Positions 1 to 64,000 of a DNA stretch of 64,000 bases are shown piece by piece. The stretch spans positions 1 to 64,000 of the forward strand of contig CAJYNG010000021.1 in the NCBI GenBank assembly GCA_913775725.1. Direction: 5' to 3'. The stretch comes from an uncultured Stenotrophomonas sp. Lineage in GTDB: Bacteria; Pseudomonadota; Gammaproteobacteria; Xanthomonadales; Xanthomonadaceae. The notes beneath the pieces were generated by a model. The model did not search any database. It saw only the letters and a program-made list of their open reading frames with translations, and was not told the DNA's origin. Each line of letters begins with the position of its first letter. The stretch's first letter is position 1. The position numbers and the translations under genes were made by a program.

Positions 1-56
1 GGCCTGCCGCGCGGCGCGATACCCGGACCCCGCTCGCAGGACCGGCAGGTCGCGGG

Positions 57-857
57 CTATTCCACCGACCTGATCCGATGCGAGCCGCGCCCCATCAGCC
101 GCAGCAGCAGGGCATTGGGCAGTAGTGCCGTGAGGCCGAGCAGGGCGCGGTAGACCGCGCCGGGGACCACCCGGACCTTGCCGCGTTCGGCGCCGTCGAT
201 GCCGGCGCGGGCCACCGCGGCGGTCTGCAGCCAGATCCAGCGCGGCAGGTTGTTCATCTGTTCGCGGGTGCCGGTGACGTCGTGGAACTCGGACCAGGTG
301 AAGCCTGGGCATAACGCGCAGACGCCGACGCCGCGGTCGGCGTTCTCCAGCGCCAGCGATTCGCTGAAGCGCAGCATGAAGCTCTTCGCCGCCGCGTACA
401 GGGTATGGCCGTCCGCGCCCGGCACCAGGGCGGCGAACGAGGCGACATTGAGGATGCGGCCGTGGCCGCTGGCGCGCAGCGCCGGCAGCAGCCGCCAGGT
501 CAGTTCGCACACGGCGCCGACCATCACCTGCAGGAATGCCGCGTGCACCGCCCAGTCCTGGGCGATGTAGCGGCCGGGCACGCCGTAACCGGCGTTGTTG
601 ACCAGGATCCGCACCGCCAGACCGCGCCGTTCGATCTCGGCCACCAGTGCGGCTGGCGCGGCCGGATCGGCCAGGTCCGCGACCAGTACCTCCACCGGCA
701 CCTGCGGCCGCAGTTCGGCGGCCAGCACCTGCAACTGCGCCTCGCGGCGCGCGGTCAGGATCAGCGGCACGCCGCGGCGGGCGTATTCGCGGGCGATCTC
801 GCGGCCGATGCCGCTGGAGGCGCCGGTGATCAGGGCGTAGCCGGGAAGCTGGGTCAT
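57..857 (-). CDS. SDR family NAD(P)-dependent oxidoreductase
   Basis: Short-chain dehydrogenase/reductase of 266 aa, a normal length for a classical SDR. The Rossmann cofactor motif TGASSGIG lies at residues 11-18, the structural NNAG motif at 87-90, a serine at about 140 and the catalytic YAAAK at 154-158, so the active site looks complete. The C-terminus has a hydrophobic stretch (about residues 235-255), as seen in some membrane-associated SDRs. It is divergent from tpiA and has no partner gene in view. The substrate cannot be read from the sequence. Confidence 0.9.
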   Translation of the reverse strand: MTQLPGYALITGASSGIGREIAREYARRGVPLILTARREAQLQVLAAELRPQVPVEVLVADLADPAAPAALVAEIERRGLAVRILVNNAGYGVPGRYIAQDWAVHAAFLQVMVGAVCELTWRLLPALRASGHGRILNVASFAALVPGADGHTLYAAAKSFMLRFSESLALENADRGVGVCALCPGFTWSEFHDVTGTREQMNNLPRWIWLQTAAVARAGIDGAERGKVRVVPGAVYRALLGLTALLPNALLLRLMGRGSHRIRSVE

Positions 858-970
858 GACGGTCTCTGGGTGTGGAGCGGGCGGCGTGGCGCAGGGCGGG
901 GCAGGGGCGATGCCTGCCCTTGGCGGCGCATCGGCTATCCTCTCGGCACTTTTTCGCCGGAGATGCGCCG

Positions 971-1732
971 ATGCGACGCAAGATCGTAGCCGGAAACTGG
1001 AAATTGCATGGCACCCGCCACTTCGCCGCCGACCTGGTACGGGAGATCGTCACCGGGCTGCACGAGGCCGAGCACGACGTGGAGGTTGTGATCCTGCCGC
1101 CGCTGCCCTACCTGGGCGACCTGATCGAGCATTTCGAGGACCGGCTGCTGCGCTTCGGCGCGCAGGACGTCAGCAGCAACGAGAAGGGCGCCTACACCGG
1201 CGAGGTGTCGGCGGCGATGCTGGTGGACGTGGGCGCCGACTATGGCCTGGTCGGGCATTCGGAGCGGCGCCAGTACCACCAGGAGAGCAGCGAGCTGGTC
1301 GCGCGCAAGTTCGCCGCCGCCCTGCACGCCGGGCTGGTCCCGATCCTGTGCGTGGGCGAGACCCTGGAGCAGCGCGAGGCCGGGCGCACCGAGGCGGTCA
1401 TCGCCGCGCAGCTGGCGCCGGTGCTGGATCTGGTCGGCGCCGAGGGCTTCGGCCGCGCGGTGGTGGCCTACGAGCCGGTCTGGGCGATCGGCACCGGCCG
1501 CACCGCCAGCCCGGCGCAGGCCCAGGCGGTGCACGCGTTCATCCGTGGCGAAGTGGCGGCGCGCGATGCTAGAATCGCGGATTCGTTGCCGATCCTGTAT
1601 GGCGGCAGCGTCAAGCCCGACAACGCCGCCGAGCTGTTCGCGCAGCCGGATGTCGCTGGCGGGCTGGTGGGCGGCGCCTCGCTGGTCGCCGCGGAATTCC
1701 TGGCCATCGTGCGAGCGGCGGCCACCTGTTGA
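971..1732 (+). CDS. tpiA: Triose-phosphate isomerase
   Basis: Glycolytic enzyme interconverting dihydroxyacetone phosphate and glyceraldehyde 3-phosphate in the cytoplasm. The 253 aa protein carries the N-terminal AGNWK signature with substrate residues N9 and K11, the electrophile H96 in GHSERR and the catalytic base E168 in AYEPVWAIGTG. The ATG at 971 is chosen because it begins MRRKIVAGNWK, the usual family N-terminus; an upstream in-frame start at 872 would add 33 residues not typical of the family. secG follows after 62 bases, a linkage common in proteobacteria. Confidence 0.97.
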   Translation: MRRKIVAGNWKLHGTRHFAADLVREIVTGLHEAEHDVEVVILPPLPYLGDLIEHFEDRLLRFGAQDVSSNEKGAYTGEVSAAMLVDVGADYGLVGHSERRQYHQESSELVARKFAAALHAGLVPILCVGETLEQREAGRTEAVIAAQLAPVLDLVGAEGFGRAVVAYEPVWAIGTGRTASPAQAQAVHAFIRGEVAARDARIADSLPILYGGSVKPDNAAELFAQPDVAGGLVGGASLVAAEFLAIVRAAATC

Positions 1733-1794
1733 GCGAACGGCCGCCGCTGGCGGCCGTTCGTCCCCCAAGTCGTACTGTCCGGACGGATTTCGAA

Positions 1795-2229
1795 ATGCTG
1801 ATGGTCATCCTCAATGTGGTCTACGTGCTGGTGGCGATCGCGATGATCGCGCTGATCCTGATGCAACGCGGCGCCGGTGCGGCGGCGGGTTCCGGGTTCG
1901 GCGCCGGCGCGTCCGGCACCGTGTTCGGATCGCGCGGCGCGTCCAACTTCCTGTCCAAGTCGACCAAGTGGCTGGCGGTGGTGTTCTTCGCCATCAGCCT
2001 GTTCATGGCCTGGTACGCCGGCCACAGCGCGCGTCCGGCCGATGCCAACCTGGGCGTGATGTCGCAGTCGGCCACCCCGGCGCCGGCTGCGCCGGCCGGC
2101 GAACTGCAGGTCCCGCAGGCGCCGTCGGCCGCCGCCGCGGCTCCGGCTGCCCCCGCCGCCGCCTCGGCCGCCCAGCAGGCGCCGGAAAAAGCGCAAGAAA
2201 AGTCGCCTGCCCCGTCGCAGAAAGACTGA
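1795..2229 (+). CDS. secG: Preprotein translocase subunit SecG
   Basis: Small inner-membrane subunit of the SecYEG channel that assists protein export. The 144 aa protein has two membrane segments (about residues 3-22 and 55-75) joined by the conserved cytoplasmic region GAGASGTVFGSRGASNF. Compared with E. coli SecG (110 aa) it has a long C-terminal tail rich in Ala, Pro and Gln. The start at 1795 begins MLMVILNVVY as expected; in-frame sequence upstream overlaps the tpiA stop and does not look like SecG. tRNA-Leu and the nuo operon follow. Confidence 0.93.
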   Translation: MLMVILNVVYVLVAIAMIALILMQRGAGAAAGSGFGAGASGTVFGSRGASNFLSKSTKWLAVVFFAISLFMAWYAGHSARPADANLGVMSQSATPAPAAPAGELQVPQAPSAAAAAPAAPAAASAAQQAPEKAQEKSPAPSQKD

Positions 2230-2280
2230 AGGCGGTTACAATATGCTGCGCGGCGGGATTGCCGCGCAGGTTTTACGCAA

Positions 2281-2365
2281 GCCCAGGTGGCGGAATTGGT
2301 AGACGCACTACCTTGAGGTGGTAGCGACGCAAGTCGTAGGGGTTCGAGTCCCCTCTTGGGCACCA
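2281..2365 (+). tRNA. tRNA-Leu (GAG)
   Basis: An 85-base class II tRNA with encoded CCA. The acceptor stem GCCCAGG pairs with CTTGGGC, the anticodon stem CTACC/GGTAG encloses loop TTGAGGT giving anticodon GAG, there is a long variable arm, and the T-loop is TTCGAGT. A possible -10 element, TACAAT at 2237-2242, lies about 40 bases upstream without a convincing -35. It sits between secG and nuoA, a conserved position in related genomes. Confidence 0.96.
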
Positions 2366-2476
2366 TTTGTAAGTAAAGCGGGTTCGTCTGGCGCGCACGG
2401 CGCCAGGCAGATTCCCGTCCACTCCCCCATGCCAAAGCGCCTGCAGGCGCAGCGGCAGAGGCAAGAGAGAATCGCT

Positions 2477-2833
2477 GTGCTGGCCGAATATTTGCCGTCT
2501 CTGCTGTTTCTGATCGTTGCCACCGGTATCGGCATTACGCTGATGCTGGTTGGTCGATTCCTCGGTCCCCGCCGCCCCGATCTGGAAAAGCTGTCGCCGT
2601 ACGAGTGCGGCTTCGAGGCCTTCGAAGACGCGCGCATGAAGTTCGACGTGCGCTATTACCTGATCGCGATCCAGTTCATCGTCTTCGACCTGGAAATCAT
2701 CTTCATCGTGCCGTGGACCCAGGTCTTCATGGAGCTGGGTGCCCGTTCGCTCATCACCATGGGCCTGTTCGTGGGCATGCTGTTCCTCGGTTTCATTTAC
2801 GTCTGGAAGAAGGGAGCGCTGGAATGGGAGTGA
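2477..2833 (+). CDS. nuoA: NADH-quinone oxidoreductase subunit A
   Basis: Membrane subunit of respiratory complex I. The 118 aa protein has three predicted transmembrane helices and the conserved loop [20 protein letters not shown] between helices 1 and 2, which lies near the quinone site. The start is GTG at 2477 ([11 protein letters not shown]), preceded by the purine-rich AGAGAG at 2464-2469; this gives the normal family length. It is the first gene of the nuo operon and overlaps nuoB by 10 bases. Confidence 0.95.
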
Positions 2834-3378
2834 TTCAGACTCTCGATGGCCTCATGAACAACCCCACGCCGGAAGGCCGGGTTGATGACATCCTGCGGCC
2901 GGAAGGCGACAACCCGCTGCTGGAAAAGGGCTTCGTCACCACCAGCGTCGATGCACTGCTGAACTGGGCGCGCACCGGCTCGATGTGGCCGATGACCTTC
3001 GGTCTGGCCTGCTGCGCGGTCGAGATGATGCACGCCGGCGCCGCGCGCCTGGACCTTGACCGCTACGGCGTGGTGTTCCGCCCGTCGCCGCGTCAGTCCG
3101 ACGTGATGATCGTGGCCGGCACCCTGGTCAACAAGATGGCCCCGGCGCTGCGCAAGGTCTACGACCAGATGCCGGACCCGAAGTGGGTCATCTCGATGGG
3201 TAGCTGCGCCAACGGTGGCGGCTACTACCACTACTCCTATTCTGTGGTGCGCGGCTGTGATCGCGTGGTGCCGGTGGACGTCTACGTCCCGGGCTGCCCG
3301 CCGACCGCCGAGGCGCTGGTGTACGGGATCCTGCAGCTGCAGAAGAAGATCTGGCGTACACAGACCATCGCCCGCTGA
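2824..3378 (+). CDS. nuoB: NADH-quinone oxidoreductase subunit B
   Basis: Peripheral-arm subunit (PSST homologue) carrying the terminal iron-sulfur cluster N2 that reduces quinone. The 184 aa protein has the tandem cysteines in [11 protein letters not shown], a third in [12 protein letters not shown] and a fourth in [13 protein letters not shown], completing the four-Cys N2 site. The ATG at 2824 lies inside the end of nuoA (10-base overlap), suggesting translational coupling. Confidence 0.97.
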
Positions 3379-3411
3379 CCCCTTCACCTGACAAGAGCGC
3401 GCCAAGCCCCC

Positions 3412-4161
3412 ATGGCAGAGCAAGCATTCTTCATCGACCGACTCTCCGCACGTTTCGCAGGTGCGAAGGTCATCGTGGTCGAACCCCGCGGCGAAGTGAC
3501 GCTGGAAGTGCCTGCCGCCGAGTGGCACGCCACCGCCCTGGCGCTGCGTGACGAGTTTGGTTTCGAGCAGGCCGTGGATCTCTGCGGCGTCGACTACCTC
3601 GGTTATGGCTCCGACGAATGGGACACCGCCGACGTGTCCTCGCAGGGCTTCAGCCGTGGCGTCGAAGGCAAGGCCCAGGGCCGCTTCGCGTGGGGCGAGT
3701 TCCCCACCGAGGAAAACGGCGCCGACGGTGCCCGCCCGCAGCACATGCCCACCCAGCGCTTCGCCGTGGTCGCCCAGCTGCGTTCGTACCAGCACAACCT
3801 GATGATGCACCTGCGCTGCTTCGCTCCTGACGAAGCGCTGCCGGTGGTGTCCTCGCTGACCAGCATCTGGCCGGGCCTGAACTGGTTCGAGCGCGAAGCG
3901 TTCGATCTGTACGGCGTGATCTTCGAAGGCCACCCGGACCTGCGCCGGATCCTGACCGACTACGGTTTCGTCGGCCATCCGTTCCGCAAGGACTTCCCGC
4001 TGATCGGCAATGTCGAAGTCCGCTACGACGAAGAAAAGAAGCGCGTGATCTACGAACCGGTCACCTCGGTGGAGCCGCGCGTCGGCGTGCCGCGCGTGAT
4101 CCGCGACGACGCCCGTCTGCAGACCGCAGAAGGTGAGCGCGCGCAGGAGGCAGTGAAGTGA
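3412..4161 (+). CDS. nuoC: NADH-quinone oxidoreductase subunit C
   Basis: 30-kDa subunit of the complex I peripheral arm, which packs against NuoD. The 249 aa protein carries the family signature [22 protein letters not shown] followed by [16 protein letters not shown] near the C-terminus. It is a separate gene here, unlike the nuoCD fusion of E. coli. Its stop overlaps the nuoD start by 4 bases (4158-4161). Confidence 0.97.
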
Positions 4162-5465
4162 GCCACGTACACCAGGCCGGCGAAGCATTCGCCAGCAACG
4201 CCGCCGAAAGCCGGCAGGAAATCCGCAACTACACCATGAACTTCGGCCCGCAGCATCCGGCCGCGCACGGTGTGCTGCGCCTGATCCTGGAAATGGACGG
4301 CGAAACCATCATGCGCGCCGACCCGCACGTGGGTCTGCTGCACCGTGGTACCGAGAAGCTGGCCGAGTCCAAGCCGTTCAACCAGTCGATCGGCTACATG
4401 GATCGCCTGGATTACGTGTCGATGATGTGCAACGAGCACGCCTACGTGCGCGCGATCGAGACCCTGATGGGGATCGAGGCGCCGGAGCGTGCGCAGTACA
4501 TCCGCACCATGTACGACGAAATCACCCGCATCCTCAACCACCTGATGTGGCTGGGCTCCAACGCGCTCGACCTGGGTGCGATGGCGGTGATGCTGTACGC
4601 CTTCCGCGAGCGCGAAGAGCTGATGGACTGCTATGAAGCGGTCTCCGGCGCGCGCATGCACGCGGCGTACTACCGTCCGGGCGGTGTCTATCGCGACCTG
4701 CCGGACCACATGCCGAAGTACAAGGAATCGCGCTGGCACAAGGGCAAGGCGCTGAAGCAGCTCAATGCTTCGCGCGAAGGCTCGTTGCTGGACTTCCTGG
4801 AGAACTTCACCAACGAATTCCCGGGTCGCGTCGACGAATACGAAACCCTGCTGACCGACAACCGTATCTGGAAGCAGCGTACCGTCGGCATCGGCGTGGT
4901 CACTCCGGAACTGGCCCACCAGTGGGGCATGACCGGCGTGATGCTGCGCGGCTCGGGCATCGCCTGGGACCTGCGCAAGAAGCGTCCGTACGCCAAGTAC
5001 GATGCCGTCGATTTCGACATCCCGCTGGGCAAGGAAGGCGACTGCTACGACCGTTACCTGGTCCGCGTTGCCGAAATGCGCGAATCCAATCGCATCATCA
5101 AGCAGTGCGTGGCGTGGCTGAAGGCCAACCCCGGCCCGGTCATGGTCAAGAACTTCAAGGTCGCTCCGCCCAAGCGCGAGGACATGAAGGACGACATGGA
5201 AGCGCTGATCCACCACTTCAAGCTGTTCAGTGAAGGCTATTGCGTGCCGGCCGGTGAAACCTATGCGGCCGTGGAAGCGCCCAAGGGCGAGTTCGGCTGC
5301 TACCTGGTCTCCGATGGCGCCAACAAGCCCTTCCGCGTGCACCTGCGCGCACCGGGCTTTGCCCACCTGTCCTCGATCGATTCGATCGTGCGCGGCCACA
5401 TGCTGGCCGACGTGGTGGCGATGATCGGTACCTACGACCTGGTGTTCGGCGAGGTTGACCGGTAA
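4158..5465 (+). CDS. nuoD: NADH-quinone oxidoreductase subunit D
   Basis: 49-kDa subunit that forms the quinone-binding cavity with NuoB. The 435 aa protein has the N-terminal [20 protein letters not shown] motif, [12 protein letters not shown], and the C-terminal [20 protein letters not shown]. The start codon is GTG at 4158, overlapping the end of nuoC. Sequence and length are typical of the stand-alone NuoD family. Confidence 0.97.
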
Positions 5466-5562
5466 TGCCGTCCGCCACGCCAACGCCCGCTGCAGGCAGC
5501 CGGCGCAAGCCGGCGCCGCAGTTTCTGGAATTTCACGTTATGCATTTCGCTGAGGTCGGCCG

Positions 5563-6090
5563 ATGAAGGCGACAGGTAATTTCGAGGCGGCGCGCGACGT
5601 CGACCCGATGGTGGTGCTGAGCGACAAGACCCGCGCTCACATCGATCACTGGCTGTCCAAGTTCCCGCCGGACCGCAAGCGCTCTGCCGTGCTGCAGGGC
5701 CTGCATGCGGCCCAGGAGCAGAACGAGGGCTGGCTGACCGACGAGCTGATCGCCGGCGTGGCCAAGTACCTTGATCTGCCGCCGGTGTGGGCCTACGAGG
5801 TCGCCAGCTTCTACTCGATGTTCGAGACCGAGAAGGTGGGCCGCAACAACGTGGCCATCTGCACCAACATCAGCTGCTGGCTCAATGGCGCCGAGGACAT
5901 CGTCCGCCATTGCGAGAAGAAGCTGGGCATCAAGCACGGTGAATCGACCCCGGACGGCCGCGTCTACCTCAAGCGCGAGGAAGAGTGCCTGGCCGGTTGC
6001 GGTGGCGCACCGATGATGGTCATCAACGGTCACTACCATGAGCGTCTGACCCTGGAAAAGGTCGACGAGCTGCTGGACGGGCTGGAGTAA
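5563..6090 (+). CDS. nuoE: NADH-quinone oxidoreductase subunit E
   Basis: 24-kDa subunit of the NADH dehydrogenase module, holding the [2Fe-2S] cluster N1a. The 175 aa protein shows the four ligating cysteines in [10 protein letters not shown] and [17 protein letters not shown]. The 97-base gap after nuoD, which contains a GCCGGCG inverted repeat near 5497-5515, is the longest inside this operon. nuoF begins 4 bases after its stop. Confidence 0.97.
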
Positions 6091-6094
6091 GGGC

Positions 6095-7435
6095 ATGGCA
6101 CATCACCACGAATCCAAGGGTCCGGTCGGCCCCGCGCCGCTGCCGCACCAGGTGGTCTACACCACCCTGCATTACGACACCCCGTGGTCGTACGAAAGCT
6201 ACCTCAAGACCGGTGGCTACGCCGCCCTGCGCAAGATCCTCGAAGAGAAGATCCCGCCGGAGCAGGTCATCGAGATGGTCAAGGCCTCGGGTCTGCGCGG
6301 CCGCGGTGGCGCAGGCTTCCCGACCGGCCTGAAGTGGTCCTTCATGCCCAAGGGCAACATGCAGAAGTACATCCTCTGCAACTCGGATGAATCCGAGCCG
6401 GGTACCTGCAAGGATCGCGACATCCTGCGCTACAACCCGCATTCGGTGGTGGAAGGCATGGCGATCGCCTGCTACGCCACCGGTTCGACCGTGGGTTACA
6501 ACTATCTGCGCGGTGAGTTCCACCACGAGCCGTTCGAGCACTTCGAGCAGGCCCTGGCCGACGCCTATGCGAACGGCTGGCTGGGCAAGAACGTGATGGG
6601 CTCGGGCGTGGACATCGACATCTACGGTGCGCTGGGCGCCGGCGCGTACATCTGCGGCGAAGAAACCGCGCTGATGGAGTCGCTGGAAGGCAAGAAGGGC
6701 CAGCCGCGCTACAAGCCGCCGTTCCCGGCCAACTTTGGCCTGTACGGCAAGCCGTCGACGATCAACAACACCGAAACCTACGGTTCGGTGCCGGCGATCA
6801 TCCGCAACGGTCCGGAGTGGTTCAAGGGCCTGAGCCTGACCGCCAACGGCGGCCCGAAGTGCTTCTCGGTCTCCGGCTGCGTGCAGAACGGTGGCAACTT
6901 CGAAGTGCCGCTGGGCACCAAATTCCACGATCTGCTGGAAATGGCCGGTGGTCTGCGTCCGGGCCGCACCCTGAAGGGCGCGATCCCGGGCGGTGTGTCG
7001 ATGCCGGTGCTGACCGCGGCCGAGCTGAAGGACCTGCCGATGGACTACGACACCATCCGTGCGCTGGGCTCCGGCCTGGGTTCGGGTGCGATCGTGGTGC
7101 TCGACGACAGCGTGTGCTGCGTCAAGTTCGCCTGCCGCATCAGCCAGTTCTTCCACAAGGAATCCTGCGGCCAGTGCACCCCGTGCCGTGAAGGTACCGG
7201 CTGGATGCACCGCGTGCTGGAGCGCATCGTCGCCGGCAAGGCCACGATGGAAGACCTGCACCAGCTGAAGGCGGTGGCCGGCCAGATCGAAGGCCACACC
7301 ATCTGTGCGTTCGGTGAAGCGGCTGCATGGCCCATCCAGGGCTTCCTGCGCCAGTTCTGGGACGAATTCGAGTACTACATCGTCAACGGTCATTCGATGG
7401 TTGACGGCAAGAAGGTGGAGGCAGCCGCCGCATGA
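6095..7435 (+). CDS. nuoF: NADH-quinone oxidoreductase subunit F
   Basis: 51-kDa flavoprotein that binds NADH and FMN and carries cluster N3. The 446 aa protein contains the glycine-rich nucleotide-binding [14 protein letters not shown], the acidic [14 protein letters not shown] region, and the [4Fe-4S] motif [16 protein letters not shown] near the C-terminus. The N-terminus has a short His-rich stretch (MAHHHES). It overlaps nuoG by 4 bases at 7432-7435. Confidence 0.97.
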
Positions 7436-9666
7436 GCGCGCAACCCGTAAACCCGAACGTGCCACCGGATCACGTGACCATCGAAATCGATGGCAAGTCC
7501 CTGGTCGTGCCCAAGGGTTCGATGATCATCCAGGCGGCCGACAAGGCCGGCATTTCGATTCCGCGCTTCTGCTACCACGAGAAGCTGCCGATCGCCGCCA
7601 ACTGCCGCATGTGCCTGGTGGACGTGGAGAAGTCGCCGAAGCCGGCGCCGGCCTGCGCCACCCCGGTGATGGATGGCATGAAGGTCGCCACCCGCAGCGA
7701 GAAGGCACTGAAGTTCCAGCGCTCGGTGATGGAGTTCCTGCTCATCAACCACCCGCTGGACTGCCCGATCTGCGATCAGGGCGGCGAGTGCGAGCTGCAG
7801 GACGTGTCGCTGGGCTATGGCCGTTCGGTCAGCCGCTTCAACGAGCGCAAGCGCGTGGTGCCGGACGAGGACATGGGCCCGCTGGTCGCCACCGAGATGA
7901 CCCGCTGCATCCAGTGCACCCGCTGCGTCCGCTTCACCGCCGACGTTGCCGGTACCTACGAGCTGGGTGGCATGTACCGCGGTGAGAACCTGCAGATCGG
8001 TACCTTCGACGGCAAGCCGCTGACCACCGAGCTGTCCGGCAACGTCGTCGACGTCTGCCCGGTCGGCGCGCTGACCAACAAGGTGTTCCAGTTCCGCGCC
8101 CGCCCGTGGGAACTGACCGCGCGCGAATCGCTGGGCTACCACGACGCGATGGGTTCGAACCTGTTCCTGCACGTGCGTCGCGGCGAAGTGCTGCGCACCG
8201 TGCCGCGCGACAACGAAGCGGTCAACGAGTGCTGGCTGTCCGACCGTGACCGCTACTCGCACCAGGGCCTGTACAGCGAAGACCGTGCGGTCAAGCCGCT
8301 GCGCAAGGTCAATGGCGAGTGGAAGGAAGTGAGCTGGGCCGAAGGCCTGGCCGCGGCCGCCGAGATCCTCAAGGCCAACCAGGGCGACAACCTGGGCGTG
8401 CTGGTGCATCCGTCCACCTCGAACGAGGAAGGTGCGCTGCTGGCCCGCCTGGCCAAGGGCCTGGGCTCGAGCAACATCGACCACCGCATCAACAACCGCG
8501 ATTTCTCCGACGCCGCAACCGCCGAAGTGTTCGGCCTGCCGCTGGCCGAGATCGAAGGCGCCGACCGCATCGTCGTTCTGGGCAGCAACATCCGCCACGA
8601 ACTGCCGCTGCTGCACGCCCGCCTGCGCAAGGCGCAGACCACCAACGGCGCGAAGATCCACGTCGTCAACCCGGTGGACTTCGACTTCGCCTTCAGCATC
8701 GCCGGCAAGCAGATCGTCGCACCGTCGAAGTTCGTCGACGCGCTGGCCAATGCAGAGCTGCGTTCGGCAGTGCAGGGCGGCAACAACACCGTGCTGATCG
8801 TCGGTGGCATCGCCGAGAACCACCCGCAGGCTGCCGCGATCCGCGCTGCCGCGCGTGACTTCGCTGCCGCCACCGGTGCCAAGCTGTGCCGCATCCCACA
8901 GGGCGCCAACGCCGTTGGCCTGACCCGCGCCGGCGTGCTGCCGGCGGGCAAGGACGTCGCCGCGATGCTGGCGCAGCCGCGCCAGGCCTACGTGGTGTAC
9001 GGCCTTGAGCCGGGCCTTGACTTCGCCGATGCACCTGCCGCGCGCAAGGCGCTGGTCGGTGCCCAGGTGGTGGCCTTCAGCCAGTTCGCCTGCGTCTCCA
9101 CCCGTGACGTTGCCGACGTGATCCTGCCGATCGGTGCGCTGCCGGAAATCGACGCCACCCTGACCAACCTCGATGGTCGCGAGCAGTCGGCCCGTGCCGG
9201 CGGCAAGCTGCCGGGCGAGGCCCGTGAGGGCTGGCGCGTGCTGCGCGCCCTGGGCGGCGACATGGCGCTGGCCGGTTTCGACTTCACCGACCTGGCCGGC
9301 CTGCGTGCCAGCCTGGCCCCGGTGTCGGTCACCGTTGCCGCTTCGGCGCAGCCGGTGGTTGCCGGCGAAGGCCTGGAAGTGGCTTCGACCGCCGCGATCT
9401 ACCGCACCGATGCGGTGGTCCGTCGCGCCCCGGCGCTGCAGTCGCATCCGCTCAACAACGCCCCGCGCATCGTGCTGAATGCTGAAGATGCCGCTCGCCT
9501 GCAGCTGCAGGAAGGGCAGATGGCCAAGGTCGGCACCGATGCCGGCAAGGCCACCCTGCCGGTGGTGGTCGACGCCCGCGTCGCTGCGGGCTCGGTCTGG
9601 ATTGAATCGGGCCACGGCGCGACCGCGCCGCTGGGTGCCGCTCGCGTAACGGTGGTGGCTGCATGA
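7432..9666 (+). CDS. nuoG: NADH-quinone oxidoreductase subunit G
   Basis: 75-kDa iron-sulfur subunit that carries electrons from the FMN module toward NuoB. The 744 aa protein begins with a plant-type [2Fe-2S] ferredoxin domain ([19 protein letters not shown]), then the His/Cys-ligated cluster motif [18 protein letters not shown], then a [4Fe-4S] motif [10 protein letters not shown] with VCPVGAL, followed by a molybdopterin-oxidoreductase-like domain that binds no cofactor in this family. Short overlaps with nuoF and nuoH (4 bases each) point to coupled translation. Confidence 0.97.
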
Positions 9667-10757
9667 ACGAATTGCTGTTGAACGCGGTCGACCCGCTGCA
9701 CCAGTGGCTGCTTGGCCTCGGTGATATCGGCGCGCTGATCTGGATCATCCTGAAGATCCTGGTGATCACCGTTCCGGTGATCATCTCTGTGGCCTTCTAC
9801 GTGGTCTGGGAACGCAAGCTGATCGGCTGGATGCACGTCCGCCACGGCCCGATGTACGTGGGCATGGGCATCTTCCAGGCCTTCGCCGACGTCTTCAAGC
9901 TGCTGTTCAAGGAAGTGGTCCAGCCGAGCAGCGCCAACAAGGCGATCTACCTGCTGGCACCGCTGATCACCCTGGCGCCGGCCTTCGCGGCCTGGTCGGT
10001 GGTGCCCTTTGATTCGCAGATCGTGCTGTCCAATGCCAACGCCGGCCTGCTGTACCTGCTGGCCATGACCTCGCTGGGCATCTACGGCATCATCCTGGCA
10101 GGTTGGGCCTCCAACTCGAAGTATGCGTTCCTGGGTGCGATGCGCGCCTCGGCGCAGATGATCAGCTACGAAATCGCCATGGGCTTCGCCCTGGTCGGCG
10201 TGATGATCGCGTCGGGCAGCCTGAACCTGAGCAACATCGTGATGGCGCAGGCCGGCAATTCCGGTTTCTTCGACTGGTTCCTGCTGCCGCTGTTCCCGCT
10301 GTTCGTCATCTACTGGGTGTCGGGCGTGGCTGAAACCAACCGCGCGCCGTTCGACGTGGTGGAAGGTGAATCGGAAATCGTCGCCGGTCACATGGTCGAG
10401 TACTCGGGCGGTGCGTTCGCGCTGTTCTTCCTGGCCGAATACGCCAACATGATCCTGATCAGCTTCCTGATCTCGATCTTCTTCCTTGGTGGCTGGCTGA
10501 GCCCGATCCAGGGCTGGGTCAACCCGGGCGACATCTCGCCGTTGGTCGACTGGATCTGGAAGGGCGGTGCACCGTGGCTGTTCGTCAAGGTGTTCTTCTT
10601 TGCCAGTGCCTACATCTGGTTCCGTGCCAGCTTCCCGCGCTTCCGCTATGACCAGATCATGCGCCTGGGCTGGAAGGTCTTCATCCCGCTGGCCATTCTG
10701 TGGATCGCGGTTACCGCCGTCATGGTGTTCTTCGGCGTGATTCAAAAGGGCGTCTAA
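9663..10757 (+). CDS. nuoH: NADH-quinone oxidoreductase subunit H
   Basis: Membrane subunit (ND1 homologue) joining the peripheral arm to the proton-pumping arm and forming part of the quinone tunnel. The 364 aa protein has about eight hydrophobic helices, [18 protein letters not shown] near the N-terminus and the acidic loop [17 protein letters not shown], both highly conserved in the family. It starts within the last bases of nuoG. Confidence 0.97.
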
Positions 10758-10760
10758 GTG

Positions 10761-11249
10761 ATGAACAGGATTACCCATTACTTCAAGAGCCTGTTGCTGC
10801 TCGAACTGCTGGGCGGCCTTTGGCTGACGCTGAAGTACAGCTTCAAGCCCAAGTACACGATGATGTACCCGATGGAGAAGTTCCCGCAGTCGCCGCGCTT
10901 CCGTGGCCTGCACGCCCTGCGCCGTTACCCCAACGGTGAAGAGCGCTGCATCGCCTGCAAGCTGTGCGAAGCGGTGTGCCCTGCATTGGCCATCACCATC
11001 GACTCGGCCAAGCGCGAAGACGGCACCCGCCGTACCACCCGCTACGACATCGACCTGTTCAAGTGCATCTTCTGCGGCTTCTGCGAAGAAAGCTGCCCGG
11101 TGGACTCGATCGTCGAAACCCACATCCTCGAGTACCACTTCGAGAATCGTGGCGAAAACATCGTTACCAAGCCGCAGCTGCTGGCCCTGGGCGACCGTCT
11201 CGAGTCCGAGATCGCCGAGCGTCGCGCCGCCGATGCCGCTTACCGCTGA
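10761..11249 (+). CDS. nuoI: NADH-quinone oxidoreductase subunit I
   Basis: Ferredoxin-like subunit holding clusters N6a and N6b. The 162 aa protein has two [4Fe-4S] motifs, [12 protein letters not shown] and [12 protein letters not shown], after an N-terminal amphipathic segment that contacts the membrane. A GTG at 10758 directly precedes the ATG at 10761; the ATG is preferred because [13 protein letters not shown] gives the usual 162 aa length. It begins 3 bases after the nuoH stop. Confidence 0.96.
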
Positions 11250-11258
11250 GGTCGAGAG

Positions 11259-11915
11259 ATGGATTGGGTAAATATCGCTTTCTGGGTGTTCGCCATCGCG
11301 GCAACGGTTTCGGCCGGTGCGGTGATCAGCGTGCGCAACCCGGTTCACGCCGTGCTCTGCCTGGTGCTGACCTTCTTCTCCATCGCCTGCGTCTGGCTGC
11401 TGGTCGGCGCCGAGTTCCTCGGTGTGGCACTGGTGCTGGTGTATGTGGGCGCGGTGATGGTGCTGTTCCTGTTCGTGGTGATGATGCTGGACATCGACCC
11501 CACCAAGATGCGTGAGGGTTGGGTGCGCTACCTGCCGGTCGGCCTGATCGTTGCCGTGGCCATGCTGGTGCAGATGCTGATCCTGATCGGCGTGAAGGGC
11601 AGGGCGGTTACCCCGTTCCCGGCCGACAACGCCGCCGCGCTCGCCGCCGACAGCTCCAACGTCACCTGGCTGGCCCGCACGCTGTTCACCGAATACCTGC
11701 TGCCGTTCGAGTTTGCTGCGGTCATCCTGACCGTGGCCGTGGTTGCCGCCGTGATGCTGACCCTGCGTCGCCGTACCGGCGTGAAGAGCCAGAACCCGGG
11801 CGAGCAGACCATGGTCAAGGCCGGCCAGCGTCTGCGCATGGTCAAGATGGGCGCCGAGGCACCGGTCGTGCACAGCAACAGCAAGCCGGCCGCCGGCGAG
11901 GAGACCCAGCCGTGA
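11259..11915 (+). CDS. nuoJ: NADH-quinone oxidoreductase subunit J
   Basis: Membrane subunit (ND6 homologue) of complex I. The 218 aa protein has five hydrophobic helices with the conserved [19 protein letters not shown] segment in helix 3, where the pi-bulge occurs in solved structures. The last 40 residues form a hydrophilic tail. Its stop overlaps the nuoK start (GTGA at 11912-11915). Confidence 0.96.
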
Positions 11916-12217
11916 TTACCCTTGGCCACATGCTTGCGCTGGGCGCGGTGCTGTTCGCCATCAGCCTGGCCGGCATCTTCCTCAACCGGAAGAACGTCAT
12001 CGTCCTGCTGATGTCGATCGAGCTGATGCTGCTGTCGGTGAACGTCAATTTCGTCGCGTTCTCGCGTCAGCTGGGCGATCCGTCCGGCCAGCTGTTCGTG
12101 TTCTTCATCCTGACCGTCGCCGCCGCGGAAGCCGCCATCGGCCTGGCGATCCTGGTGACCCTGTTCCGTACCCGCCGCACGATCAATGTCGGCGAAGTCG
12201 ATTCGTTGAAGGGCTGA
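11912..12217 (+). CDS. nuoK: NADH-quinone oxidoreductase subunit K
   Basis: Small membrane subunit (ND4L homologue) of 101 aa with three transmembrane helices. The intramembrane glutamates of this family are present in [16 protein letters not shown] and [13 protein letters not shown]. The start is GTG at 11912, overlapping the nuoJ stop by 4 bases; this gives the exact usual length of the family. Confidence 0.96.
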
Positions 12218-12224
12218 TCCACAG

Positions 12225-14399
12225 ATGGAAATCACTCTCTCCAAGAGTCTGTTGATCGCAGTGGTGCTTGCACCGCTGTTCGGCAGCATCATCGCCGGCC
12301 TGTTCGGTCGCCAGGTCAAGCGCTTCGGCGCGCAGACCATCACCATCCTCGGCGTTGCGGTTGCCTGCGGCCTGTCGATGTACACGCTCTACCAGCTGCT
12401 CTGGGGCGGCGCGCAGCCGTTCAACCAGAACATCTACACGTTCTTCGAAGTCGGCCAGTACTCGGCCCACGTCGGCTTCATGGTCGACAAGCTGACCGCG
12501 ATGATGATGGTGGTGGTGACCTTCGTGTCGCTGCTGGTCCACATCTACACGATCGGCTACATGCAGGACGATCCGGGCTACCAGCGGTTCTTCAGCTACA
12601 TCTCGCTGTTCACCTTCTCGATGCTCACCCTGGTGATGAGCAACAACTTCCTGCAGCTGTTCTTCGGCTGGGAAGCGGTGGGCCTGGTCTCGTACCTGCT
12701 GATCGGCTTCTGGTTCAAGCGTCCGACCGCGATCTTCGCCAACATGAAGGCGTTCCTGGTCAACCGCGTCGGTGACTTCGGCTTCCTGCTGGGCATCGCC
12801 GGCGTGCTGTGGGTGTTCGGCACCCTGGACTACTCGCAGGTGTTCTCGCAGGCCGGCATGCTGGCTGATCCGCGTGCCCAGTTGCAGATCTGGGACGGCA
12901 CGATCCTGGGCATGCAGCTGCTGAACGAGCCGGTGATCTGGTCGATCGCCACCGTCATCTGCATCTGCCTGTTCATCGGTGCCATGGGCAAGTCGGCCCA
13001 GGTTCCGCTGCACGTGTGGCTGCCGGATTCGATGGAAGGCCCGACCCCGATCTCGGCGCTGATCCACGCCGCGACGATGGTGACCGCCGGTATCTTCATG
13101 GTCACCCGCATGTCGCCGCTGTTCGAGCTGTCGCAGACCGCGCTGAACTTCATCCTGTTCATCGGTGCCACCACCGCGTTCTTCACCGGCCTGATCGGCA
13201 TCGTGCAGAACGACATCAAGCGCGTTGTTGCGTACTCCACGCTGTCGCAGCTGGGCTACATGACGGTTGCGCTGGGCGTGTCGGCCTATTCGGCGGCCGT
13301 GTTCCACCTGATGACCCACGCTTTCTTCAAGGCGCTGCTGTTCCTGGGTGCCGGCTCGGTCATCATCGCGATGCACCACGAGCAGGACATGCGAAAGATG
13401 GGCGGCCTGCGCAAGTACATGCCGATCACCTTCGTCACCATGTGGATCGGTACCCTGGCCCTGGTCGGTACGCCGTTCTTCTCCGGCTTCTACTCGAAGG
13501 ACACCATCATCGAGGCCGCCGAGATCCACGCGCACATGCAGAACAGCTGGGTGGCCACCTATGGCTACTGGGCCGTGCTGGGTGGCGTGCTGGTGACCAG
13601 CTTCTACAGCTTCCGTCTGCTGTTCCTGACCTTCCACGGCAAGGAGCGCTTCCGCGACGCGCATGATGATCACGGCCATGGCCATGACGATCACCACGCC
13701 GCTGACGCCCACCATGCTGATGCCCACCACGGCGATGCCCATGACGACCACGGCCATGGCCACGGTCCGCATGAGCCGCATGAAACCCCGTGGGTGGTGA
13801 CCCTGCCGCTGATCCTGCTGGCCATCCCGTCGATCGCCATCGGTTTCTTCAGCATCGGTCCGATGCTGCACGGCACCGACTGGGCCGGCCACCATGCACA
13901 CGACGCCATCAAGGGCCAGGTCAACACGTTCTTCACCGGTATCGTCGATTTCTACGATCCGGCCAAGAACACCGTTGCCTTCCTGGGCGAAGAGTTCCAC
14001 GGGCCGGTGGCGTTCGCGCTGCACGGCATGATGCTGCCGCCGTTCTGGCTGACCCTGGCGGGCTTCCTGCTGGCTGCGCTGTTCTACCTGTGGAAGCCGG
14101 ACCTGTCGGGCAAGGCGCGCAAGACCTTCGCTCCGCTGGTGTCGGTGCTGGAAAACAAGTACGGCTTCGACAAGCTGTGGATCGATGGCTTTGCCGGTGG
14201 CAGCGTCAAGCTGGGCAAGGTCGCACGCTGGATCGACAGCAACATCGTCGACGGCGTGGTCAATCTTTCGGCACGTGTTGTGGACGTCGCAGCCGGCGTG
14301 CTGCGTCGTACCCAATCCGGTTTCCTCTATCACTACGCCTTCGCGATGATCATCGGCCTGATTGCCCTTCTGGGCGTGCTGATGCATTACCTGCGTTGA
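12225..14399 (+). CDS. nuoL: NADH-quinone oxidoreductase subunit L, with a His-rich loop
   Basis: Largest antiporter-like proton-pumping subunit (ND5 homologue), 724 aa, with the long lateral helix expected at the C-terminus. Conserved features include FFGWEAVGLVSYLLIGFW and the lysine-bearing helix AMGKSAQVPLHVWLPDSMEG, followed by PTPISALIHAATMVTAG. Residues about 478-521 form a loop after LTFHGKERFR that is extremely rich in His and Asp, a variable position in the family (E. coli has no comparable stretch). It begins 7 bases after nuoK. Confidence 0.97.
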   Translation: MEITLSKSLLIAVVLAPLFGSIIAGLFGRQVKRFGAQTITILGVAVACGLSMYTLYQLLWGGAQPFNQNIYTFFEVGQYSAHVGFMVDKLTAMMMVVVTFVSLLVHIYTIGYMQDDPGYQRFFSYISLFTFSMLTLVMSNNFLQLFFGWEAVGLVSYLLIGFWFKRPTAIFANMKAFLVNRVGDFGFLLGIAGVLWVFGTLDYSQVFSQAGMLADPRAQLQIWDGTILGMQLLNEPVIWSIATVICICLFIGAMGKSAQVPLHVWLPDSMEGPTPISALIHAATMVTAGIFMVTRMSPLFELSQTALNFILFIGATTAFFTGLIGIVQNDIKRVVAYSTLSQLGYMTVALGVSAYSAAVFHLMTHAFFKALLFLGAGSVIIAMHHEQDMRKMGGLRKYMPITFVTMWIGTLALVGTPFFSGFYSKDTIIEAAEIHAHMQNSWVATYGYWAVLGGVLVTSFYSFRLLFLTFHGKERFRDAHDDHGHGHDDHHAADAHHADAHHGDAHDDHGHGHGPHEPHETPWVVTLPLILLAIPSIAIGFFSIGPMLHGTDWAGHHAHDAIKGQVNTFFTGIVDFYDPAKNTVAFLGEEFHGPVAFALHGMMLPPFWLTLAGFLLAALFYLWKPDLSGKARKTFAPLVSVLENKYGFDKLWIDGFAGGSVKLGKVARWIDSNIVDGVVNLSARVVDVAAGVLRRTQSGFLYHYAFAMIIGLIALLGVLMHYLR

Positions 14400-14422
14400 T
14401 GACCTGTACGGAATAAGAAGAC

Positions 14423-15931
14423 GTGTCGAACTGGCCTCTACTCAGTGTCCTCATCTGGCTGCCGATCATCGGTGGCGCCCTGATCCTTGCGATCCGTGAT
14501 GCACAGACCGCCCGTTGGGCGTCGCTGGGCGTAGCGGTGCTGACGTTCGTGGCGAGCCTCTCGCTGCTGAGCGGCTACAACGCGGGCATCGACGGTCTGC
14601 AGTTCGTCGAGACCCATGCCTGGATCCCGGCGTACAAGATCGGCTACAACCTGGGCGTGGACGGCATCGCCGTGGCGCTGATCCTGCTGACCACCCTGGT
14701 CAGCGTGCTTGCCCTGATCGGTGCCTGGAGCGCCATCGACAAGCGCGTCAACCAGTACGTGGCCGCCTTCCTGATCCTGGAAGGCGTCACGGTCGGTATC
14801 TTCTCGGCCACGGACGCGATGCTGTTCTACGTGTTCTTCGAGGCGATGCTGATCCCGATGTTCCTGATCATCGGTGTCTGGGGTGGCCCGCGCCGCATCT
14901 ACGCCGCGCTGAAGTTCTTCCTGTACACCTTCCTCGGCTCGGTGCTGATGCTGGTGGCACTGATCTACCTGTACATGAAGGGCGGCAGCTTCCAGCTGGC
15001 CGACCTGTACGCGCTGCCGCTGTCGGCCAAGGAACAGACCTGGATCTTCTTCGCGTTCCTGATCGCCTTCGCGGTCAAGGTGCCGATGTTCCCGGTCCAC
15101 ACCTGGCTGCCGGACGCCCACGTGGAGGCGCCGACCGCCGGTTCGGTGATCCTGGCCGCCATCGCCCTGAAGATCGGTGGCTACGGCTTCCTGCGCTTCA
15201 ACCTGCCGATCGTCCCGGACGCGTCGCAGGAATGGGCCTGGCTGGTGATCGCGCTGTCGCTGATCGCCGTGATCTACGTTGGCCTGGTCGCCCTGGTGCA
15301 GGACGACATGAAGAAGCTGATCGCCTATTCGTCGATCGCGCACATGGGCTTTGTCACCCTGGGCACCTTCATCGCCCTGTGGCTGGTGCGTGAAGCCGGC
15401 AACGCCGATGCGGCCCGCCTGGGCCTGCAGGGCGCGATGGTGCAGATGATTTCGCACGGCTTCGTGTCTGGCGCGATGTTCTCCAGCGTGGGCGTGCTGT
15501 ACGACCGCATGCACAGCCGCCGCATCGCCGATTACGGCGGCGTGGTCAACGTGATGCCCTGGTTCGCGACCTTCGCCATGCTGTTCTTCATGGCCAACGC
15601 AGGCCTGCCGGGTACCAGCGGTTTCGTCGGCGAGTTCATGGTCATCCTCGCGGCCTTCCAGCGTAATCCGTGGATCGCGCTGGGCGCGGCCACCACCCTG
15701 ATCATCGGCGCCGCCTACACCCTCTGGCTGTACAAGCGCATCTTCTTCGGTGAAGTGGCCAACAGCCACGTTGCCGAACTGAAGGACATCAACGGCCGCG
15801 AATGGCTGGTGCTGGGCGTGTTCGCCATCGGCGTGCTGGCCCTGGGCATCTACCCGAAGCCGCTGACCGACCTGATGGAGCCCTCGATCGCGAAGCTGGC
15901 GATGCAGATCGCATCCAGCAAGCTGCTGTAA
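14423..15931 (+). CDS. nuoM: NADH-quinone oxidoreductase subunit M
   Basis: Antiporter-like proton-pumping subunit (ND4 homologue), 502 aa, with about 14 transmembrane helices. It contains FYVFFEAMLIPMFLIIGVWG with the key glutamate of helix 5, and FAVKVPMFPVHTWLPDAHVE with the proton-channel lysine. The start codon is GTG at 14423, giving MSNWPLLSVLIWLP. It lies 23 bases after nuoL and 12 before nuoN. Confidence 0.97.
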   Translation: MSNWPLLSVLIWLPIIGGALILAIRDAQTARWASLGVAVLTFVASLSLLSGYNAGIDGLQFVETHAWIPAYKIGYNLGVDGIAVALILLTTLVSVLALIGAWSAIDKRVNQYVAAFLILEGVTVGIFSATDAMLFYVFFEAMLIPMFLIIGVWGGPRRIYAALKFFLYTFLGSVLMLVALIYLYMKGGSFQLADLYALPLSAKEQTWIFFAFLIAFAVKVPMFPVHTWLPDAHVEAPTAGSVILAAIALKIGGYGFLRFNLPIVPDASQEWAWLVIALSLIAVIYVGLVALVQDDMKKLIAYSSIAHMGFVTLGTFIALWLVREAGNADAARLGLQGAMVQMISHGFVSGAMFSSVGVLYDRMHSRRIADYGGVVNVMPWFATFAMLFFMANAGLPGTSGFVGEFMVILAAFQRNPWIALGAATTLIIGAAYTLWLYKRIFFGEVANSHVAELKDINGREWLVLGVFAIGVLALGIYPKPLTDLMEPSIAKLAMQIASSKLL

Positions 15932-15943
15932 TTCCAGGATTTG

Positions 15944-17407
15944 ATGATGACCACCTCGCCGCTGCTGCCATTGACCGCCGCTGACCTGCCACCGCTCGCT
16001 CCCGAGCTGGTGCTGATCGGCAGCGCCTTCGCCCTGATGATCCTCGACCTGTTCGTCAGCAACCGGAACAAGATCGTCACCCACCTGTTCTCGCTCGCTG
16101 CGCTGGCCGTGGTGCTGTTCATGCTGGCCACCGGCGTGGGCGGGCAGGGGGAGGTCTTCCATGGCATGTTCGTGCGCGATACCGCCGCGGACGTAATGAA
16201 GACCGGGATCGTGCTGCTCAGCGGCCTGACCCTGGTCTACGGCTGGCGTTACCTGCGTGACCGCAACCTGTTCCAGGGCGAGATCCCGGTGCTGATCCTG
16301 TTCGGCACCGCCGGCATGATGATCCTGGTCTCGGCCGGCAGCCTGCTGATGGTCTACCTGGGCCTGGAACTGCTGGCGCTGTGCTCCTACGCGCTGGTTG
16401 CCAGCAACCGTGAGAACGGCCTGGCCTCGGAAGCGGCGATGAAGTACATCGTGCTGGGTTCGCTGGCCTCGGGCCTGCTGCTGTACGGCATGTCGCTGAT
16501 CTACGGCGCTACCGGCAGCCTGCACCTGGACGTGATCCGTGAAGCCATCCCGCACTCGGAAGAGCGCGTGCTGCTGATCACCGGTGCGGTGTTCATGATC
16601 GCTGGTGTCGCCTTCAAGCTGGGTGCCGCGCCGTTCCACATGTGGCTGCCGGACGTGTACCAGGGTGCCCCGGCACCGATCGCTCTGTTCATCAGCTCGG
16701 CGCCGAAGCTGGCCGCGTTCGGCATGGCCTACCGCCTGCTGGAAATGGGCGTGGGCCCGCTGTCGACCGAACTGCAGCTGCTGATTGCCGGCCTGGCCGC
16801 GGTCTCGCTGGTCATCGGCAACCTGATGGCCATCGCGCAGAGCAACCTCAAGCGCATGCTGGCGTTCTCCACCGTCTCGCACATCGGCTTCCTGCTGATG
16901 GGTATCGCCGGTGGCGGTTCACAGGGCTATGCGGCCGCGCTGTTCTACGCACTGGCCTACGCCATCATGTCCACCGCCGCCTTCGGCGCGATCATCGCGC
17001 TGTCGCGTGCCGGTTTCGAAGCCGAGAACATCGAAGACTTCAAGGGCCTGAATGCCCGCAACCCGTGGATGGCCGGCCTGGTGCTGTGCATCATGGCGTC
17101 GCTGGCCGGCATCCCGCCGTTCCTGGGCTTCTGGACCAAGCTGGCGGTGCTGGGCGCGGCCGTCAACGGCGGCCTGCTGTGGCTGGCCATCCTGGGCGTG
17201 CTGTGTGCCGTGGTCGGCTGCTTCTACTACCTGCGCGTCATCAAGGTCATGTACTTCGATGAGCCGGTGGGCGAGGCCATGCCGCGCAGCAACGACCGTG
17301 TGCTGGGCCTGGTGCTGGGCGTGAACGCGCTGGCGCTGCTGGCGCTGGGCCTGGCCTGGAACCCGATCATGGTCTGGTGCCAGAAGGCATTTGCGCACAT
17401 TGCATAA
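15944..17407 (+). CDS. nuoN: NADH-quinone oxidoreductase subunit N
   Basis: Antiporter-like proton-pumping subunit (ND2 homologue), last gene of the nuo operon, 487 aa. The conserved core includes MVYLGLELLALCSYALVA and GVAFKLGAAPFHMWLPDVYQ. Three consecutive possible starts exist (TTG 15941, ATG 15944, ATG 15947); AGGA at 15936-15939 would suit the ATG at 15947 best, so the true start may be one codon later than given. A strong tRNA promoter follows the stop within 4 bases. Confidence 0.95.
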   Translation: MMTTSPLLPLTAADLPPLAPELVLIGSAFALMILDLFVSNRNKIVTHLFSLAALAVVLFMLATGVGGQGEVFHGMFVRDTAADVMKTGIVLLSGLTLVYGWRYLRDRNLFQGEIPVLILFGTAGMMILVSAGSLLMVYLGLELLALCSYALVASNRENGLASEAAMKYIVLGSLASGLLLYGMSLIYGATGSLHLDVIREAIPHSEERVLLITGAVFMIAGVAFKLGAAPFHMWLPDVYQGAPAPIALFISSAPKLAAFGMAYRLLEMGVGPLSTELQLLIAGLAAVSLVIGNLMAIAQSNLKRMLAFSTVSHIGFLLMGIAGGGSQGYAAALFYALAYAIMSTAAFGAIIALSRAGFEAENIEDFKGLNARNPWMAGLVLCIMASLAGIPPFLGFWTKLAVLGAAVNGGLLWLAILGVLCAVVGCFYYLRVIKVMYFDEPVGEAMPRSNDRVLGLVLGVNALALLALGLAWNPIMVWCQKAFAHIA

Positions 17408-17410
17408 AAG

Positions 17411-17441
17411 TTGACACAAAGCTGCGCGATTCGTGTAATAT
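17411..17441 (+). promoter_or_regulatory. Promoter of the initiator tRNA genes
   Basis: A perfect -35 hexamer TTGACA at 17411-17416 is followed by TGTAATAT at 17434-17441. Read as TGTAAT the spacer is 17 bases, read as TAATAT it is 19. It lies about 95 bases before the first tRNA-fMet and immediately after nuoN, so the tRNA/rimP cluster is probably transcribed independently of nuo. Confidence 0.8.
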
Positions 17442-17534
17442 GCGCAGCCTGAGTTGTCACTGCAGCGGTTCAGCCAGAACATCGTTGCGGTAGCCCTCCT
17501 CGAAAGAGCAGGGCAGCAGTTCAAACACTTCCGG

Positions 17535-17611
17535 TGCGGGGTGGAGCAGTCTGGCAGCTCGTCGGGCTCATAACCCGAAGGTCGCAGGTTCAAATCCTGC
17601 CCCCGCTACCA
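17535..17611 (+). tRNA. Initiator tRNA-fMet (CAT), copy 1
   Basis: 77 bases with encoded CCA. The anticodon is CAT, with the three consecutive G:C pairs (GGG/CCC) in the anticodon stem that mark initiator tRNA. Position 1 is T opposite T72, an acceptor mismatch as required for formylation and initiation (E. coli uses C1:A72). It is identical to the copy at 17696-17772. In E. coli an initiator tRNA (metY) also precedes rimP-nusA. Confidence 0.95.
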
Positions 17612-17695
17612 ACACATCGAATCGGCGCCAACCAGTTCGATGAATGAGGAAAAGCTTGCAGGTTTTGAAGTTATGCCTCATAATTCCGCTTCTGA

Positions 17696-17772
17696 TGCGG
17701 GGTGGAGCAGTCTGGCAGCTCGTCGGGCTCATAACCCGAAGGTCGCAGGTTCAAATCCTGCCCCCGCTACCA
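17696..17772 (+). tRNA. Initiator tRNA-fMet (CAT), copy 2
   Basis: A second, base-identical copy of the initiator tRNA, 84 bases after the first. No separate promoter is obvious in the spacer, so both copies are probably processed from one transcript. It is followed by a strong intrinsic terminator at 17784-17819. Confidence 0.95.
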
Positions 17773-17783
17773 AGTAAAGAGAT

Positions 17784-17819
17784 CGCCTTCGAAGTCCTGC
17801 TTCGAGGGCGTTTTTCTTT
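17784..17819 (+). terminator. Intrinsic terminator after tRNA-fMet
   Basis: An 11-bp stem (CGCCTTCGAAG at 17784-17794 with CTTCGAGGGCG at 17800-17810) with a TCCTG loop and a T-rich tail (TTTTTCTTT). It probably ends most tRNA transcripts before rimP, with some read-through possible. Confidence 0.8.
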
Positions 17820-17846
17820 GGGGTCTGCGTCGTTTCTGCGTGATCA

Positions 17847-17885
17847 GGGTCAGATCCCTTTTCCACGGGAAAAGGGATCTGACCC
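17847..17885. repeat. GGGTC-type long hairpin repeat, copy 1
   Basis: A perfect 18-bp inverted repeat (17847-17864 and 17868-17885) with a 3-base ACG loop. The arm reads GGGTCAGATCCCTTTTCC. Related hairpins occur at 52375-52415 and 52456-52496, so this is a dispersed repeat family rather than a gene-specific signal. No T-run follows, so it is not a typical terminator. Confidence 0.8.
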
Positions 17886-18048
17886 CGGGTCCGCACCTTG
17901 CACCAGCGCGGTGCAGTCGCTATCATCAGCGGCCTAGCAATACCCCTGAAGGCGGCCTCCCAGCGGGAGTCCGGACCCGGAAGGAGGGCCGCAACCGGCA
18001 GGCACTGCAGGTTGCAACCGGAATCCAGTCACCGGAGTCTTTCCGGAA

Positions 18049-18076
18049 AAGGGGCCCAGCGGGCCCTTTGTCGTTT
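18049..18076 (+). promoter_or_regulatory. Hairpin in the rimP leader
   Basis: A 9-bp stem (AAGGGGCCC at 18049-18057 paired with GGGCCCTTT at 18061-18069, one G-U pair) with an AGC loop, followed by GTCGTTT. It lies about 63 bases before the rimP start. It could be a weak terminator or attenuator at the head of the rimP-nusA-infB operon; the T-run is too interrupted for a firm call. Confidence 0.4.
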
Positions 18077-18095
18077 CCGGGGCGTCATGTTTCCA

Positions 18096-18113
18096 TGCCG
18101 GCCAAGGCCGGCA
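18096..18113. repeat. Short palindrome upstream of rimP
   Basis: TGCCGGCC-AA-GGCCGGCA, 8-bp arms with a 2-base loop, 25 bases before the rimP start. It resembles the palindromic core of the SMAG-like repeats in this window but lacks an adjacent GTAG. Confidence 0.55.
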
Positions 18114-18138
18114 CCCAACCAAGAGATCAAGGCAGGCT

Positions 18139-18729
18139 GTGAGCGACAAGGCAACCGACATCGCGAATCTGCTCGCCCCGACCGTTGTGTCGCTGGGCCT
18201 GGAGCTGCTGGGCGTTGAGTATCTGCCGGCCCCCGGCGGTGCGACCCTGCGCCTTTACATCGACGTGCCGCTGGCTGAACAGCCCGAGCGCATCATCAAT
18301 GTCGACGACTGCGAGCGGGTCAGCCGCGAAGTGTCGGCACAGATGGACGTCGAAGACCCGATCAGCGGCAACTACACGCTGGAAGTGTCTTCGCCGGGCG
18401 TCGATCGCCCGCTGTTCAACCTGGAGCAGTTCGGCCGTCACCTCGGCGAAATGGCCAAGGTCACGCTGAAGCTGCCGCAGGACAACCGTCGCCGCCTGCA
18501 GGGCCGCATCGAAGCCATCGACGAGACCGCAGGTGCCATCACCTTCATCGTCGACAAGGCCGAAGTGGTCGTGTCGGCCGACAACATCGACAAGGCACGG
18601 ATCATGCCCGACTGGGTGGCGCTGGGGCTGGCCCCGAGCAAGCCGACCGGTCCGGCACCGAAGCGTCCGAAGCCGAACACGAATTCTTCTTCCAACGAGC
18701 CGGCGGCAAAGAAGCCGCGCGCGGAGTGA
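18139..18729 (+). CDS. rimP: Ribosome maturation factor RimP
   Basis: Assembly factor for the 30S subunit. The 196 aa protein has the two-domain RimP pattern with [11 protein letters not shown] near residue 16, the [21 protein letters not shown] segment split by the family's usual SPGVDRPLF motif downstream, and a basic, Asn/Pro/Lys-rich tail. The start is GTG at 18139, with purine-rich GGCAGG just upstream. It is the first protein gene of the operon shared with nusA and infB, as in E. coli; nusA starts 4 bases after its stop. Confidence 0.94.
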
Positions 18730-18733
18730 GCCA

Positions 18734-20245
18734 ATGAGCAAGGAACTGTTGCTGGTAGTCGACGCGGTCGCCAACGAGAAGGGCGTGCCGCGTGAAGTGA
18801 TCTTCGATGCCATCGAGGCCGCCCTGGCCTCGGCAGCGAAGAAGCGCTATCCCGACGAGGAAGTGCTGACCCGCGTGGTCATCGACCACAAGGATGGCAG
18901 CTACGAAACCTTCCGCCGCTGGGAAGTGGTGGCCGATGATGTGGTCATGGAATCGCCGGATCGCCAGATCCGCCTGATGGATGCCGTCGATGAAGCCGAA
19001 GGCGTGGACGTCGGCGACTACATCGAAGAGCAGATCGAAAACCCGGATTTCGGCCGCATTGCCGCCCAGGCTGCCAAGCAGGTCATCGTCCAGCGCGTGC
19101 GCGAAGCCGAGCGCCAGCAGGTCGTGGATGCGTGGAAGGATCGCGTCGGCGAGCTGATCACCGGTGTGGTCAAGCGCGCCGAGCGCGGCAACATCTATGT
19201 CGACCTCGGTGGCAACGCCGAAGGCTTCATCCCGAAGGACAAGGGCATTCCGCGCGACGTGCTGCGCGCCGGTGACCGCGTGCGCGGCTACCTGGCCGAA
19301 GTCCGTTCGGAACCGCGTGGCCCGCAGCTGTTCATCAGCCGCGCCGCCCCGGAATTCATGATCGAGCTGTTCAAGCTGGAAGTGCCGGAAGTCGGCCAGG
19401 GCCTGGTGGAAATCAAGGCCTGTGCCCGCGATCCGGGCGACCGCGCCAAGATCGCCGTGCTGGCCCACGACCAGCGCACCGATCCGATCGGTGCCTGCAT
19501 CGGCATGCGCGGTTCGCGCGTGCAGGCCGTGTCCAACGAGCTCAATGGCGAGCGCGTGGACATCGTGCTGTGGAACGACAACCCGGCCAACTTCGTCATC
19601 AACGCGATGGCGCCGGCTGAAGTGCAGTCGATCATCGTCGATGAAGACAAGCACTCGATGGACCTGGCCGTTGCCGAAGACCGCCTGGCCCAGGCAATCG
19701 GCAAGGGTGGCCAGAACGTGCGCCTGGCCAGCCGCCTGACCGGCTGGCAGCTCAACGTGATGACCCAGGACCAGGTCACCGCCAAGTCGGAGGCCGAGCA
19801 GGCTTCGGCCCGCCAGCTGTTCATGGACAAGCTGGAAGTGGACGAGGAAATTGCCGGCATCCTGGTCAGCGAAGGCTTCGGCACTGTCGAGGAAATCGCA
19901 TATGTCCCGGTCGGCGAACTGCTGGCCGTGGAAGGTTTCGACGAAGACATCGTCGAAGAGCTGCGCGCTCGTGCCCGCGATGCGCTGCTCAATGAGGCCC
20001 TGGCAGTCGAGGAAGGCCTTGAAGACGGTCAGCCGGCGCAGGACCTGCTGTCCCTGAAGGGCATGGATGAAGCCACCGCATATGCGCTGGCCGGCCACGG
20101 CGTGCGCACCAGTGAGGACCTGTCCGATCTGGCCGCCGACGAGGTCATGGACTTCGGCATCGAAGGGCTGGATCAGGCGCGCGCCGCTGCGCTGATCCTG
20201 GCCGCACGTGCCGAGGAGATCGCCCGACTGGAACGCGGCGAATGA
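18734..20245 (+). CDS. nusA: Transcription termination/antitermination protein NusA
   Basis: RNA polymerase-binding factor controlling pausing, termination and antitermination. The 503 aa protein has the N-terminal polymerase-binding domain (1-130), an S1 domain starting near residue 141, KH-type segments with GACIGMRGSRVQAVSNEL (about 252) and AQAIGKGGQNVRLASRL (about 319), and two C-terminal acidic repeats as in E. coli. The ATG at 18734 gives MSKELLLVVDAVANEKG, the standard N-terminus. Confidence 0.97.
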   Translation: MSKELLLVVDAVANEKGVPREVIFDAIEAALASAAKKRYPDEEVLTRVVIDHKDGSYETFRRWEVVADDVVMESPDRQIRLMDAVDEAEGVDVGDYIEEQIENPDFGRIAAQAAKQVIVQRVREAERQQVVDAWKDRVGELITGVVKRAERGNIYVDLGGNAEGFIPKDKGIPRDVLRAGDRVRGYLAEVRSEPRGPQLFISRAAPEFMIELFKLEVPEVGQGLVEIKACARDPGDRAKIAVLAHDQRTDPIGACIGMRGSRVQAVSNELNGERVDIVLWNDNPANFVINAMAPAEVQSIIVDEDKHSMDLAVAEDRLAQAIGKGGQNVRLASRLTGWQLNVMTQDQVTAKSEAEQASARQLFMDKLEVDEEIAGILVSEGFGTVEEIAYVPVGELLAVEGFDEDIVEELRARARDALLNEALAVEEGLEDGQPAQDLLSLKGMDEATAYALAGHGVRTSEDLSDLAADEVMDFGIEGLDQARAAALILAARAEEIARLERGE

Positions 20246-20337
20246 GCCGGCAATGAACAGGGCCCTGAGCCGCTCAGGGCGTAGAATCCGCGCCACCTCC
20301 AGATGCGGGGGGGCGCCCACAAGATCATAGGATCCGA

Positions 20338-22989
20338 ATGTCGCAGCAAACCACCATCCGCAAGCTTGCCGAACTGGTCAACACGCCGGTCGAAAAACTG
20401 CTGGAACAGCTGGCCGGTGCCGGCATGAAGTTCAGCGGTCCCGACCAGGTCGTGACCAGCACCGAGAAGGTGAAGCTCCTGGGCTTCCTTCGTCGTTCGC
20501 ACGGCAAGCCCGAGCAGGCCCCGGAAGAAACTGATCAGTCTGCAAAGAAGATCACGCTCAACCGCCGGAAACAGCAGGAAGTGACGGTCAGTTCCGGTCG
20601 CAGCAAGACGACCGTGAATGTCGAGGTGCGCCAGAAGCGTACCTACGTCAAGGATGGTGCTCGCGCCATGACGCCGGACGAAGAGCGCGCCGACATCCTG
20701 CGCAAGCTGGAAGAGTCGCGCGCGCGCAACCTCGCCGAACAGCAGGCACTGGCCGAGAAGGATCGTCTGCGCGACGAAGCCATCGTCCGTGCCCGTGAGG
20801 AAGAGGTTGCCGCCAAGGAACGCGCAGAGGCCGAGAAGAAGGCCGCCGAGGAAGCTGCCGCTGCCGCCAAGGCGGCCGAGGCGCTGGCTGCCAGCAAGCC
20901 GAAGGTGCGCGCTCCGATCGACGAAACCGCGCCGCGCCCGCCGCGTACCCCGGCTGCCGCTCCGGCCGCGCCGCGTGGTGCACCGCCGGCACCGCCGCGC
21001 AGCGACGACCGCAACAACCGCAGCGCGCCGCGCAACGAGCGTGGCCCGGGCGATCGTTTCGCCGGCCAGATGCACCTGTCGGCGGCTGATCGTGCGCGTC
21101 GTGGCAACAGCAACAACAGCAACAATCGCGGTCGTCCGGGTGGTCGCAACCAGAGTGGCGGCCGTCGCGACATGTCGCGTGGTGGCAACAACGCCGGTCC
21201 GCACGCCTTCGAGCGTCCGACCGCACCGGTGGTGCGTGAAGTGGCGATCGGCGACACCATCACCGTGGCCGACCTGGCGCAGAAGCTCGCGCTGAAGGGC
21301 GGCGAGGTGGTCAAGGCGCTGTTCAAGATGGGCGTGATGGCCACCATCACCCAGTCCATCGACCATGACACCGCCGCGCTGGTGACCGAGGAACTCGGCC
21401 ACAAGGCGATCCGTGCCAACGACAACGACGCCGAAGACGCACTGCTGGCCTCGACCGGTGAAACCCAGGGCGAAGCCACCCAGCGTCCGCCGGTGGTCAC
21501 CATCATGGGTCACGTCGACCACGGCAAGACCTCGCTGCTGGATTACATCCGCCGCACCAAGGTCGCCACCGGCGAAGCCGGCGGCATCACCCAGCACATC
21601 GGTGCCTACCACGTGGATACGCCGAAGGGCGTGATCAGCTTCCTGGATACCCCGGGCCACGCGGCATTCACCTCGATGCGTGCGCGCGGCGCCAAGCTGA
21701 CCGACATCGTGGTGCTGGTCGTGGCCGCCGATGACGGCGTCATGCCGCAGACCAAGGAAGCGATTCAGCACGCCCGTTCGGCGGGTGTGCCGCTGATCGT
21801 GGCGATCAACAAGATCGACAAGTCCGATGCCGACCCGATGCGGGTCAAGAACGAACTGCTGTCCGAGCAGGTCGTGGCCGAAGACTTCGGTGGTGACACC
21901 CAGATGGTGGAGATCTCGGCCAAGACCGGCCTGGGCGTCGACGACCTGCTGGATGCCATCTCGATCCAGGCCGAACTGCTGGAACTGAAGGCGGTCGACG
22001 AAGGCCGCGCCGCGGGCGTGGTGATCGAATCGTCGCTGGACAAGGGCCGTGGCCCGGTCGCCACCGTGCTGGTGCAGCAGGGCCGCCTGAAGAAGGGCGA
22101 CTACCTGGTGTGCGGCATCCAGTACGGCCGCGTGCGTGCGCTGTTCGACGAAACCGGCAAGCAGCCGGAGTTCGCCGGCCCGTCCATCCCGGTGCAGGTC
22201 CTGGGCCTGTCCGGCGTGCCGGAAGCCGGTGACGACTTCGTGGTCGTCGAGGACGAGCGCCTGGCCAAGGACGTTGCCCAGCAGCGTGAGACCAAGCGCC
22301 GTGAATCGCGCCTGGTCGCCACCGCTGGCAGCCGCATGGAAGACATCATGGCGACCCTGGGCAAGGGCGAGGGCCAGCAGGTCCTCAACCTGGTCATCAA
22401 GGCCGACGTGCAGGGTTCGGTGCAGGCCCTGAGCCAGGCACTGGTCGCGCTGTCCAACGAAGACATCCGCATCAACGTGATCCACTCCGGCGTGGGCGGC
22501 ATCACCGAGTCGGACGCCAACTCGGCGGCCGCTTCCAAGGCCACCGTCATCGGTTTCAACGTGCGTGCGGATGCTTCGGCCCGTCGCATCATCGAATCCA
22601 ACGGCGTGGACCTGCGCTACTTCTCGATCATCTATGACGTGATCGATCAGGTGAAGCAGGTGGCCTCCGGTCTGCTGGGCGTGGAGATCCGCGAAGAGAT
22701 CATCGGTATCGCCGAGGTCCGCGACGTCTTCCGCAGCTCCAAGCTCGGCGCCGTCGCCGGTTCGATGGTCATCGAGGGCGTGGTCAAGCGCAACAAGCCG
22801 ATCCGCGTGCTGCGCGACAGCGTGGTGATCTTCGAGGGCGAGCTGGAATCGCTGCGTCGCTTCAAGGAGAACGTCGAGGAAGTCCGCAACGGTACCGAAT
22901 GCGGTATCGCGGTGAAGGCCTACAACGACGTCAAGCCGGGCGACCAGATCGAGTGCTTCGAGCGTATCGAAGTGCCGCGCACCCTGTAA
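20338..22989 (+). CDS. infB: Translation initiation factor IF-2
   Basis: GTPase that places initiator tRNA on the 30S subunit. The 883 aa protein has an IF2N domain at 1-55, a long low-complexity charged linker (Ala/Glu/Lys-rich, then Pro-rich, then an Arg/Gly/Asn-rich stretch near 255-290), a second IF2N-like region, and the G domain with GHVDHGKT at 391-398, DTPGH near 437 and NKID near 491. IF-2 domains complete it. It starts 92 bases after nusA, with a CCCTGAG/CTCAGGG hairpin between them. Confidence 0.97.
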
Positions 22990-22998
22990 TGCTGTACT

Positions 22999-23022
22999 GG
23001 ACCGGCCCTCGCGGGCCGGTCC
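22999..23022. repeat. GC-rich hairpin after infB
   Basis: A perfect 10-bp inverted repeat (GGACCGGCCC/GGGCCGGTCC) with a TCGC loop, 10 bases after the infB stop. No T-run follows, so it is more likely an mRNA-stabilising or processing structure than a terminator. Confidence 0.6.
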
Positions 23023-23029
23023 GCCCCCT

Positions 23030-23088
23030 GGTGGGGCCCGACCTTGGTCGGGCCGCTCCTCCTGGTAGGACCCGACCTTGGTCGGGTC
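23030..23088 (+). repeat. Tandem SMAG-like GTAG palindromes
   Basis: Two related palindromes in the same orientation: GGTG(G) followed by GGCCCGACC-TT-GGTCGGGCC (23035-23054), then GGTAG followed by GACCCGACC-TT-GGTCGGGTC (23069-23088). The head tetranucleotide GTAG with an adjacent hairpin is the hallmark of SMAG/REP-like repeats of S. maltophilia. They fill the infB-rbfA gap and end 25 bases before the rbfA start. Confidence 0.8.
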
Positions 23089-23113
23089 ACATTCAAATCG
23101 AGAGCCCGACCGC

Positions 23114-23497
23114 GTGCCCAAGACTTTCCATCGAACCGACCGTGTCGCCGCCCAGCTGCGCCGTGAACTCGGCACCCTGGTGCACAACGCCGTGCGCGAG
23201 CACGGGTTGCCCTCGGTGAGCGTGTCCGACGTGGAAATCACCCGCGACATGGCCCATGCCAAGGTGTTCGTCACTGCGCTGATGCCGGAACGTTCGGCTG
23301 AAGCCGTGGCCGGCCTGAAGGAGCTGGGCTATCGCCTGCGCATGGACCTGGCCCGCGCGATGAAGCTGCGTCACGTGCCGGAACTGCACTTCCACTACGA
23401 CGACTCGGTCGACCGTGGTGAGCACATCGACAACATCCTGCGCGACCTGCCCGATACGCTGGCCGCGGAGAAGCGTCGCGAGAGCGACGAAGAATAA
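23114..23497 (+). CDS. rbfA: Ribosome-binding factor A
   Basis: Cold-shock-associated 30S maturation factor. The 127 aa protein has the KH-like RbfA fold with [19 protein letters not shown] at the N-terminus, [20 protein letters not shown] in the centre, and [20 protein letters not shown] at the C-terminus. The GTG at 23114 is chosen because it begins [11 protein letters not shown]; the in-frame ATG at 23078 lies inside a palindromic repeat and would add an untypical peptide. Confidence 0.93.
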
Positions 23498-23504
23498 GCG
23501 CGCG

Positions 23505-23524
23505 ACGCCGGGCATGCCCGGCGT
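23505..23524. repeat. Hairpin between rbfA and truB
   Basis: A 9-bp inverted repeat (ACGCCGGGC-AT-GCCCGGCGT) just after the rbfA stop, followed by TGTTG. It could act as a weak terminator or an RNA-processing site; the tail is not T-rich enough to decide. Confidence 0.5.
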
Positions 23525-23570
23525 TGTTGCATTCCGGCTGCGCGATGTCTGATGCAGGCCCCGCTGCGGC

Positions 23571-23593
23571 AGTCGAGCGTGGCTCGACTCTAC
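23571..23593 (-). repeat. SMAG-like palindrome before truB
   Basis: AGTCGAGC-GTG-GCTCGACT followed by CTAC, i.e. a GTAG-headed palindrome on the minus strand. It ends 11 bases before the truB start codon, so it occupies the region where a ribosome-binding site would be expected. Confidence 0.75.
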
Positions 23594-23604
23594 AAAATTC
23601 TGTC

Positions 23605-24513
23605 ATGACCCGAATTCAGTTCCGCCGCCTGGATGGCATCCTGCTGCTCGACAAGTCGACCGGCATGAGCTCCAACGCCGCCCTGCAGGTGGCCCGTCGC
23701 CTGTTCCGTGCCGAAAAGGGCGGCCATACCGGCAGCCTCGATCCGCTGGCCACCGGCCTGTTGCCGCTGTGCTTCGGCGAGGCGACCAAGATTGCCGGCC
23801 TGCTGCTCGGCTCGGCCAAGGCCTACGACGCGGAGATCATGCTGGGCCAGACCACCGACACCGACGATTCCGAAGGCCAGGTGCTGCTGCAGCGCCCGGT
23901 GCCTTCGATCAGCGCCGAGGCCCTGCAGGCGGCGCTGGTGCCGCTGACCGGCAGCATCCGCCAGCGCGCCCCGATCTATTCGGCGCTGAAGCAGGGTGGG
24001 GAGCCGCTGTATGTGAAGGCCCGTCGTGGTGACGTCATCGAAGCGCCTGAGCGCGAGGTGCAGGTGCACGCCATCGAGGTGCTGGAGCAGCAGCCGGAGC
24101 GGTTGCGGCTGCGTGTGACCTGCGGCTCGGGCACCTACATCCGCAGCCTGGCCCGCGATCTGGGTGAAAGCCTGGGCTGCGGCGCCCACATCAGCGCGCT
24201 GCGCCGGCTGTGGGTCGAGCCGTTCCGTGAACCGGCGATGGTCACCCTGGACCAGCTGCGGGCAATGGTCGAGGCGGGCGACGAGGCGGGCATGGACGCG
24301 CTGCTGCTGCCGCTGGCGTCCGGTTTGGCTGAATACCCGCGGGTCGACCTGGATGCCGACCAGACCCACCGCTTCTGCGTCGGCCAGCGCCAGCGCGACC
24401 TGTCCTGGCCGCATGGCCTGGTGGCCGTGTTTGGTCCGGACGATGCTGTCCAGGGGTTGGGCCAGGTCGATGACAGTGGCCTGCTGGCGCCGCAGCGTCG
24501 TTTCAACCTCTGA
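23605..24513 (+). CDS. truB: tRNA pseudouridine(55) synthase TruB
   Basis: Makes the universal pseudouridine 55 in the tRNA T-loop. The 302 aa protein has [14 protein letters not shown] near the N-terminus, the catalytic motif [17 protein letters not shown] with the nucleophilic Asp, and the C-terminal PUA-like region. The ATG at 23605 gives [11 protein letters not shown]. No clear Shine-Dalgarno is visible because a palindromic repeat sits directly upstream. An in-frame ATG at 23524 would run through that repeat and is rejected. Confidence 0.95.
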
Positions 24514-24540
24514 CCGGCCCGGGCGGTTCAGCCCCGGTCC

Positions 24541-24569
24541 TTGTCCCGGAAGCCCCCGACCGTTACAAT
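24541..24569 (+). promoter_or_regulatory. Candidate rpsO promoter
   Basis: TTGTCC at 24541-24546 and TACAAT at 24564-24569 with a 17-base spacer. It lies between truB and rpsO, as does the internal rpsO promoter in E. coli, and would give a leader of roughly 110 bases. Confidence 0.65.
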
Positions 24570-24685
24570 TTCGCGGCCGTTTTCCGGCAGCCTGCCTCGC
24601 GCAGGTTTCATCCTCGTAGTCCACGGCGAGCCTGGCGGTGCGCGAAGCGCGTTCCTGCCGGCCACGCATCACAGAGAAAAAAGAA

Positions 24686-24946
24686 ATGTCGATCGACACC
24701 CAGAAGGTCATTGAAGACAACAAGCGCAGCTCGGCTGACACCGGCTCCCCGGAAGTCCAGGTTGCACTGCTGACCGCCCGCATCGAACTGCTGACCGGCC
24801 ACTTCAAGACCCACAAGAAGGACCACCACAGCCGCCGCGGCCTGCTGCAGATGGTCAACCGCCGTCGCAGCCTGCTCGACTACCTGAAGAAGAAGGACGT
24901 CGAGCGTTACAAGGCCCTGATCGAGAAGCTTGGCCTGCGTCGCTAA
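24686..24946 (+). CDS. rpsO: 30S ribosomal protein S15
   Basis: Primary 16S rRNA-binding protein of 86 aa (89 in E. coli). It contains [21 protein letters not shown] split over helices 1-2, the [20 protein letters not shown] rRNA-binding signature and the C-terminal KLGLRR. The ATG at 24686 follows an A-rich purine stretch (AGAGAAAAAAG). The usual neighbours truB and pnp flank it. Confidence 0.97.
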
Positions 24947-24958
24947 GCAACGAATCCC

Positions 24959-24991
24959 CCGCGGCGCAGCGATGCGCCGCGGTTTTGTTTT
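24959..24991 (+). terminator. Intrinsic terminator after rpsO
   Basis: A perfect 10-bp GC-rich stem (CCGCGGCGCA/TGCGCCGCGG) with a GCGA loop and the tail TTTTGTTTT, starting 12 bases after the rpsO stop. It resembles the rpsO-pnp intergenic terminator known in E. coli; partial read-through into pnp is likely. Confidence 0.9.
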
Positions 24992-25097
24992 GTAGCACCG
25001 TAATCCCCGATTCAGGCCGGAACGATCCGGCCACCCGCTGGCGGCAAGGGTCGCCAACGGTCCAAATTCGCAGACAGCATCCCCAAGGACACCCTCC

Positions 25098-27206
25098 GTG
25101 GCAAAAATCACCAAAACCTTCCAGTACGGCAAGCACACCGTCACGCTCGAGACCGGCGAAGTCGCCCGTCAGGCCAGCGGTGCCGTCATCGTCAAGATGG
25201 ACGACACCGTACTGCTGGTCACCGCCGTCGCCGCCAAGAGCGCGCGCGAAGGCCAGGACTTCTTCCCGCTGACCGTCGATTATCAGGAAAAGTTCTACGC
25301 CGGCGGCCGTATCCCGGGTGGTTTCTTCAAGCGTGAAGGCCGTGCGACCGAGAAGGAAACCCTGATCTCGCGTCTGATCGACCGTCCGATCCGTCCGCTG
25401 TTCCCGGAAGACTACAAGAACGAAGTGCAGATCATCGCCACGGTCATGTCGCTGAACCCGGACGTGGACGGCGACATTGCTGCCCTGATCGGTGCCTCGG
25501 CGGCCCTGTCCCTGGCCGGCACCCCGTTCATGGGCCCGATTGGCGCTGCCAAGGTCGGCTACAAGAACGGCGAGTACATCCTGAACCCGACCGTCAGCGA
25601 ACTGGCTGACTCGCAGCTGGAACTGGTCGTCGCCGGTACCTCCAACGCCGTGCTGATGGTTGAATCCGAAGCCGCGCTGCTGTCCGAAGAAGTGATGCTG
25701 GGCGCCGTGACCTTCGGTCACCGCGAAATGCAGAAGGTCATCAACGCGATCAACGAGCTGACCGTCGAAGCCGGCACCAAGCCGTCGACCTGGGAAGCCC
25801 CGGCCAAGAACGACGTGCTGATCTCCGCCCTGAAGGAAGCCATCGGCCCGCGCCTGGGCGAAGCCTTCCAGGTGCGTGACAAGCTGCAGCGCCGTGACGC
25901 CATCTCGGCGATCAAGAAGGACGTGGTCGAAACCCTGGCTGGCCGCGTAGCCGCTGAAGGCTGGAACCCGGCCGAGCTGTCGAAGGAATTCGGCGAGCTG
26001 GAATACCGCACCATGCGTGACTCGGTGCTGGACACCAAGGTCCGTATCGATGGCCGTGCGCTGGACACCGTCCGCCCGATCGCCGTGAAGACCGGCGTGC
26101 TGCCGCGTACCCACGGCTCCTCGCTGTTCACCCGCGGCGAAACCCAGGCCATCGTGACCATCACCCTGGGCACTGCCCGTGATGGCCAGGTCATCGATGC
26201 CGTTGCCGGTGAGTACAAGGAAAACTTCCTGTTCCACTACAACTTCCCTCCGTTCTCGGTGGGTGAGTGCGGCCGCATGATGGGCCCGAAGCGCCGCGAA
26301 ATCGGGCACGGTCGCCTGGCCAAGCGCGGCGTGCTGGCTGTCATGCCGTCGCTGGAATCCTTCCCGTACACCATCCGCGTCGTCTCGGAAATCACCGAGT
26401 CGAACGGTTCCTCGTCGATGGCCTCGGTCTGCGGTTCGTCGCTGGCCCTGATGGACGCCGGCGTGCCGGTGAAGGCGCCGGTTGCCGGTATCGCCATGGG
26501 TCTGGTCAAGGAAGGCGAGCGCTTCGTCGTCCTGTCCGACATCCTGGGTGACGAAGATCACCTGGGCGACATGGACTTCAAGGTGGCCGGTACCGCTGAG
26601 GGCATCTCCGCCCTGCAGATGGACATCAAGATCGAAGGCATCACCGAAGAGATCATGAAGCAGGCTCTGCAGCAGGCCAAGGCTGGCCGTCTGCACATCC
26701 TGGGCGAAATGGCCCACGGCCTGACCGCTCCGCGTGAAGAGCTGTCGGACTACGCGCCGCGCCTGCTGACCATCAAGATCCACCCGGACAAGATCCGCGA
26801 AGTGATCGGCAAGGGTGGTTCGACCATCCAGGCCATCACCAAGGAAACCGGCACCCAGATCGACATCCAGGATGACGGCACCATCGTCATCGCTTCGGTC
26901 AACGCCATCGCTGCCCAGGCTGCCAAGGCCCGCATCGAGCAGATCACCTCGGACGTCGAGCCGGGCCGCATCTACGAAGGCAAGGTCGCCAAGATCATGG
27001 ACTTCGGTGCGTTCGTCACGATCCTGCCGGGCAAGGACGGTCTGGTCCACGTGTCGCAGATCTCCAGCGACCGCGTCGAGAAGGTCGGCGACGTGCTGAA
27101 GGAAGGCGATGTGGTCAAGGTCAAGGTGCTGGAAGTCGACAAGCAGGGCCGTATCCGCCTGTCGATGAAGGCCGTGGAAGAAGGCGACGCCGTCAGCGCC
27201 GAGTAA
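25098..27206 (+). CDS. pnp: Polyribonucleotide nucleotidyltransferase (PNPase)
   Basis: 3'-5' phosphorolytic exoribonuclease of the RNA degradosome. The 702 aa protein has two RNase PH domains separated by an alpha-helical domain, a KH domain with [15 protein letters not shown] near residue 567, and an S1 domain from about 622 ([18 protein letters not shown]). The start is GTG at 25098, preceded by AAGGA at 25085-25089. The 107 bases between the rpsO terminator and the start form the leader; its role in autoregulation, known in E. coli, cannot be judged here. Confidence 0.97.
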
Positions 27207-27250
27207 TCGACCTCCGGTCGATTACGGTAGGTGTCAACCTTGGTTGACAC
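27206..27250 (+). repeat. Hairpin and SMAG-like palindrome after pnp
   Basis: A short ATCGACC/GGTCGAT hairpin starts at the pnp stop codon and is followed by GGTAG (27226-27230) and the palindrome GTGTCAACC-TT-GGTTGACAC (27231-27250). The second part has the GTAG head and TT loop seen in the repeats after infB. Confidence 0.75.
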
Positions 27251-27270
27251 GCTTCTGGAATCGCTGAAAT

Positions 27271-27300
27271 GAAAAAGCGGGCTTCGGCCCGCTTTTTCTT
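27271..27300 (+). terminator. Intrinsic terminator after pnp
   Basis: AAAGCGGGC-TTCG-GCCCGCTTT with a UUCG tetraloop, flanked by A-run and T-run (TTTTTCTTT). It ends the rimP-pnp cluster. Confidence 0.92.
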
Positions 27301-27490
27301 TGCCTCGCTGTTATGAAGAGCCGCTCATCCAGGTCGCTGCGTGTCCTGCTGCAGTGCATGAGCGCCGCCAGTTGGCCGTCGTTCTGTCACGGTTGCGCGG
27401 ATCGCGCCTGTCCACGGGACGACATGCCGCGACCGTCCCACAGCCCCATCGGTTTGCTAACGTGGCTGCGCCTTCGAACCGGGAGATCCC

Positions 27491-28681
27491 ATGTTCCGCC
27501 AGACCGTGGCTGCCCTTTCCGTGCTGATTGCCGGTGCCTTGCCCATTGCCGTGCATGCGGCGCCCGCGCAGCCGCCGATCTTCGGTGCCTACTACCCCGG
27601 TGGTTCGGCCGAGCGCTACCCGGTGTCGAGCATTCCGGCCGAGCGCCTCACCCATCTGTTCTACGCGTTCTCCACCATCGAGGACGGGCGCTGCACGATC
27701 GGCGCGGAAGCGCCGAAGAATTTCGCGGCGCTGGCCGAGCTGAAGAAGGCGCATCCACACCTGCGCACGCTGATTTCGATCGGCGGCTGGGGTGCAGGTG
27801 GGTTCTCCGATGCAGCGCTGACCGAGGCCAGCCGCAAGCGCCTGGTGGATTCATGCATGGCGCTGTTCTTCGATCGTCATGCAGGCAGTTTCGACGGCGT
27901 GGACATCGACTGGGAATTCCCGGTCAGTGGCGGGCCGAAAGAACTGGCGCATCGCCCGCAGGACCGCGCCAATCTGACCCGGCTCGCGCAGGCGTTCCGC
28001 GTGGCACTCGACGCGCACGGCCGCAAGGCGGGGCAGCCGATGCTGCTGACCGCCGCGCTGGCCGCCGGTCGCCTGCAGACCGATGGCCCCTACGATCCAG
28101 CGGCGAGCTATGACCTGCCGGCGTTGGCCAAGGTGTTCGATTTCATCAACCTGATGAGCTACGACATGGGCACCGGCTTTTCGGCGGTGTCGACGTTCAA
28201 TGCGCCCCTGCATGAAGTGTCGGCCGATCCGCTGGCGCCGGAGCTGCGGCGCTGGAACAACGTCGCCGGCGCGGTGCAGTACTACCGCGAGCACGGTGTG
28301 CCGGCCGACAAGCTGGTGCTGGGCGTACCGTTCTACGGGCGCGGCTTCAAGGTCACCGGCGATGCCCCGGAGGGGCTGTACCAGTCCTACAGTGCGCCGG
28401 CCGATGCCGGCGACTGGCGGGTGATCAAGGCGCGCTATCTCGACCAGCCGGGTTGGACCAAGCACTGGCAGCCGCAGGCGCAGAGCCCGTGGCTGTACAA
28501 CGCCGAACAGAAGATCTTCATCAGCTACGAAGACCCGCGCTCGATCGGGCTGCGTGCGCAGTTCGCCCGTGAGCAGGGCCTGGCCGGGGTGTTCATGTGG
28601 GAGCTGACCGGCGACGACGAACAGGCCGGCCTGCTCAACGCCATGCTGGGCCCCTGGCAGAAGGCGCGCATCGGCGATTGA
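27491..28681 (+). CDS. Secreted glycoside hydrolase family 18 protein (chitinase-like)
   Basis: Predicted to cleave beta-1,4 GlcNAc linkages in chitin or related glycans outside the cytoplasm. The 396 aa protein has a Sec signal peptide (about residues 1-23, ending AVHA), SIGGWG near residue 97, and the complete GH18 catalytic signature DGVDIDWE at 135-142 with E142 as acid/base. INLMSYDMGTG and the C-terminal GVFMWELTGDD match the barrel strands of the family. No separate chitin-binding domain is visible. It is a single gene after the pnp terminator. Confidence 0.92.
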   Translation: MFRQTVAALSVLIAGALPIAVHAAPAQPPIFGAYYPGGSAERYPVSSIPAERLTHLFYAFSTIEDGRCTIGAEAPKNFAALAELKKAHPHLRTLISIGGWGAGGFSDAALTEASRKRLVDSCMALFFDRHAGSFDGVDIDWEFPVSGGPKELAHRPQDRANLTRLAQAFRVALDAHGRKAGQPMLLTAALAAGRLQTDGPYDPAASYDLPALAKVFDFINLMSYDMGTGFSAVSTFNAPLHEVSADPLAPELRRWNNVAGAVQYYREHGVPADKLVLGVPFYGRGFKVTGDAPEGLYQSYSAPADAGDWRVIKARYLDQPGWTKHWQPQAQSPWLYNAEQKIFISYEDPRSIGLRAQFAREQGLAGVFMWELTGDDEQAGLLNAMLGPWQKARIGD

Positions 28682-28745
28682 GCTGCATCAGGCAATGTCC
28701 GGCGCAATGCCGCAACGCCAGCGACCCAACCTCGCACAGCATGTC

Positions 28746-28774
28746 CATGCCCGCAGCGTTACGCTGCGGGCATG
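28746..28774. repeat. 29-base palindrome containing the VOC start codon
   Basis: A perfect 14-bp inverted repeat, CATGCCCGCAGCGT (28746-28759) and ACGCTGCGGGCATG (28761-28774), with a single-base spacer. The last three bases are the ATG of the next gene. It could be an operator or a structure that hides the start codon. Confidence 0.8.
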
Positions 28775-29173
28775 ATCCATCTCGAACGCCTGGACCATCT
28801 GGTCCTCACCGTCGCCGACATCGACCGCAGCTGTGACTTCTACCAGCGCGTGCTCGGCATGCAGGTCGTGCGCTTCGGCGCGGGCCGTACCGCGCTGCAG
28901 TTCGGCCAGCAGAAGATCAATCTGCATCCGGCCAGTGCCCCGCTGCAGCCGCATGCGTTGCGACCCACGCCGGGGAGTGCCGACCTGTGCCTGGTCACGC
29001 GTACGGCGACAGTCGATGTGCTGGCCCACCTGCAGGCGCAGTCCGTTGCGGTGGAGGAGGGGCCGGTCGCACGCACCGGCGCGCTGGGGCCGATCGAATC
29101 GGTGTACTTCCGAGACCCGGATGGCAACCTGATCGAAGTGAGTCGTTACCCGGACCCGGTGGACTTTCGGTAG
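28772..29173 (+). CDS. VOC family (glyoxalase-like) protein
   Basis: A 133 aa vicinal-oxygen-chelate domain protein. It has the paired beta-alpha-beta-beta-beta units with LDHLVLTVADIDRSCDFYQR at the N-terminus and YFRDPDGNLIEVSRY at the C-terminus; H9 and the C-terminal E are likely metal ligands. The family includes glyoxalases, dioxygenases and fosfomycin-resistance enzymes, and the reaction here is unknown. The ATG at 28772 lies within a perfect palindrome and no Shine-Dalgarno is seen. The stop codon TAG lies inside a GTAG-headed repeat. Confidence 0.87.
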   Translation: MIHLERLDHLVLTVADIDRSCDFYQRVLGMQVVRFGAGRTALQFGQQKINLHPASAPLQPHALRPTPGSADLCLVTRTATVDVLAHLQAQSVAVEEGPVARTGALGPIESVYFRDPDGNLIEVSRYPDPVDFR

Positions 29174-29193
29174 CGCCGGGGCCATGCCCGGCG
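29169..29193 (+). repeat. SMAG-like palindrome overlapping a stop codon
   Basis: GGTAG at 29169-29173 followed by CGCCGGG...CCCGGCG. The TAG of the GTAG head is the stop codon of the VOC gene, and the repeat ends 6 bases before the convergent PepSY gene's stop. Confidence 0.7.
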
Positions 29194-29198
29194 AAGGT

Positions 29199-30758
29199 TC
29201 AGTTGGCCCAGACGCTGTTGGGATCGCCATTGCGGGCGCGGCGTTGACTGGCCACGGCCAGGCGGGCGAAGCCGAAGGCCATGGCCAGCGCGATGGCATC
29301 GACCCAGAACAGCGGCCAGTGGCCACGCGCCGCAGCACGCCACAGCCAGTCACCATTGAGTGCGCCGTGCAGGATCGGTACCAGCGCAGTACTGATCGCC
29401 GCCGCCCACAGCAGTTCGCGTGCCGCCTGCGCCGGGCGTCGCAGTGCGGCCCACAGCGCACAGGCCGCCCAGCTGCCGAAGCAGGCCCAGCGGATGCCGT
29501 GGTCGACTGCCGACGGCGCCAGCCGCTCCAGCACCAGCGCGGTGACGAAGGCGACCGAGATCGCCACGCACAGGCCGATGCACACGCCGACCGTGGCCCG
29601 CGCCATGTTCACACCGGCACGCGGCTGCTGCGGCTGGCGGCGCTTGCGCCGCGACTCGATCCACAACAGGTTGCCGGAGTAGAACAGGAAGGCACCGCCG
29701 AGGCCGAGCAGGAAGTACAGCCAGACCACCACGCCGTTGCCGAATTCGCCGAAGTGCAGCGCGTAGGCGGCGCTGAGCGTGGCGTGGTTGGCGTCGCGCT
29801 GGCCCGGCAGCTGCGAGGCCAGAACGTTGCCGGTGGTGACGTCCAGCGCCACTGCGCCAAGCGGTCCGAGCGTGCCGGTGGATTCGCCGGTGATCTCGAT
29901 GGTGGCATTGGCATCGCCGGCATTGGCCAGCTTCAGGTAGGCCGGCTCGAAGTTGGCCACGCCCTGTGCGCGGGCGACTTCAAGCGCACGTGCATGCAGC
30001 ACGCGCAGGCTGCCCGGCGGCGCCGGAATGCCACTGGCGTCGCGCACAGGCGCGGTGTCCATCGCCGTCGGCACCGCCTGCAGGGCCTTGCCGTCGTAGA
30101 TCAGCGGGTTGAGCAGGGCCATCTGCACGAACACCAGGCAGAGCAGGGCGCCGGTCACCGCGAACATCAGATGGAAGGGCAGGCTGAGCACGCCGATCAC
30201 GTTGTGCGCGTCCTGCCACAACTGCTTCAGGTTGCGGCCCGGACGCAGCGCGAACAGATCACCGAACAGCTTCGGCAGGTGGATCACCAGGCCGCTCAGC
30301 AGCGCCATGCCATACAACAGGCTGACGATGCCCATCACGTAGATGCCGGCCACCGGCAGGCCGAGGCTGTAATGCAGCTCGTTGACCAGCTCGGCCAGTC
30401 CGGTCTGCGGTGGTGTGGGGCTGCCGGCGATCTGGCCAGGCCAGGCATAGCGCCAGCTGCCATCATCGGCCTGCCAGTACGCAAGTGGCTGCGGATGTTC
30501 GGCGCCGGGGAAGGTCATGCCGACGTGGCGGCGGGCTTCCGGGTTTGTCGCCAGTACGTCTTCCAGCAGGTACTGCGCGTCGTCCAGGCCCGCCGGCAGC
30601 GCGGTGGCTGCGCCCGGGGTCTGCCACAGCGGCAGGTCGTGATGGAACAGGGTCAGTGCACCCGCGTAGAAGGCCACGAACAGGCCGAAGCCGGCGACCA
30701 GGCCGACCCAGGTGTGCAGGGTGGTAAACGTGCGCAGGGTCTGCGAACTGAACTTCAT
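29199..30758 (-). CDS. PepSY-associated transmembrane domain protein
   Basis: Inner-membrane protein of 519 aa with four to five strongly hydrophobic segments: near the N-terminus (LHTWVGLVAGFGLFVAFYAG), around 190-210, around 360-380, and a C-terminal group. Periplasmic regions between them correspond to PepSY-type domains. The family includes siderophore-associated ferric reductases and is often encoded with TonB-dependent receptors. It is followed upstream on the same strand by two small membrane proteins of the same kind of locus (30769-31032 and 31032-31328), so an iron-uptake role is inferred. Confidence 0.85.
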   Translation of the reverse strand: MKFSSQTLRTFTTLHTWVGLVAGFGLFVAFYAGALTLFHHDLPLWQTPGAATALPAGLDDAQYLLEDVLATNPEARRHVGMTFPGAEHPQPLAYWQADDGSWRYAWPGQIAGSPTPPQTGLAELVNELHYSLGLPVAGIYVMGIVSLLYGMALLSGLVIHLPKLFGDLFALRPGRNLKQLWQDAHNVIGVLSLPFHLMFAVTGALLCLVFVQMALLNPLIYDGKALQAVPTAMDTAPVRDASGIPAPPGSLRVLHARALEVARAQGVANFEPAYLKLANAGDANATIEITGESTGTLGPLGAVALDVTTGNVLASQLPGQRDANHATLSAAYALHFGEFGNGVVVWLYFLLGLGGAFLFYSGNLLWIESRRKRRQPQQPRAGVNMARATVGVCIGLCVAISVAFVTALVLERLAPSAVDHGIRWACFGSWAACALWAALRRPAQAARELLWAAAISTALVPILHGALNGDWLWRAAARGHWPLFWVDAIALAMAFGFARLAVASQRRARNGDPNSVWAN

Positions 30759-30768
30759 GGGAGGGGTC

Positions 30769-31032
30769 TCATTGCACCGCGCCGGTCAGGCGCAGCAGCC
30801 CGAGCACGGCGAAGCCGGCGGCGGCGCTGCCGGCCAGCACCAGCCAGGCGCGCAGCGCGCTGCGGAAACTGAACGCCCACAGGGCGGCCAGCATCCACAG
30901 CGGGATGAAGGCGATCAGGGTCGGCACCAGCGCCCGCTGCCACGGGCCGGGTGGCAGCCACGCCAGCAGGCCGGTCGCGGCCGCGGCGAGGAGGAAGCCG
31001 GCGATGATGCCGGCAAGGGCACGCGGCCACAT
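30769..31032 (-). CDS. Small membrane protein, DUF3649-like
   Basis: An 87 aa protein with two or three transmembrane segments; the core LWAFSFRSALRAWLVL resembles the DUF3649 family of putative iron-transport accessory proteins. Its ATG (31030-31032) overlaps the stop of the upstream DUF3325-like gene by one base (TGATG), and the PepSY gene starts 10 bases after its own stop. The domain assignment is from memory of the family pattern. Confidence 0.7.
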   Translation of the reverse strand: MWPRALAGIIAGFLLAAAATGLLAWLPPGPWQRALVPTLIAFIPLWMLAALWAFSFRSALRAWLVLAGSAAAGFAVLGLLRLTGAVQ

Positions 31033-31328
31033 CAGGGCGACTCCGTGCCGGGGCGGTGCCAGGCGGCCAGCGCCGGCAGCAGCATCGCCGCCAGCATCCA
31101 GGTGCACAGCATGGCCACCAGGCCGGCAGCGAAGCCGAGTTCTGCCATCCAAAGCCACAGCGCGGCGGCGGCCGCGACCAGGCCGATCTGGCGGCCCAGG
31201 CGGCCGGCGCGGCGCAGGCGCGGCCAGCGGCAGTGCGGCGAGGCGGCATAGAAGGCCAGCGCTGAGAACATCGCCGCCAGCATGCCCAGGCTGCAGAAGC
31301 CCAGGGTGGAAAGGCCGACGGTGATCAT
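31032..31328 (-). CDS. Small membrane protein, DUF3325-like
   Basis: A 98 aa protein with three hydrophobic helices and a basic loop (RWPRLRRAGRLGRQIG), resembling DUF3325 proteins found in siderophore-receptor operons. It is first in a three-gene minus-strand unit with the DUF3649-like and PepSY proteins. A TonB-dependent receptor, usual in such loci, is not present nearby. The start at 31328 (MITVGLSTLGFC) is the most plausible, but no ribosome-binding site is evident; a longer in-frame extension exists upstream. Confidence 0.65.
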   Translation of the reverse strand: MITVGLSTLGFCSLGMLAAMFSALAFYAASPHCRWPRLRRAGRLGRQIGLVAAAAALWLWMAELGFAAGLVAMLCTWMLAAMLLPALAAWHRPGTESP

Positions 31329-31526
31329 TGCGGGCGGCCGGCGCGGCGGCGGGCCGACGAACGCGGGGCACGGGCGGGGCCGGCGGGAGCCGGTCGGAGC
31401 GGGTGGCGCATCACGAGGTCCTGGGGGAAAGCGGGCAGGCTGGCACGGGGCGGGCTGCGTGCACATGGTAGTCATTGCGTTTTCACGCCGCCAGCGGCGG
31501 CCATTCAGCGGACCGTACGGTAGCCC
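31329..31526. other. Intergenic region between the DUF3325-like gene and the thrS leader
   Basis: About 200 very GC-rich bases between divergent units. I see no supported gene in it. It should hold the promoter of the minus-strand membrane-protein genes, but no convincing hexamers were found. Confidence 0.5.
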
Positions 31527-31555
31527 TTGGGCTTTCCCGTGTGCTGGTTTAAGAT
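31527..31555 (+). promoter_or_regulatory. Candidate thrS operon promoter
   Basis: TTGGGC at 31527-31532 and TAAGAT at 31550-31555 with a 17-base spacer. It would start transcription near 31562, giving a leader of about 195 bases that contains the short Thr-rich reading frame and a terminator. Confidence 0.55.
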
Positions 31556-31614
31556 CATCACACTCCCTGACTGGAACAAGGTGGCCCGCGCCCAGCGCCG
31601 GCCGAGCGTGCGAC

Positions 31615-31641
31615 ATGAGCACTACCACCGCCCACTGTTGA
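31615..31641 (+). CDS. Candidate thrS leader peptide (MSTTTAHC)
   Basis: An 8-codon reading frame, ATG to TGA, encoding M-S-T-T-T-A-H-C: three consecutive Thr codons (ACT ACC ACC). It sits between a candidate promoter and an intrinsic terminator, both upstream of the threonyl-tRNA synthetase gene, with no other plus-strand gene since 29173. This is the layout of ribosome-mediated transcription attenuation. The Shine-Dalgarno is weak (GAG about 10 bases upstream) and no strong antiterminator was found, so the role is inferred. Confidence 0.5.
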
Positions 31642-31666
31642 CCTGCCCCCGAAGGCCCTGTGTTCC

Positions 31667-31692
31667 AGGCGCCCTCGCGGCGCTTTTTTATT
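31667..31692 (+). terminator. Terminator (attenuator) in the thrS leader
   Basis: AGGCGCC at 31667-31673 pairs with GGCGCTT at 31679-31685 (5 G:C pairs plus flanking A-U/G-U) around a CTCGC loop, followed by a six-T run. It lies 25 bases after the Thr-rich leader peptide and 65 before thrS. Since no complete plus-strand gene ends upstream, it can only act on thrS leader transcripts. A small competing hairpin, CCTG (31657-31660) with CAGG (31666-31669), could disturb its left arm. Confidence 0.72.
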
Positions 31693-31756
31693 GCCCGGGC
31701 GCCGCCCCGGGAGCGCTTTCCAGCCCGCCCGGCGGGCCCCGCACGAAGCCACTGCG

Positions 31757-33658
31757 ATGATCAACATTACTCTTCCCGACGGCAGCCGCCGCGAATTCGA
31801 AAACCCTGTCAGCGTCATGCAGGTCGCTCAGTCGATCGGCGCCGGCCTGGCCAAGGCCACCATCGCCGGTGCCGTGGATGGCGTGCTGGTCGATGCCAGC
31901 GACGTCATCGACCACGATGCCAGCCTGCGCATCATCACCGCCAAGGACGAGGAGGGCGTGGAGATCATCCGCCACTCCTGTGCCCACCTGGTCGGCCACG
32001 CCGTCAAGCAGCTGTACCCGGACGTGAAGATGGTGATCGGCCCGGTGATCGCCGAGGGCTTCTACTACGACATCTACTCCGAGCGCCCGTTCACCCCGGA
32101 CGACATGGCGGCGATCGAGAAGCGCATGGGTGAACTGATCGCCCAGGACTACGACGTCATCAAGAAGGTGACGCCGCGCGCCGAAGTGATCGAGATCTTC
32201 AAGGCCCGTGGCGAGGACTACAAGCTGCGCCTGATCGAGGACATGTCCGACGACATCCAGGCGATGGGCATGTACTACCACCAGGAATACGTGGACATGT
32301 GCCGTGGTCCGCACGTGCCGAACACGCGCTTCCTGAAGGCCTTCAAGCTGACCCGCATTTCCGGCGCCTACTGGCGCGGCGATGCACAGAACGAGCAGCT
32401 GCAGCGCATCTACGGCACCGCCTGGGCCGACAAGAAGCAGCTCGAGGCGTACATCAAACGCATCGAGGAAGCCGAGATGCGCGACCACCGCCGCATCGGC
32501 AAGCAGCAGGACCTGTTCCACCTGCAGGAAGAGGCGCCGGGCCTGGTGTTCTGGCACCCGAAGGGCTGGGCGTTGTGGCAGGTGGTCGAGCAGTACATGC
32601 GCAAGGTCTACCGCAGCAGCGGCTACGGCGAAGTGCGCTGCCCGCAGATCCTGGACGTGAGCCTGTGGAAGAAGTCCGGCCATTGGGACAACTACCAGGA
32701 CAACATGTTCTTCACCGAATCGGAGAAGCGCACCTACGCGGTCAAGCCGATGAACTGCCCGGGCCACATCCAGGTGTTCAACCAGGGCCTGCACAGCTAC
32801 CGCGACCTGCCGATCCGCTACGGTGAATTCGGTTCCTGCCATCGCAACGAGCCGTCCGGTGCGCTGCACGGCATTCTGCGCGTGCGTGGTTTCACCCAGG
32901 ACGACGGCCACGTGTTCTGCACCGAGAGCCAGATCGAATCGGAAGTGACCGCGTTCCACCAGCAGGCGCTGGCGGTCTACCAGCACTTCGGTTTCGATGA
33001 GATCCAGATCAAGATCGCGCTGCGTCCGGAATCGCGCCTTGGCGACGACGCCACCTGGGACAAGGCCGAGGGCGCACTGCGTTCGGCGCTGTCCGCCTGT
33101 GGCGTGGAATGGCAGGAGCTGCCGGGCGAGGGCGCCTTCTACGGCCCGAAGATCGAGTACCACCTGAAGGACGCCATCGGCCGTACCTGGCAGCTGGGCA
33201 CCATGCAGGTCGACTTCATGATGCCGGGCCGTCTGGGCGCCGAGTACGTGGACGAGAACAGCCAGAAGAAGCACCCGGTCATGCTGCACCGCGCCATCGT
33301 CGGCTCGATGGAGCGCTTCCTGGGCATCCTGATCGAACACCATGCCGGCCAGTTCCCGGCCTGGCTGGCGCCGACCCAGGTGGTGGTGGCCAACATCACC
33401 GACGCCCAGGCCGACTACGTCTCGGGCGTGACCAAAACCCTTGCGGAGCAAGGCTTCCGCGTCAGCTCGGATTTGCGTAACGAGAAGATCGGCTATAAAA
33501 TCCGCGAGCATACGTTGCAGCGCGTGCCTTACCTGCTGGTCATTGGTGACCGCGAGAAGGAAAATGGGGCTGTGGCGGTGCGTACGCGTTCTGGCGAAGA
33601 CCTGGGCAGCATGAGCCTGCAGGCCTTCATCGAGCGGCTCCAGGCCGAGGGCGCGTAA
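31757..33658 (+). CDS. thrS: Threonine--tRNA ligase
   Basis: Charges tRNA-Thr. The 633 aa protein has an N-terminal TGS domain (1-61), the editing domain with [10 protein letters not shown], and the class II catalytic core. C334 in NCPGHIQVF matches the E. coli zinc ligand by both motif and numbering; class II motif 2 is [20 protein letters not shown] split in the usual way, and the anticodon-binding domain is C-terminal. The ATG at 31757 gives [12 protein letters not shown]. It heads the infC-rpmI-rplT-pheST-ihfA cluster and is preceded by a probable attenuator. Confidence 0.97.
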
Positions 33659-33721
33659 GCAAAGGTCCGGTCCGGGGGCAGAGGCACCCGGACCGGTTCG
33701 ATACCCTTGGGAGAACGTAAT

Positions 33722-34249
33722 ATCAGCACCCCTGACAACAAACAGAACCGCAAGAATCAGGAAATCCGTGTGCCGCGCGTCCGCGTGATCGGCAGTGACG
33801 GAGAAATGATCGGCGTGTTGTCGCGCGACGAAGCGCTGTCCATGGCCGAAGATGAAGGCCTGGATCTGGTCGAAATCCAGCCGCAGGCCGATCCGCCGGT
33901 CTGCAAGATCATGGACTTCGGCAAGTTCAAGTTCGAAGCGCAGAAGAAGGCCAGCGAGGCCAAGAAGAAGACCAAGCAGGTCGAGATCAAGGAAGTGAAG
34001 TTCCGTCCGGTCACGGACGAGGGCGACTACCAGATCAAGCTGCGCAAGATGCGCGGGTTCCTCGAAGAAGGCGACAAGATCAAGGTCAACATCCGTTTCC
34101 GTGGCCGTGAAATGAGCCACCAGGAACTGGGTCGTGAAATGGCCAACCGGATCGAGACCGATCTGGGCGAGGACATCGTCATTGAATCCCGTCCGCGCCT
34201 GGAAGGGCGTCAGATGGTCATGATGATCGCGCCGAAGAAGAAGACCTGA
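33722..34249 (+). CDS. infC: Translation initiation factor IF-3, AUC start codon
   Basis: Prevents premature 50S joining and checks start-codon choice on the 30S subunit. The 175 aa protein has the IF-3 N domain with [19 protein letters not shown] and the C domain with [20 protein letters not shown]. No ATG, GTG or TTG lies at the family N-terminus; the codon ATC at 33722 is 8 bases after the Shine-Dalgarno GGGAG (33709-33713) and begins (M)[20 protein letters not shown] rare start matches the IF-3 autoregulation known in E. coli, where infC starts with AUU. The alternative TTG at 33707 overlaps the Shine-Dalgarno. Confidence 0.93.
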
Positions 34250-34297
34250 GGCCTGACCGGCCGCCTTCCGGGGCGCCTGGCTGAATGGTTCAGGGTG

Positions 34298-34327
34298 AAG
34301 GGGCGCCATGGGCGTCCCTTTGCTTTT
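34298..34327 (+). terminator. Terminator-like hairpin between infC and rpmI
   Basis: AAGGGGCGCC (34298-34307) pairs over 10 positions with GGCGTCCCTT (34311-34320) around an ATG loop, followed by TGCTTTT. It lies about 50 bases after infC. It may reduce read-through into rpmI-rplT, or the downstream genes may have their own promoter in the 190-base leader that follows. Confidence 0.75.
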
Positions 34328-34515
34328 GCAGGAAGCCGGTGAATTGCCGGCGAAAGGGTTGCAGGGGCTGGTGGCAGGGCGGTTTTGCCTGTATCATGCC
34401 CGGCTCGACCCACCCAGGACGGGTCGTACGCCGATCATGGCAGGACGGAAAGAGCGGCCCAGGCCGCCGCCAGATCAGTCAGAAACCAGGGTCATATCCC
34501 ATCAAGGACATTGCA

Positions 34516-34713
34516 ATGCCCAAGATCAAGACCAACCGGGCAGCGGCCAAGCGTTTCCGCAAGACCGCCTCGGGCAAGTACAAGTGCGGCCACGCCAACC
34601 GTAGCCACATCCTCACGAAGAAAGCGACCAAGCGTAAGCGTAATCTGCGTCAGACGGGCCATGTCCGTGCAGAAGACGCAGGCCGTCTGGACCGCATGCT
34701 CCCTTACCTCTGA
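34516..34713 (+). CDS. rpmI: 50S ribosomal protein L35
   Basis: A 65 aa basic ribosomal protein. It begins [20 protein letters not shown] and contains the family pattern [16 protein letters not shown] with KRKRNLRQ. The ATG at 34516 follows AAGGA at 34504-34508. The 266-base gap after infC holds a terminator-like hairpin and a long leader; in E. coli this leader is where L20 represses rpmI-rplT translation, but the corresponding structure was not established here. Confidence 0.96.
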
Positions 34714-34724
34714 GGAACTGAAAA

Positions 34725-35082
34725 ATGGCACGAGTTAAGCGTGGCGTACAGGCGCGTCGCCGCCACAAGAAGATTCTGGATCTCGCCAAGGGCTATTACA
34801 ACGCCCGTCGCAAGGTCTTCCGCGTCGCCAAGCAGGCGGTCATCAAGGCACAGCAGTACGCCTACATCGGCCGTAAGCAGAAGAAGCGCAACTTCCGTTC
34901 GCTGTGGATCACCCGTATCAATGCGGCTGCCCGCATCAACGGCCTGAGCTACAGCCGCTTCATGAACGGTCTGCTGAAGGCCGGTATCACCCTGGATCGC
35001 AAGGTCCTGGCTGACATCGCCGTGCACGACGCAGCCGGCTTTACCGCGCTGGCCGAAAAGGCCAAGGGCGCGCTGGCGGCAT

Positions 35083-35084
<2 letters not shown>
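34725..35084 (+). CDS. rplT: 50S ribosomal protein L20
   Basis: Early 50S assembly protein of 119 aa. It begins [20 protein letters not shown] and has the long basic N-terminal helix followed by the globular RNA-binding domain ([20 protein letters not shown]). It starts 11 bases after rpmI. Its stop codon lies within the first of two copies of an 11-base sequence that also forms the right arm of the next terminator. Confidence 0.97.
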
Positions 35085-36272
<1,188 letters not shown>

Positions 36273-36283
36273 GCCGCAACCGT

Positions 36284-36306
36284 GTAGAGCCGAGCCATGC
36301 TCGGCT
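36284..36306 (+). repeat. SMAG-like palindrome between pheS and pheT
   Basis: GTAG at 36284-36287 followed by AGCCGAGC-CAT-GCTCGGCT (36288-36306). It sits inside an operon, 53 bases before the pheT start, showing that these repeats insert in co-transcribed gaps. Confidence 0.8.
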
Positions 36307-36359
36307 GCTCCTAAATTCGCAGGCCCAGGCGCATGCGCCGGGCCCACCAGGGTGACACC

Positions 36360-38741
36360 ATGAAATTCTCCGAAAACTGGCTGCGCAGCCACGTCCCGAC
36401 CTCCGCCTCGCGCGATGAACTGAGCGCAGTGCTGACCGCCATCGGCCTGGAAGTGGAAGAAGTGACCGCGCTGGGCGAAGGCCTCGATCACGTGGTCGTG
36501 GCACGCATCGTTGAAGCCGTGCGCCATCCGGAAGCCGACCGCCTGCAGGTGTGCAGGGTCGATGCCGGGCAGGGCGAACTGCTGCAGATCGTCTGCGGTG
36601 CGCCGAACGCGCGCCCGGGCCTGGTCGCGCCGCTGGCGATGGTCGGTGCGCAGATCGGCGAGCTGAAGATCAAGCCGGCCAAGCTGCGCGGCGTCGAGTC
36701 CAACGGCATGCTGTGCTCGGCCAAGGAGCTGGGCCTGGACAACGATGCTTCCGGCCTGCTGGAACTGCCGGACGACGCACCGGTGGGCCAGACCCTGGTC
36801 GAGTACCTCGGCTTGCCGGACGCCAGCATCGAGATCAAGCTGACCCCGAACCGCGCCGACTGCTTCAGCCTGCGCGGCATCGCCTACGACGTCGCCGCCG
36901 CCACCCGCAGTGAAGTGCTGGACTTCGCGGCCGAGGCCATTGCGGCGGTCGGCAGCCGTGAGCTGAGCATCCAGCTCGACGCCGGCGCCGAAGCGCCGCG
37001 TTACCTGGGCCGCGTCATCGAAGGCGTCAACGCCGCTGCCAAGACCCCGCTATGGATGGCCGAGCGCCTGCGCCGCAGCGGCGTGCGCCCGGTCTCGCTG
37101 CTGGTCGACATCACCCAGTACGTGATGCTGGAACTGGGCCAGCCGATGCACGCCTACGACCTCGGCACCCTGCAGGGCAGCATCGCCGTGCGCCGTTCGC
37201 GCACAGGCGAGACGCTGAAGCTGCTGGACGGCCGCGATGCTGTGCTGGACGACAGCTTCCTGGTGGTTACCGATGCTGACCGTGCGGTCGGCCTGGCCGG
37301 CCTGATGGGCGGCTTTGACACCCGCGTCACCGACGCCACCACCGCCGTGTTCCTGGAAGCCGCGCACTTCGCGCCGGCCGCGATCATGGGCCGTGGCCGC
37401 AAACTGGGCCTGCACACCGATGCCGGCCACCGCTTCGAGCGCGGCGTCGATCCGGCGCTGCCGCGCACCGCCATCGAATACGCCACCCGCCTGGTGCTGG
37501 ACCTGGCCGGCGGTACCCCGGCGCCGGTCACCGAGGCCGTGCGCGCCGATGACCTGCCGCAGCCGGCAACGATCGTGCTGCGCCGCGCCCGCATCACCCG
37601 CGTACTCGGCATCACCATCGACGATGCCGAGGTCGAGCGCATCCTGCGCGCGCTGGGCATGGACGTGGTCGCTACCGCCGACGGCTGGCAGGTCACGGCG
37701 CCAAGCCGCCGCTTCGATATCGCCATCGAAGAGGACCTGATCGAAGAACTGGCGCGCATCCACGGTTACGAGCAGATCCCGACCACGCTGCCGGGCGGTG
37801 CCTCACGCGTGGCGATGCCGAGCGAGACGCAGCTGGATGCACTGAGCGTGCGTCGCCAGCTGATCGCCCGTGACCAGCAGGAAACCGTCAATTTCGCCTT
37901 CGTCGACGACGCACTGCTGACCCAGTGGCAGCTGCGCGACGGCCTGGTGCCGCTGGCCAACCCGCTGTCGGCCGAACTGGCAGTGATGCGCCCGTCGCTG
38001 CTGCCGGGCCTGGTCGCCACGTTGGGCCGCAATGCTGCCCGCCAGTTGGGCCGCGTGCGCCTGTTCGAGCTCGGCCGCGTGTTCGCCCAGCGCGCCGGAG
38101 ACGGCCAACCGGCACCGCTGGAAATCCCGCGCGTGGCCGCTGCGGTCTGCGGCGAGGCGCAGGCTGTGCAGTGGGGCCTGCCGACCCGCAAGGTCGACTT
38201 CCATGACCTGAAGGGCGATCTGGAATCGCTGGCCGTTGCCAGTGGTGCGGTACTGGAGTTCCGCCCGTCGGCGCGCGCCTACGGCCACCCGGTGCGTTCG
38301 GCCGAGGTGTTCCGCGATGGCGTGGCGATCGGCTGGATCGGCCAGATCCACCCGCGGCTGGCCAAAGCAATGGACATCGAAGCCGACGTCTACGCCTTCG
38401 AGCTGGACCTGGAGCCGCTGACCGCCCGTCGCCTGCCGCGTGCCGGCGAGCTGTCGCGCTTCCCGGCGGTGCGTCGCGATCTGGCATTCCTGGTGCCTGA
38501 ACAGGTGGCCTGGGCCGACCTGGCCGCTACCGTCCGCCAGGCCGCCGGTCCGTTGCTGCGCGACCTGAACCTGTTCGACCGCTACGTCGGTCAGGGCGTC
38601 GAGCCGGGATTCAAGAGTCTCGCTATGGGCTTGATTTTGCAGGACAAGTCGCGCACTCTGACGGACCGCGACGTGGATGCGGTGGTGGCCGAGGCGGTCA
38701 CTGCCATCGAGCGTGAACATCACGCCCGGATCCGCGGCTGA
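36360..38741 (+). CDS. pheT: Phenylalanine--tRNA ligase subunit beta
   Basis: Beta subunit of 793 aa that binds tRNA and performs editing. It starts MKFSENWLRSHVPT, has a tRNA-binding (EMAP-like) domain at about 40-150, B3/B4 and B5 domains in the middle, and a C-terminal FDX-ACB anticodon-binding domain (LSRFPAVRRDLAFLVPE). The ATG at 36360 follows AGGGTGAC. An upstream in-frame ATG at 36333 would add nine untypical residues. Confidence 0.96.
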   Translation: MKFSENWLRSHVPTSASRDELSAVLTAIGLEVEEVTALGEGLDHVVVARIVEAVRHPEADRLQVCRVDAGQGELLQIVCGAPNARPGLVAPLAMVGAQIGELKIKPAKLRGVESNGMLCSAKELGLDNDASGLLELPDDAPVGQTLVEYLGLPDASIEIKLTPNRADCFSLRGIAYDVAAATRSEVLDFAAEAIAAVGSRELSIQLDAGAEAPRYLGRVIEGVNAAAKTPLWMAERLRRSGVRPVSLLVDITQYVMLELGQPMHAYDLGTLQGSIAVRRSRTGETLKLLDGRDAVLDDSFLVVTDADRAVGLAGLMGGFDTRVTDATTAVFLEAAHFAPAAIMGRGRKLGLHTDAGHRFERGVDPALPRTAIEYATRLVLDLAGGTPAPVTEAVRADDLPQPATIVLRRARITRVLGITIDDAEVERILRALGMDVVATADGWQVTAPSRRFDIAIEEDLIEELARIHGYEQIPTTLPGGASRVAMPSETQLDALSVRRQLIARDQQETVNFAFVDDALLTQWQLRDGLVPLANPLSAELAVMRPSLLPGLVATLGRNAARQLGRVRLFELGRVFAQRAGDGQPAPLEIPRVAAAVCGEAQAVQWGLPTRKVDFHDLKGDLESLAVASGAVLEFRPSARAYGHPVRSAEVFRDGVAIGWIGQIHPRLAKAMDIEADVYAFELDLEPLTARRLPRAGELSRFPAVRRDLAFLVPEQVAWADLAATVRQAAGPLLRDLNLFDRYVGQGVEPGFKSLAMGLILQDKSRTLTDRDVDAVVAEAVTAIEREHHARIRG

Positions 38742-38768
38742 GCGGGCAGCACTCGGGGGTAGCAGGCA

Positions 38769-39068
38769 ATGGCATTGACCAAGGCGGAGATGGCGGAAAA
38801 GCTGTTCGACGAAGTCGGTCTGAACAAGCGGGAAGCCAAGGAATTCGTCGACGCGTTTTTCGATGTGCTGCGTGAAGCATTGGAACAGGGACGTCAGGTG
38901 AAGCTGTCGGGCTTCGGTAATTTCGATCTACGGCGCAAGAACCAGCGCCCGGGTCGCAACCCCAAGACCGGCGAGGAAATTCCGATTTCCGCCCGTACGG
39001 TGGTCACCTTCCGTCCGGGCCAGAAGCTCAAGGAGAGGGTGGAAGCTTATGCTGGATCCGGGCAGTAA
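38769..39068 (+). CDS. ihfA: Integration host factor subunit alpha
   Basis: DNA-bending nucleoid protein that pairs with IhfB. The 99 aa protein has the HU/IHF signature [20 protein letters not shown] and the DNA-intercalating arm [20 protein letters not shown]. It follows pheT by 27 bases, as in E. coli. Its end overlaps the next gene by 20 bases (39049-39068), so the MerR regulator is probably translated from the same message. Confidence 0.97.
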
Positions 39069-39405
39069 CCGCGAACTACCGCCGATTCCGGCCAAGCGCT
39101 ACTTCACCATCGGTGAGGTTAGCGAGCTGTGCGACGTCAAGCCGCACGTCCTGCGCTACTGGGAAACCGAGTTTCCCAGCCTTGAGCCGGCCAAGCGCCG
39201 AGGCAACCGCCGCTACTACCAGCGCCATGACGTGCTGATGGTGCGGCAGATCCGCAGCCTGCTGTACGAACAGGGCTACACCATCGGTGGTGCACGCCTG
39301 CGTCTGGACGGCCCCGATGCCCGCGAGGAATCGGCGCTGAGCAACCAGATCATCAAGCAGGTGCGCATGGAGCTGGAAGAAGTGCTGCAGTTGTTGCGCC
39401 GCTGA
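39049..39405 (+). CDS. MerR family transcriptional regulator
   Basis: A 118 aa DNA-binding protein. The winged helix-turn-helix has [20 protein letters not shown] followed by [20 protein letters not shown], matching MerR-type regulators; the C-terminus is a coiled coil (about 90-118) for dimerisation. No Cys cluster for metal binding is present. Such a gene commonly follows ihfA in gammaproteobacteria. Its target and ligand are unknown. The start overlaps ihfA by 20 bases. Confidence 0.92.
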
Positions 39406-39473
39406 TCCCATTTCCATCGTAATCCGCTATACTTCACGGCCCGCCGCACTGGCGGGCACATCGCAGCATCAGT

Positions 39474-39550
39474 CGGGGCGTAGCGCAGCCTGGTAGCGCA
39501 TCTGCCTGGGGGGCAGAGGGTCGTCGGTTCGAATCCGGCCGTCCCGACCA
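39474..39550 (+). tRNA. tRNA-Pro (GGG)
   Basis: 77 bases with encoded CCA. Acceptor CGGGGCG pairs with CGTCCCG, the anticodon stem TCTGC/GCAGA encloses loop CTGGGGG giving anticodon GGG, and the T-loop is TTCGAAT. A TATACT -10-like element lies at 39428-39433. Its 3' half is repeated in damaged form at 41320-41365, and an integrase fragment lies just downstream, so this gene probably served as an integration site. Confidence 0.96.
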
Positions 39551-39566
39551 AAAGCAGCGAAAGAAC

Positions 39567-39599
39567 AAGGGCTTGCGCCATACGGCGCAGGCCCTTTTT
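39567..39599 (+). terminator. Terminator after tRNA-Pro
   Basis: A 13-bp stem (AAGGGCTTGCGCC at 39567-39579 with GGCGCAGGCCCTT at 39584-39596, one G-U pair) with an ATAC loop and a T-run. Confidence 0.88.
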
Positions 39600-39633
39600 C
39601 GTTGTGCACCCTATCGCCCCCCCTATCGCCACC

Positions 39634-39735
39634 CTATCGAGGCAGCGCGATACCCGTGGTGACCGACTGCCACGGCGCTTCATGGTCACCCAGGTAAGGC
39701 TCGGTCATCGACGCGTTGCCGTGCCCCATCAGCAC
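39634..39735 (-). pseudogene. Integrase (tyrosine recombinase) C-terminal remnant
   Basis: The minus-strand frame encodes 33 residues ending at a stop at 39634 that resemble the end of a phage-type tyrosine recombinase: VLMGHGNASMTEPYLGDHEA, with the LMGH box (catalytic His region) and EPYLG around the likely nucleophilic Tyr. Nothing of the N-terminal or core domains is found upstream in any frame. The stop faces the tRNA gene, the usual orientation for tRNA-integrated elements. A decayed integrase is the best reading, from motif similarity only. Confidence 0.65.
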
Positions 39736-39948
39736 CCGGGGGCGCGGGAGCAGTGCCGCGCCGGCACGGGGAGGAGGGCTGGGATCAACGATTCTCCATA
39801 GGTTTCTTAGGCGGCCTGTCATCGATGAGTACGAGTATGTAATTGCAGTTGTTGTCGCAGGAAGCCCTTGGCGATAGCTCCGGTGCGATGACCATTCATC
39901 ACCTTGGTGTTTTTCCTTCGTAGTAGGCCCTCTTCAATGGAAAAGATC

Positions 39949-41148
39949 ATGTACAAGCACAAAACCATGGCTCTGCTGGCTGCTACCGCTCTGTTCGCTA
40001 CCGTTGGTGCCGCTTCGGCGCAGACTGTCAATGTCACTGGAGGCGGTGCCTCGATACCGGCCACCCTCTATAAGGGTTCGGATGACAGCATCCTGCCAGC
40101 CAACTTCAGCTACGCCGTGACGGGTTCTGGTACTGGCAAGAAGGCGTTTCTGGAGAACAACCCGGCGCTGTTCTCGACCACCGGCACCGTGCATTTTGCT
40201 GGTAGCGACTCGGTGCTGAGCAGCGCAGAGCTCAGCACCTACAACAACACCTACAACGTTGCTGCAGATGCCAACCGTTACGGCCCGTTGATACAGGTCC
40301 CGTCGGCGCTGATGCCGATTGTGATCCCGTTCAACAAAGGCGGTCCCGCGCTGGACCTGAATGTGACTCAGATATGCGGTATTTTCTCCGGCAAGATCAA
40401 TGATTGGAGCCAGCTGGCTGGCTCGGGCCGCGTCGGGCACATCTCCGTTGTGTATCGTCCTGAAAGCAGCGGTGCCAGTGAAATTCTGACCCGCTTCCTG
40501 ACCTCCGCTTGCCAACCAGCCGATGTCTCAGGCACCACACTGAAGCTGCGAAACGGTGAGCCGGCGTTCTCGGTGCAGTCGAACTTTGCCGATCTGTTTA
40601 CCAAGAGCATCCATGGCAGCAACACTCCGGTGAATTTTGTTGCAGCTCCGAGCATGGGCGATACATCGCACTACAATGCGGTGTATGCCCTTGAAGGCAG
40701 AATCGGCTATGTCGGCCCGGATGTGGTCCCTAACCTGGCAGACGCGACCAGGATCGCCACCGTCAAGGGGTTCTCGCCAGGCGATGTAAATGTTCAGGCC
40801 ACCATCGAGACCGTGGCTCCGCCGACGGGTGCTGCCGCCGATAATCCAGTCAACTGGGTCCCGGTGTTTGGCAACCCCAGCACGGGCTATCCGATTGTTG
40901 GATACACAAGTTTTGTGTTTGGCCAGTGCTACAAGGATGTCCATGTGGGTGCCCGCTTGCGCGGCTTCCTGTTCAGGCATTACAACACCGGCGCCGGCGG
41001 TAACAATGATGCGCCCCTGAGCGCTCATGGTTTCATCCCACTGACCAAGGCATGGCGCGATGCGATCCGGGAGCACTTCGCGGTCGCATCCAGGAGCACG
41101 GCGCTGAACAATCCTGCTGCCTGCAATGGTATCGGGCGGCCGCTGTAA
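39949..41148 (+). CDS. PstS-like periplasmic substrate-binding domain protein
   Basis: A 399 aa secreted protein with a signal peptide (MALLAATALFATVGAASAQ region) and a PBP-like fold resembling phosphate-binding PstS/DING proteins: VTGGGASIPATLYKG at the mature N-terminus, GSGTGKKAF, VHFAGSDSVLS and the YRPESSGASEILTRFL loop. No ABC permease or ATPase genes are near, so it is unlikely to be a complete uptake system. The ATG at 39949 follows GGAAAAG; an in-frame ATG at 39937 is possible. Third codon positions are clearly less GC-biased than in neighbours, and it lies between an integrase remnant and a tRNA fragment, so transfer is likely. Confidence 0.82.
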   Translation: MYKHKTMALLAATALFATVGAASAQTVNVTGGGASIPATLYKGSDDSILPANFSYAVTGSGTGKKAFLENNPALFSTTGTVHFAGSDSVLSSAELSTYNNTYNVAADANRYGPLIQVPSALMPIVIPFNKGGPALDLNVTQICGIFSGKINDWSQLAGSGRVGHISVVYRPESSGASEILTRFLTSACQPADVSGTTLKLRNGEPAFSVQSNFADLFTKSIHGSNTPVNFVAAPSMGDTSHYNAVYALEGRIGYVGPDVVPNLADATRIATVKGFSPGDVNVQATIETVAPPTGAAADNPVNWVPVFGNPSTGYPIVGYTSFVFGQCYKDVHVGARLRGFLFRHYNTGAGGNNDAPLSAHGFIPLTKAWRDAIREHFAVASRSTALNNPAACNGIGRPL

Positions 41149-41319
41149 TTGCTTTTCCTGGGACCTTCCTGGATCAGTTGTCGGCAGAAGTGCCTTCAAC
41201 TGCTTCCACCTTGTCCACGCGTAAGTGCTTGATTGAATTCATGGCAACCTGCATTTTCTGGAGGCGAATGGAGGCCTGAAACCCTCGCAGATCAACAGGA
41301 TGGGCCCATCTGTAACGAG

Positions 41320-41365
41320 GCCTGGGGGCGGAGGGGGGGGCGGTTCGAATCCGCCGTCCCGACCA
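41320..41365 (+). repeat. Degenerate copy of the tRNA-Pro 3' half (candidate attR)
   Basis: Compared with tRNA-Pro 39504-39550, this stretch shares GCCTGGGGG at its 5' end, CGGTTCGAATCC, and GCCGTCCCGACCA, but has lost one G in the T-stem and carries a run of G in place of the variable region. It cannot form a working tRNA. As a direct repeat of the tRNA end about 1.8 kb away, with an integrase remnant between, it fits the distal attachment site of an integrated element. Confidence 0.72.
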
Positions 41366-41380
41366 CTGTGATGAATCAAG

Positions 41381-41410
41381 AAGCCTGCGCAGCAATGCGT
41401 GGGCTTTTTT
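41381..41410 (+). terminator. Terminator after the tRNA fragment
   Basis: AAGCCTGCGC (41381-41390) pairs over 10 positions with GCGTGGGCTT (41397-41406), two of them G-U, and is followed by a T-run. It is probably the original terminator of tRNA-Pro, displaced by the inserted element. Confidence 0.8.
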
Positions 41411-41482
41411 GTATGTGCGGTGTATGCTGCGCGCAACTCGTACTACCGCGGCTGCTGAACCCGGTACTCACGAGAACACATC

Positions 41483-41683
41483 ATGGAATCTGCAAGAAAC
41501 CGTGCCTGGCGTCGCAGCCAGGCCAGCAACCGTGGTGGCGACCGCGCCACGACCGTCTACAGCTACAAGCCCGAGAAGAACTGGAAGCTGCTGTATACGC
41601 GCGATGCCAAGCTCGCGCGCGCACGCCAGCTGGGCTTCACCTATCCGGCCCTCAGCCCTCGCCAACTGCAGGAACAGGAATGA
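41483..41683 (+). CDS. Small basic hypothetical protein
   Basis: A 66 aa, Arg/Lys-rich hydrophilic protein without a signal peptide or membrane segment, beginning MESARNRAWRRSQASNRGG. I do not recognise a domain. It overlaps the following phosphatase-like gene by 4 bases (ATGA at 41680-41683), so the two are likely co-translated and functionally linked. Confidence 0.7.
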   Translation: MESARNRAWRRSQASNRGGDRATTVYSYKPEKNWKLLYTRDAKLARARQLGFTYPALSPRQLQEQE

Positions 41684-42021
41684 TCAACCTGCTGTTCGTC
41701 TGCAGCCGCAACCAGCTGCGCAGCCCGACCGCCGAAGCCATGTGGCGACGGCGGTGCGGCTTCAACGCGCTGTCGGCCGGCACCAGCCCGCACGCACGAC
41801 GCCCCATCGGCCCGGCGGATATCCGTTGGGCCGATGTCATCTTCGTAATGGAGGCCAAGCACCAGCATCGCCTGCAGGCCGCGTACGCGCGCCTGCTGGA
41901 ACACAAGCGCCTGCATTGCCTGGATATCCCCGACGACTATCGCTGCATGGATCCGGTGTTGATGGACCTGTTGGATGCAAAGGTGACCACGTATCTCGAT
42001 CAGCTGCCGGCAAAGCGGTAG
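41680..42021 (+). CDS. Low-molecular-weight protein tyrosine phosphatase-like protein
   Basis: A 113 aa protein with the P-loop C-X5-R motif CSRNQLRS at residues 8-15 right after the N-terminal strand (MINLLFV), the arrangement of low-molecular-weight phosphotyrosine phosphatases and arsenate reductases. It is shorter than typical LMW-PTPs (about 150 aa); the DP motif carrying the general-acid Asp in the family could correspond to MDPVLMD near residue 90. The substrate is unknown. Its 3' end overlaps the convergent acetyltransferase gene by 22 bases. Confidence 0.8.
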   Translation: MINLLFVCSRNQLRSPTAEAMWRRRCGFNALSAGTSPHARRPIGPADIRWADVIFVMEAKHQHRLQAAYARLLEHKRLHCLDIPDDYRCMDPVLMDLLDAKVTTYLDQLPAKR

Positions 42022-42437
42022 ATCAGCTCCGGGTCACCGTCATCCAGTCCATGCACGATGCCGCTGTCGATGAAGCCCGAGGCGACGAGCAGGCGCTGCA
42101 TAGCGATGTTGGAGGCATTGGTCGAGGTGAACAGCTTGCGTTGTCCTCGCTGTGCGATCGCGTGCCGCAGCAGGGTGGCACCCACGCCCTGGCTGCGTTG
42201 TTCGCGCGCGACCATCAGCATTTCGACGAAGGCTTCGCCGAAGAAGTGCTCATGGAGGGCCATGTAGCCGACGATCTCGCGCTCCTGTTCAGCAACATGC
42301 ACGTTGTTCTGCGCCAACCACTCGCCAATCTGCTCTGCCCGGCGAGGGTCGCTTGCCGCCACGCTGTCGAGTGCGATCAGCGCAGGGGCATCGGTTGGCG
42401 TCGCGTCGCGGACGCGCAGCGCGGTCGAAGCGGGCAT
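42000..42437 (-). CDS. GNAT family N-acetyltransferase
   Basis: A 145 aa acetyl-CoA-dependent acyltransferase. The acetyl-CoA-binding motif A is visible as VEMLMVAREQRSQGVGATLL (about 80-100), with R/Q-x-x-G-x-G/A. The substrate is unknown. The start at 42437 (MPASTALRVRDAT) gives the normal single-domain length; a longer in-frame frame upstream has untypical Cys-rich sequence and is rejected. It converges on the phosphatase-like gene with a 22-base overlap. Confidence 0.88.
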   Translation of the reverse strand: MPASTALRVRDATPTDAPALIALDSVAASDPRRAEQIGEWLAQNNVHVAEQEREIVGYMALHEHFFGEAFVEMLMVAREQRSQGVGATLLRHAIAQRGQRKLFTSTNASNIAMQRLLVASGFIDSGIVHGLDDGDPELIYRFAGS

Positions 42438-42522
42438 GGTCGGGCTCCTGACAGGAGAACCCAGTCTATCGGCTCTGCCGCAGGCGCAGTCGCATCCGCC
42501 GCAGCCAGCGTGTGCTCGGCAG

Positions 42523-43032
42523 TCAATACACCCGGAACTCGGCACGGCAGCCGTCGCTGACCCACACGCCGCGGCGGTCCCAGCCCCAGTTGCGGTCCTC
42601 GATGCAGGTCGTCACCGATTTCTGCTTGACCAGCCGTACCTCGTGGCGCACGCGGACGCGGCACTCCTTGTCCTTGTTCTCGTAGGACTCGCAGATCAGG
42701 CGTTCGCCCTGGTTGTCGCGATCACCGCCGCGGCCACGTCCCGGCCAGCGCCCGTACCCGTCGGCGACGAACTCGGCGCGGCAGCCGTCGGTCACCCACA
42801 ACGTGCGGCGGCTCTGGCCCCAGTTCTGGTTTTCCACGCAGCGGGTGACCGACAGTTGCCTGGCCAGGCGCATCGGGCCCTCGATGGGGCATTGCTCGGT
42901 CTTGTTGAACTGGGATTCGCAGCGCAGCGCTGGAATGTGATCAGTGTCGTAGTCCTGGGCGGCCACGGCGGTGGCGGCCAGCAGCAGGGCAAGGGAGGCG
43001 CCGGTGATCGGCAGCAGCAGGCGAAGGGTCAT
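42523..43032 (-). CDS. DUF3011 domain protein, secreted
   Basis: A 169 aa protein with a signal peptide (residues 1-25, ending AVAAQ) and two DUF3011-type repeats, each with a CES/RCES start, a basic middle and a closing W-GQS/W-GWDRRG-VWV-DGCRAEF motif. Paired cysteines in each repeat suggest disulfides in the periplasm. A paralogue lies at 48479-49039. The function of DUF3011 is unknown. Confidence 0.85.
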   Translation of the reverse strand: MTLRLLLPITGASLALLLAATAVAAQDYDTDHIPALRCESQFNKTEQCPIEGPMRLARQLSVTRCVENQNWGQSRRTLWVTDGCRAEFVADGYGRWPGRGRGGDRDNQGERLICESYENKDKECRVRVRHEVRLVKQKSVTTCIEDRNWGWDRRGVWVSDGCRAEFRVY

Positions 43033-43307
43033 GGGGAGCCTCGAGAGGGGATTCGGGCGGCAAGAATGACCCAGCACGGGGGCGTCGGAACGCATCGTTC
43101 CGGAAGTGGCTCAGTAGGGATTTAGTAGTGCGCACCGGCCCATGCAGAGGCTTACATCCCGTATCATCGCTGCACATCCGATCGCATCGGTTTACACCTT
43201 CTTACATGTCTTCCACGCCTGTCGGCGCAGCCTGTGGCTGCCGTCACTGGTGTGCGGGCGGCCTGCGGGGGAGGATGCGCGGACCACGACGACCACAGGG
43301 GGTTGCG

Positions 43308-43670
43308 TTGATCAGCAGTACCGTCATTCATCGCTCGGCCGACGCAGGCGGCGCCGAGGTGCGGGTCCTGGACACCACGTTCAAGGGCAAGCACGTGTTC
43401 ATTGCCTGGGGCCTGCGCGGGCCGGAACTGACCCGCAGCGCGGACCCGGCTGCGACCGTGGCCGCACGCAAGGCGCTGCACGCGGTTGCCGGCCACAGCG
43501 AAGGGCCGCGCAGCCCGGAAGTGTTCATCGCCAACCAGTCTGCGGTGGCGATCACCGTCTATCGGCTGCTTACCGAAGCGCGCTCCGGCGACGCCATCTT
43601 CTTCCTGTGTGATTCGCAGGCGGTAGTCGAGTGGCTGATCACGGCGCTGGAAGTGCAGGGCGCGGACTGA
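43308..43670 (+). CDS. Hypothetical protein
   Basis: A 120 aa protein without recognised domains. It looks soluble, with alternating strands and helices (AEVRVLDTTFKGKHVFIAWG; GDAIFFLCDSQAVVEWLITA). TTG at 43308 is proposed as the start because AGGGGG lies 5 bases before it; an ATG at 43275 would add 11 Arg/Pro-rich residues. It is divergent from the DUF3011 gene and convergent with the racemase. Confidence 0.55.
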   Translation: MISSTVIHRSADAGGAEVRVLDTTFKGKHVFIAWGLRGPELTRSADPAATVAARKALHAVAGHSEGPRSPEVFIANQSAVAITVYRLLTEARSGDAIFFLCDSQAVVEWLITALEVQGAD

Positions 43671-43694
43671 TTCCGCGCTGCATCGAAGGCAGGA

Positions 43695-44387
43695 TCAGGC
43701 CAGTGCTGCGTCCACCGCGGCCTGCGCATGCAGTGCAGTGGTATCGAACAACGGCACTGCACTGTCCTCCGGGCGTACCAGCAGCATGATCTCGGTGCAG
43801 CCAAGAATGATCGCTTCGGCACCGCGCGCCACCAGGCGCGCGATCACGTCGGCGTAGACCTGCCGCGAGCGTTCGCGGATCACACCGGCAATCAACTCCT
43901 GGTAGATGATGTCGTGCACGCTGCGACGATCATCGGCTTCGGGTATCAGTACCTCCAGCCCGAAGCGCTCCTGCAGCCGGCCGCGGTAGAAGTCCTGCTC
44001 CATGGTGAAGGCGGTGCCAAGCAGGCCCACCTTGCGCGCGCCTGCCTGCACGATGGCCTGGGCGGTGGGGTCGGCGATATGCAGCAGCGGGACACGGCAG
44101 GCAGCCTCGATGCGGTCGGCCAGCGTGTGCATCGTGTTGGTGCAGACCAGCAGCAGATCGGCGCCACCGGCCTGCAGGCGTCGTGCGACGTCGACCATGT
44201 GGTCGCCCAGTGCATCCCAGTCGCCGTCGTGCTGCAGCTGCTTGATCGGGGCGAAGTCCACCGACCAAAGCAGCAGCTGCGCCGAATGTGCGCCACCGAG
44301 GCGCTGCCGCACGTCCTCGTTGATGAGCCGGTAGTACTGGGCCGAGCTTTCCCAGCTCATGCCGCCGATCAGGCCGAGAGTCTTCAT
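43695..44387 (-). CDS. Aspartate/glutamate racemase family protein
   Basis: A cofactor-independent amino-acid racemase-type protein of 230 aa. The two catalytic cysteines are C82 in LLLVCTNTMH and C197 in AIILGCTEI, and the N-terminus KTLGLIGGMSWESSAQYY is typical of the aspartate racemase group. The likely substrate is aspartate or another amino acid, not provable here. The start at 44387 matches the family N-terminus; longer in-frame sequence upstream is untypical. Confidence 0.9.
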   Translation of the reverse strand: MKTLGLIGGMSWESSAQYYRLINEDVRQRLGGAHSAQLLLWSVDFAPIKQLQHDGDWDALGDHMVDVARRLQAGGADLLLVCTNTMHTLADRIEAACRVPLLHIADPTAQAIVQAGARKVGLLGTAFTMEQDFYRGRLQERFGLEVLIPEADDRRSVHDIIYQELIAGVIRERSRQVYADVIARLVARGAEAIILGCTEIMLLVRPEDSAVPLFDTTALHAQAAVDAALA

Positions 44388-44537
44388 GCATTGCTCCAGG
44401 GAAGAGGCCGTCATTGCAGCACAATGAGGAAGGGCATTGCGCAATACGTGGGCGTTGGCCAGGTCCGCGAGCGGGGTCTGATCGACCCCGGTGCTGCTGC
44501 GGCGCGATAATGTCGCTACCAATGGGAGGGCAGGGCG

Positions 44538-45170
44538 ATGGGCGAGTGTTGCGGCTGTGGCAAGACCTTGGACGTGGCGGCGATGCAGGCGCGGCACCGG
44601 CGCGTGCTGTGGATCGTGCTGCTGGTCAATCTGGCCACCTTTGCGTTGATGGTCGCTGCTGCCGGGTACAGCCATTCGTCCTCGCTGTTGTCTGGTGCCC
44701 TGGACAACCTGGGTGACGCGGCGACCTATGCGTTGAGCCTGGCCGTGGTCGGCGCAGGCCTCGTGGCCAAGGCGCGGGTTGCCCTGTTCAAGGGGCTACT
44801 GATCCTGGCGGCAGCGCTCGCGGTGGCTGCGCAGATCGGATGGCGGTTGCTGCATCCGGAGGTGCCCCTGTTTGCCAGTATGGGCCTGGCGGCGCTGCTC
44901 AACCTGGCCGCCAACGCGGCGTGCCTGTGGTTGCTGACCCCCTATCGCAACGACGACATCAACCTGGCGTCCGCCTGGGAATGCTCGCGCAATGATCTGT
45001 ATGAGGGCGTATCGGTGCTGCTGGCCGCGAGCCTGGTAGCGCTGTTCGGTGCGGGTTGGCCGGATCTGCTGGTAGCGGTCGCGCTGCTGGTATTGTTCCT
45101 GCGCTCGGCGTTGAGGGTCCTGCGCTCGGCCTGGGTGGAGCTGCGCAGCGCGCGTCTTCTGACGTCGTGA
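44538..45170 (+). CDS. Cation efflux (CDF)-like transporter lacking the C-terminal domain
   Basis: A 210 aa inner-membrane protein with about six helices. Helix 2 carries SGALDNLGDAATY with a DxxxD metal-site pattern and helix 5 SRNDLYEGVSVLL, both in the positions of CDF zinc/cobalt/iron exporters. The cytoplasmic C-terminal domain typical of the family is missing; the protein ends soon after helix 6. The N-terminus has a Cys motif (MGECCGCGK) that might bind metal. The metal is unknown. Confidence 0.8.
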   Translation: MGECCGCGKTLDVAAMQARHRRVLWIVLLVNLATFALMVAAAGYSHSSSLLSGALDNLGDAATYALSLAVVGAGLVAKARVALFKGLLILAAALAVAAQIGWRLLHPEVPLFASMGLAALLNLAANAACLWLLTPYRNDDINLASAWECSRNDLYEGVSVLLAASLVALFGAGWPDLLVAVALLVLFLRSALRVLRSAWVELRSARLLTS

Positions 45171-45267
45171 GTACGCGTCTGTAACCGTCCCATCCGCGTC
45201 AGGCTGTATGTGACGCATGCCATGGTCACGGTCTAAGCTTGCTGGGTTTTCCTGCGTGGATGTTGAA

Positions 45268-45909
45268 ATGGCCCTGCATACCTGGTGGTGGTTCCTGGCC
45301 ACGGTGTTCGTTCTGTGTGGCACGCCGGGGCCGAACATGCTGCATATCCTCGGCCGCAGCGTCGGGCTCGGGTTCCGCGGCAGCGTGCCGGCGATGGCCG
45401 GCTGCCTGCTGGCAATGCTGCTGGTGCTGGCGGCCTCCGCAGCAGGCCTGAGCGCGCTGCTGCATTCCTCGCCGATGCTGTTTGAGGTGCTGCGCTATCT
45501 GGGCGTGGCCTATCTGGCCTGGCTGGGCCTGAAGGCATGGCGTGACAGTTGCCGGCCGGCACCTCCGGTGACGGTCGATGCCGCATTGCCGGTTGCGGCC
45601 TCGCTGGGCGCGTGGAAGGTGTTCCGTGGCGGCCTTCTGGTGGGTCTGAGCAATCCCAAGCTGCTGCTGTTCGCGGCGGCGTTCCTGCCGCAGTTCGTCG
45701 ATCCGTCACGCGGCCAGGCGCTGCAGTACAGCGTGCTGGTGGCCACCTTTGCCGCCTGCGAACTGTTCTGGTATGTGATGTATGCAGCCGGTGGCCATGG
45801 CCTGCGCCGCTGGCTGGCCAAGCCGTTTGCACGGCGCTGGTTCGAGCGGCTGGTAGGCAGCGTGTTCCTGGCGTTTGCCGTCGCGCTGCTGCGCTTCCGT
45901 CCGCGCTGA
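45268..45909 (+). CDS. LysE/RhtB family exporter
   Basis: A 213 aa inner-membrane protein with about six helices, of the family exporting amino acids and related compounds. The signature CGTPGPNMLHILGRSVGLG follows helix 1, and GLSNPKLLLFAAAFLPQFV is the second conserved motif. The ATG at 45268 (MALHTWWWFLATVF) is preferred over an in-frame ATG at 45217. The substrate is unknown. Confidence 0.9.
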   Translation: MALHTWWWFLATVFVLCGTPGPNMLHILGRSVGLGFRGSVPAMAGCLLAMLLVLAASAAGLSALLHSSPMLFEVLRYLGVAYLAWLGLKAWRDSCRPAPPVTVDAALPVAASLGAWKVFRGGLLVGLSNPKLLLFAAAFLPQFVDPSRGQALQYSVLVATFAACELFWYVMYAAGGHGLRRWLAKPFARRWFERLVGSVFLAFAVALLRFRPR

Positions 45910-46003
45910 TTCACGCCGCGCACGCGGCCTGTTCACGACTGCCGCATCGGCCACGGCCTAGCCTGATCATCCAGTACGCAGTCCCCGCGGGGAAAGGTTT
46001 GAC

Positions 46004-46177
46004 ATGATCAAGTGGGCCATCATCTTCGCCATCATCGGCGTCATTGCGGGCGTGCTCGGCTTCGGCGGCATTGCCGGTGCCGCGGTCGGCATCGCCAAGT
46101 TCCTGTTCTGGGCCGGCATCATCATCGCCGTGGTGCTGTTCCTGCTTGGCATGACCGTAGCGAAGAAGGTCAGCTAG
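46004..46177 (+). CDS. DUF1328 (UPF0391) small membrane protein
   Basis: A 57 aa protein with two hydrophobic helices, beginning [20 protein letters not shown] and continuing with [16 protein letters not shown], the usual UPF0391 pattern; it ends KKVS. A good Shine-Dalgarno (GGGGAAAGG) lies 6 bases before the ATG. Members of this family are often stress-induced and of unknown function. It is convergent with emrE. Confidence 0.9.
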
Positions 46178-46199
46178 CGTGTGGCGCGCAGCAGCGTAC

Positions 46200-46532
46200 T
46201 CAGTGTGCGCTGCTGCGCGAGAACAGATTGATCACCAGTACGCCTGCGCAGATCAGGCCGATGCCGATCAACGCCGGTGCATCCAGGCGCTGCTTGAACA
46301 CCACCAGCCCGATCAGCGAGATCAGCACGATGCCGACGCCGGACCAGATGGCATAGGCGATGCCGGTCGGGATCGACTTCATGGTCACCGACAGCAGGTA
46401 GAAGCACAGTCCGTAGCCGACCAGCGCGCCCAGTGTCGGCGCTAGTCGACTCATACCGTCGGAGGCCTTCAGCAGCGACGTGGCGATCACTTCCAGCACG
46501 ATCGCGGCGGCGAGATAGACGTAGGGATTCAT
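46200..46532 (-). CDS. emrE: Small multidrug resistance (SMR) efflux pump, EmrE-like
   Basis: A 110 aa proton-coupled exporter of cationic biocides and dyes. It has four transmembrane helices, the essential E14 in helix 1, and near-identity to E. coli EmrE in the segment IPTGIAYAIWSGVGIVLISL and in LICAGVLVINLFSRS. It starts 13 bases after the stop of a TetR-type gene on the same strand, so that regulator probably represses the pair. Confidence 0.93.
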   Translation of the reverse strand: MNPYVYLAAAIVLEVIATSLLKASDGMSRLAPTLGALVGYGLCFYLLSVTMKSIPTGIAYAIWSGVGIVLISLIGLVVFKQRLDAPALIGIGLICAGVLVINLFSRSSAH

Positions 46533-46545
46533 CGCGGGCTCCGGC

Positions 46546-47118
46546 TCACAGCGGGTCGCACAGTTTCAGGGCCTGTTCGGCCATGGCCAGTGCGTTGATG
46601 CGTTCTTCCTCGTCCAGCGGCCGGCCGTAGGCCGTGGCCCAGTAGCCATCGGCAGCGCAGCGCGCCGCATACAGTCGGGGATCGTTGGCTTCGTCGGCGA
46701 ATTCGGCCAGCATCGCACGCTTCCAGGTGCGCCAATGCGCGAGCAGGGCTGGTTCCATCAGGTTGCCCAGGGTCAGGCCGATGTCGTTGTCCTGTTCCTG
46801 CTGCAGCAGATGCTCGAAATTGGCCTGCACATAGGCGCGGCTGAAACGGCCATGGCCTTCGGGGTTTTCCTGCAGCAGGGCACGCACCCGCGCTTCGAAC
46901 TCGCCGATGAGCGCTCCGATGGCTTCATCCACCAGTGCCTGCTTGCTGCTGAAATGATGGAACAACGCCCCCTTGCTGACACCGGCGGCCTGCGCGACGT
47001 CCTGCACGGTCAATGCGGCGAGGCCATTACGGCCGATCACTTCAATGGTGGCCTGCAGCAGTGACTGGCGCACGCTGTCGGGCGCCTTGCGGCGCGAACG
47101 GGAGGGGGATGCGGACAT
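46546..47118 (-). CDS. TetR family transcriptional regulator, upstream of emrE
   Basis: A 190 aa repressor-type protein. The N-terminal helix-turn-helix has ALTVQDVAQAAGVSKGALFH followed by HFSSKQALVDEAI, typical TetR. The remaining all-helical domain is for ligand binding and dimerisation. The start at 47118 (MSASPSRSRRKAPDSV) is chosen from the usual distance to the helix-turn-helix. Together with emrE it forms a two-gene unit, suggesting drug-responsive control. Confidence 0.9.
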   Translation of the reverse strand: MSASPSRSRRKAPDSVRQSLLQATIEVIGRNGLAALTVQDVAQAAGVSKGALFHHFSSKQALVDEAIGALIGEFEARVRALLQENPEGHGRFSRAYVQANFEHLLQQEQDNDIGLTLGNLMEPALLAHWRTWKRAMLAEFADEANDPRLYAARCAADGYWATAYGRPLDEEERINALAMAEQALKLCDPL

Positions 47119-47206
47119 GGCGGGAAGAAACCGACTGGACGGTACGATTGTAGCGCAGGCCCGCTGTGTTACCGCGCGCTGCCGGCCTGGACCGGCAGCG
47201 GAACCG

Positions 47207-47440
47207 TCATGCGCCGATGCGGGCGAAACGCGGTTGTGGTCCGTGTTCGCCGGGCACCTGCTCGACGAACATGGCGTACGGGCGTACCCACAGGCCGCCT
47301 TCGCCATACAACGCGCGGTACAACACCATCGGCTGCAGGGTCTCGCTGCTGCGGACGATGTCCAGCACTTCGTACTCGCCGCCCTTGAAGTGGCGGTAGC
47401 GGCCCGGGGCCAGGGGGGGGAGCGGACTCAGCTCAGCCAT
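47207..47440 (-). CDS. DUF1653 domain protein
   Basis: A 77 aa protein with the DUF1653 pattern: PGRYRHFKGGEYEVLDIVRS near the N-terminus, then MVLYRALYGEGGLWVRPYAM and FVEQV. It is soluble and of unknown function. It lies 12 bases downstream of the lipoprotein gene on the same strand and may be co-transcribed with it. Confidence 0.85.
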   Translation of the reverse strand: MAELSPLPPLAPGRYRHFKGGEYEVLDIVRSSETLQPMVLYRALYGEGGLWVRPYAMFVEQVPGEHGPQPRFARIGA

Positions 47441-47452
47441 GGTGGGCGCGAG

Positions 47453-47737
47453 TCACTTGCGCGCCGGGCTGGCCGGCTTTGCGCAATAGGCGTCGATGGC
47501 TTCGGCGGTATTGGCCAGGCCCTGTGCCTGCGCCAGTTCCCACGGGCGTTCGCAACGCTGGCTGTGCTCGCACCACTGGTAGCCGGCCGAACCGATGCAG
47601 CCATGCGCATCGCGATCACCTCCGACTTTCGGCGTGGCAGGCGACGTGGCCGCCGCGTCGGCAACTGCGGCGGCCTGATGCTGGTTGGCACAGGCGGACA
47701 GTACCAGCAGGGCTGGAATCAGAAGAAGCGCTTTCAT
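47453..47737 (-). CDS. Small lipoprotein, hypothetical
   Basis: A 94 aa protein with a lipoprotein signal (MKALLLIPALLVLSAC); the lipobox LSAC would lipidate the Cys at residue 16. The mature part has an Ala-rich linker and then a Cys-containing segment (GCIGSAGYQWCEHSQRCERP) with three Cys and one more near the end, suggesting disulfide bonds. No function is recognised. The start at 47737 follows GGAGCCC on the minus strand. Confidence 0.75.
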   Translation of the reverse strand: MKALLLIPALLVLSACANQHQAAAVADAAATSPATPKVGGDRDAHGCIGSAGYQWCEHSQRCERPWELAQAQGLANTAEAIDAYCAKPASPARK

Positions 47738-47796
47738 TGAGCGGGCTCCGTGCCTAAAGCGACAGTGTCTGTCGCAAATAGCCCTACAGCAAGCGC

Positions 47797-47901
47797 TCAG
47801 TGCATGGCGGCGCGGATCAGTTCCTCGATCAGCACGAGGTAGCTGGCGACGAAGTAGAACTTCAGCAGCGTCCAACGCTGCTGGGAGAAGAAGGTGCGCA
47901 T
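47797..47901 (-). CDS. Candidate 34-residue membrane protein
   Basis: A short frame encoding MRTFFSQQRWTLLKFYFVAS and a further 14 residues ending RAAMH. It starts with a basic segment and continues as a hydrophobic helix with a Glu pair (LIEEL). The composition is that of a single-span small membrane protein, not of random GC-rich DNA, but the Shine-Dalgarno (AGGGG about 10 bases upstream) is only fair. Confidence 0.45.
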   Translation of the reverse strand: MRTFFSQQRWTLLKFYFVASYLVLIEELIRAAMH

Positions 47902-48140
47902 GTGGAAGGGGCCCCTGTTGGTGACGATAGTGTGAAGCTCAGTTGACTCCGTGACAAGGATCACGGAAAGAACAGGCTAAACGGGCTCAGGGATGTGAGG
48001 GCAGGCAAGGGCTGACCGGAGGGCGCGGCATTTTCGTACAAATCTGATGGGCCATCCCTGAGGTGATCGCTAGCCTGAAGGTGTACCGGCACGTGGCCCG
48101 TCCGCCTGCCGTCGCATCCTTCCATCCGCAGGAGTCCCTC

Positions 48141-48347
48141 ATGGTCATTACCGTTCAATGCAACGCCCGGCACTGGTCCGTACTCGATCCGCAGGCGCAT
48201 GACGCAACCCGTTATGCACGGGGCGCCGAGGCTTTCGATGTCGCCGCGGCGCGGGCCCTCGAACACTACCGTCGCACCGGCCAGCGCAGCACGGTGCGGG
48301 TCGAGGCGCTGGGCAGCACGGTGGATGCCCTTCACGTCGGAGACTGA
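48141..48347 (+). CDS. Small hypothetical protein, paralogue of 49207-49410
   Basis: A 68 aa protein starting MVITVQCNARHWSVLDPQAH and containing GAEAFDVAAARALEHYRRTGQRS and VRVEALGSTVDAL separated in two blocks. The same pattern recurs in the 67 aa protein at 49207-49410 (QC-R-W-VL-P, GA-A-D-A, TGQR--VRVEA-G--V-A). It resembles small DUF2188-type proteins, but that is uncertain. The ATG at 48141 follows GCAGGAG by 6 bases. Confidence 0.75.
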   Translation: MVITVQCNARHWSVLDPQAHDATRYARGAEAFDVAAARALEHYRRTGQRSTVRVEALGSTVDALHVGD

Positions 48348-48478
48348 CGCCGACCGCCGTGGTGCAGTCAGCTACGGTTGCGTTGTTTGAATGGGGAAAA
48401 ACCGCCGTCACGCGCCCCCCTGTGCGCCGTGCCGCGAATCCCGGATGCTTGCGCCATCGTATTCATCTGGAGATCTCG

Positions 48479-49039
48479 ATGGGCAAGGCACTCACCTGGC
48501 GCACCCTGGCCTGCACCCTGCTGCCAATGCTGGCGGCGGCGGGTGGCGCCCAGGCGCAGAGCTATGGCTACGGCTATGACGATGACCGCTACGGCGGCCG
48601 CGAAGGCAGCGGCATCGTGCGCTGCGAATCGATCAAGAACCGCAGCAACGAGTGCCGTCTTGAAGGCCGGGCGCGGATGATCCGCCAGTTGTCCGGTTCA
48701 CCCTGCGTGGAAGGTGAGACGTGGGGCCAGTCGCGCTACGGCGTCTGGGTGACCCAGGGCTGTCGCGCCGAGTTCGTTGGCGAGTACCGCCGCGGCGGTG
48801 GTTGGGGCAACGGAGGCGGCTGGGGCAACGGCAACGGCAACGGTTGGGGCGGTGGTGAGGTGATCACTTGTCATTCCAATGGCCACCGCCAGGAGTACTG
48901 CGATGCACGCATCCGCCGTGGTGTGCGCCTGGTCCGCCAGGATTCACGCAGCGCCTGCATCGAGGGTCAGACCTGGGGCTGGGACCGCCGTGGCATCTGG
49001 GTCAGCGACGGCTGCCGCGCCCAGTTCCAGGTGAATTGA
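48479..49039 (+). CDS. DUF3011 domain protein with Gly-rich linker, secreted
   Basis: A 186 aa paralogue of the protein at 42523-43032. It has a signal peptide (about 1-26, ending GAQAQ) and two DUF3011 repeats, the first closing with WGQSRYGVWVTQGCRAEF and the second with WGWDRRGIWVSDGCRAQF. Between them lies a Gly/Asn/Trp-rich linker at about residues 105-123 with repeats of GGGWGNG. Function unknown; envelope location inferred. Confidence 0.87.
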   Translation: MGKALTWRTLACTLLPMLAAAGGAQAQSYGYGYDDDRYGGREGSGIVRCESIKNRSNECRLEGRARMIRQLSGSPCVEGETWGQSRYGVWVTQGCRAEFVGEYRRGGGWGNGGGWGNGNGNGWGGGEVITCHSNGHRQEYCDARIRRGVRLVRQDSRSACIEGQTWGWDRRGIWVSDGCRAQFQVN

Positions 49040-49206
49040 GCGCGCCCTTCGAAAATCAGAATAATCTGATACACCTCACATTTTGAACGTCGTATCTTCT
49101 GCGATCAGGGCACCTCTGCGTGCCCCTGATCCGTCGCGATGAAGTCTGTCGTAACCGGCACGCCCGTCCCGCCACCGTCGATACGCTGCCTCAAGGAGTG
49201 AGCTGC

Positions 49207-49410
49207 ATGTTGATCCGCCTGCAATGCGAGCAACGCCAATGGCGCGTGCTGCACCCGGACCGGCCCGAACCGATCGAGTTCCGCGATGGTGCCCGGGCCT
49301 ACGATTTCGCTGAAACCCTTGCGCGCCTCCACTTTGTCGACACCGGGCAGCGCGCTGCGGTGCGAGTGGAGGCCAGCGGCGCGTTCGTGGAAGCGGTCAG
49401 CTACGGCTGA
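49207..49410 (+). CDS. Small hypothetical protein, paralogue of 48141-48347
   Basis: A 67 aa protein starting MLIRLQCEQRQWRVLHPDRP, related over its whole length to the protein at 48141-48347. Shared blocks are the N-terminal QC-x2-RxWxVL, the central GARAYDFAETLARLHFVDTG, and the C-terminal VRVEASGAFVEAV. The Shine-Dalgarno AAGGAG lies 8-9 bases before the ATG. The two copies flank the DUF3011 gene, suggesting local duplication. Confidence 0.75.
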   Translation: MLIRLQCEQRQWRVLHPDRPEPIEFRDGARAYDFAETLARLHFVDTGQRAAVRVEASGAFVEAVSYG

Positions 49411-49447
49411 GGCTGGGGCTCCCCAGATCCTGTTTCCGGAGCCCGCT

Positions 49448-49515
49448 ATCCACGCATGGCGTGGATCGACCCCTGTTCCGCAGTGGATCCACGCCATGCG
49501 TGGATCCGCTGGGTA
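49448..49515. repeat. Pair of SMAG-like palindromes downstream of dxs
   Basis: ATCCACGC-ATG-GCGTGGAT (49448-49466) and GGATCCACGC-CAT-GCGTGGATCC (49485-49507), the latter followed by GGGTAG at 49511. They lie between the convergent small gene and dxs. A third related palindrome is at 52419-52441. Confidence 0.8.
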
Positions 49516-49525
49516 GTGATCGGCC

Positions 49526-51436
49526 TCAGCCTGCCGCGCTGAGCGGCGGGGTCCCGGCAGCCAGCTGCGGCCAGCGCTTGAGTACCGCCGCGCGGATGCC
49601 TGCGGCGTCGATGCCGGCTTCGGCCAGCAGGTCCTCGCGGCTGGCGTGGTGCTGGTAGCTGTCGGGCAGACCCAGGTGCAGGATCGGGCGCAGCACGCCT
49701 TCGGCATTGAGCAGCTCACCGACGCCGGAGCCGGCGCCACCGGCCACCACGTTGTCTTCGATCGTCACCAGCCCCTCGTGCTGGGCGGCGACAGCCAGCA
49801 CCAGCTCGCGATCAAGCGGCTTGATGAAACGCATGTTGACCACGCTCAGGCCCAGTTCGCGGCCGACCTGTTCGGCGGCGGCCACGGTGCTGCCGAAGGC
49901 GAGCAGGGCGATGCGACTGCCCTGCAGACGCAGCTCGCCCTTGCCGATCGGCAGGGTGGACAGGTCGGTGCCGGCAGCCACGCCGGTGCCTGTTCCGCGC
50001 GGATAGCGCACGGCGGCCGGGCCCGGGTGCTGCAGGCCGGTGCTGAGCATCTGCCGGCACTCGGCTTCATTGGATGGCGCCATCACCACCATGTTCGGCA
50101 CGCAGCGCAGGAAGCTCAGGTCGAGGTTGCCGGCGTGGGTCGCACCGTCCGGGCCCACCACGCCGGCGCGGTCAATGGCGAACAGCACGTCCAGGTCCTG
50201 GATGGCCACGTCATGTACCAGCTGGTCGTACGCGCGCTGCAGGAAGGTCGAATAGATCGCCACCACCGGCTTGCCACCCTGGGTCGCCATGCCGGCGGCG
50301 AGGGTGACCGCGTGCTGCTCGGCGATCGCCACGTCGAAATAGCGCTGCGGGTATTCCTTGCTGAAGCGCACCAGGCCGGAGCCTTCGCGCATCGCCGGGG
50401 TGATGCCGTACAGGCGCGGCTCGGCGGCGGCGGCATCGCACAGCCAATCGCTGAACACATCGGTGTAGGTCGGCTTCTTGGCACCGGCCTTGGCCACCAG
50501 GCCCTTGTCCGGATCGAACGGACCCACCGCGTGGTAGCCGATCTGATCGCCTTCGGCCGGCTCGTAGCCCTTGCCCTTGGTGGTCATCACGTGCAGCAGC
50601 TTCGGGCCCTTGGAGGCGCGCAGCGTCTTCAGCGTGGACAGCAGGGCGGGCATGTCGTGGCCGTCGATCGGGCCGGTGTAGTGGAAACCCATTTCCTCGA
50701 ACATCGTGGACGGCACGAACATGCCCTTCCAGTGTTCTTCCCAGCGCTTCACGAAGCGCGCCGGGTTGTTCTTCTTGTCGCCGAGGATCTTCTTGCCGCC
50801 TTCGCGCAGTGCATTGAGCGTGCGGCTGCCGGTGGCACGGCCGAGCATCTTGGTCAGGCCGCCGACCGCCTCGGAGATCGACATGTTGTTGTCGTTGAGG
50901 ATCACCAGCAGGTTCGGCTCCGGCTCCATGCCGCCGGCGTGCATCAGCGCTTCGAAGGCCATGCCGGCGGTCATCGCACCGTCACCGATCACCGCAACGA
51001 CCTGGCGGTTGTCGCCTTCGGACTGGCGGGCGATGGCCATGCCGAGCGCGGCCGAGATCGAGGTCGACGAATGGCCGACGCCGAAGGTGTCGTACTCGCT
51101 CTCTTCACGCTTCGGGAACGGCGCCACGCCGTCCTTCTGCTTGACGGTGTGGATCTCGTCGCGGCGACCGGTCAGGATCTTGTGTGGGTAGGTCTGGTGA
51201 CCGACGTCCCAGACCAGCTGGTCCTGCGGGGTCTGGTACAGGTAGTGCAGGGCCACGGTGAGTTCGATCACGCCCAGGCCGGCGGCGAAGTGGCCGCCGC
51301 TCTTGCCCACCGATTCGATGAGGTAGGCGCGCAGTTCGTCGGCGACCGCCCTCAATTCGGATTCGTCGAACGTGCGCAGGTTATCCGGTGTTTGGATGCG
51401 CGCGAGGCGGGGATAGCGGGCAGAGTCGATCATCAT
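49526..51436 (-). CDS. dxs: 1-deoxy-D-xylulose-5-phosphate synthase
   Basis: First enzyme of the MEP pathway of isoprenoid synthesis, joining pyruvate and glyceraldehyde 3-phosphate with thiamine diphosphate. The 636 aa protein has the N-terminal [20 protein letters not shown], the cofactor motif [18 protein letters not shown] with NDNNMSIS, and the transketolase-like second and third domains ([15 protein letters not shown]). Two ATGs stand together at the start (51436 and 51433); the second may be used. Confidence 0.96.
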
Positions 51437-51538
51437 GTTCGCACTTGTTCTGAACGCCCATTTTCGCCCTCAAACGGGGGTGGGGCAAGCAAACGCCGCC
51501 GCCCGTGACAGGACGGTGAGGGTTGCATTTTCGGCGAT

Positions 51539-52204
51539 TCAGGTGCTCAGTTTTGAGCGCTTCGGCAATTGCGCCTTCAGGAAGGCCATCTGGTCGGCCA
51601 GGATGTTGCGGTTGGACAGGATCAGATGCTCGATCCAGCTGGGCCGGTAGGGCACCGCCAGCAGGGGCATTCCGGCCTGCTGCGGGGTGCGGTCGCTCTT
51701 GCGCGAATTGCAGTGGAAGCAGGCGGTGACCACGTTTTCCCAGCAGTCCAGGCCGCCCTTGGACAGCGGCATGACGTGGTCGCGGGTGAGCGTGGGGCGG
51801 TTGAACTGCTGGCCGCAGTACATGCACAGGTGGGCGTCGCGGGCAAACAGGGCCGGGTTGGTCAGGTTCGGCGTCGGGTCGATCGCGCGGGAGCGGGCGT
51901 GGCCGCGCGCGGCGATGATCGGGTGCAGGTCCATGCCACTCTGCAGGCCGCTGAAGCGGTTGGTGCCGCCGTGGATGTGCAGGCAGGGATCGCCGAGCGT
52001 CCAGGCAACCGCTTCACGTGCGTAGAGGCACGCCGCATCCTGCCAGGTGATCCAGTCCAGTACGCGTCCGTGGGCATCAAGCGAGAGCAGCCGGACCGAA
52101 CCGGGGCGATGCAGCGTCGTGGCGTTGGGCGATGCTTCGGCGCCCGGAGCAGAAAACGGAGCTCCGGCTTCGATCAGACCCAAGCGTGTAGTGTCTGTCT
52201 CCAT
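51539..52204 (-). CDS. HNH endonuclease family protein
   Basis: A 221 aa protein with an intact C-terminal HNH nuclease fold: CxxC at 127/130 (CMYCGQQF), the D-H pair at 142-143 (TRDHVMPLSKGG), N157, and CxxC at 162/165 (CFHCNSRKS). The zinc knuckles plus H-N are consistent with a metal-dependent nickase or nuclease. The N-terminal 110 residues lack a recognised domain. Stand-alone HNH proteins of this sort are common in Xanthomonadaceae; the role is unknown. A 62-base hairpin lies just upstream. Confidence 0.88.
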   Translation of the reverse strand: METDTTRLGLIEAGAPFSAPGAEASPNATTLHRPGSVRLLSLDAHGRVLDWITWQDAACLYAREAVAWTLGDPCLHIHGGTNRFSGLQSGMDLHPIIAARGHARSRAIDPTPNLTNPALFARDAHLCMYCGQQFNRPTLTRDHVMPLSKGGLDCWENVVTACFHCNSRKSDRTPQQAGMPLLAVPYRPSWIEHLILSNRNILADQMAFLKAQLPKRSKLST

Positions 52205-52220
52205 CGGGAGAACAGCTTAT

Positions 52221-52282
52221 ACCTGAATGTTGACGATTTGTGTATCGCCTGTCGGCGATACGCAAATCGTCAACATTCAGGT
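52221..52282. repeat. 29-bp inverted repeat forming a long hairpin
   Basis: Arms at 52221-52249 and 52254-52282 are complementary at 28 of 29 positions, the exception being a possible G-U pair, with a TGTC loop. The left arm starts ACCTGAATGTTGACGATTTG. It lies 17 bases upstream of the HNH start and is less GC-rich than the surroundings. It is not headed by GTAG and no T-run follows. Confidence 0.9.
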
Positions 52283-52374
52283 CCGCGCATTCCACCTATT
52301 CCCCGCGCCTTCGGCGCGCCCCCTTTAACAAAAGGGGGCTTTTCTCCAGAGGGATGATCGAGGGCTGTCAGGCC

Positions 52375-52415
52375 GGGGTCAGAGCCTTTTCCCGGAGGGA
52401 AAAGGCTCTGACCCC
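52375..52415. repeat. GGGTC-type long hairpin repeat, copy 2
   Basis: A perfect 19-bp inverted repeat (52375-52393, 52397-52415) with a GGA loop. Its arm, GGGGTCAGAGCCTTTTCCC, is related to the copy at 17847-17885. Confidence 0.85.
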
Positions 52416-52418
52416 TCG

Positions 52419-52442
52419 TCCACGCATGGCGTGGATCTACCG
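52419..52442 (-). repeat. SMAG-like palindrome
   Basis: TCCACGC-ATG-GCGTGGA followed by TCTACC, a GTAG-headed palindrome on the minus strand, related to those at 49448-49515. It lies directly between two GGGTC-type hairpins. Confidence 0.75.
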
Positions 52443-52455
52443 GGGTGTCGAGGTT

Positions 52456-52496
52456 GGGGTCGGAGCCCTTTCCCTGTGGAAAAGGGATCCGACCCC
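52456..52496. repeat. GGGTC-type long hairpin repeat, copy 3
   Basis: Arms GGGGTCGGAGCCCTTTCCC (52456-52474) and GGAAAAGGGATCCGACCCC (52478-52496), complementary at 17 of 19 positions. It ends 6 bases from the acyl-CoA dehydrogenase stop codon. Confidence 0.8.
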
Positions 52497-52502
52497 GTGG
52501 GC

Positions 52503-54293
52503 TCAGGCGCCGAAGCGCTCGTCGTCCATTGCCATCAGCGGGGCGGCACCGGCCTGGATCGCGGCGGCGTGGCTGAGCGTGCGCGGCAGCACGCGGGCGA
52601 AGTAGAACCGCGCGGTCTCGCGCTTGCCTTGGGCGAAGGCGGCGCCGTGCGCGCTGGCGTCGGCGGCGGCCACGCTGCGGGCCCACCAGTAGGCCAGCAC
52701 CACGTAACCCGAATAGAACAGGTAGTCGTAGCTGGCAGCGCCCAGTTCGTCCGGGTTGCCGGCCGCACGCTGCAGCACGTCCATGGTCAGCTTGCCCCAT
52801 TCGGCGGCCTTGGCGCGCAGCGGGCCGATGAACTCGGCCAGCGCTTCGTTGCCTTCGTGTTCCTTGGCGAAGGCTTCGATCTCGGCCAGCATCAGCTTCA
52901 GGCCGGCGCCCCGGCTGGATGCGGTCTTGCGGCCGATCAGGTCCAGCGCCTGGATGCCGGTGGTGCCTTCATACAGCGTGGTGATGCGCGCATCGCGGGC
53001 CAGCTGCTCCATGCCGTGTTCGCGGATATAGCCGTGACCACCGAAGCACTGCAGGGCGTTGTAGGTGTTCTCGATGCCCCATTCGGTCTGGCAGGCCTTG
53101 GAGATCGGGGTCAGGAAGCTCACCAGGGTGTCGGCGCGCTCGCGCTCGGCGGCATCCTCGGCATGGTGGGCGACGTCGATCAGGGTAGCGGCGTGCAGGG
53201 CCAGCAGGCGGCTACCTTCGACCAGCGACTTCACCGTCAGCAGCATGCGGCGCACATCCGGGTGGACCAGGATCGGGTCGGCCGGCTTGTCCGGGAACCT
53301 GGCGCCGCTCAGGGCGCGCGACTGCAGGCGTTCACGGCTGTACTTCAGTGCGTTCTGGTAGGCGCGCTCGGACAGGCCGATGCCTTGCAGGCCGACGCCC
53401 AGGCGCGCGGTGTTCATCATGGTGAACATGGCCTGCAGGCCCTTGTGCGGCTGGCCGACCAGGTAACCCTGCGCACCGTCGAAGTTCATCACGCAGGTGA
53501 CCGAACCCTTGATGCCCATCTTGTGCTCGATCGAGCCGCAGCGCAGCGCGTTGCGCTCGCCGACGTTGCCATCGCGGTCGACCTTGAACTTGGGGGTGAC
53601 GAACAGCGAGATGCCCTTGGCGCCCGGAGGGGCGTCGGGCAGCTTGGCCAGCACCAGGTGCACGATGTTGCCGGTCAGGTCGTGCTCGCCGGCGGTGATG
53701 AAGATCTTGGTGCCGGTGATCGCGTAGCTGCCATCGGCATTCGGTTCGGCCTTGGTCTTGAGCAGGCCCAGGTCGGTGCCGCAGTGCGGCTCGGTCAGGC
53801 ACATCGTGCCGGTCCAGCGGCCCTCGATCAGCGGCTTGAGGAAGGCGTCGTGCTGCCAGGCCTCGCCGTGCTGCTTCAGTGCTTCGATGGCGCCGTGCGA
53901 AAGCAGCGGGAAGTTGCCCCACGCCAGGTTGGCGGCGTTGATCATTTCGTTGAGCGGCACGCCCAAGGTGTGCGGCAGGCCCTGGCCGCCCAGCTCCGGC
54001 GAGGCGGTCAGGCCGGTCCAGCCGCCATCGACGAACTGGTCATAGGCCTGCTTGAAGCCGGGCGGGGTGGTCACTTCACCGGTGGCCTGGTCGAGCACGC
54101 AGCCGATCTCGTCGCCGACGCTGTTGAGCGGGGCCAGCACGGTGGCGCTGAAGCGGCCGGCTTCTTCCAGCACGGCATCGACCACGTCGGCGGTGGCGTC
54201 GGTGAAGCCCAGGCGGGCGAACAGGGGTTCGACCTTGAGCACGTCGTGCAGGGCGAAACGGAGGTCGGAAAGCGGGGCGGTGTAGCTGCTCAT
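52503..54293 (-). CDS. Acyl-CoA dehydrogenase
   Basis: FAD-dependent enzyme of fatty-acid (or related acyl-CoA) oxidation, 596 aa, longer than the 380 aa core family because of an extra C-terminal domain. It has the acyl-CoA dehydrogenase signatures MCLTEPHCGTDLGLLKTKA and CFGGHGYIREHGMEQLARDA, with the catalytic Glu probably within TTLYEGTTGIQALDL. The length and the YEGTTGIQ motif match the FadE-like/3-methylmercaptopropionyl-CoA dehydrogenase group, so the exact substrate is open. No other beta-oxidation gene is adjacent. Confidence 0.92.
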   Translation of the reverse strand: MSSYTAPLSDLRFALHDVLKVEPLFARLGFTDATADVVDAVLEEAGRFSATVLAPLNSVGDEIGCVLDQATGEVTTPPGFKQAYDQFVDGGWTGLTASPELGGQGLPHTLGVPLNEMINAANLAWGNFPLLSHGAIEALKQHGEAWQHDAFLKPLIEGRWTGTMCLTEPHCGTDLGLLKTKAEPNADGSYAITGTKIFITAGEHDLTGNIVHLVLAKLPDAPPGAKGISLFVTPKFKVDRDGNVGERNALRCGSIEHKMGIKGSVTCVMNFDGAQGYLVGQPHKGLQAMFTMMNTARLGVGLQGIGLSERAYQNALKYSRERLQSRALSGARFPDKPADPILVHPDVRRMLLTVKSLVEGSRLLALHAATLIDVAHHAEDAAERERADTLVSFLTPISKACQTEWGIENTYNALQCFGGHGYIREHGMEQLARDARITTLYEGTTGIQALDLIGRKTASSRGAGLKLMLAEIEAFAKEHEGNEALAEFIGPLRAKAAEWGKLTMDVLQRAAGNPDELGAASYDYLFYSGYVVLAYWWARSVAAADASAHGAAFAQGKRETARFYFARVLPRTLSHAAAIQAGAAPLMAMDDERFGA

Positions 54294-54358
54294 CGGTACG
54301 TCTCGATTTGATCAGGGACAGGGGGAGCGGCGCCGGGCGCCGCGGCGGAAAGCGGGAG

Positions 54359-54835
54359 TCAGCGCAGCACGCCCGGCAGGCCCGGGGCCTGGTTGAGGGT
54401 GCTGCGGCTGCTGATGTCGAAGCTGCGCTGCTTCTTTTCCTGCGGCGTGGCCGCCACCGTTCCCTTCAGGCCGTAAGCCAGGGTGCGGTTGCTGGCCAAT
54501 GCGTCGGCCACCACCAGGCGCGCGGCCGAGCTGGGCACGAGGTCGACCTGGATGACATCGGCCGAGGTGCCGCCGATGGAGATGCCCGGCTTGGCCTGCA
54601 GGGTGCCGGCGTCGCTGTCGCCGACGGTCAGTGCCAGCGCGACGTCATCGAAGGTCATGGGCATGGAGCTGTAGTTCTGCAGGCGCAGGGCCACGGTCCA
54701 GTTGCCGTCGGCGCGCACGGTCAGCTGCTGCAGGCTGGCCGCCGGTTCCGAAACACGCTTGACGATGCCGTTGTTGCAGGCAACAAGGGCGAGGGTGCAC
54801 AGGACGATCAAGGCGATACGGAAACGGTGGAGCAT
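54359..54835 (-). CDS. LEA14-like (LEA type 2) lipoprotein
   Basis: A 158 aa lipoprotein: the signal MLHRFRIALIVLCTLALVAC ends in a lipobox with Cys at residue 20. The mature part has a WHy/LEA14-like beta domain (LTVRADGNWTVALRLQNYSS; MPMTFDDVALALTVGD). The family is associated with desiccation and stress but the bacterial role is unclear. It lies upstream of the acyl-CoA dehydrogenase on the same strand (65-base gap). Confidence 0.8.
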   Translation of the reverse strand: MLHRFRIALIVLCTLALVACNNGIVKRVSEPAASLQQLTVRADGNWTVALRLQNYSSMPMTFDDVALALTVGDSDAGTLQAKPGISIGGTSADVIQVDLVPSSAARLVVADALASNRTLAYGLKGTVAATPQEKKQRSFDISSRSTLNQAPGLPGVLR

Positions 54836-54997
54836 GGGCGCAGGTCCTCTGGAGGGGTGCGTTGGATAAGCATACTACGGCGTATGGTCGTTTGGATCGC
54901 CTGTGGCGACCCGTCGCAGAGGGTAGCGCGTGAAGATGGCGGCCGGGCGTGCGCGGCGCCGGATGGCGCGCGCGTGGTGCGCCGGATGCGGGGAGGT

Positions 54998-55549
54998 TCA
55001 GTCGGCGGGTGTATCGCGAATCGGGGCCATCAGGCGCAGCGGGCCGAGGTCGTACCCCATCGTCTCGGCCTTGGCTTTCAGCTGTTCGAACCGGGCGCGA
55101 TCCATTTCCGGCAGGCGCGAGAGGATCCACAGGTACTTACGGTCCGGTTCACCGACCAACGCCCACTGATAGTCCGGGTCCAGGGCCAGGACCCAGTAGT
55201 CGGCCCAGACCAGTGGCACCCAGCTCAGCCAGTCCGGCACGAAGCGCACCTGCAGCTGGCCGGGATGGCCGGCAACCGGGCGTGCTACCCCTTCAGCAAC
55301 CACACGTTCCCCGTCGCCGTTGCGGCAGGCATTGGTGACACTGATGCGGCCATCGCGGCGCAGCCCGTAGTTGGCGGTGATTTCGCCGACGCACTGCTTC
55401 TGGAATGACACCGGAAGATGCGCGATCTCGTGCCACTGGCCGGCATAGCGATCGATGTCCAGCGTGTCGACCGCGCGCACCGGCTCGGCGGCGATCACCG
55501 GCAGGGCGGCCAGCAGCAGGCAGGCGAGCAGGGCGGGGCGCAGAGGCAT
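54998..55549 (-). CDS. blc: Lipocalin family protein, Blc-like
   Basis: A 183 aa periplasmic lipocalin. The signal peptide covers about residues 1-20 (LLLAALPVIAA) and has no lipobox, unlike E. coli Blc. The bacterial lipocalin signatures are present: RYAGQWHEIAHLP (structural GxW), YWVLALDPDYQWALVGEPDR and KYLWILSRLPEM. Such proteins bind lysophospholipids or fatty acids and help maintain the envelope. Confidence 0.9.
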   Translation of the reverse strand: MPLRPALLACLLLAALPVIAAEPVRAVDTLDIDRYAGQWHEIAHLPVSFQKQCVGEITANYGLRRDGRISVTNACRNGDGERVVAEGVARPVAGHPGQLQVRFVPDWLSWVPLVWADYWVLALDPDYQWALVGEPDRKYLWILSRLPEMDRARFEQLKAKAETMGYDLGPLRLMAPIRDTPAD

Positions 55550-55646
55550 CGGCGTACTCCGTTAAGGAGTCCTGAGCTTAGGCGAGCGGCCAAGGCCACG
55601 TGTAAAGGTTCCATGCGCCGGCAACCATTGCCGCCGTCTGTTGCAA

Positions 55647-56222
55647 TTACTGCTCGAACGGGCGTTGACTGCGCTCGTCGCCGTCAAAGGTAAGCGTTCG
55701 CGTATGCAGCGTGCCGCTGCTCATATCCCATTTGAAGGTGTCCAGCCCTCCGCCGCCGGTTCCCTTGGAATGCAGGCGTACTGCGCCGCGGGTCAAATTG
55801 TCGGTCAGCAGCAGTTGCGCGGAGCCGTCGGCGTCCACACGGAGTCCGGCCCGGTCCCGCCAACGGTCCTCGCCCTGTCCCTTCGGGGCATCCAGGGCAA
55901 GAGCGACGCTGTCGTCCTCGAATGTACTCAGGCCGCCTCGCTCGGCGCCGGAAGCATCGAAAATCAGGATGCCCGCTGCTCGGCTTCGTCGCCCGTCTTC
56001 TGCGCTGTCCTGGCCAATCTCCACCCGCACCACGCCGTGCTCGTCGAGTACCTGCAGCTGCCGCGTGCTCAAATGATCGACGTGTAATGGGGCATCGCGC
56101 TGCGAAAGCAGCCAGGCCGTGACTGCGGCCAGGCCCAGCAACAACACGGACAGCCCGGCAACCAGCCAGTGCAGGCGTCGCAGCGATTGCTGCAGTTGGG
56201 GTAGAGAAGGGGCGTCATCCAT
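55647..56222 (-). CDS. Membrane-anchored hypothetical protein
   Basis: A 191 aa protein with one N-terminal transmembrane helix (about residues 19-40, WLVAGLSVLLLGLAAVTAWL) and a periplasmic domain with repeated short strands: LQVLDEHGVVRVEIG, AAGILIFDASGAERGGLSTF and RAGLRVDADGSAQLLLTDN. This repetitive beta pattern suggests a solenoid or beta-sheet fold; I do not recognise the family. The spacer downstream leads to the lipocalin gene on the same strand. Confidence 0.75.
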   Translation of the reverse strand: MDDAPSLPQLQQSLRRLHWLVAGLSVLLLGLAAVTAWLLSQRDAPLHVDHLSTRQLQVLDEHGVVRVEIGQDSAEDGRRSRAAGILIFDASGAERGGLSTFEDDSVALALDAPKGQGEDRWRDRAGLRVDADGSAQLLLTDNLTRGAVRLHSKGTGGGGLDTFKWDMSSGTLHTRTLTFDGDERSQRPFEQ

Positions 56223-56285
56223 GTCATCAGTGCTCCATGCAGTGAACCAAGGACGGTACTACAGAGCCGGCAGGCACGGTCGCGC

Positions 56286-56314
56286 AAAAAAAAGACCTGC
56301 ATTTCTGCAGGTCT
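56286..56314 (-). terminator. Terminator of tRNA-Phe copy 2 (downstream copy)
   Basis: On the minus strand a perfect 9-bp stem (AGACCTGCA/TGCAGGTCT) with a 4-base loop is followed by a run of seven or more T. Confidence 0.88.
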
Positions 56315-56321
56315 CTGAAGA

Positions 56322-56397
56322 TGGTGGCCGAAGACGGAATCGAACCGCCGACACGGGGATTTTCAATCCCCTGCTCTACCAACTGAGCTACTCGGCC
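56322..56397 (-). tRNA. tRNA-Phe (GAA), downstream copy
   Basis: 76 bases with encoded CCA on the minus strand. Acceptor GGCCGAG pairs with TTCGGCC, and the anticodon stem GGGGA/TCCCC encloses TTGAAAA, anticodon GAA. It is identical in the mature region to the copy at 56471-56546; the two lie 149 bases apart with similar terminators. Confidence 0.96.
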
Positions 56398-56434
56398 AAA
56401 TTGTGTGGCAACCGTGATCAAACCCGGTTTCCGG

Positions 56435-56464
56435 AAAAAAAAGACCCGCATTTCTGCAGGCCTT
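56435..56464 (-). terminator. Terminator between the tRNA-Phe copies
   Basis: A 10-bp stem with G-U pairs (minus strand AAGGCCTGCA/TGCGGGTCTT) followed by a T-run. It is a diverged copy of the terminator at 56286-56314, so tRNA and terminator were duplicated together. Confidence 0.8.
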
Positions 56465-56470
56465 CGAAAG

Positions 56471-56546
56471 TGGTGGCCGAAGACGGAATCGAACCGCCGA
56501 CACGGGGATTTTCAATCCCCTGCTCTACCAACTGAGCTACTCGGCC
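56471..56546 (-). tRNA. tRNA-Phe (GAA), promoter-proximal copy
   Basis: First of the two minus-strand tRNA-Phe genes, same sequence as the copy at 56322-56397. A good promoter lies about 40 bases upstream (56586-56614). The terminator between the copies implies that the second relies on read-through or its own promoter. Confidence 0.96.
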
Positions 56547-56585
56547 ACATGTTTCGTTGCAGCGAGGTCGCTGCCAAGGACGCGT

Positions 56586-56614
56586 ATATTACGGAGGTCG
56601 CCTGCCTTCGGCAA
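56586..56614 (-). promoter_or_regulatory. Promoter of tRNA-Phe
   Basis: Minus-strand -35 TTGCCG (56609-56614) and -10 TAATAT (56586-56591) with a 17-base spacer, about 40 bases upstream of the first tRNA-Phe. Confidence 0.7.
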
Positions 56615-56880
56615 GCGTTTTGCCAAGATTTCTTCACATTGCCGTCTGCGCGCTCGCAAGTGCTTGATCCTCCGTTGTGGGGCGGGGCGTGGCCAATCGA
56701 TCATGGCCTGCGGTGGAAATCAGCAGGTCGCCGCAATCGCCAAAGCTGCAGGGGCAAGGGGGGCGCCGGACCCGCGCGGGTCCGGGCAATGGAACGCTGT
56801 TTTCGTGGCCACCATCGGGGATCGCCGCAGCGTAGTGTCGGCAGTCCTTTCCCGATGCTGGCAACAGCAGAGACCTGGCC
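56615..56880. other. Intergenic region between tRNA-Phe and the oxidoreductase
   Basis: Roughly 270 bases with no supported gene. It contains a perfect loopless 20-base palindrome at 56766-56785 and must hold the promoter of the following gene, for which I see no clear hexamers. Confidence 0.5.
56766..56785. repeat. Perfect 20-base palindrome
   Basis: CCGGACCCGC followed directly by its complement GCGGGTCCGG, 96 bases upstream of the oxidoreductase start. It may be a protein-binding site or a repeat-derived hairpin. Confidence 0.7.
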
Positions 56881-57906
56881 ATGTCCGATTCCTCGACCAC
56901 CTCCCGCATCGTGCTTGCCTCGCGTCCGCAGGGGGCGCCAAGTCCAGCCAATTTCCGCCTGCAACAAGTTGCGTTGCCGTCATTGGCCGCTGGCGAGGTG
57001 CTGCTGCGTAACCGTTATCTGTCGCTGGACCCGTACATGCGTGGACGCATGGACGAGGGCCCGTCGTACGCCGCGCCGGTGGCGGTGGGCGCGGTGATGG
57101 AAGGGCAGACCGTGGCCGAGGTGCTGCAGTCGAACGCCGAGGGCGTAGCCGCAGGTGAGCTGGTGCTGGCACCGGGTGGCTGGCAGACCCATGTGGTGCT
57201 GCCGGCCAAGGCACTGGGGCGCCGGCTGGATCCGACCGGGCTGCCGCTGAGTACGGCGCTGGGGGTATATGGCATGCCCGGCTTCACCGCCTATTCCAGC
57301 CTGCATGAAATCGCCCGTTTGAAGGCGGGCGAGACGTTGGTGGTGGCTGCCGCGACCGGGCCGGTGGGTGCGACCGTGGCCCAGCTGGCCAAGCTGCAGG
57401 GCGCGCGCGTGGTCGCCATCGCCGGTGGCGAAGCCAAGCGTGCCTATCTGCAGACGCTGGGCGTGGACGTGGCGCTGGATCATCGCGCCGCTGATTTTGC
57501 GGACCAGCTGCGCGCGGCGGTTCCTGCGGGTATCGATGTGTATTTCGAGAACGTGGGCGGGCACGTGCTGGATGCAGTGCTGCCGCTGCTCAACGACTTC
57601 GCCCGCGTTCCGGTGTGCGGCACCATCGCCACCTACAACGAGCGCGGCGTCGAGCAGCCCGGTCCAGACCGGTTGCCCGCACTGTTCAGCCAGATCCTGC
57701 GCCAGCGCCTGACCGTGCGCGGTTTCATCGTGCACGACTTCAACCATCTGTGGCCGGACTTCGAACGCGAGATGCCGCAGTGGCTGCGCGAAGGCCGCAT
57801 CCAGTACCGCGAGGATGTGGTGGAAGGGCTGGAGAATGCGCCGGAGGCGTTCTTCGGGCTGTTGCAGGGGCGCAACTTCGGCAAGCTGGTGGTGAAGCTG
57901 GATTGA
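56881..57906 (+). CDS. NADP-dependent oxidoreductase (MDR, CurA/leukotriene B4 dehydrogenase-like)
   Basis: A 341 aa zinc-independent medium-chain reductase that probably reduces carbon-carbon double bonds of enones using NADPH. It has the N-terminal GroES-like domain with NRYLSLDPYMRGRMDEGPSY, and the Rossmann motif AATGPVGATVAQLAKLQGAR, typical of the LTB4 12-hydroxydehydrogenase/curcumin reductase group; FENVGG and CGTIATYNE are also characteristic. No Cys/His zinc site is present. Its natural substrate is unknown. Confidence 0.9.
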   Translation: MSDSSTTSRIVLASRPQGAPSPANFRLQQVALPSLAAGEVLLRNRYLSLDPYMRGRMDEGPSYAAPVAVGAVMEGQTVAEVLQSNAEGVAAGELVLAPGGWQTHVVLPAKALGRRLDPTGLPLSTALGVYGMPGFTAYSSLHEIARLKAGETLVVAAATGPVGATVAQLAKLQGARVVAIAGGEAKRAYLQTLGVDVALDHRAADFADQLRAAVPAGIDVYFENVGGHVLDAVLPLLNDFARVPVCGTIATYNERGVEQPGPDRLPALFSQILRQRLTVRGFIVHDFNHLWPDFEREMPQWLREGRIQYREDVVEGLENAPEAFFGLLQGRNFGKLVVKLD

Positions 57907-57918
57907 GGGCTTGGCGGT

Positions 57919-57978
57919 GTGCCGACCAAGGTCGGCACCTACCGGAAGCTTAGTGTGCCGATCAAGATCGGCATCCAC
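57919..57978 (-). repeat. Tandem SMAG-like palindromes
   Basis: GTGCCGACC-AA-GGTCGGCAC (57919-57938) followed by CTACC, and TGCCGATC-AA-GATCGGCA (57956-57973) followed by TCCAC, a degenerate GTGGA head. They fill the gap between two convergent genes and almost touch the stop of the Ada-like gene. Confidence 0.8.
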
Positions 57979-57979
57979 T

Positions 57980-58822
57980 TCAGGCAGTGGAGGCCTTTTC
58001 CCGGCGCAGCAGTTCGCGCTTGCGCGCAACGCCCCAGGCATAGCCGGACAGGTCGCCGTCGCGGCGCACCACGCGGTGGCAGGGCACGGCTACCGCCAAC
58101 GGATTGCTCGCGCAGGCACGTGCCACCGCACGACTCGAGCGGGGTGCACCGATGCGCGCAGCGATATCCGCATACGACGCGGTCTGCCCGCGCGGAATCT
58201 GCTGCAGCGCCTGCCACACCCGTTGCTGGAACGCGGTGCCACGGATGTCCAGCGGCAGGCTGGCGCCCCGCGTGGGATCCTCGACCAGACCCACCACCTG
58301 TGCCACCAGTTGTTCATAGCCCTGGTCGGCGCCGACCAGTTCGGCCTGGCGGAAGCGTTGCTGCAATGACTGCAGCAGCGTCTCCGGATCGTCGCCGAGC
58401 AGGATCGCGACCACGCCGGTCGCGCTGCTGGCCACCAGCACGCTGCCCAGTGAACTTTCGGCAAGCGCGAAGTGGATCACTTCGCCCCGACCCCCTGCGC
58501 GCCACTGCTTGGGTGTCATGCCCAGCAACTTCGGTGCATTCTCGTAGAAGCGTCCACTGGAACTGAACCCGGCATCGTGGAAGGCGTCGGTGATGCGTTC
58601 CTGCTGTTCCAGCCCGGTGCGCAGGCGATCGGCGCGCAGCGCGGCAGCGTACTGCTTGGGGGTCAGCCCGGTGGCCTCCTTGAACAGGCGGTGCAGGCGC
58701 GCCGGGCTGCAACCGGCGATGTCGGCCAGTTCCTGCAGTGAGGGTTCGTCGAGGCTGGTCTGCAGGTGGCGGCAGACCCGTTCGACGCGGGCATCAAGGG
58801 CGGTGGTGGCGGTACTGTCCAT
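57980..58822 (-). CDS. AraC-type HTH / methylated-DNA--[protein]-cysteine methyltransferase (Ada-like)
   Basis: A 280 aa DNA-repair and regulatory protein. Residues about 10-110 form an AraC-type double helix-turn-helix (LQELADIAGCSPARLHRLFK; FSSSGRFYENAPKLLGMTP), and the C-terminal half is an O6-alkylguanine transferase with the suicide cysteine C248 in PCHR (247-250) and the FQQRVWQAL motif. The N-terminal zinc/phosphotriester domain of E. coli Ada is absent, so methylphosphotriester sensing is not expected. The start at 58822 gives MDSTATTALDARVERV. Confidence 0.92.
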   Translation of the reverse strand: MDSTATTALDARVERVCRHLQTSLDEPSLQELADIAGCSPARLHRLFKEATGLTPKQYAAALRADRLRTGLEQQERITDAFHDAGFSSSGRFYENAPKLLGMTPKQWRAGGRGEVIHFALAESSLGSVLVASSATGVVAILLGDDPETLLQSLQQRFRQAELVGADQGYEQLVAQVVGLVEDPTRGASLPLDIRGTAFQQRVWQALQQIPRGQTASYADIAARIGAPRSSRAVARACASNPLAVAVPCHRVVRRDGDLSGYAWGVARKRELLRREKASTA

Positions 58823-58954
58823 GGCTGGATTCTGGCACGTGCCGGTTCTGCGGAAACTCCGTTTCCTGCACCGAGGGGCCAGGCCCGGAAACGGAGTGTT
58901 GGCAGGCGAGAGGCGCGGCATCGTGGCGGCCACTTCACAACCGGTACCACGACC

Positions 58955-59716
58955 ATGCGCCTGGACAACAAGATCGCTCTCATCACCGGTGCCAGCGCCG
59001 GCATCGGCCGCGCCAGCGCGCTGCGCTTCGCTGCCGAAGGGGCAAAGCTGGTGCTCAATGCACGGCGGCCGGAGCCGCTGCAGGCGCTGGCCGAGCAGAT
59101 TCGCACCGCCGGTGGCGAAGCCGTGGTGCATGCCGCCGACGTAGCCGATCCGGGCACGGCACAGGCGCTGGTCGATCTGGCCCAGCGGTCCTTCGGCGGC
59201 CTGGACATCGCCCTCAACAATGCCGGCATGCTCGGCCCGGGCGTGCCGGCGGCGGAGTTCCCGGTGGACGCCTGGCGCGAAGTGATGGCGGCCAATCTGG
59301 ATGCCGCCTTCCATGCCGCACGCGCGCAGTTGCCGGCACTGCTGGCGCGCGGCGGCGGCTCGCTGGTGTTCGTCGGCACCTTCGTCGGCCACACCGTGGG
59401 ATTCCCGGGCATGGCGGCCTATGCGTCGAGCAAGGCCGGGCTGATCGGCCTGAGCCAGGTGATCGCTGCCGAATACGGTGTGCGTGGCGTGCGCAGCAAC
59501 GTGCTGTTGCCCGGTGGCACCGATACCGAGATGGGCCGGCAGGCCGCGCCGACCGGCGATGCCCGCGACTTCGTGCGCTCGCTGCACGCACTGAAGCGCC
59601 TGGCCGAGCCGGAGGAGATCGCCAACGCGGCGCTGTTCCTGGCCAGCGACGAAAGCAGTTTCGTTACCGGTACCGCGATGCGCGTGGAGGGTGGAGTGTC
59701 GATCACCCGTACCTGA
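58955..59716 (+). CDS. SDR family oxidoreductase
   Basis: A 253 aa classical short-chain dehydrogenase. It shows TGASAGIG at residues 10-17, NNAG near 88, the catalytic YASSK near 155 and the C-terminal FVTGTAMRVEGGVSI typical of the FabG-like group. The ATG at 58955 (MRLDNKIALITGASAG) is the standard start; longer upstream frames are rejected. It is divergent from the Ada-like gene, with 132 bases between. The substrate is unknown. Confidence 0.92.
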   Translation: MRLDNKIALITGASAGIGRASALRFAAEGAKLVLNARRPEPLQALAEQIRTAGGEAVVHAADVADPGTAQALVDLAQRSFGGLDIALNNAGMLGPGVPAAEFPVDAWREVMAANLDAAFHAARAQLPALLARGGGSLVFVGTFVGHTVGFPGMAAYASSKAGLIGLSQVIAAEYGVRGVRSNVLLPGGTDTEMGRQAAPTGDARDFVRSLHALKRLAEPEEIANAALFLASDESSFVTGTAMRVEGGVSITRT

Positions 59717-59722
59717 GCGGGG

Positions 59723-60208
59723 TCACGAGCGTGGCGCGTAGCGGATACCGCTGCTGGCCATGAAGCCTTTTGGATCGAAACGGGCCCAGGCTTCGCCCCA
59801 GTCGAAGCGGGCGTGGCCGCCGGTCAGTTTGCGCCCCAGTGCCGTGGCCAAGATGCGGCGCATGAAAGCGACTTCGGCATCGATCGCTGCCTGGGTCGGC
59901 CAGCCGTCTTCCAGTGCCGCACCGGGCAGATCGACGCCCATCGTCACCATGTCGAGCTGTTGCCCGTGGAAGCACAGGCTGATGCCAGCGGGCGCACCGC
60001 CCAGGCTGAGCCGGTGCAGGCTCAGCCAGTGATAACCGGTGCCGACATCGCGCTCGCCATGCATCAGCGTGGCGAACGCGATGCGCGCCTCGTTTTGCGA
60101 GAGGGTGGGGCAGATCAGTGTCGGCAGGTTGCCGAGCTGGATGCTGCCGTCGGTCGCATCGAGGCGCATCGGCAACGCATGGGCTGCGTGCTGGGCAGGG
60201 TAGGGCAT
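59723..60208 (-). CDS. Hypothetical protein
   Basis: A 161 aa soluble protein without a recognised domain. It has an alternating pattern with GYHWLSLHRLSLGGAPAGIS and a C-terminal ARFDWGEAWARFDPKGFMAS. The start is uncertain: 60208 (MPYPAQHAAHALPMRL) or 60169 (MRLDATDGSIQL); neither has a good Shine-Dalgarno. It converges with the SDR gene, 6 bases apart. Confidence 0.65.
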   Translation of the reverse strand: MPYPAQHAAHALPMRLDATDGSIQLGNLPTLICPTLSQNEARIAFATLMHGERDVGTGYHWLSLHRLSLGGAPAGISLCFHGQQLDMVTMGVDLPGAALEDGWPTQAAIDAEVAFMRRILATALGRKLTGGHARFDWGEAWARFDPKGFMASSGIRYAPRS

Positions 60209-60368
60209 GGCATACCGGTGGGCGTGGTGCCTCGGATTCTGGCGGCGCGGGGGCCGCGGCGGCAAGCCAGTGCCTGCACATGACGTTGGCGCAGGACTGA
60301 CCTGCGGCTTACCCGGCAACCTCTAGCGTGGTGGGCAACGTGGGCCCGCCGCCGGCGTGGAGATTTCG

Positions 60369-60539
60369 ATGAACGAGCGAAGCAAGGATCAGGACCCGAA
60401 GCAGGGCATCCAGGAAAGTCGCCAGGACAGGAAGCAGGACGATGTGGCCAAGCAGCGGCCGGGGCAGCGCGATCAACAGGTGCGCGATAGGCACTCGCGC
60501 AGTCCACATCGCAAGGACGGCGGCGAGGAGCCGGCCTGA
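60369..60539 (+). CDS. Small hydrophilic hypothetical protein
   Basis: A 56 aa highly charged protein (Arg, Lys, Asp, Glu, Gln over more than half of residues), starting MNERSKDQDPKQGIQESRQD; it is probably disordered. The Shine-Dalgarno GGAG ends 7 bases before the ATG. No family is recognised; similar disordered peptides are often stress-related, but that is only a guess. Confidence 0.6.
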   Translation: MNERSKDQDPKQGIQESRQDRKQDDVAKQRPGQRDQQVRDRHSRSPHRKDGGEEPA

Positions 60540-60551
60540 GCCGCGGGCGCT

Positions 60552-60589
60552 AAAAGAAAAAACCCGCAGATCACGGAGATCTGCGGGTT
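60552..60589 (-). terminator. Terminator after tRNA-Ala
   Basis: A perfect 12-bp stem (AACCCGCAGATC/GATCTGCGGGTT) with a 5-base loop; on the minus strand it is followed by TTTTCTTTTA. It may also help end the convergent small gene. Confidence 0.9.
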
Positions 60590-60600
60590 CTTCTGAATAG

Positions 60601-60676
<76 letters not shown>

Positions 60677-60689
60677 ACGGCAGGGTTTC

Positions 60690-60718
60690 AGTGTAGCGCT
60701 GCCCGGCGGGCTTGCCAA
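60690..60718 (-). promoter_or_regulatory. Promoter of tRNA-Ala
   Basis: Minus-strand -35 TTGGCA (60713-60718) and -10 TACACT (60690-60695) with a 17-base spacer, placing the start close to the tRNA 5' end. Confidence 0.75.
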
Positions 60719-60769
60719 GCGCCGGGCCGGGATGGCGGCAGACGTGGATCTGCCACCGCCCCAGCATGT

Positions 60770-61696
60770 TCAGACCAGGGCCTGGTGCAGCAGATGGCCC
60801 GCGCGCTGTACCGCCACGCCAGTGGAAACAGCCACGCCCTGCAGGTGGATGCAGGCGTGGATCATCCCCGGCAGCCGCTCCAGCGTGCAGTCGACACCCG
60901 CAGCCTGCAGGCGGCGCGCGTACTGCTCGGCCTCGTCGCGCAGCGGATCGTGCTCGCAGCTGAGCACGGAGGCTGGCGCCAGCCCCTGCAGGTCGGTTGC
61001 GTGCGCGGGCGAGGCCAGTGACGGCGGCTGATCCAGATCACCCAGATAACTCTGCCAGCAGCGCTGCATCAGTTCGGCGCTGAGGTAATAGCCAGTGGCG
61101 TAGTCGCGGTAGGAATCGCTGCCCATGCCGGCATCCAGCGCCGGGTACAGCAACAGCTGGTGGCGCGGCTGCGGCAGGCCTGTCTCGCGCAGCAGCAGGC
61201 AGCAGGCGGCGGCGAGATTGCCACCGGCGCTGTCGCCACCGATCGCCAGCCGCTGTGGGTCCAGGCCGAGGCGCTTGGCGTTGTCCTGCAACCACTGCCA
61301 GGCGTCGGCGACGTCATGCAGTGGAGCCGGGAACGGGTGCTCCGGCGCCAGCCGGTAGCCCACGGCGACAATCACGCAGCCGCTGGCATTGGCCAGGGCG
61401 CGGCAGGGACCGTCGTAGACCGCCAGCGAACACTGGAACCAGCCACCGCCATGGGCGAACAACAAAGCCGGCGCCGGTCCATCGGGCAGCCTTTCCGGTG
61501 TGTAAAGGCGGACTTCCAATGCGTGGCCGTCGCGTGCGATCACCGTGTGTTCGATCACATGCGCAACCGGCTGCGGCGCACCCTGCAGCTGGGGCAGCGC
61601 GCTCTCGCTGATCGCCCGCAGTTCGCGCAGGTCCTCCGGCAGCGGATGGGCCGCGATGGCATCGACGAACTGCTGCAGCGCCGGTTCAAGCAGCAT
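60770..61696 (-). CDS. Alpha/beta hydrolase (HSL/GDXG esterase family)
   Basis: A 308 aa carboxylesterase of the hormone-sensitive-lipase family. The oxyanion-hole motif HGGGW (in [13 protein letters not shown]) and the nucleophile elbow [11 protein letters not shown] are present, with the catalytic Asp in [14 protein letters not shown] and the His in [11 protein letters not shown]. It overlaps the upstream hydrolase gene by 11 bases (61686-61696), implying a bicistronic message with the next two genes. The start at 61696 is the usual family N-terminus. Confidence 0.9.
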
Positions 61697-62579
61697 GGCG
61701 TGCCTCCTGCAGGAACGGCAGCAGCTGTGCAAGGAATGCCTGCGGCGCTTCTTCCATGATGAAGTGGCCGCAGCCCGGCACGATGCTGCCGCGCACATCG
61801 TCGGCATGCGGCTGCAGGGTCAGCATCGGCGCATCGCCGGTGGCGTGTTCGGCGCCGATCGCCAGCACCGGCATCGGTAGCCGGCGTTGCGCACGCAGCT
61901 TGTTCTGGCGAATCGTCTCCGGAATCGCGCGATACCAGGCGAAGCCTGCGCGCAATGCGCCCGGACGGCTGTAGGCGGCGATGTAGGTATCGGCGGCCAC
62001 CGCATCGCGGCGGTACGACCAGCGGTCGAACATGAATTCCAGGTAGGCGCGCTCGCGGCCACTGATCAGTGCCTCAGGCAGGTCGGCGACCTGGTTGAAC
62101 ATGAAGTGCCAGAGGAAAATGTTGTCGGCCGGCGCGGCAAAGATGCCCGGCTCCGGGGCCAGGCCGGGAATCACCGCTTCGGTGACGGCCAGCTGGCGCA
62201 CGGCCTGCGGCTGGTCGCTGGCCAGCGCATAGGCAATCCACATGCCGATGTCATGCCCGACCACCTGGTAACGGTCGTGGCCCAGCGCCCGCATGGTCTG
62301 ATGCAGGACGGCAGCGGCACTGCCGGTGTCGTAACCGTGGGTGGGGCGGTCGGATTCGCCGATGCCCGGCGGATCAACCGCGATGGCTTCGAAACCGGCC
62401 TCGGCCAGTGCATGCAGCACGTGGCGCCAGGCGTACCAGGTCTGCGGCCAGCCGGGAATCAGCAGCACCGGTTCACCGTGGCCCGCGGACACGCAGTGCA
62501 CGCGCTGGCCATCGATGCGCAGGTAGTGGTGGCGCAGCGAAGCGTCGCCGGCAGCGCCAGCGGAAAGGGAAGTGGTCAT
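61686..62579 (-). CDS. Alpha/beta hydrolase (epoxide hydrolase/haloalkane dehalogenase-like)
   Basis: A 297 aa hydrolase with an aspartate nucleophile in VGHDIGMWIAYA, the HGxP-like oxyanion region LLIPGWPQTWYAWR, and the catalytic His in PGCGHFIMEEAPQAFL. The Asp nucleophile and the W-rich cap region resemble epoxide hydrolases and dehalogenases more than esterases. It overlaps the HSL-type esterase and follows the isomerase-like gene by 21 bases, so the three genes probably form one operon acting on the same compound class. Confidence 0.88.
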   Translation of the reverse strand: MTTSLSAGAAGDASLRHHYLRIDGQRVHCVSAGHGEPVLLIPGWPQTWYAWRHVLHALAEAGFEAIAVDPPGIGESDRPTHGYDTGSAAAVLHQTMRALGHDRYQVVGHDIGMWIAYALASDQPQAVRQLAVTEAVIPGLAPEPGIFAAPADNIFLWHFMFNQVADLPEALISGRERAYLEFMFDRWSYRRDAVAADTYIAAYSRPGALRAGFAWYRAIPETIRQNKLRAQRRLPMPVLAIGAEHATGDAPMLTLQPHADDVRGSIVPGCGHFIMEEAPQAFLAQLLPFLQEARHAA

Positions 62580-62600
62580 GGGGGAGTGCTCCGTTGGGGT

Positions 62601-63656
62601 TCAGGCGATGCCGAGCATCTGCTGCATCTGTGTGGTGCTGATCGGTGCACCGGCGAAGTCGTCGAAGATCTTGTCGGTGACCGGAATGATGTGGTCGCGG
62701 ATGAACGCGGCGCCTTCGCGCGCGCCGGCTTCCTGGTCCTTCAGGCAGCACTCCCATTCCAGCGTCGCCCAGCCCTGGTAGTCGTACTGGGCCAGCTTGG
62801 AGAAGATCGACTTGAAGTCGACCTGGCCATCGCCCAGCGAGCGGAAGCGGCCCGCACGTTCGGTCCAGTCGGCATACCCGCCATAGATGCCCTGGCGGCC
62901 GCTGGGGCGGAACTCCGCATCCTTGACGTGGAACATGCGGATCAGCGGGTGGTAGATGTCCAGGTACTCCAGGTAGTCCAGCTGCTGCAGCACGAAGTGG
63001 CTGGGATCGAACAGGATGCGGCATCGCTGGTGCTGACCGACGCGCTCGAAGAAGCGCTCGAAGCTGGTGCCGTCATGCAGGTCTTCGCTGGGATGGATCT
63101 CGTAGCAGAGGTTGATGCCGTTGTCCTCGCAGGTATCGAGGATCGGCCGCCAGCGTCGTGCCAGCTCATCGAAGGCGGCGTCGATCAGGCCCGGCGGGCG
63201 CTGCGGGAACGGGAACAGATACGGCCATGCGAACGAGCCGGAGAAGGTGCCCATGTCCTGCAGGCCGAGACGGCGTGACGCGCGGGCGGCCAGGTGCAGC
63301 TGCTGCTGCGCCCATTCGCTGCGGGCCCTCGGATTGCCGCGTAGCGGCTCCGGAGCGAAACCATCGCAGAGTTCGTCGTAGGCCGGATGCACGGCGACCA
63401 GCTGGCCGAGGATGTGGGTGGTCAACTCACTGACCTGCAGGCCGTGCTCGGCCAGGGTGCCGCGAATGTCGTCGCAGTAGTCCTGGCTGTCGGCAGCAGT
63501 GGCCAGATCAAACAGGCGTGCGTCCCAGGCCGGGATCTGCAGGGCCTTGAAACCGTGGCCGGCGGCCCATTCGGCGATGCCGGCAAGTGAGTTGAACGGG
63601 GCCTGGTCGCCGGAGAACTGCGCCAGGTGCAGGCTGGGGCCCTTGAGGGTCTGCAT
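62601..63656 (-). CDS. Sugar phosphate isomerase/epimerase-like TIM-barrel protein
   Basis: A 351 aa protein of the AP-endonuclease-2/xylose-isomerase-like superfamily. The four metal-ligand positions typical of the family can be seen: CYEIHPSED, RILFDPSHFVL, MFHVKDAEF and ATLEWECC. Such proteins isomerise or epimerise sugars. The start at 63656 (MQTLKGPSLHLAQF) is preferred since GGAG lies 7 bases before it; in-frame ATG 63668 and TTG 63686 lie too close to a palindromic operator. It is first of a three-gene unit divergent from a TetR gene. Confidence 0.88.
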   Translation of the reverse strand: MQTLKGPSLHLAQFSGDQAPFNSLAGIAEWAAGHGFKALQIPAWDARLFDLATAADSQDYCDDIRGTLAEHGLQVSELTTHILGQLVAVHPAYDELCDGFAPEPLRGNPRARSEWAQQQLHLAARASRRLGLQDMGTFSGSFAWPYLFPFPQRPPGLIDAAFDELARRWRPILDTCEDNGINLCYEIHPSEDLHDGTSFERFFERVGQHQRCRILFDPSHFVLQQLDYLEYLDIYHPLIRMFHVKDAEFRPSGRQGIYGGYADWTERAGRFRSLGDGQVDFKSIFSKLAQYDYQGWATLEWECCLKDQEAGAREGAAFIRDHIIPVTDKIFDDFAGAPISTTQMQQMLGIA

Positions 63657-63671
63657 GTGTTGCTCCATTTG

Positions 63672-63687
63672 TTTGTCAATCGACAAA
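63672..63687. promoter_or_regulatory. Candidate TetR operator
   Basis: TTTGTC-AATC-GACAAA, a 6-bp inverted repeat with a 4-base spacer, in the 100-base gap between the isomerase-like operon and the divergent TetR gene. The position next to both promoters suits an autoregulated TetR repressor. No second copy was noticed in the gap. Confidence 0.55.
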
Positions 63688-63757
63688 GAATAGGCGCGAC
63701 CCTCGCGGTGGTCAACACCCGCGTTACACTGCGCGCCTCACTGGAGCAGGCAGGCAG

Positions 63758-64000
63758 ATGGCAGGGCGACCGCGCGAATTCGACAGGGACCAGGCGTTGC
63801 GCAAAGCGATGCTGCTGTTCTGGCAGCATGGCTATGAAGGCACGTCGATGTCGGCACTGGTCGAAGCACTGGGCATTGCCTCTGCACGCATCTACGCCGC
63901 GTTCGGCAGCAAGGAGCAGTTGTTCCGCGAAGCCGTCGCGCTGTACGAGGAAGGCGAGGGTGGCTTCGCGCCGCGCGCGCTGGAGCAGGCCACGCTGCGT
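63758..64000 (+). CDS. TetR family transcriptional regulator (cut by window end)
   Basis: The first 81 codons of a TetR-type regulator, beginning MAGRPREFDRDQALRKAMLL. The DNA-binding domain is complete: GTSMSALVEALGIASARIYA followed by AFGSKEQLFREAV. The effector domain lies beyond the window. It is divergent from the isomerase/hydrolase operon and likely controls it through the palindrome at 63672-63687. Confidence 0.9.
   Translation, partial: MAGRPREFDRDQALRKAMLLFWQHGYEGTSMSALVEALGIASARIYAAFGSKEQLFREAVALYEEGEGGFAPRALEQATLR

Follow-up and report, generated by a model that had tools for sequence, protein, structure and literature searches.

A probable leader-peptide attenuator with threonine codons upstream of thrS in Stenotrophomonas and its relatives

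In E. coli, the threonyl-tRNA synthetase gene thrS serves as the textbook example of a gene whose product, the synthetase, represses its own translation. In a 64,000-nucleotide stretch of DNA from an uncultured Stenotrophomonas sp. (contig CAJYNG010000021.1 of assembly GCA_913775725.1, hereafter the window), the first-pass annotation proposed that thrS is controlled by ribosome stalling at the Thr codons of a short leader frame followed by an intrinsic terminator. How is thrS controlled at this locus? The comparative and computational analysis presented here supports stalling control through a conserved frame, its Thr codons, a terminator and a computed switch, and we assign a probability of roughly 85% to ribosome-mediated transcription attenuation of thrS that would sense Thr-tRNA.

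Layout of the thrS leader

The features of the locus are collected in Table 1. Read 5' to 3', AGGTGG, the hairpin P1, the linker GAGCGTGCGAC, an 8-codon frame and the terminator follow one another before thrS. The ORF list opens thrS at a TTG 5' of the ATG adopted here, and it also includes the plus-strand ORF that ends at 29173. Among the best 80 of 528 named matches, the nearest named relatives of the window's ThrS are S. maltophilia and its allies. The candidate promoter placed 5' of the leader by the first-pass annotation was not borne out, a strict promoter scan returning 0 sites, and the possible promoter of Table 1 was picked out by eye. Several Stenotrophomonas leaders carry the stretch TTTAAGAT as well, 5' of their Shine-Dalgarno. 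At the gathering threshold, Rfam models matched tRNAs alone in the window, and between 31500 and 31800 the Rfam and T-box models gave one chance-level match (E 1.6, opposite strand) and no T-box match.

Table 1. Positions of the leader elements and of thrS in the window
Feature	Positions	Strand	Remarks
Possible promoter TTGGGC-17-TAAGAT	31527..31555	+	by eye; inferred
Strand 1: CTGGAACA and Shine-Dalgarno AGGTGG (31579-31584)	31571..31584	+	pairing, permutation
Hairpin P1, between Shine-Dalgarno and ATG	31583..31603	+	GGCC, C.C mismatch, GCGC, loop CCA
Linker GAGCGTGCGAC, 11 nt, consensus -AGNGTGYGAC-	31604..31614	+	conserved
Leader MSTTTAHC*	31615..31641	+	stop TGA 31639-31641; conserved frame
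Strand 2	31650..31668	+	partner is strand 1 or strand 3
Antiterminator fold, first half	31650..31677	+	CGA 31650-31652, GGC 31654-31656, CCTG 31657-31660
Antiterminator fold, second half	31650..31677	+	CAGG 31666-31669 (with CCTG), GCC 31671-31673, TCG 31675-31677
Intrinsic terminator, strands 3 and 4, AGGCGCC-CTCGC-GGCGCTTTTTT	31667..31690	+	T-run 31684-31689
thrS, threonyl-tRNA synthetase, controlled gene	31757..33658	+	ATG 31757 taken as start

The frame with three consecutive Thr codons that had been described is present (ATG AGC ACT ACC ACC GCC CAC TGT TGA), and a short ORF carrying codons of the cognate amino acid, a hallmark of ribosome-mediated leader-peptide attenuators, is thus found here. 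The first of its Thr codons, ACT, is rare in the window, where 37 long ORFs use it for 3.9% of their Thr (25 of 645 codons). The intrinsic terminator, placed by the same annotation 25 bases past the leader stop, was confirmed as AGGCGCC-CTCGC-GGCGCTT from 31667 with its T-run ending at 31689; a terminator scan reported the hairpin at 31667-31685 and, in all, 2 sites in the 2-kb region scanned on both strands, against 0.5 +/- 0.8 in shuffles. An intrinsic terminator between leader ORF and gene, another attenuator hallmark, is present, most named Xanthomonas loci excepted.

The Shine-Dalgarno had been judged poor, a view that does not hold since AGGTGG is displaced and sits 5' of a hairpin. GGTG[AGC] precedes the ATG in 166 of the 170 distinct leaders of the family, and once P1 is looped out, 11 nt separate the Shine-Dalgarno from the ATG. 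A Shine-Dalgarno bridged by a hairpin has a precedent in phage T4. Across 77 representatives P1 is paired in 98.3% of the cells, both sides have changed in five of its seven pairs, and for every one of five measures 0 of 500 shuffles came up to the observed value; with 53 of 71 leaders the result was similar (0 or 1 of 500 shuffles). In two leaders (L146 and L165) AGGAG replaces AGGTG and is followed by another hairpin-like stretch, as seen by eye, which suggests that it is the Shine-Dalgarno function that has been kept. A further odd leader, L179, lies directly 3' of what looks by eye like a tRNA, and the portion with AGGTG and P1 is no longer recognisable in it.

The linker between P1 and the frame is nearly invariant across two families; its positions -6 to +2 (TG[CT]GACATG) were fixed by the core search itself, and position -7 is G in 170/170 leaders of family 1, the window's own family, and in 31/31 of family 2. 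Two candidate roles were considered for this stretch, a polymerase pause, which is kept as an idea, and a start-codon hairpin, which was not adopted. A pause site for RNA polymerase has the consensus G-10Y-1G+1, according to a published account (PMC9291695); in the linker Y-1 and G+1 are present, both fixed by the core search, and G-10 is absent. A hairpin CGTG-CGA-CATG that would sequester the ATG was returned by RNAalifold, with three of its four pairs invariant and the fourth showing a one-sided change or being broken.

The neighbouring genes offered two observations of their own. In the next gene, infC, the start (region 33700-33760) seems to be a non-standard ATC at about 33722, after GGGAG, and the ORF list gives TTG; unusual start codons are frequent in IF3 genes. 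The gap between rplT and pheS holds an intrinsic-terminator-like sequence at 35139-35175 (GGGGAAGG...CCTTCCCC-ATTCTTTTTT), and no Phe leader frame was seen in it by eye. In E. coli, pheM is located between rplT and pheS.

Conservation of the leader in two families

ThrS was found in 192 of the 198 genomes of the family that were searched. The 190 loci of family 1 comprise 30 from the ThrS search, 80 named ones (the best 80 of 528) and 80 further regions, and a single genome may occur twice among them. Two sequence classes of ThrS can be told apart in this family, one with 77-100% and the other with 51-55% identity across 198 aa; they contributed 65 and 15 of the further regions respectively, and a genus sometimes has both, as g42 does (G042 and G147). 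The core TG[CT]GACATG is present in 187 of the 190 thrS loci examined, including the best 80 of 528 named ones, and absent from L163, L181 and L189; the core-bearing loci hold 170 distinct leaders. In L161 and L184 the two ThrS classes stand under a nearly identical leader, which may point to replacement of thrS beneath the native leader. One locus, L067, comes from a record titled Bacillus subtilis, yet its ThrS shares 96% identity with that of the window; the assembly is probably mislabelled or contaminated.

In the 170 distinct leaders the frame has 8 codons in 150, 6 in 12, 7 in 7 and 16 in one. Codon 3 is Thr in 168 of them (ACT in 167), codon 4 in 158 and codon 5 in 99, so that at least two Thr codons occur in 159 leaders, one in 10 and none in L150, and codon 2 is variable. 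An in-frame stop at codons 6-10 was found in 107 of 108 leaders, as compared with 8.7% of shuffled ones, and the nucleotides round the ATG are very highly conserved, the wobble base of codon 3 included. Within 80 nt past codon 9 a terminator was detected in 63 of the 77 family-1 representatives (10.3% when shuffled).

Furthermore, a covariance model built from 53 leaders was searched against the order and the class under strict filters. Among 250 genomes of the order, 103 matched at E <= 1.7e-6; 54 of these belong to the window's family, 48 to a second one and one (G609) to a third. A further 8 genomes gave weak matches alone, and eight weak hits fetched from the order (L270-L277) are without the core. 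All 32 loci fetched from outside the own family (31 of the 48, and G609) place the match just upstream of thrS. In G609 the core carries a one-base insertion; the leader reads MSTTSAA*, and a hairpin resembling a terminator is present. Among 369 genomes of the class no strong match was found outside the order, strict filters being liable to miss weak homologues, and 13 genomes outside it matched at E <= 0.01, the best at 2.1e-4.

The 31 leaders of family 2 repeat the arrangement. The frame has 8 codons in 28/31, Thr stands at codon 3 in 31/31 and at codon 4 in 25/31, in the latter case as ACG (11), ACC (10), ACT (2) or ACA (2). A terminator lies within 80 nt past codon 9 in 28/31 leaders (9.4% when shuffled) and 47-81 nt 3' of the ATG in 29/31. 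Its sequence has diverged (e.g. AGGGCGC-CTG-GCGCCCT or GAAAGGGCG-TCA-TGCCCTTTT) and its arms covary (0 of 10,000 permutations). Leader alignments had been named beforehand as the place where the proposal could fail, and in them both families keep the short frame and its Thr codons. Conservation of the terminator stood for most leaders and did not extend to Xanthomonas, which is mostly without it; the changes seen across the alignments are synonymous and compensatory.

Alternative pairings and the computed effect of ribosome position

The free leader of the window folds with 31571-31581 paired on 31657-31668 and with the terminator formed. When only the RNA past a ribosome that occupies the Thr codons is folded, strand 2 takes the terminator's 5' arm as its partner (-19.5 kcal/mol); for a ribosome at the stop, the RNA past it folds into the terminator (-10.7). 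The absence of a strong antiterminator, taken earlier as a weak point of the proposal, is thus not borne out for the window RNA, which has the predicted antiterminator fold of Table 1. In ensemble folding the terminator probability of this leader is 0.00 with the ribosome stalled, 0.73 with the ribosome at the stop and 0.84 without ribosome.

The same calculation was extended to both families, and a switch that depends on ribosome position was computed in each. The mean terminator probabilities without ribosome, on the Thr codons and at the stop are 0.52, 0.37 and 0.81 for 63 family-1 leaders, against 0.58, 0.64 and 0.74 with shuffled spacers, and 0.89, 0.60 and 0.92 for 29 family-2 leaders, against 0.74, 0.81 and 0.87. 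The difference between stop and Thr codons amounts to 0.446 in family 1 (shuffled 0.103, sd 0.049) and 0.312 in family 2 (shuffled 0.063, sd 0.055), above all 20 rounds in both cases. A switch of at least 0.3 is seen in only 35/63 and 12/29 leaders respectively, and the family-1 probability without ribosome is not above that of the shuffles. In both families (61 and 29 leaders) the terminator probability steps up as the beginning of the free RNA is shifted, from 31 to 37 nt past the A of the ATG. This corresponds to the edge of a ribosome with the stop of the 8-codon frame in its A site, if the footprint is assumed to reach ~15 nt beyond the P site's first base.

The pairing between strands 1 and 2 was assessed by comparing true with re-paired partners. 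In family 2, 0 of 10,000 permutations reached the observed value, and 5 of 10,000 did so for 14 less redundant leaders; in family 1 the counts were 60 of 5,000 for all representatives and 56 of 5,000 for 35 less redundant leaders, and 400, 258, 225, 587 and 23 of 5,000 under the first definitions. Control pairings gave 4,796 and 407 of 10,000 and 1,051 of 5,000; the 407 came from the family-2 control, a region further upstream paired with strand 2, hence some background exists. Judged from the aligned leaders, the pairing is clear in family 2 and weaker in family 1.

The tests on strands 2 and 3 turned out differently. The local antiterminator hairpin of 63 leaders was not above shuffles (mean z +0.21), and in the permutation the true partners were worse than the permuted ones, with a cut judged badly chosen. 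After the cut was changed, the hairpin score was below shuffles in 100/100 rounds, and one of eight permutation settings gave 39 of 5,000, the others ranging from 906 to 4,996, which we do not count as support; family 2 gave 7,888 of 10,000. For an exclusive antiterminator freed by a stalled ribosome, the ensemble switch is positive and the local hairpin and permutation tests are negative.

From these results we infer the following course of events. RNA polymerase would produce a leader of ~195 nt, counted from a presumed start. A ribosome would load at AGGTGG, drawn near the ATG by P1, and translate M-S-T-T-T-A-H-C. When Thr-tRNA is scarce, it would stall at codons 3-5, at the rare ACT first. 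The strand past the stop could then pair with the terminator's 5' arm, and transcription would run on into thrS. When Thr-tRNA is plentiful, the ribosome would reach the stop codon and cover strand 2, so that the terminator would form in the cell. With no ribosome, in the species of the window, strand 2 would pair with the Shine-Dalgarno region and the terminator would form as well.

A wider proposal is tentative, and we give it rather less than even odds: the leaders may belong to an attenuator class of the order in which the ribosome would sense its amino acid before leaving the start. P1 would bridge the distant Shine-Dalgarno to the ATG, and Thr at codons 3-4 would cause the stalled ribosome to keep hold of the Shine-Dalgarno, which would be the strand otherwise freeing the terminator. 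The linker would be a further contact site, for a paused RNA polymerase, the ribosome or ThrRS.

Other readings and known systems

Among the named loci, all within the best 80 of 528, the core is kept in 24/24 of those of Xanthomonas (L074-L109), and a terminator was found in 7/24 of them under the lenient rule and in 1/24 under the strict one. The respective counts are 8/8 and 6/8 for Pseudoxanthomonas and 48/48 and 46/48 for the other named loci. In 14 terminator-less leaders the pairing of strands 1 and 2 seems to be kept (183 and 24 of 5,000 under two definitions). The switch may be weaker in Xanthomonas, or depend on Rho there. Taken for all leaders, the kept core and pairing of Xanthomonas would fit a leader peptide that acts mainly via translation or Rho-dependent termination, the terminator being an accessory lost in most of that genus. 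We consider this very improbable, given that elsewhere the terminator is kept in two families, covaries in family 2 and is in step with the ribosome-position switch.

According to another reading, ThrRS binds the leader and represses thrS through a mimic of the tRNA-Thr anticodon, NGU in the linker with N variable, and the frame is secondary. The E. coli precedent, as described in a review (PMC9976931), and the fixed G and T after a variable base of the linker, the T being fixed by the search itself, are consistent with such an operator, as are anticodon-arm-like hairpins slightly above shuffles. However, these hairpins occur in only 6 of 107 leaders when T33 is demanded (2.7% when shuffled) and in only 20 of 107 without that demand (13.1%), and none is present in the leader of the window (L001). 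Moreover, the two ThrS classes differ greatly in sequence and yet share the leader, with the core in 13 of 15 fetched loci of the second class, and an operator would leave the conserved frame, its stop and the terminator unexplained, which makes this reading very improbable to us. Finally, a terminator that serves a separate small RNA or stops read-through from upstream, with the Thr frame as a by-product of a structured RNA, could account for the very high nucleotide conservation round the ATG, the codon-3 wobble base included, but is hardly credible in view of the synonymous changes at codon 4, the free codon 2, stops that shift yet stay near and in frame, the position directly 5' of thrS in the fetched loci and the lack of an Rfam family.

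Ribosome-mediated attenuation, which we prefer, has known counterparts. In E. coli a leader peptide with cognate codons and a terminator, pheM before pheST, control an aminoacyl-tRNA synthetase gene. The thrS leader resembles this system in placing a short frame with cognate codons and a terminator before a synthetase gene, and differs from it in the gene, in the amino acid, Thr, with mostly 2-3 Thr among 8 codons, and in the conserved hairpin between Shine-Dalgarno and start codon. In the trpL, hisL, thrL and leuL attenuators, mutually exclusive pairings are read by the position of the ribosome. The thrS leader would share this principle, as computed here, although thrS is not a biosynthetic operon and the Shine-Dalgarno region itself serves as strand 1. 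In Gram-positive bacteria the T-box of thrS senses the charging of tRNA-Thr via a terminator and an antiterminator. No T-box match was found here, and the proposed reader is the ribosome.

In E. coli, ThrRS binds a tRNA-like leader of thrS, as stated in a review (PMC9976931). The same gene is controlled from its 5' leader in both cases, whereas no conserved anticodon-arm mimic was found among 107 leaders; the contrast with E. coli drawn at the outset follows that review's description of the E. coli system. In the openly licensed papers searched, we recognised no description of a leader-peptide attenuator of thrS; the subscription literature lay outside the search and may hold an earlier mention. 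PMC7815308 gives pheM as an annotated leader peptide, and in the accessible text of the survey by Naville and Gautheret (PMC2965389) threonyl-tRNA synthetase is mentioned a single time, for E. coli. The principle at work is a known one; what appears new is the gene, the element and the architecture of the start site. With its separated Shine-Dalgarno and covarying hairpin, the leader lends itself to direct tests of a regulatory role for start-site geometry. If the proposed control holds for much of the order, the leader deserves a curated RNA family, and thrS would have at least three unrelated sensing solutions, namely the protein operator, the T-box and the leader peptide.
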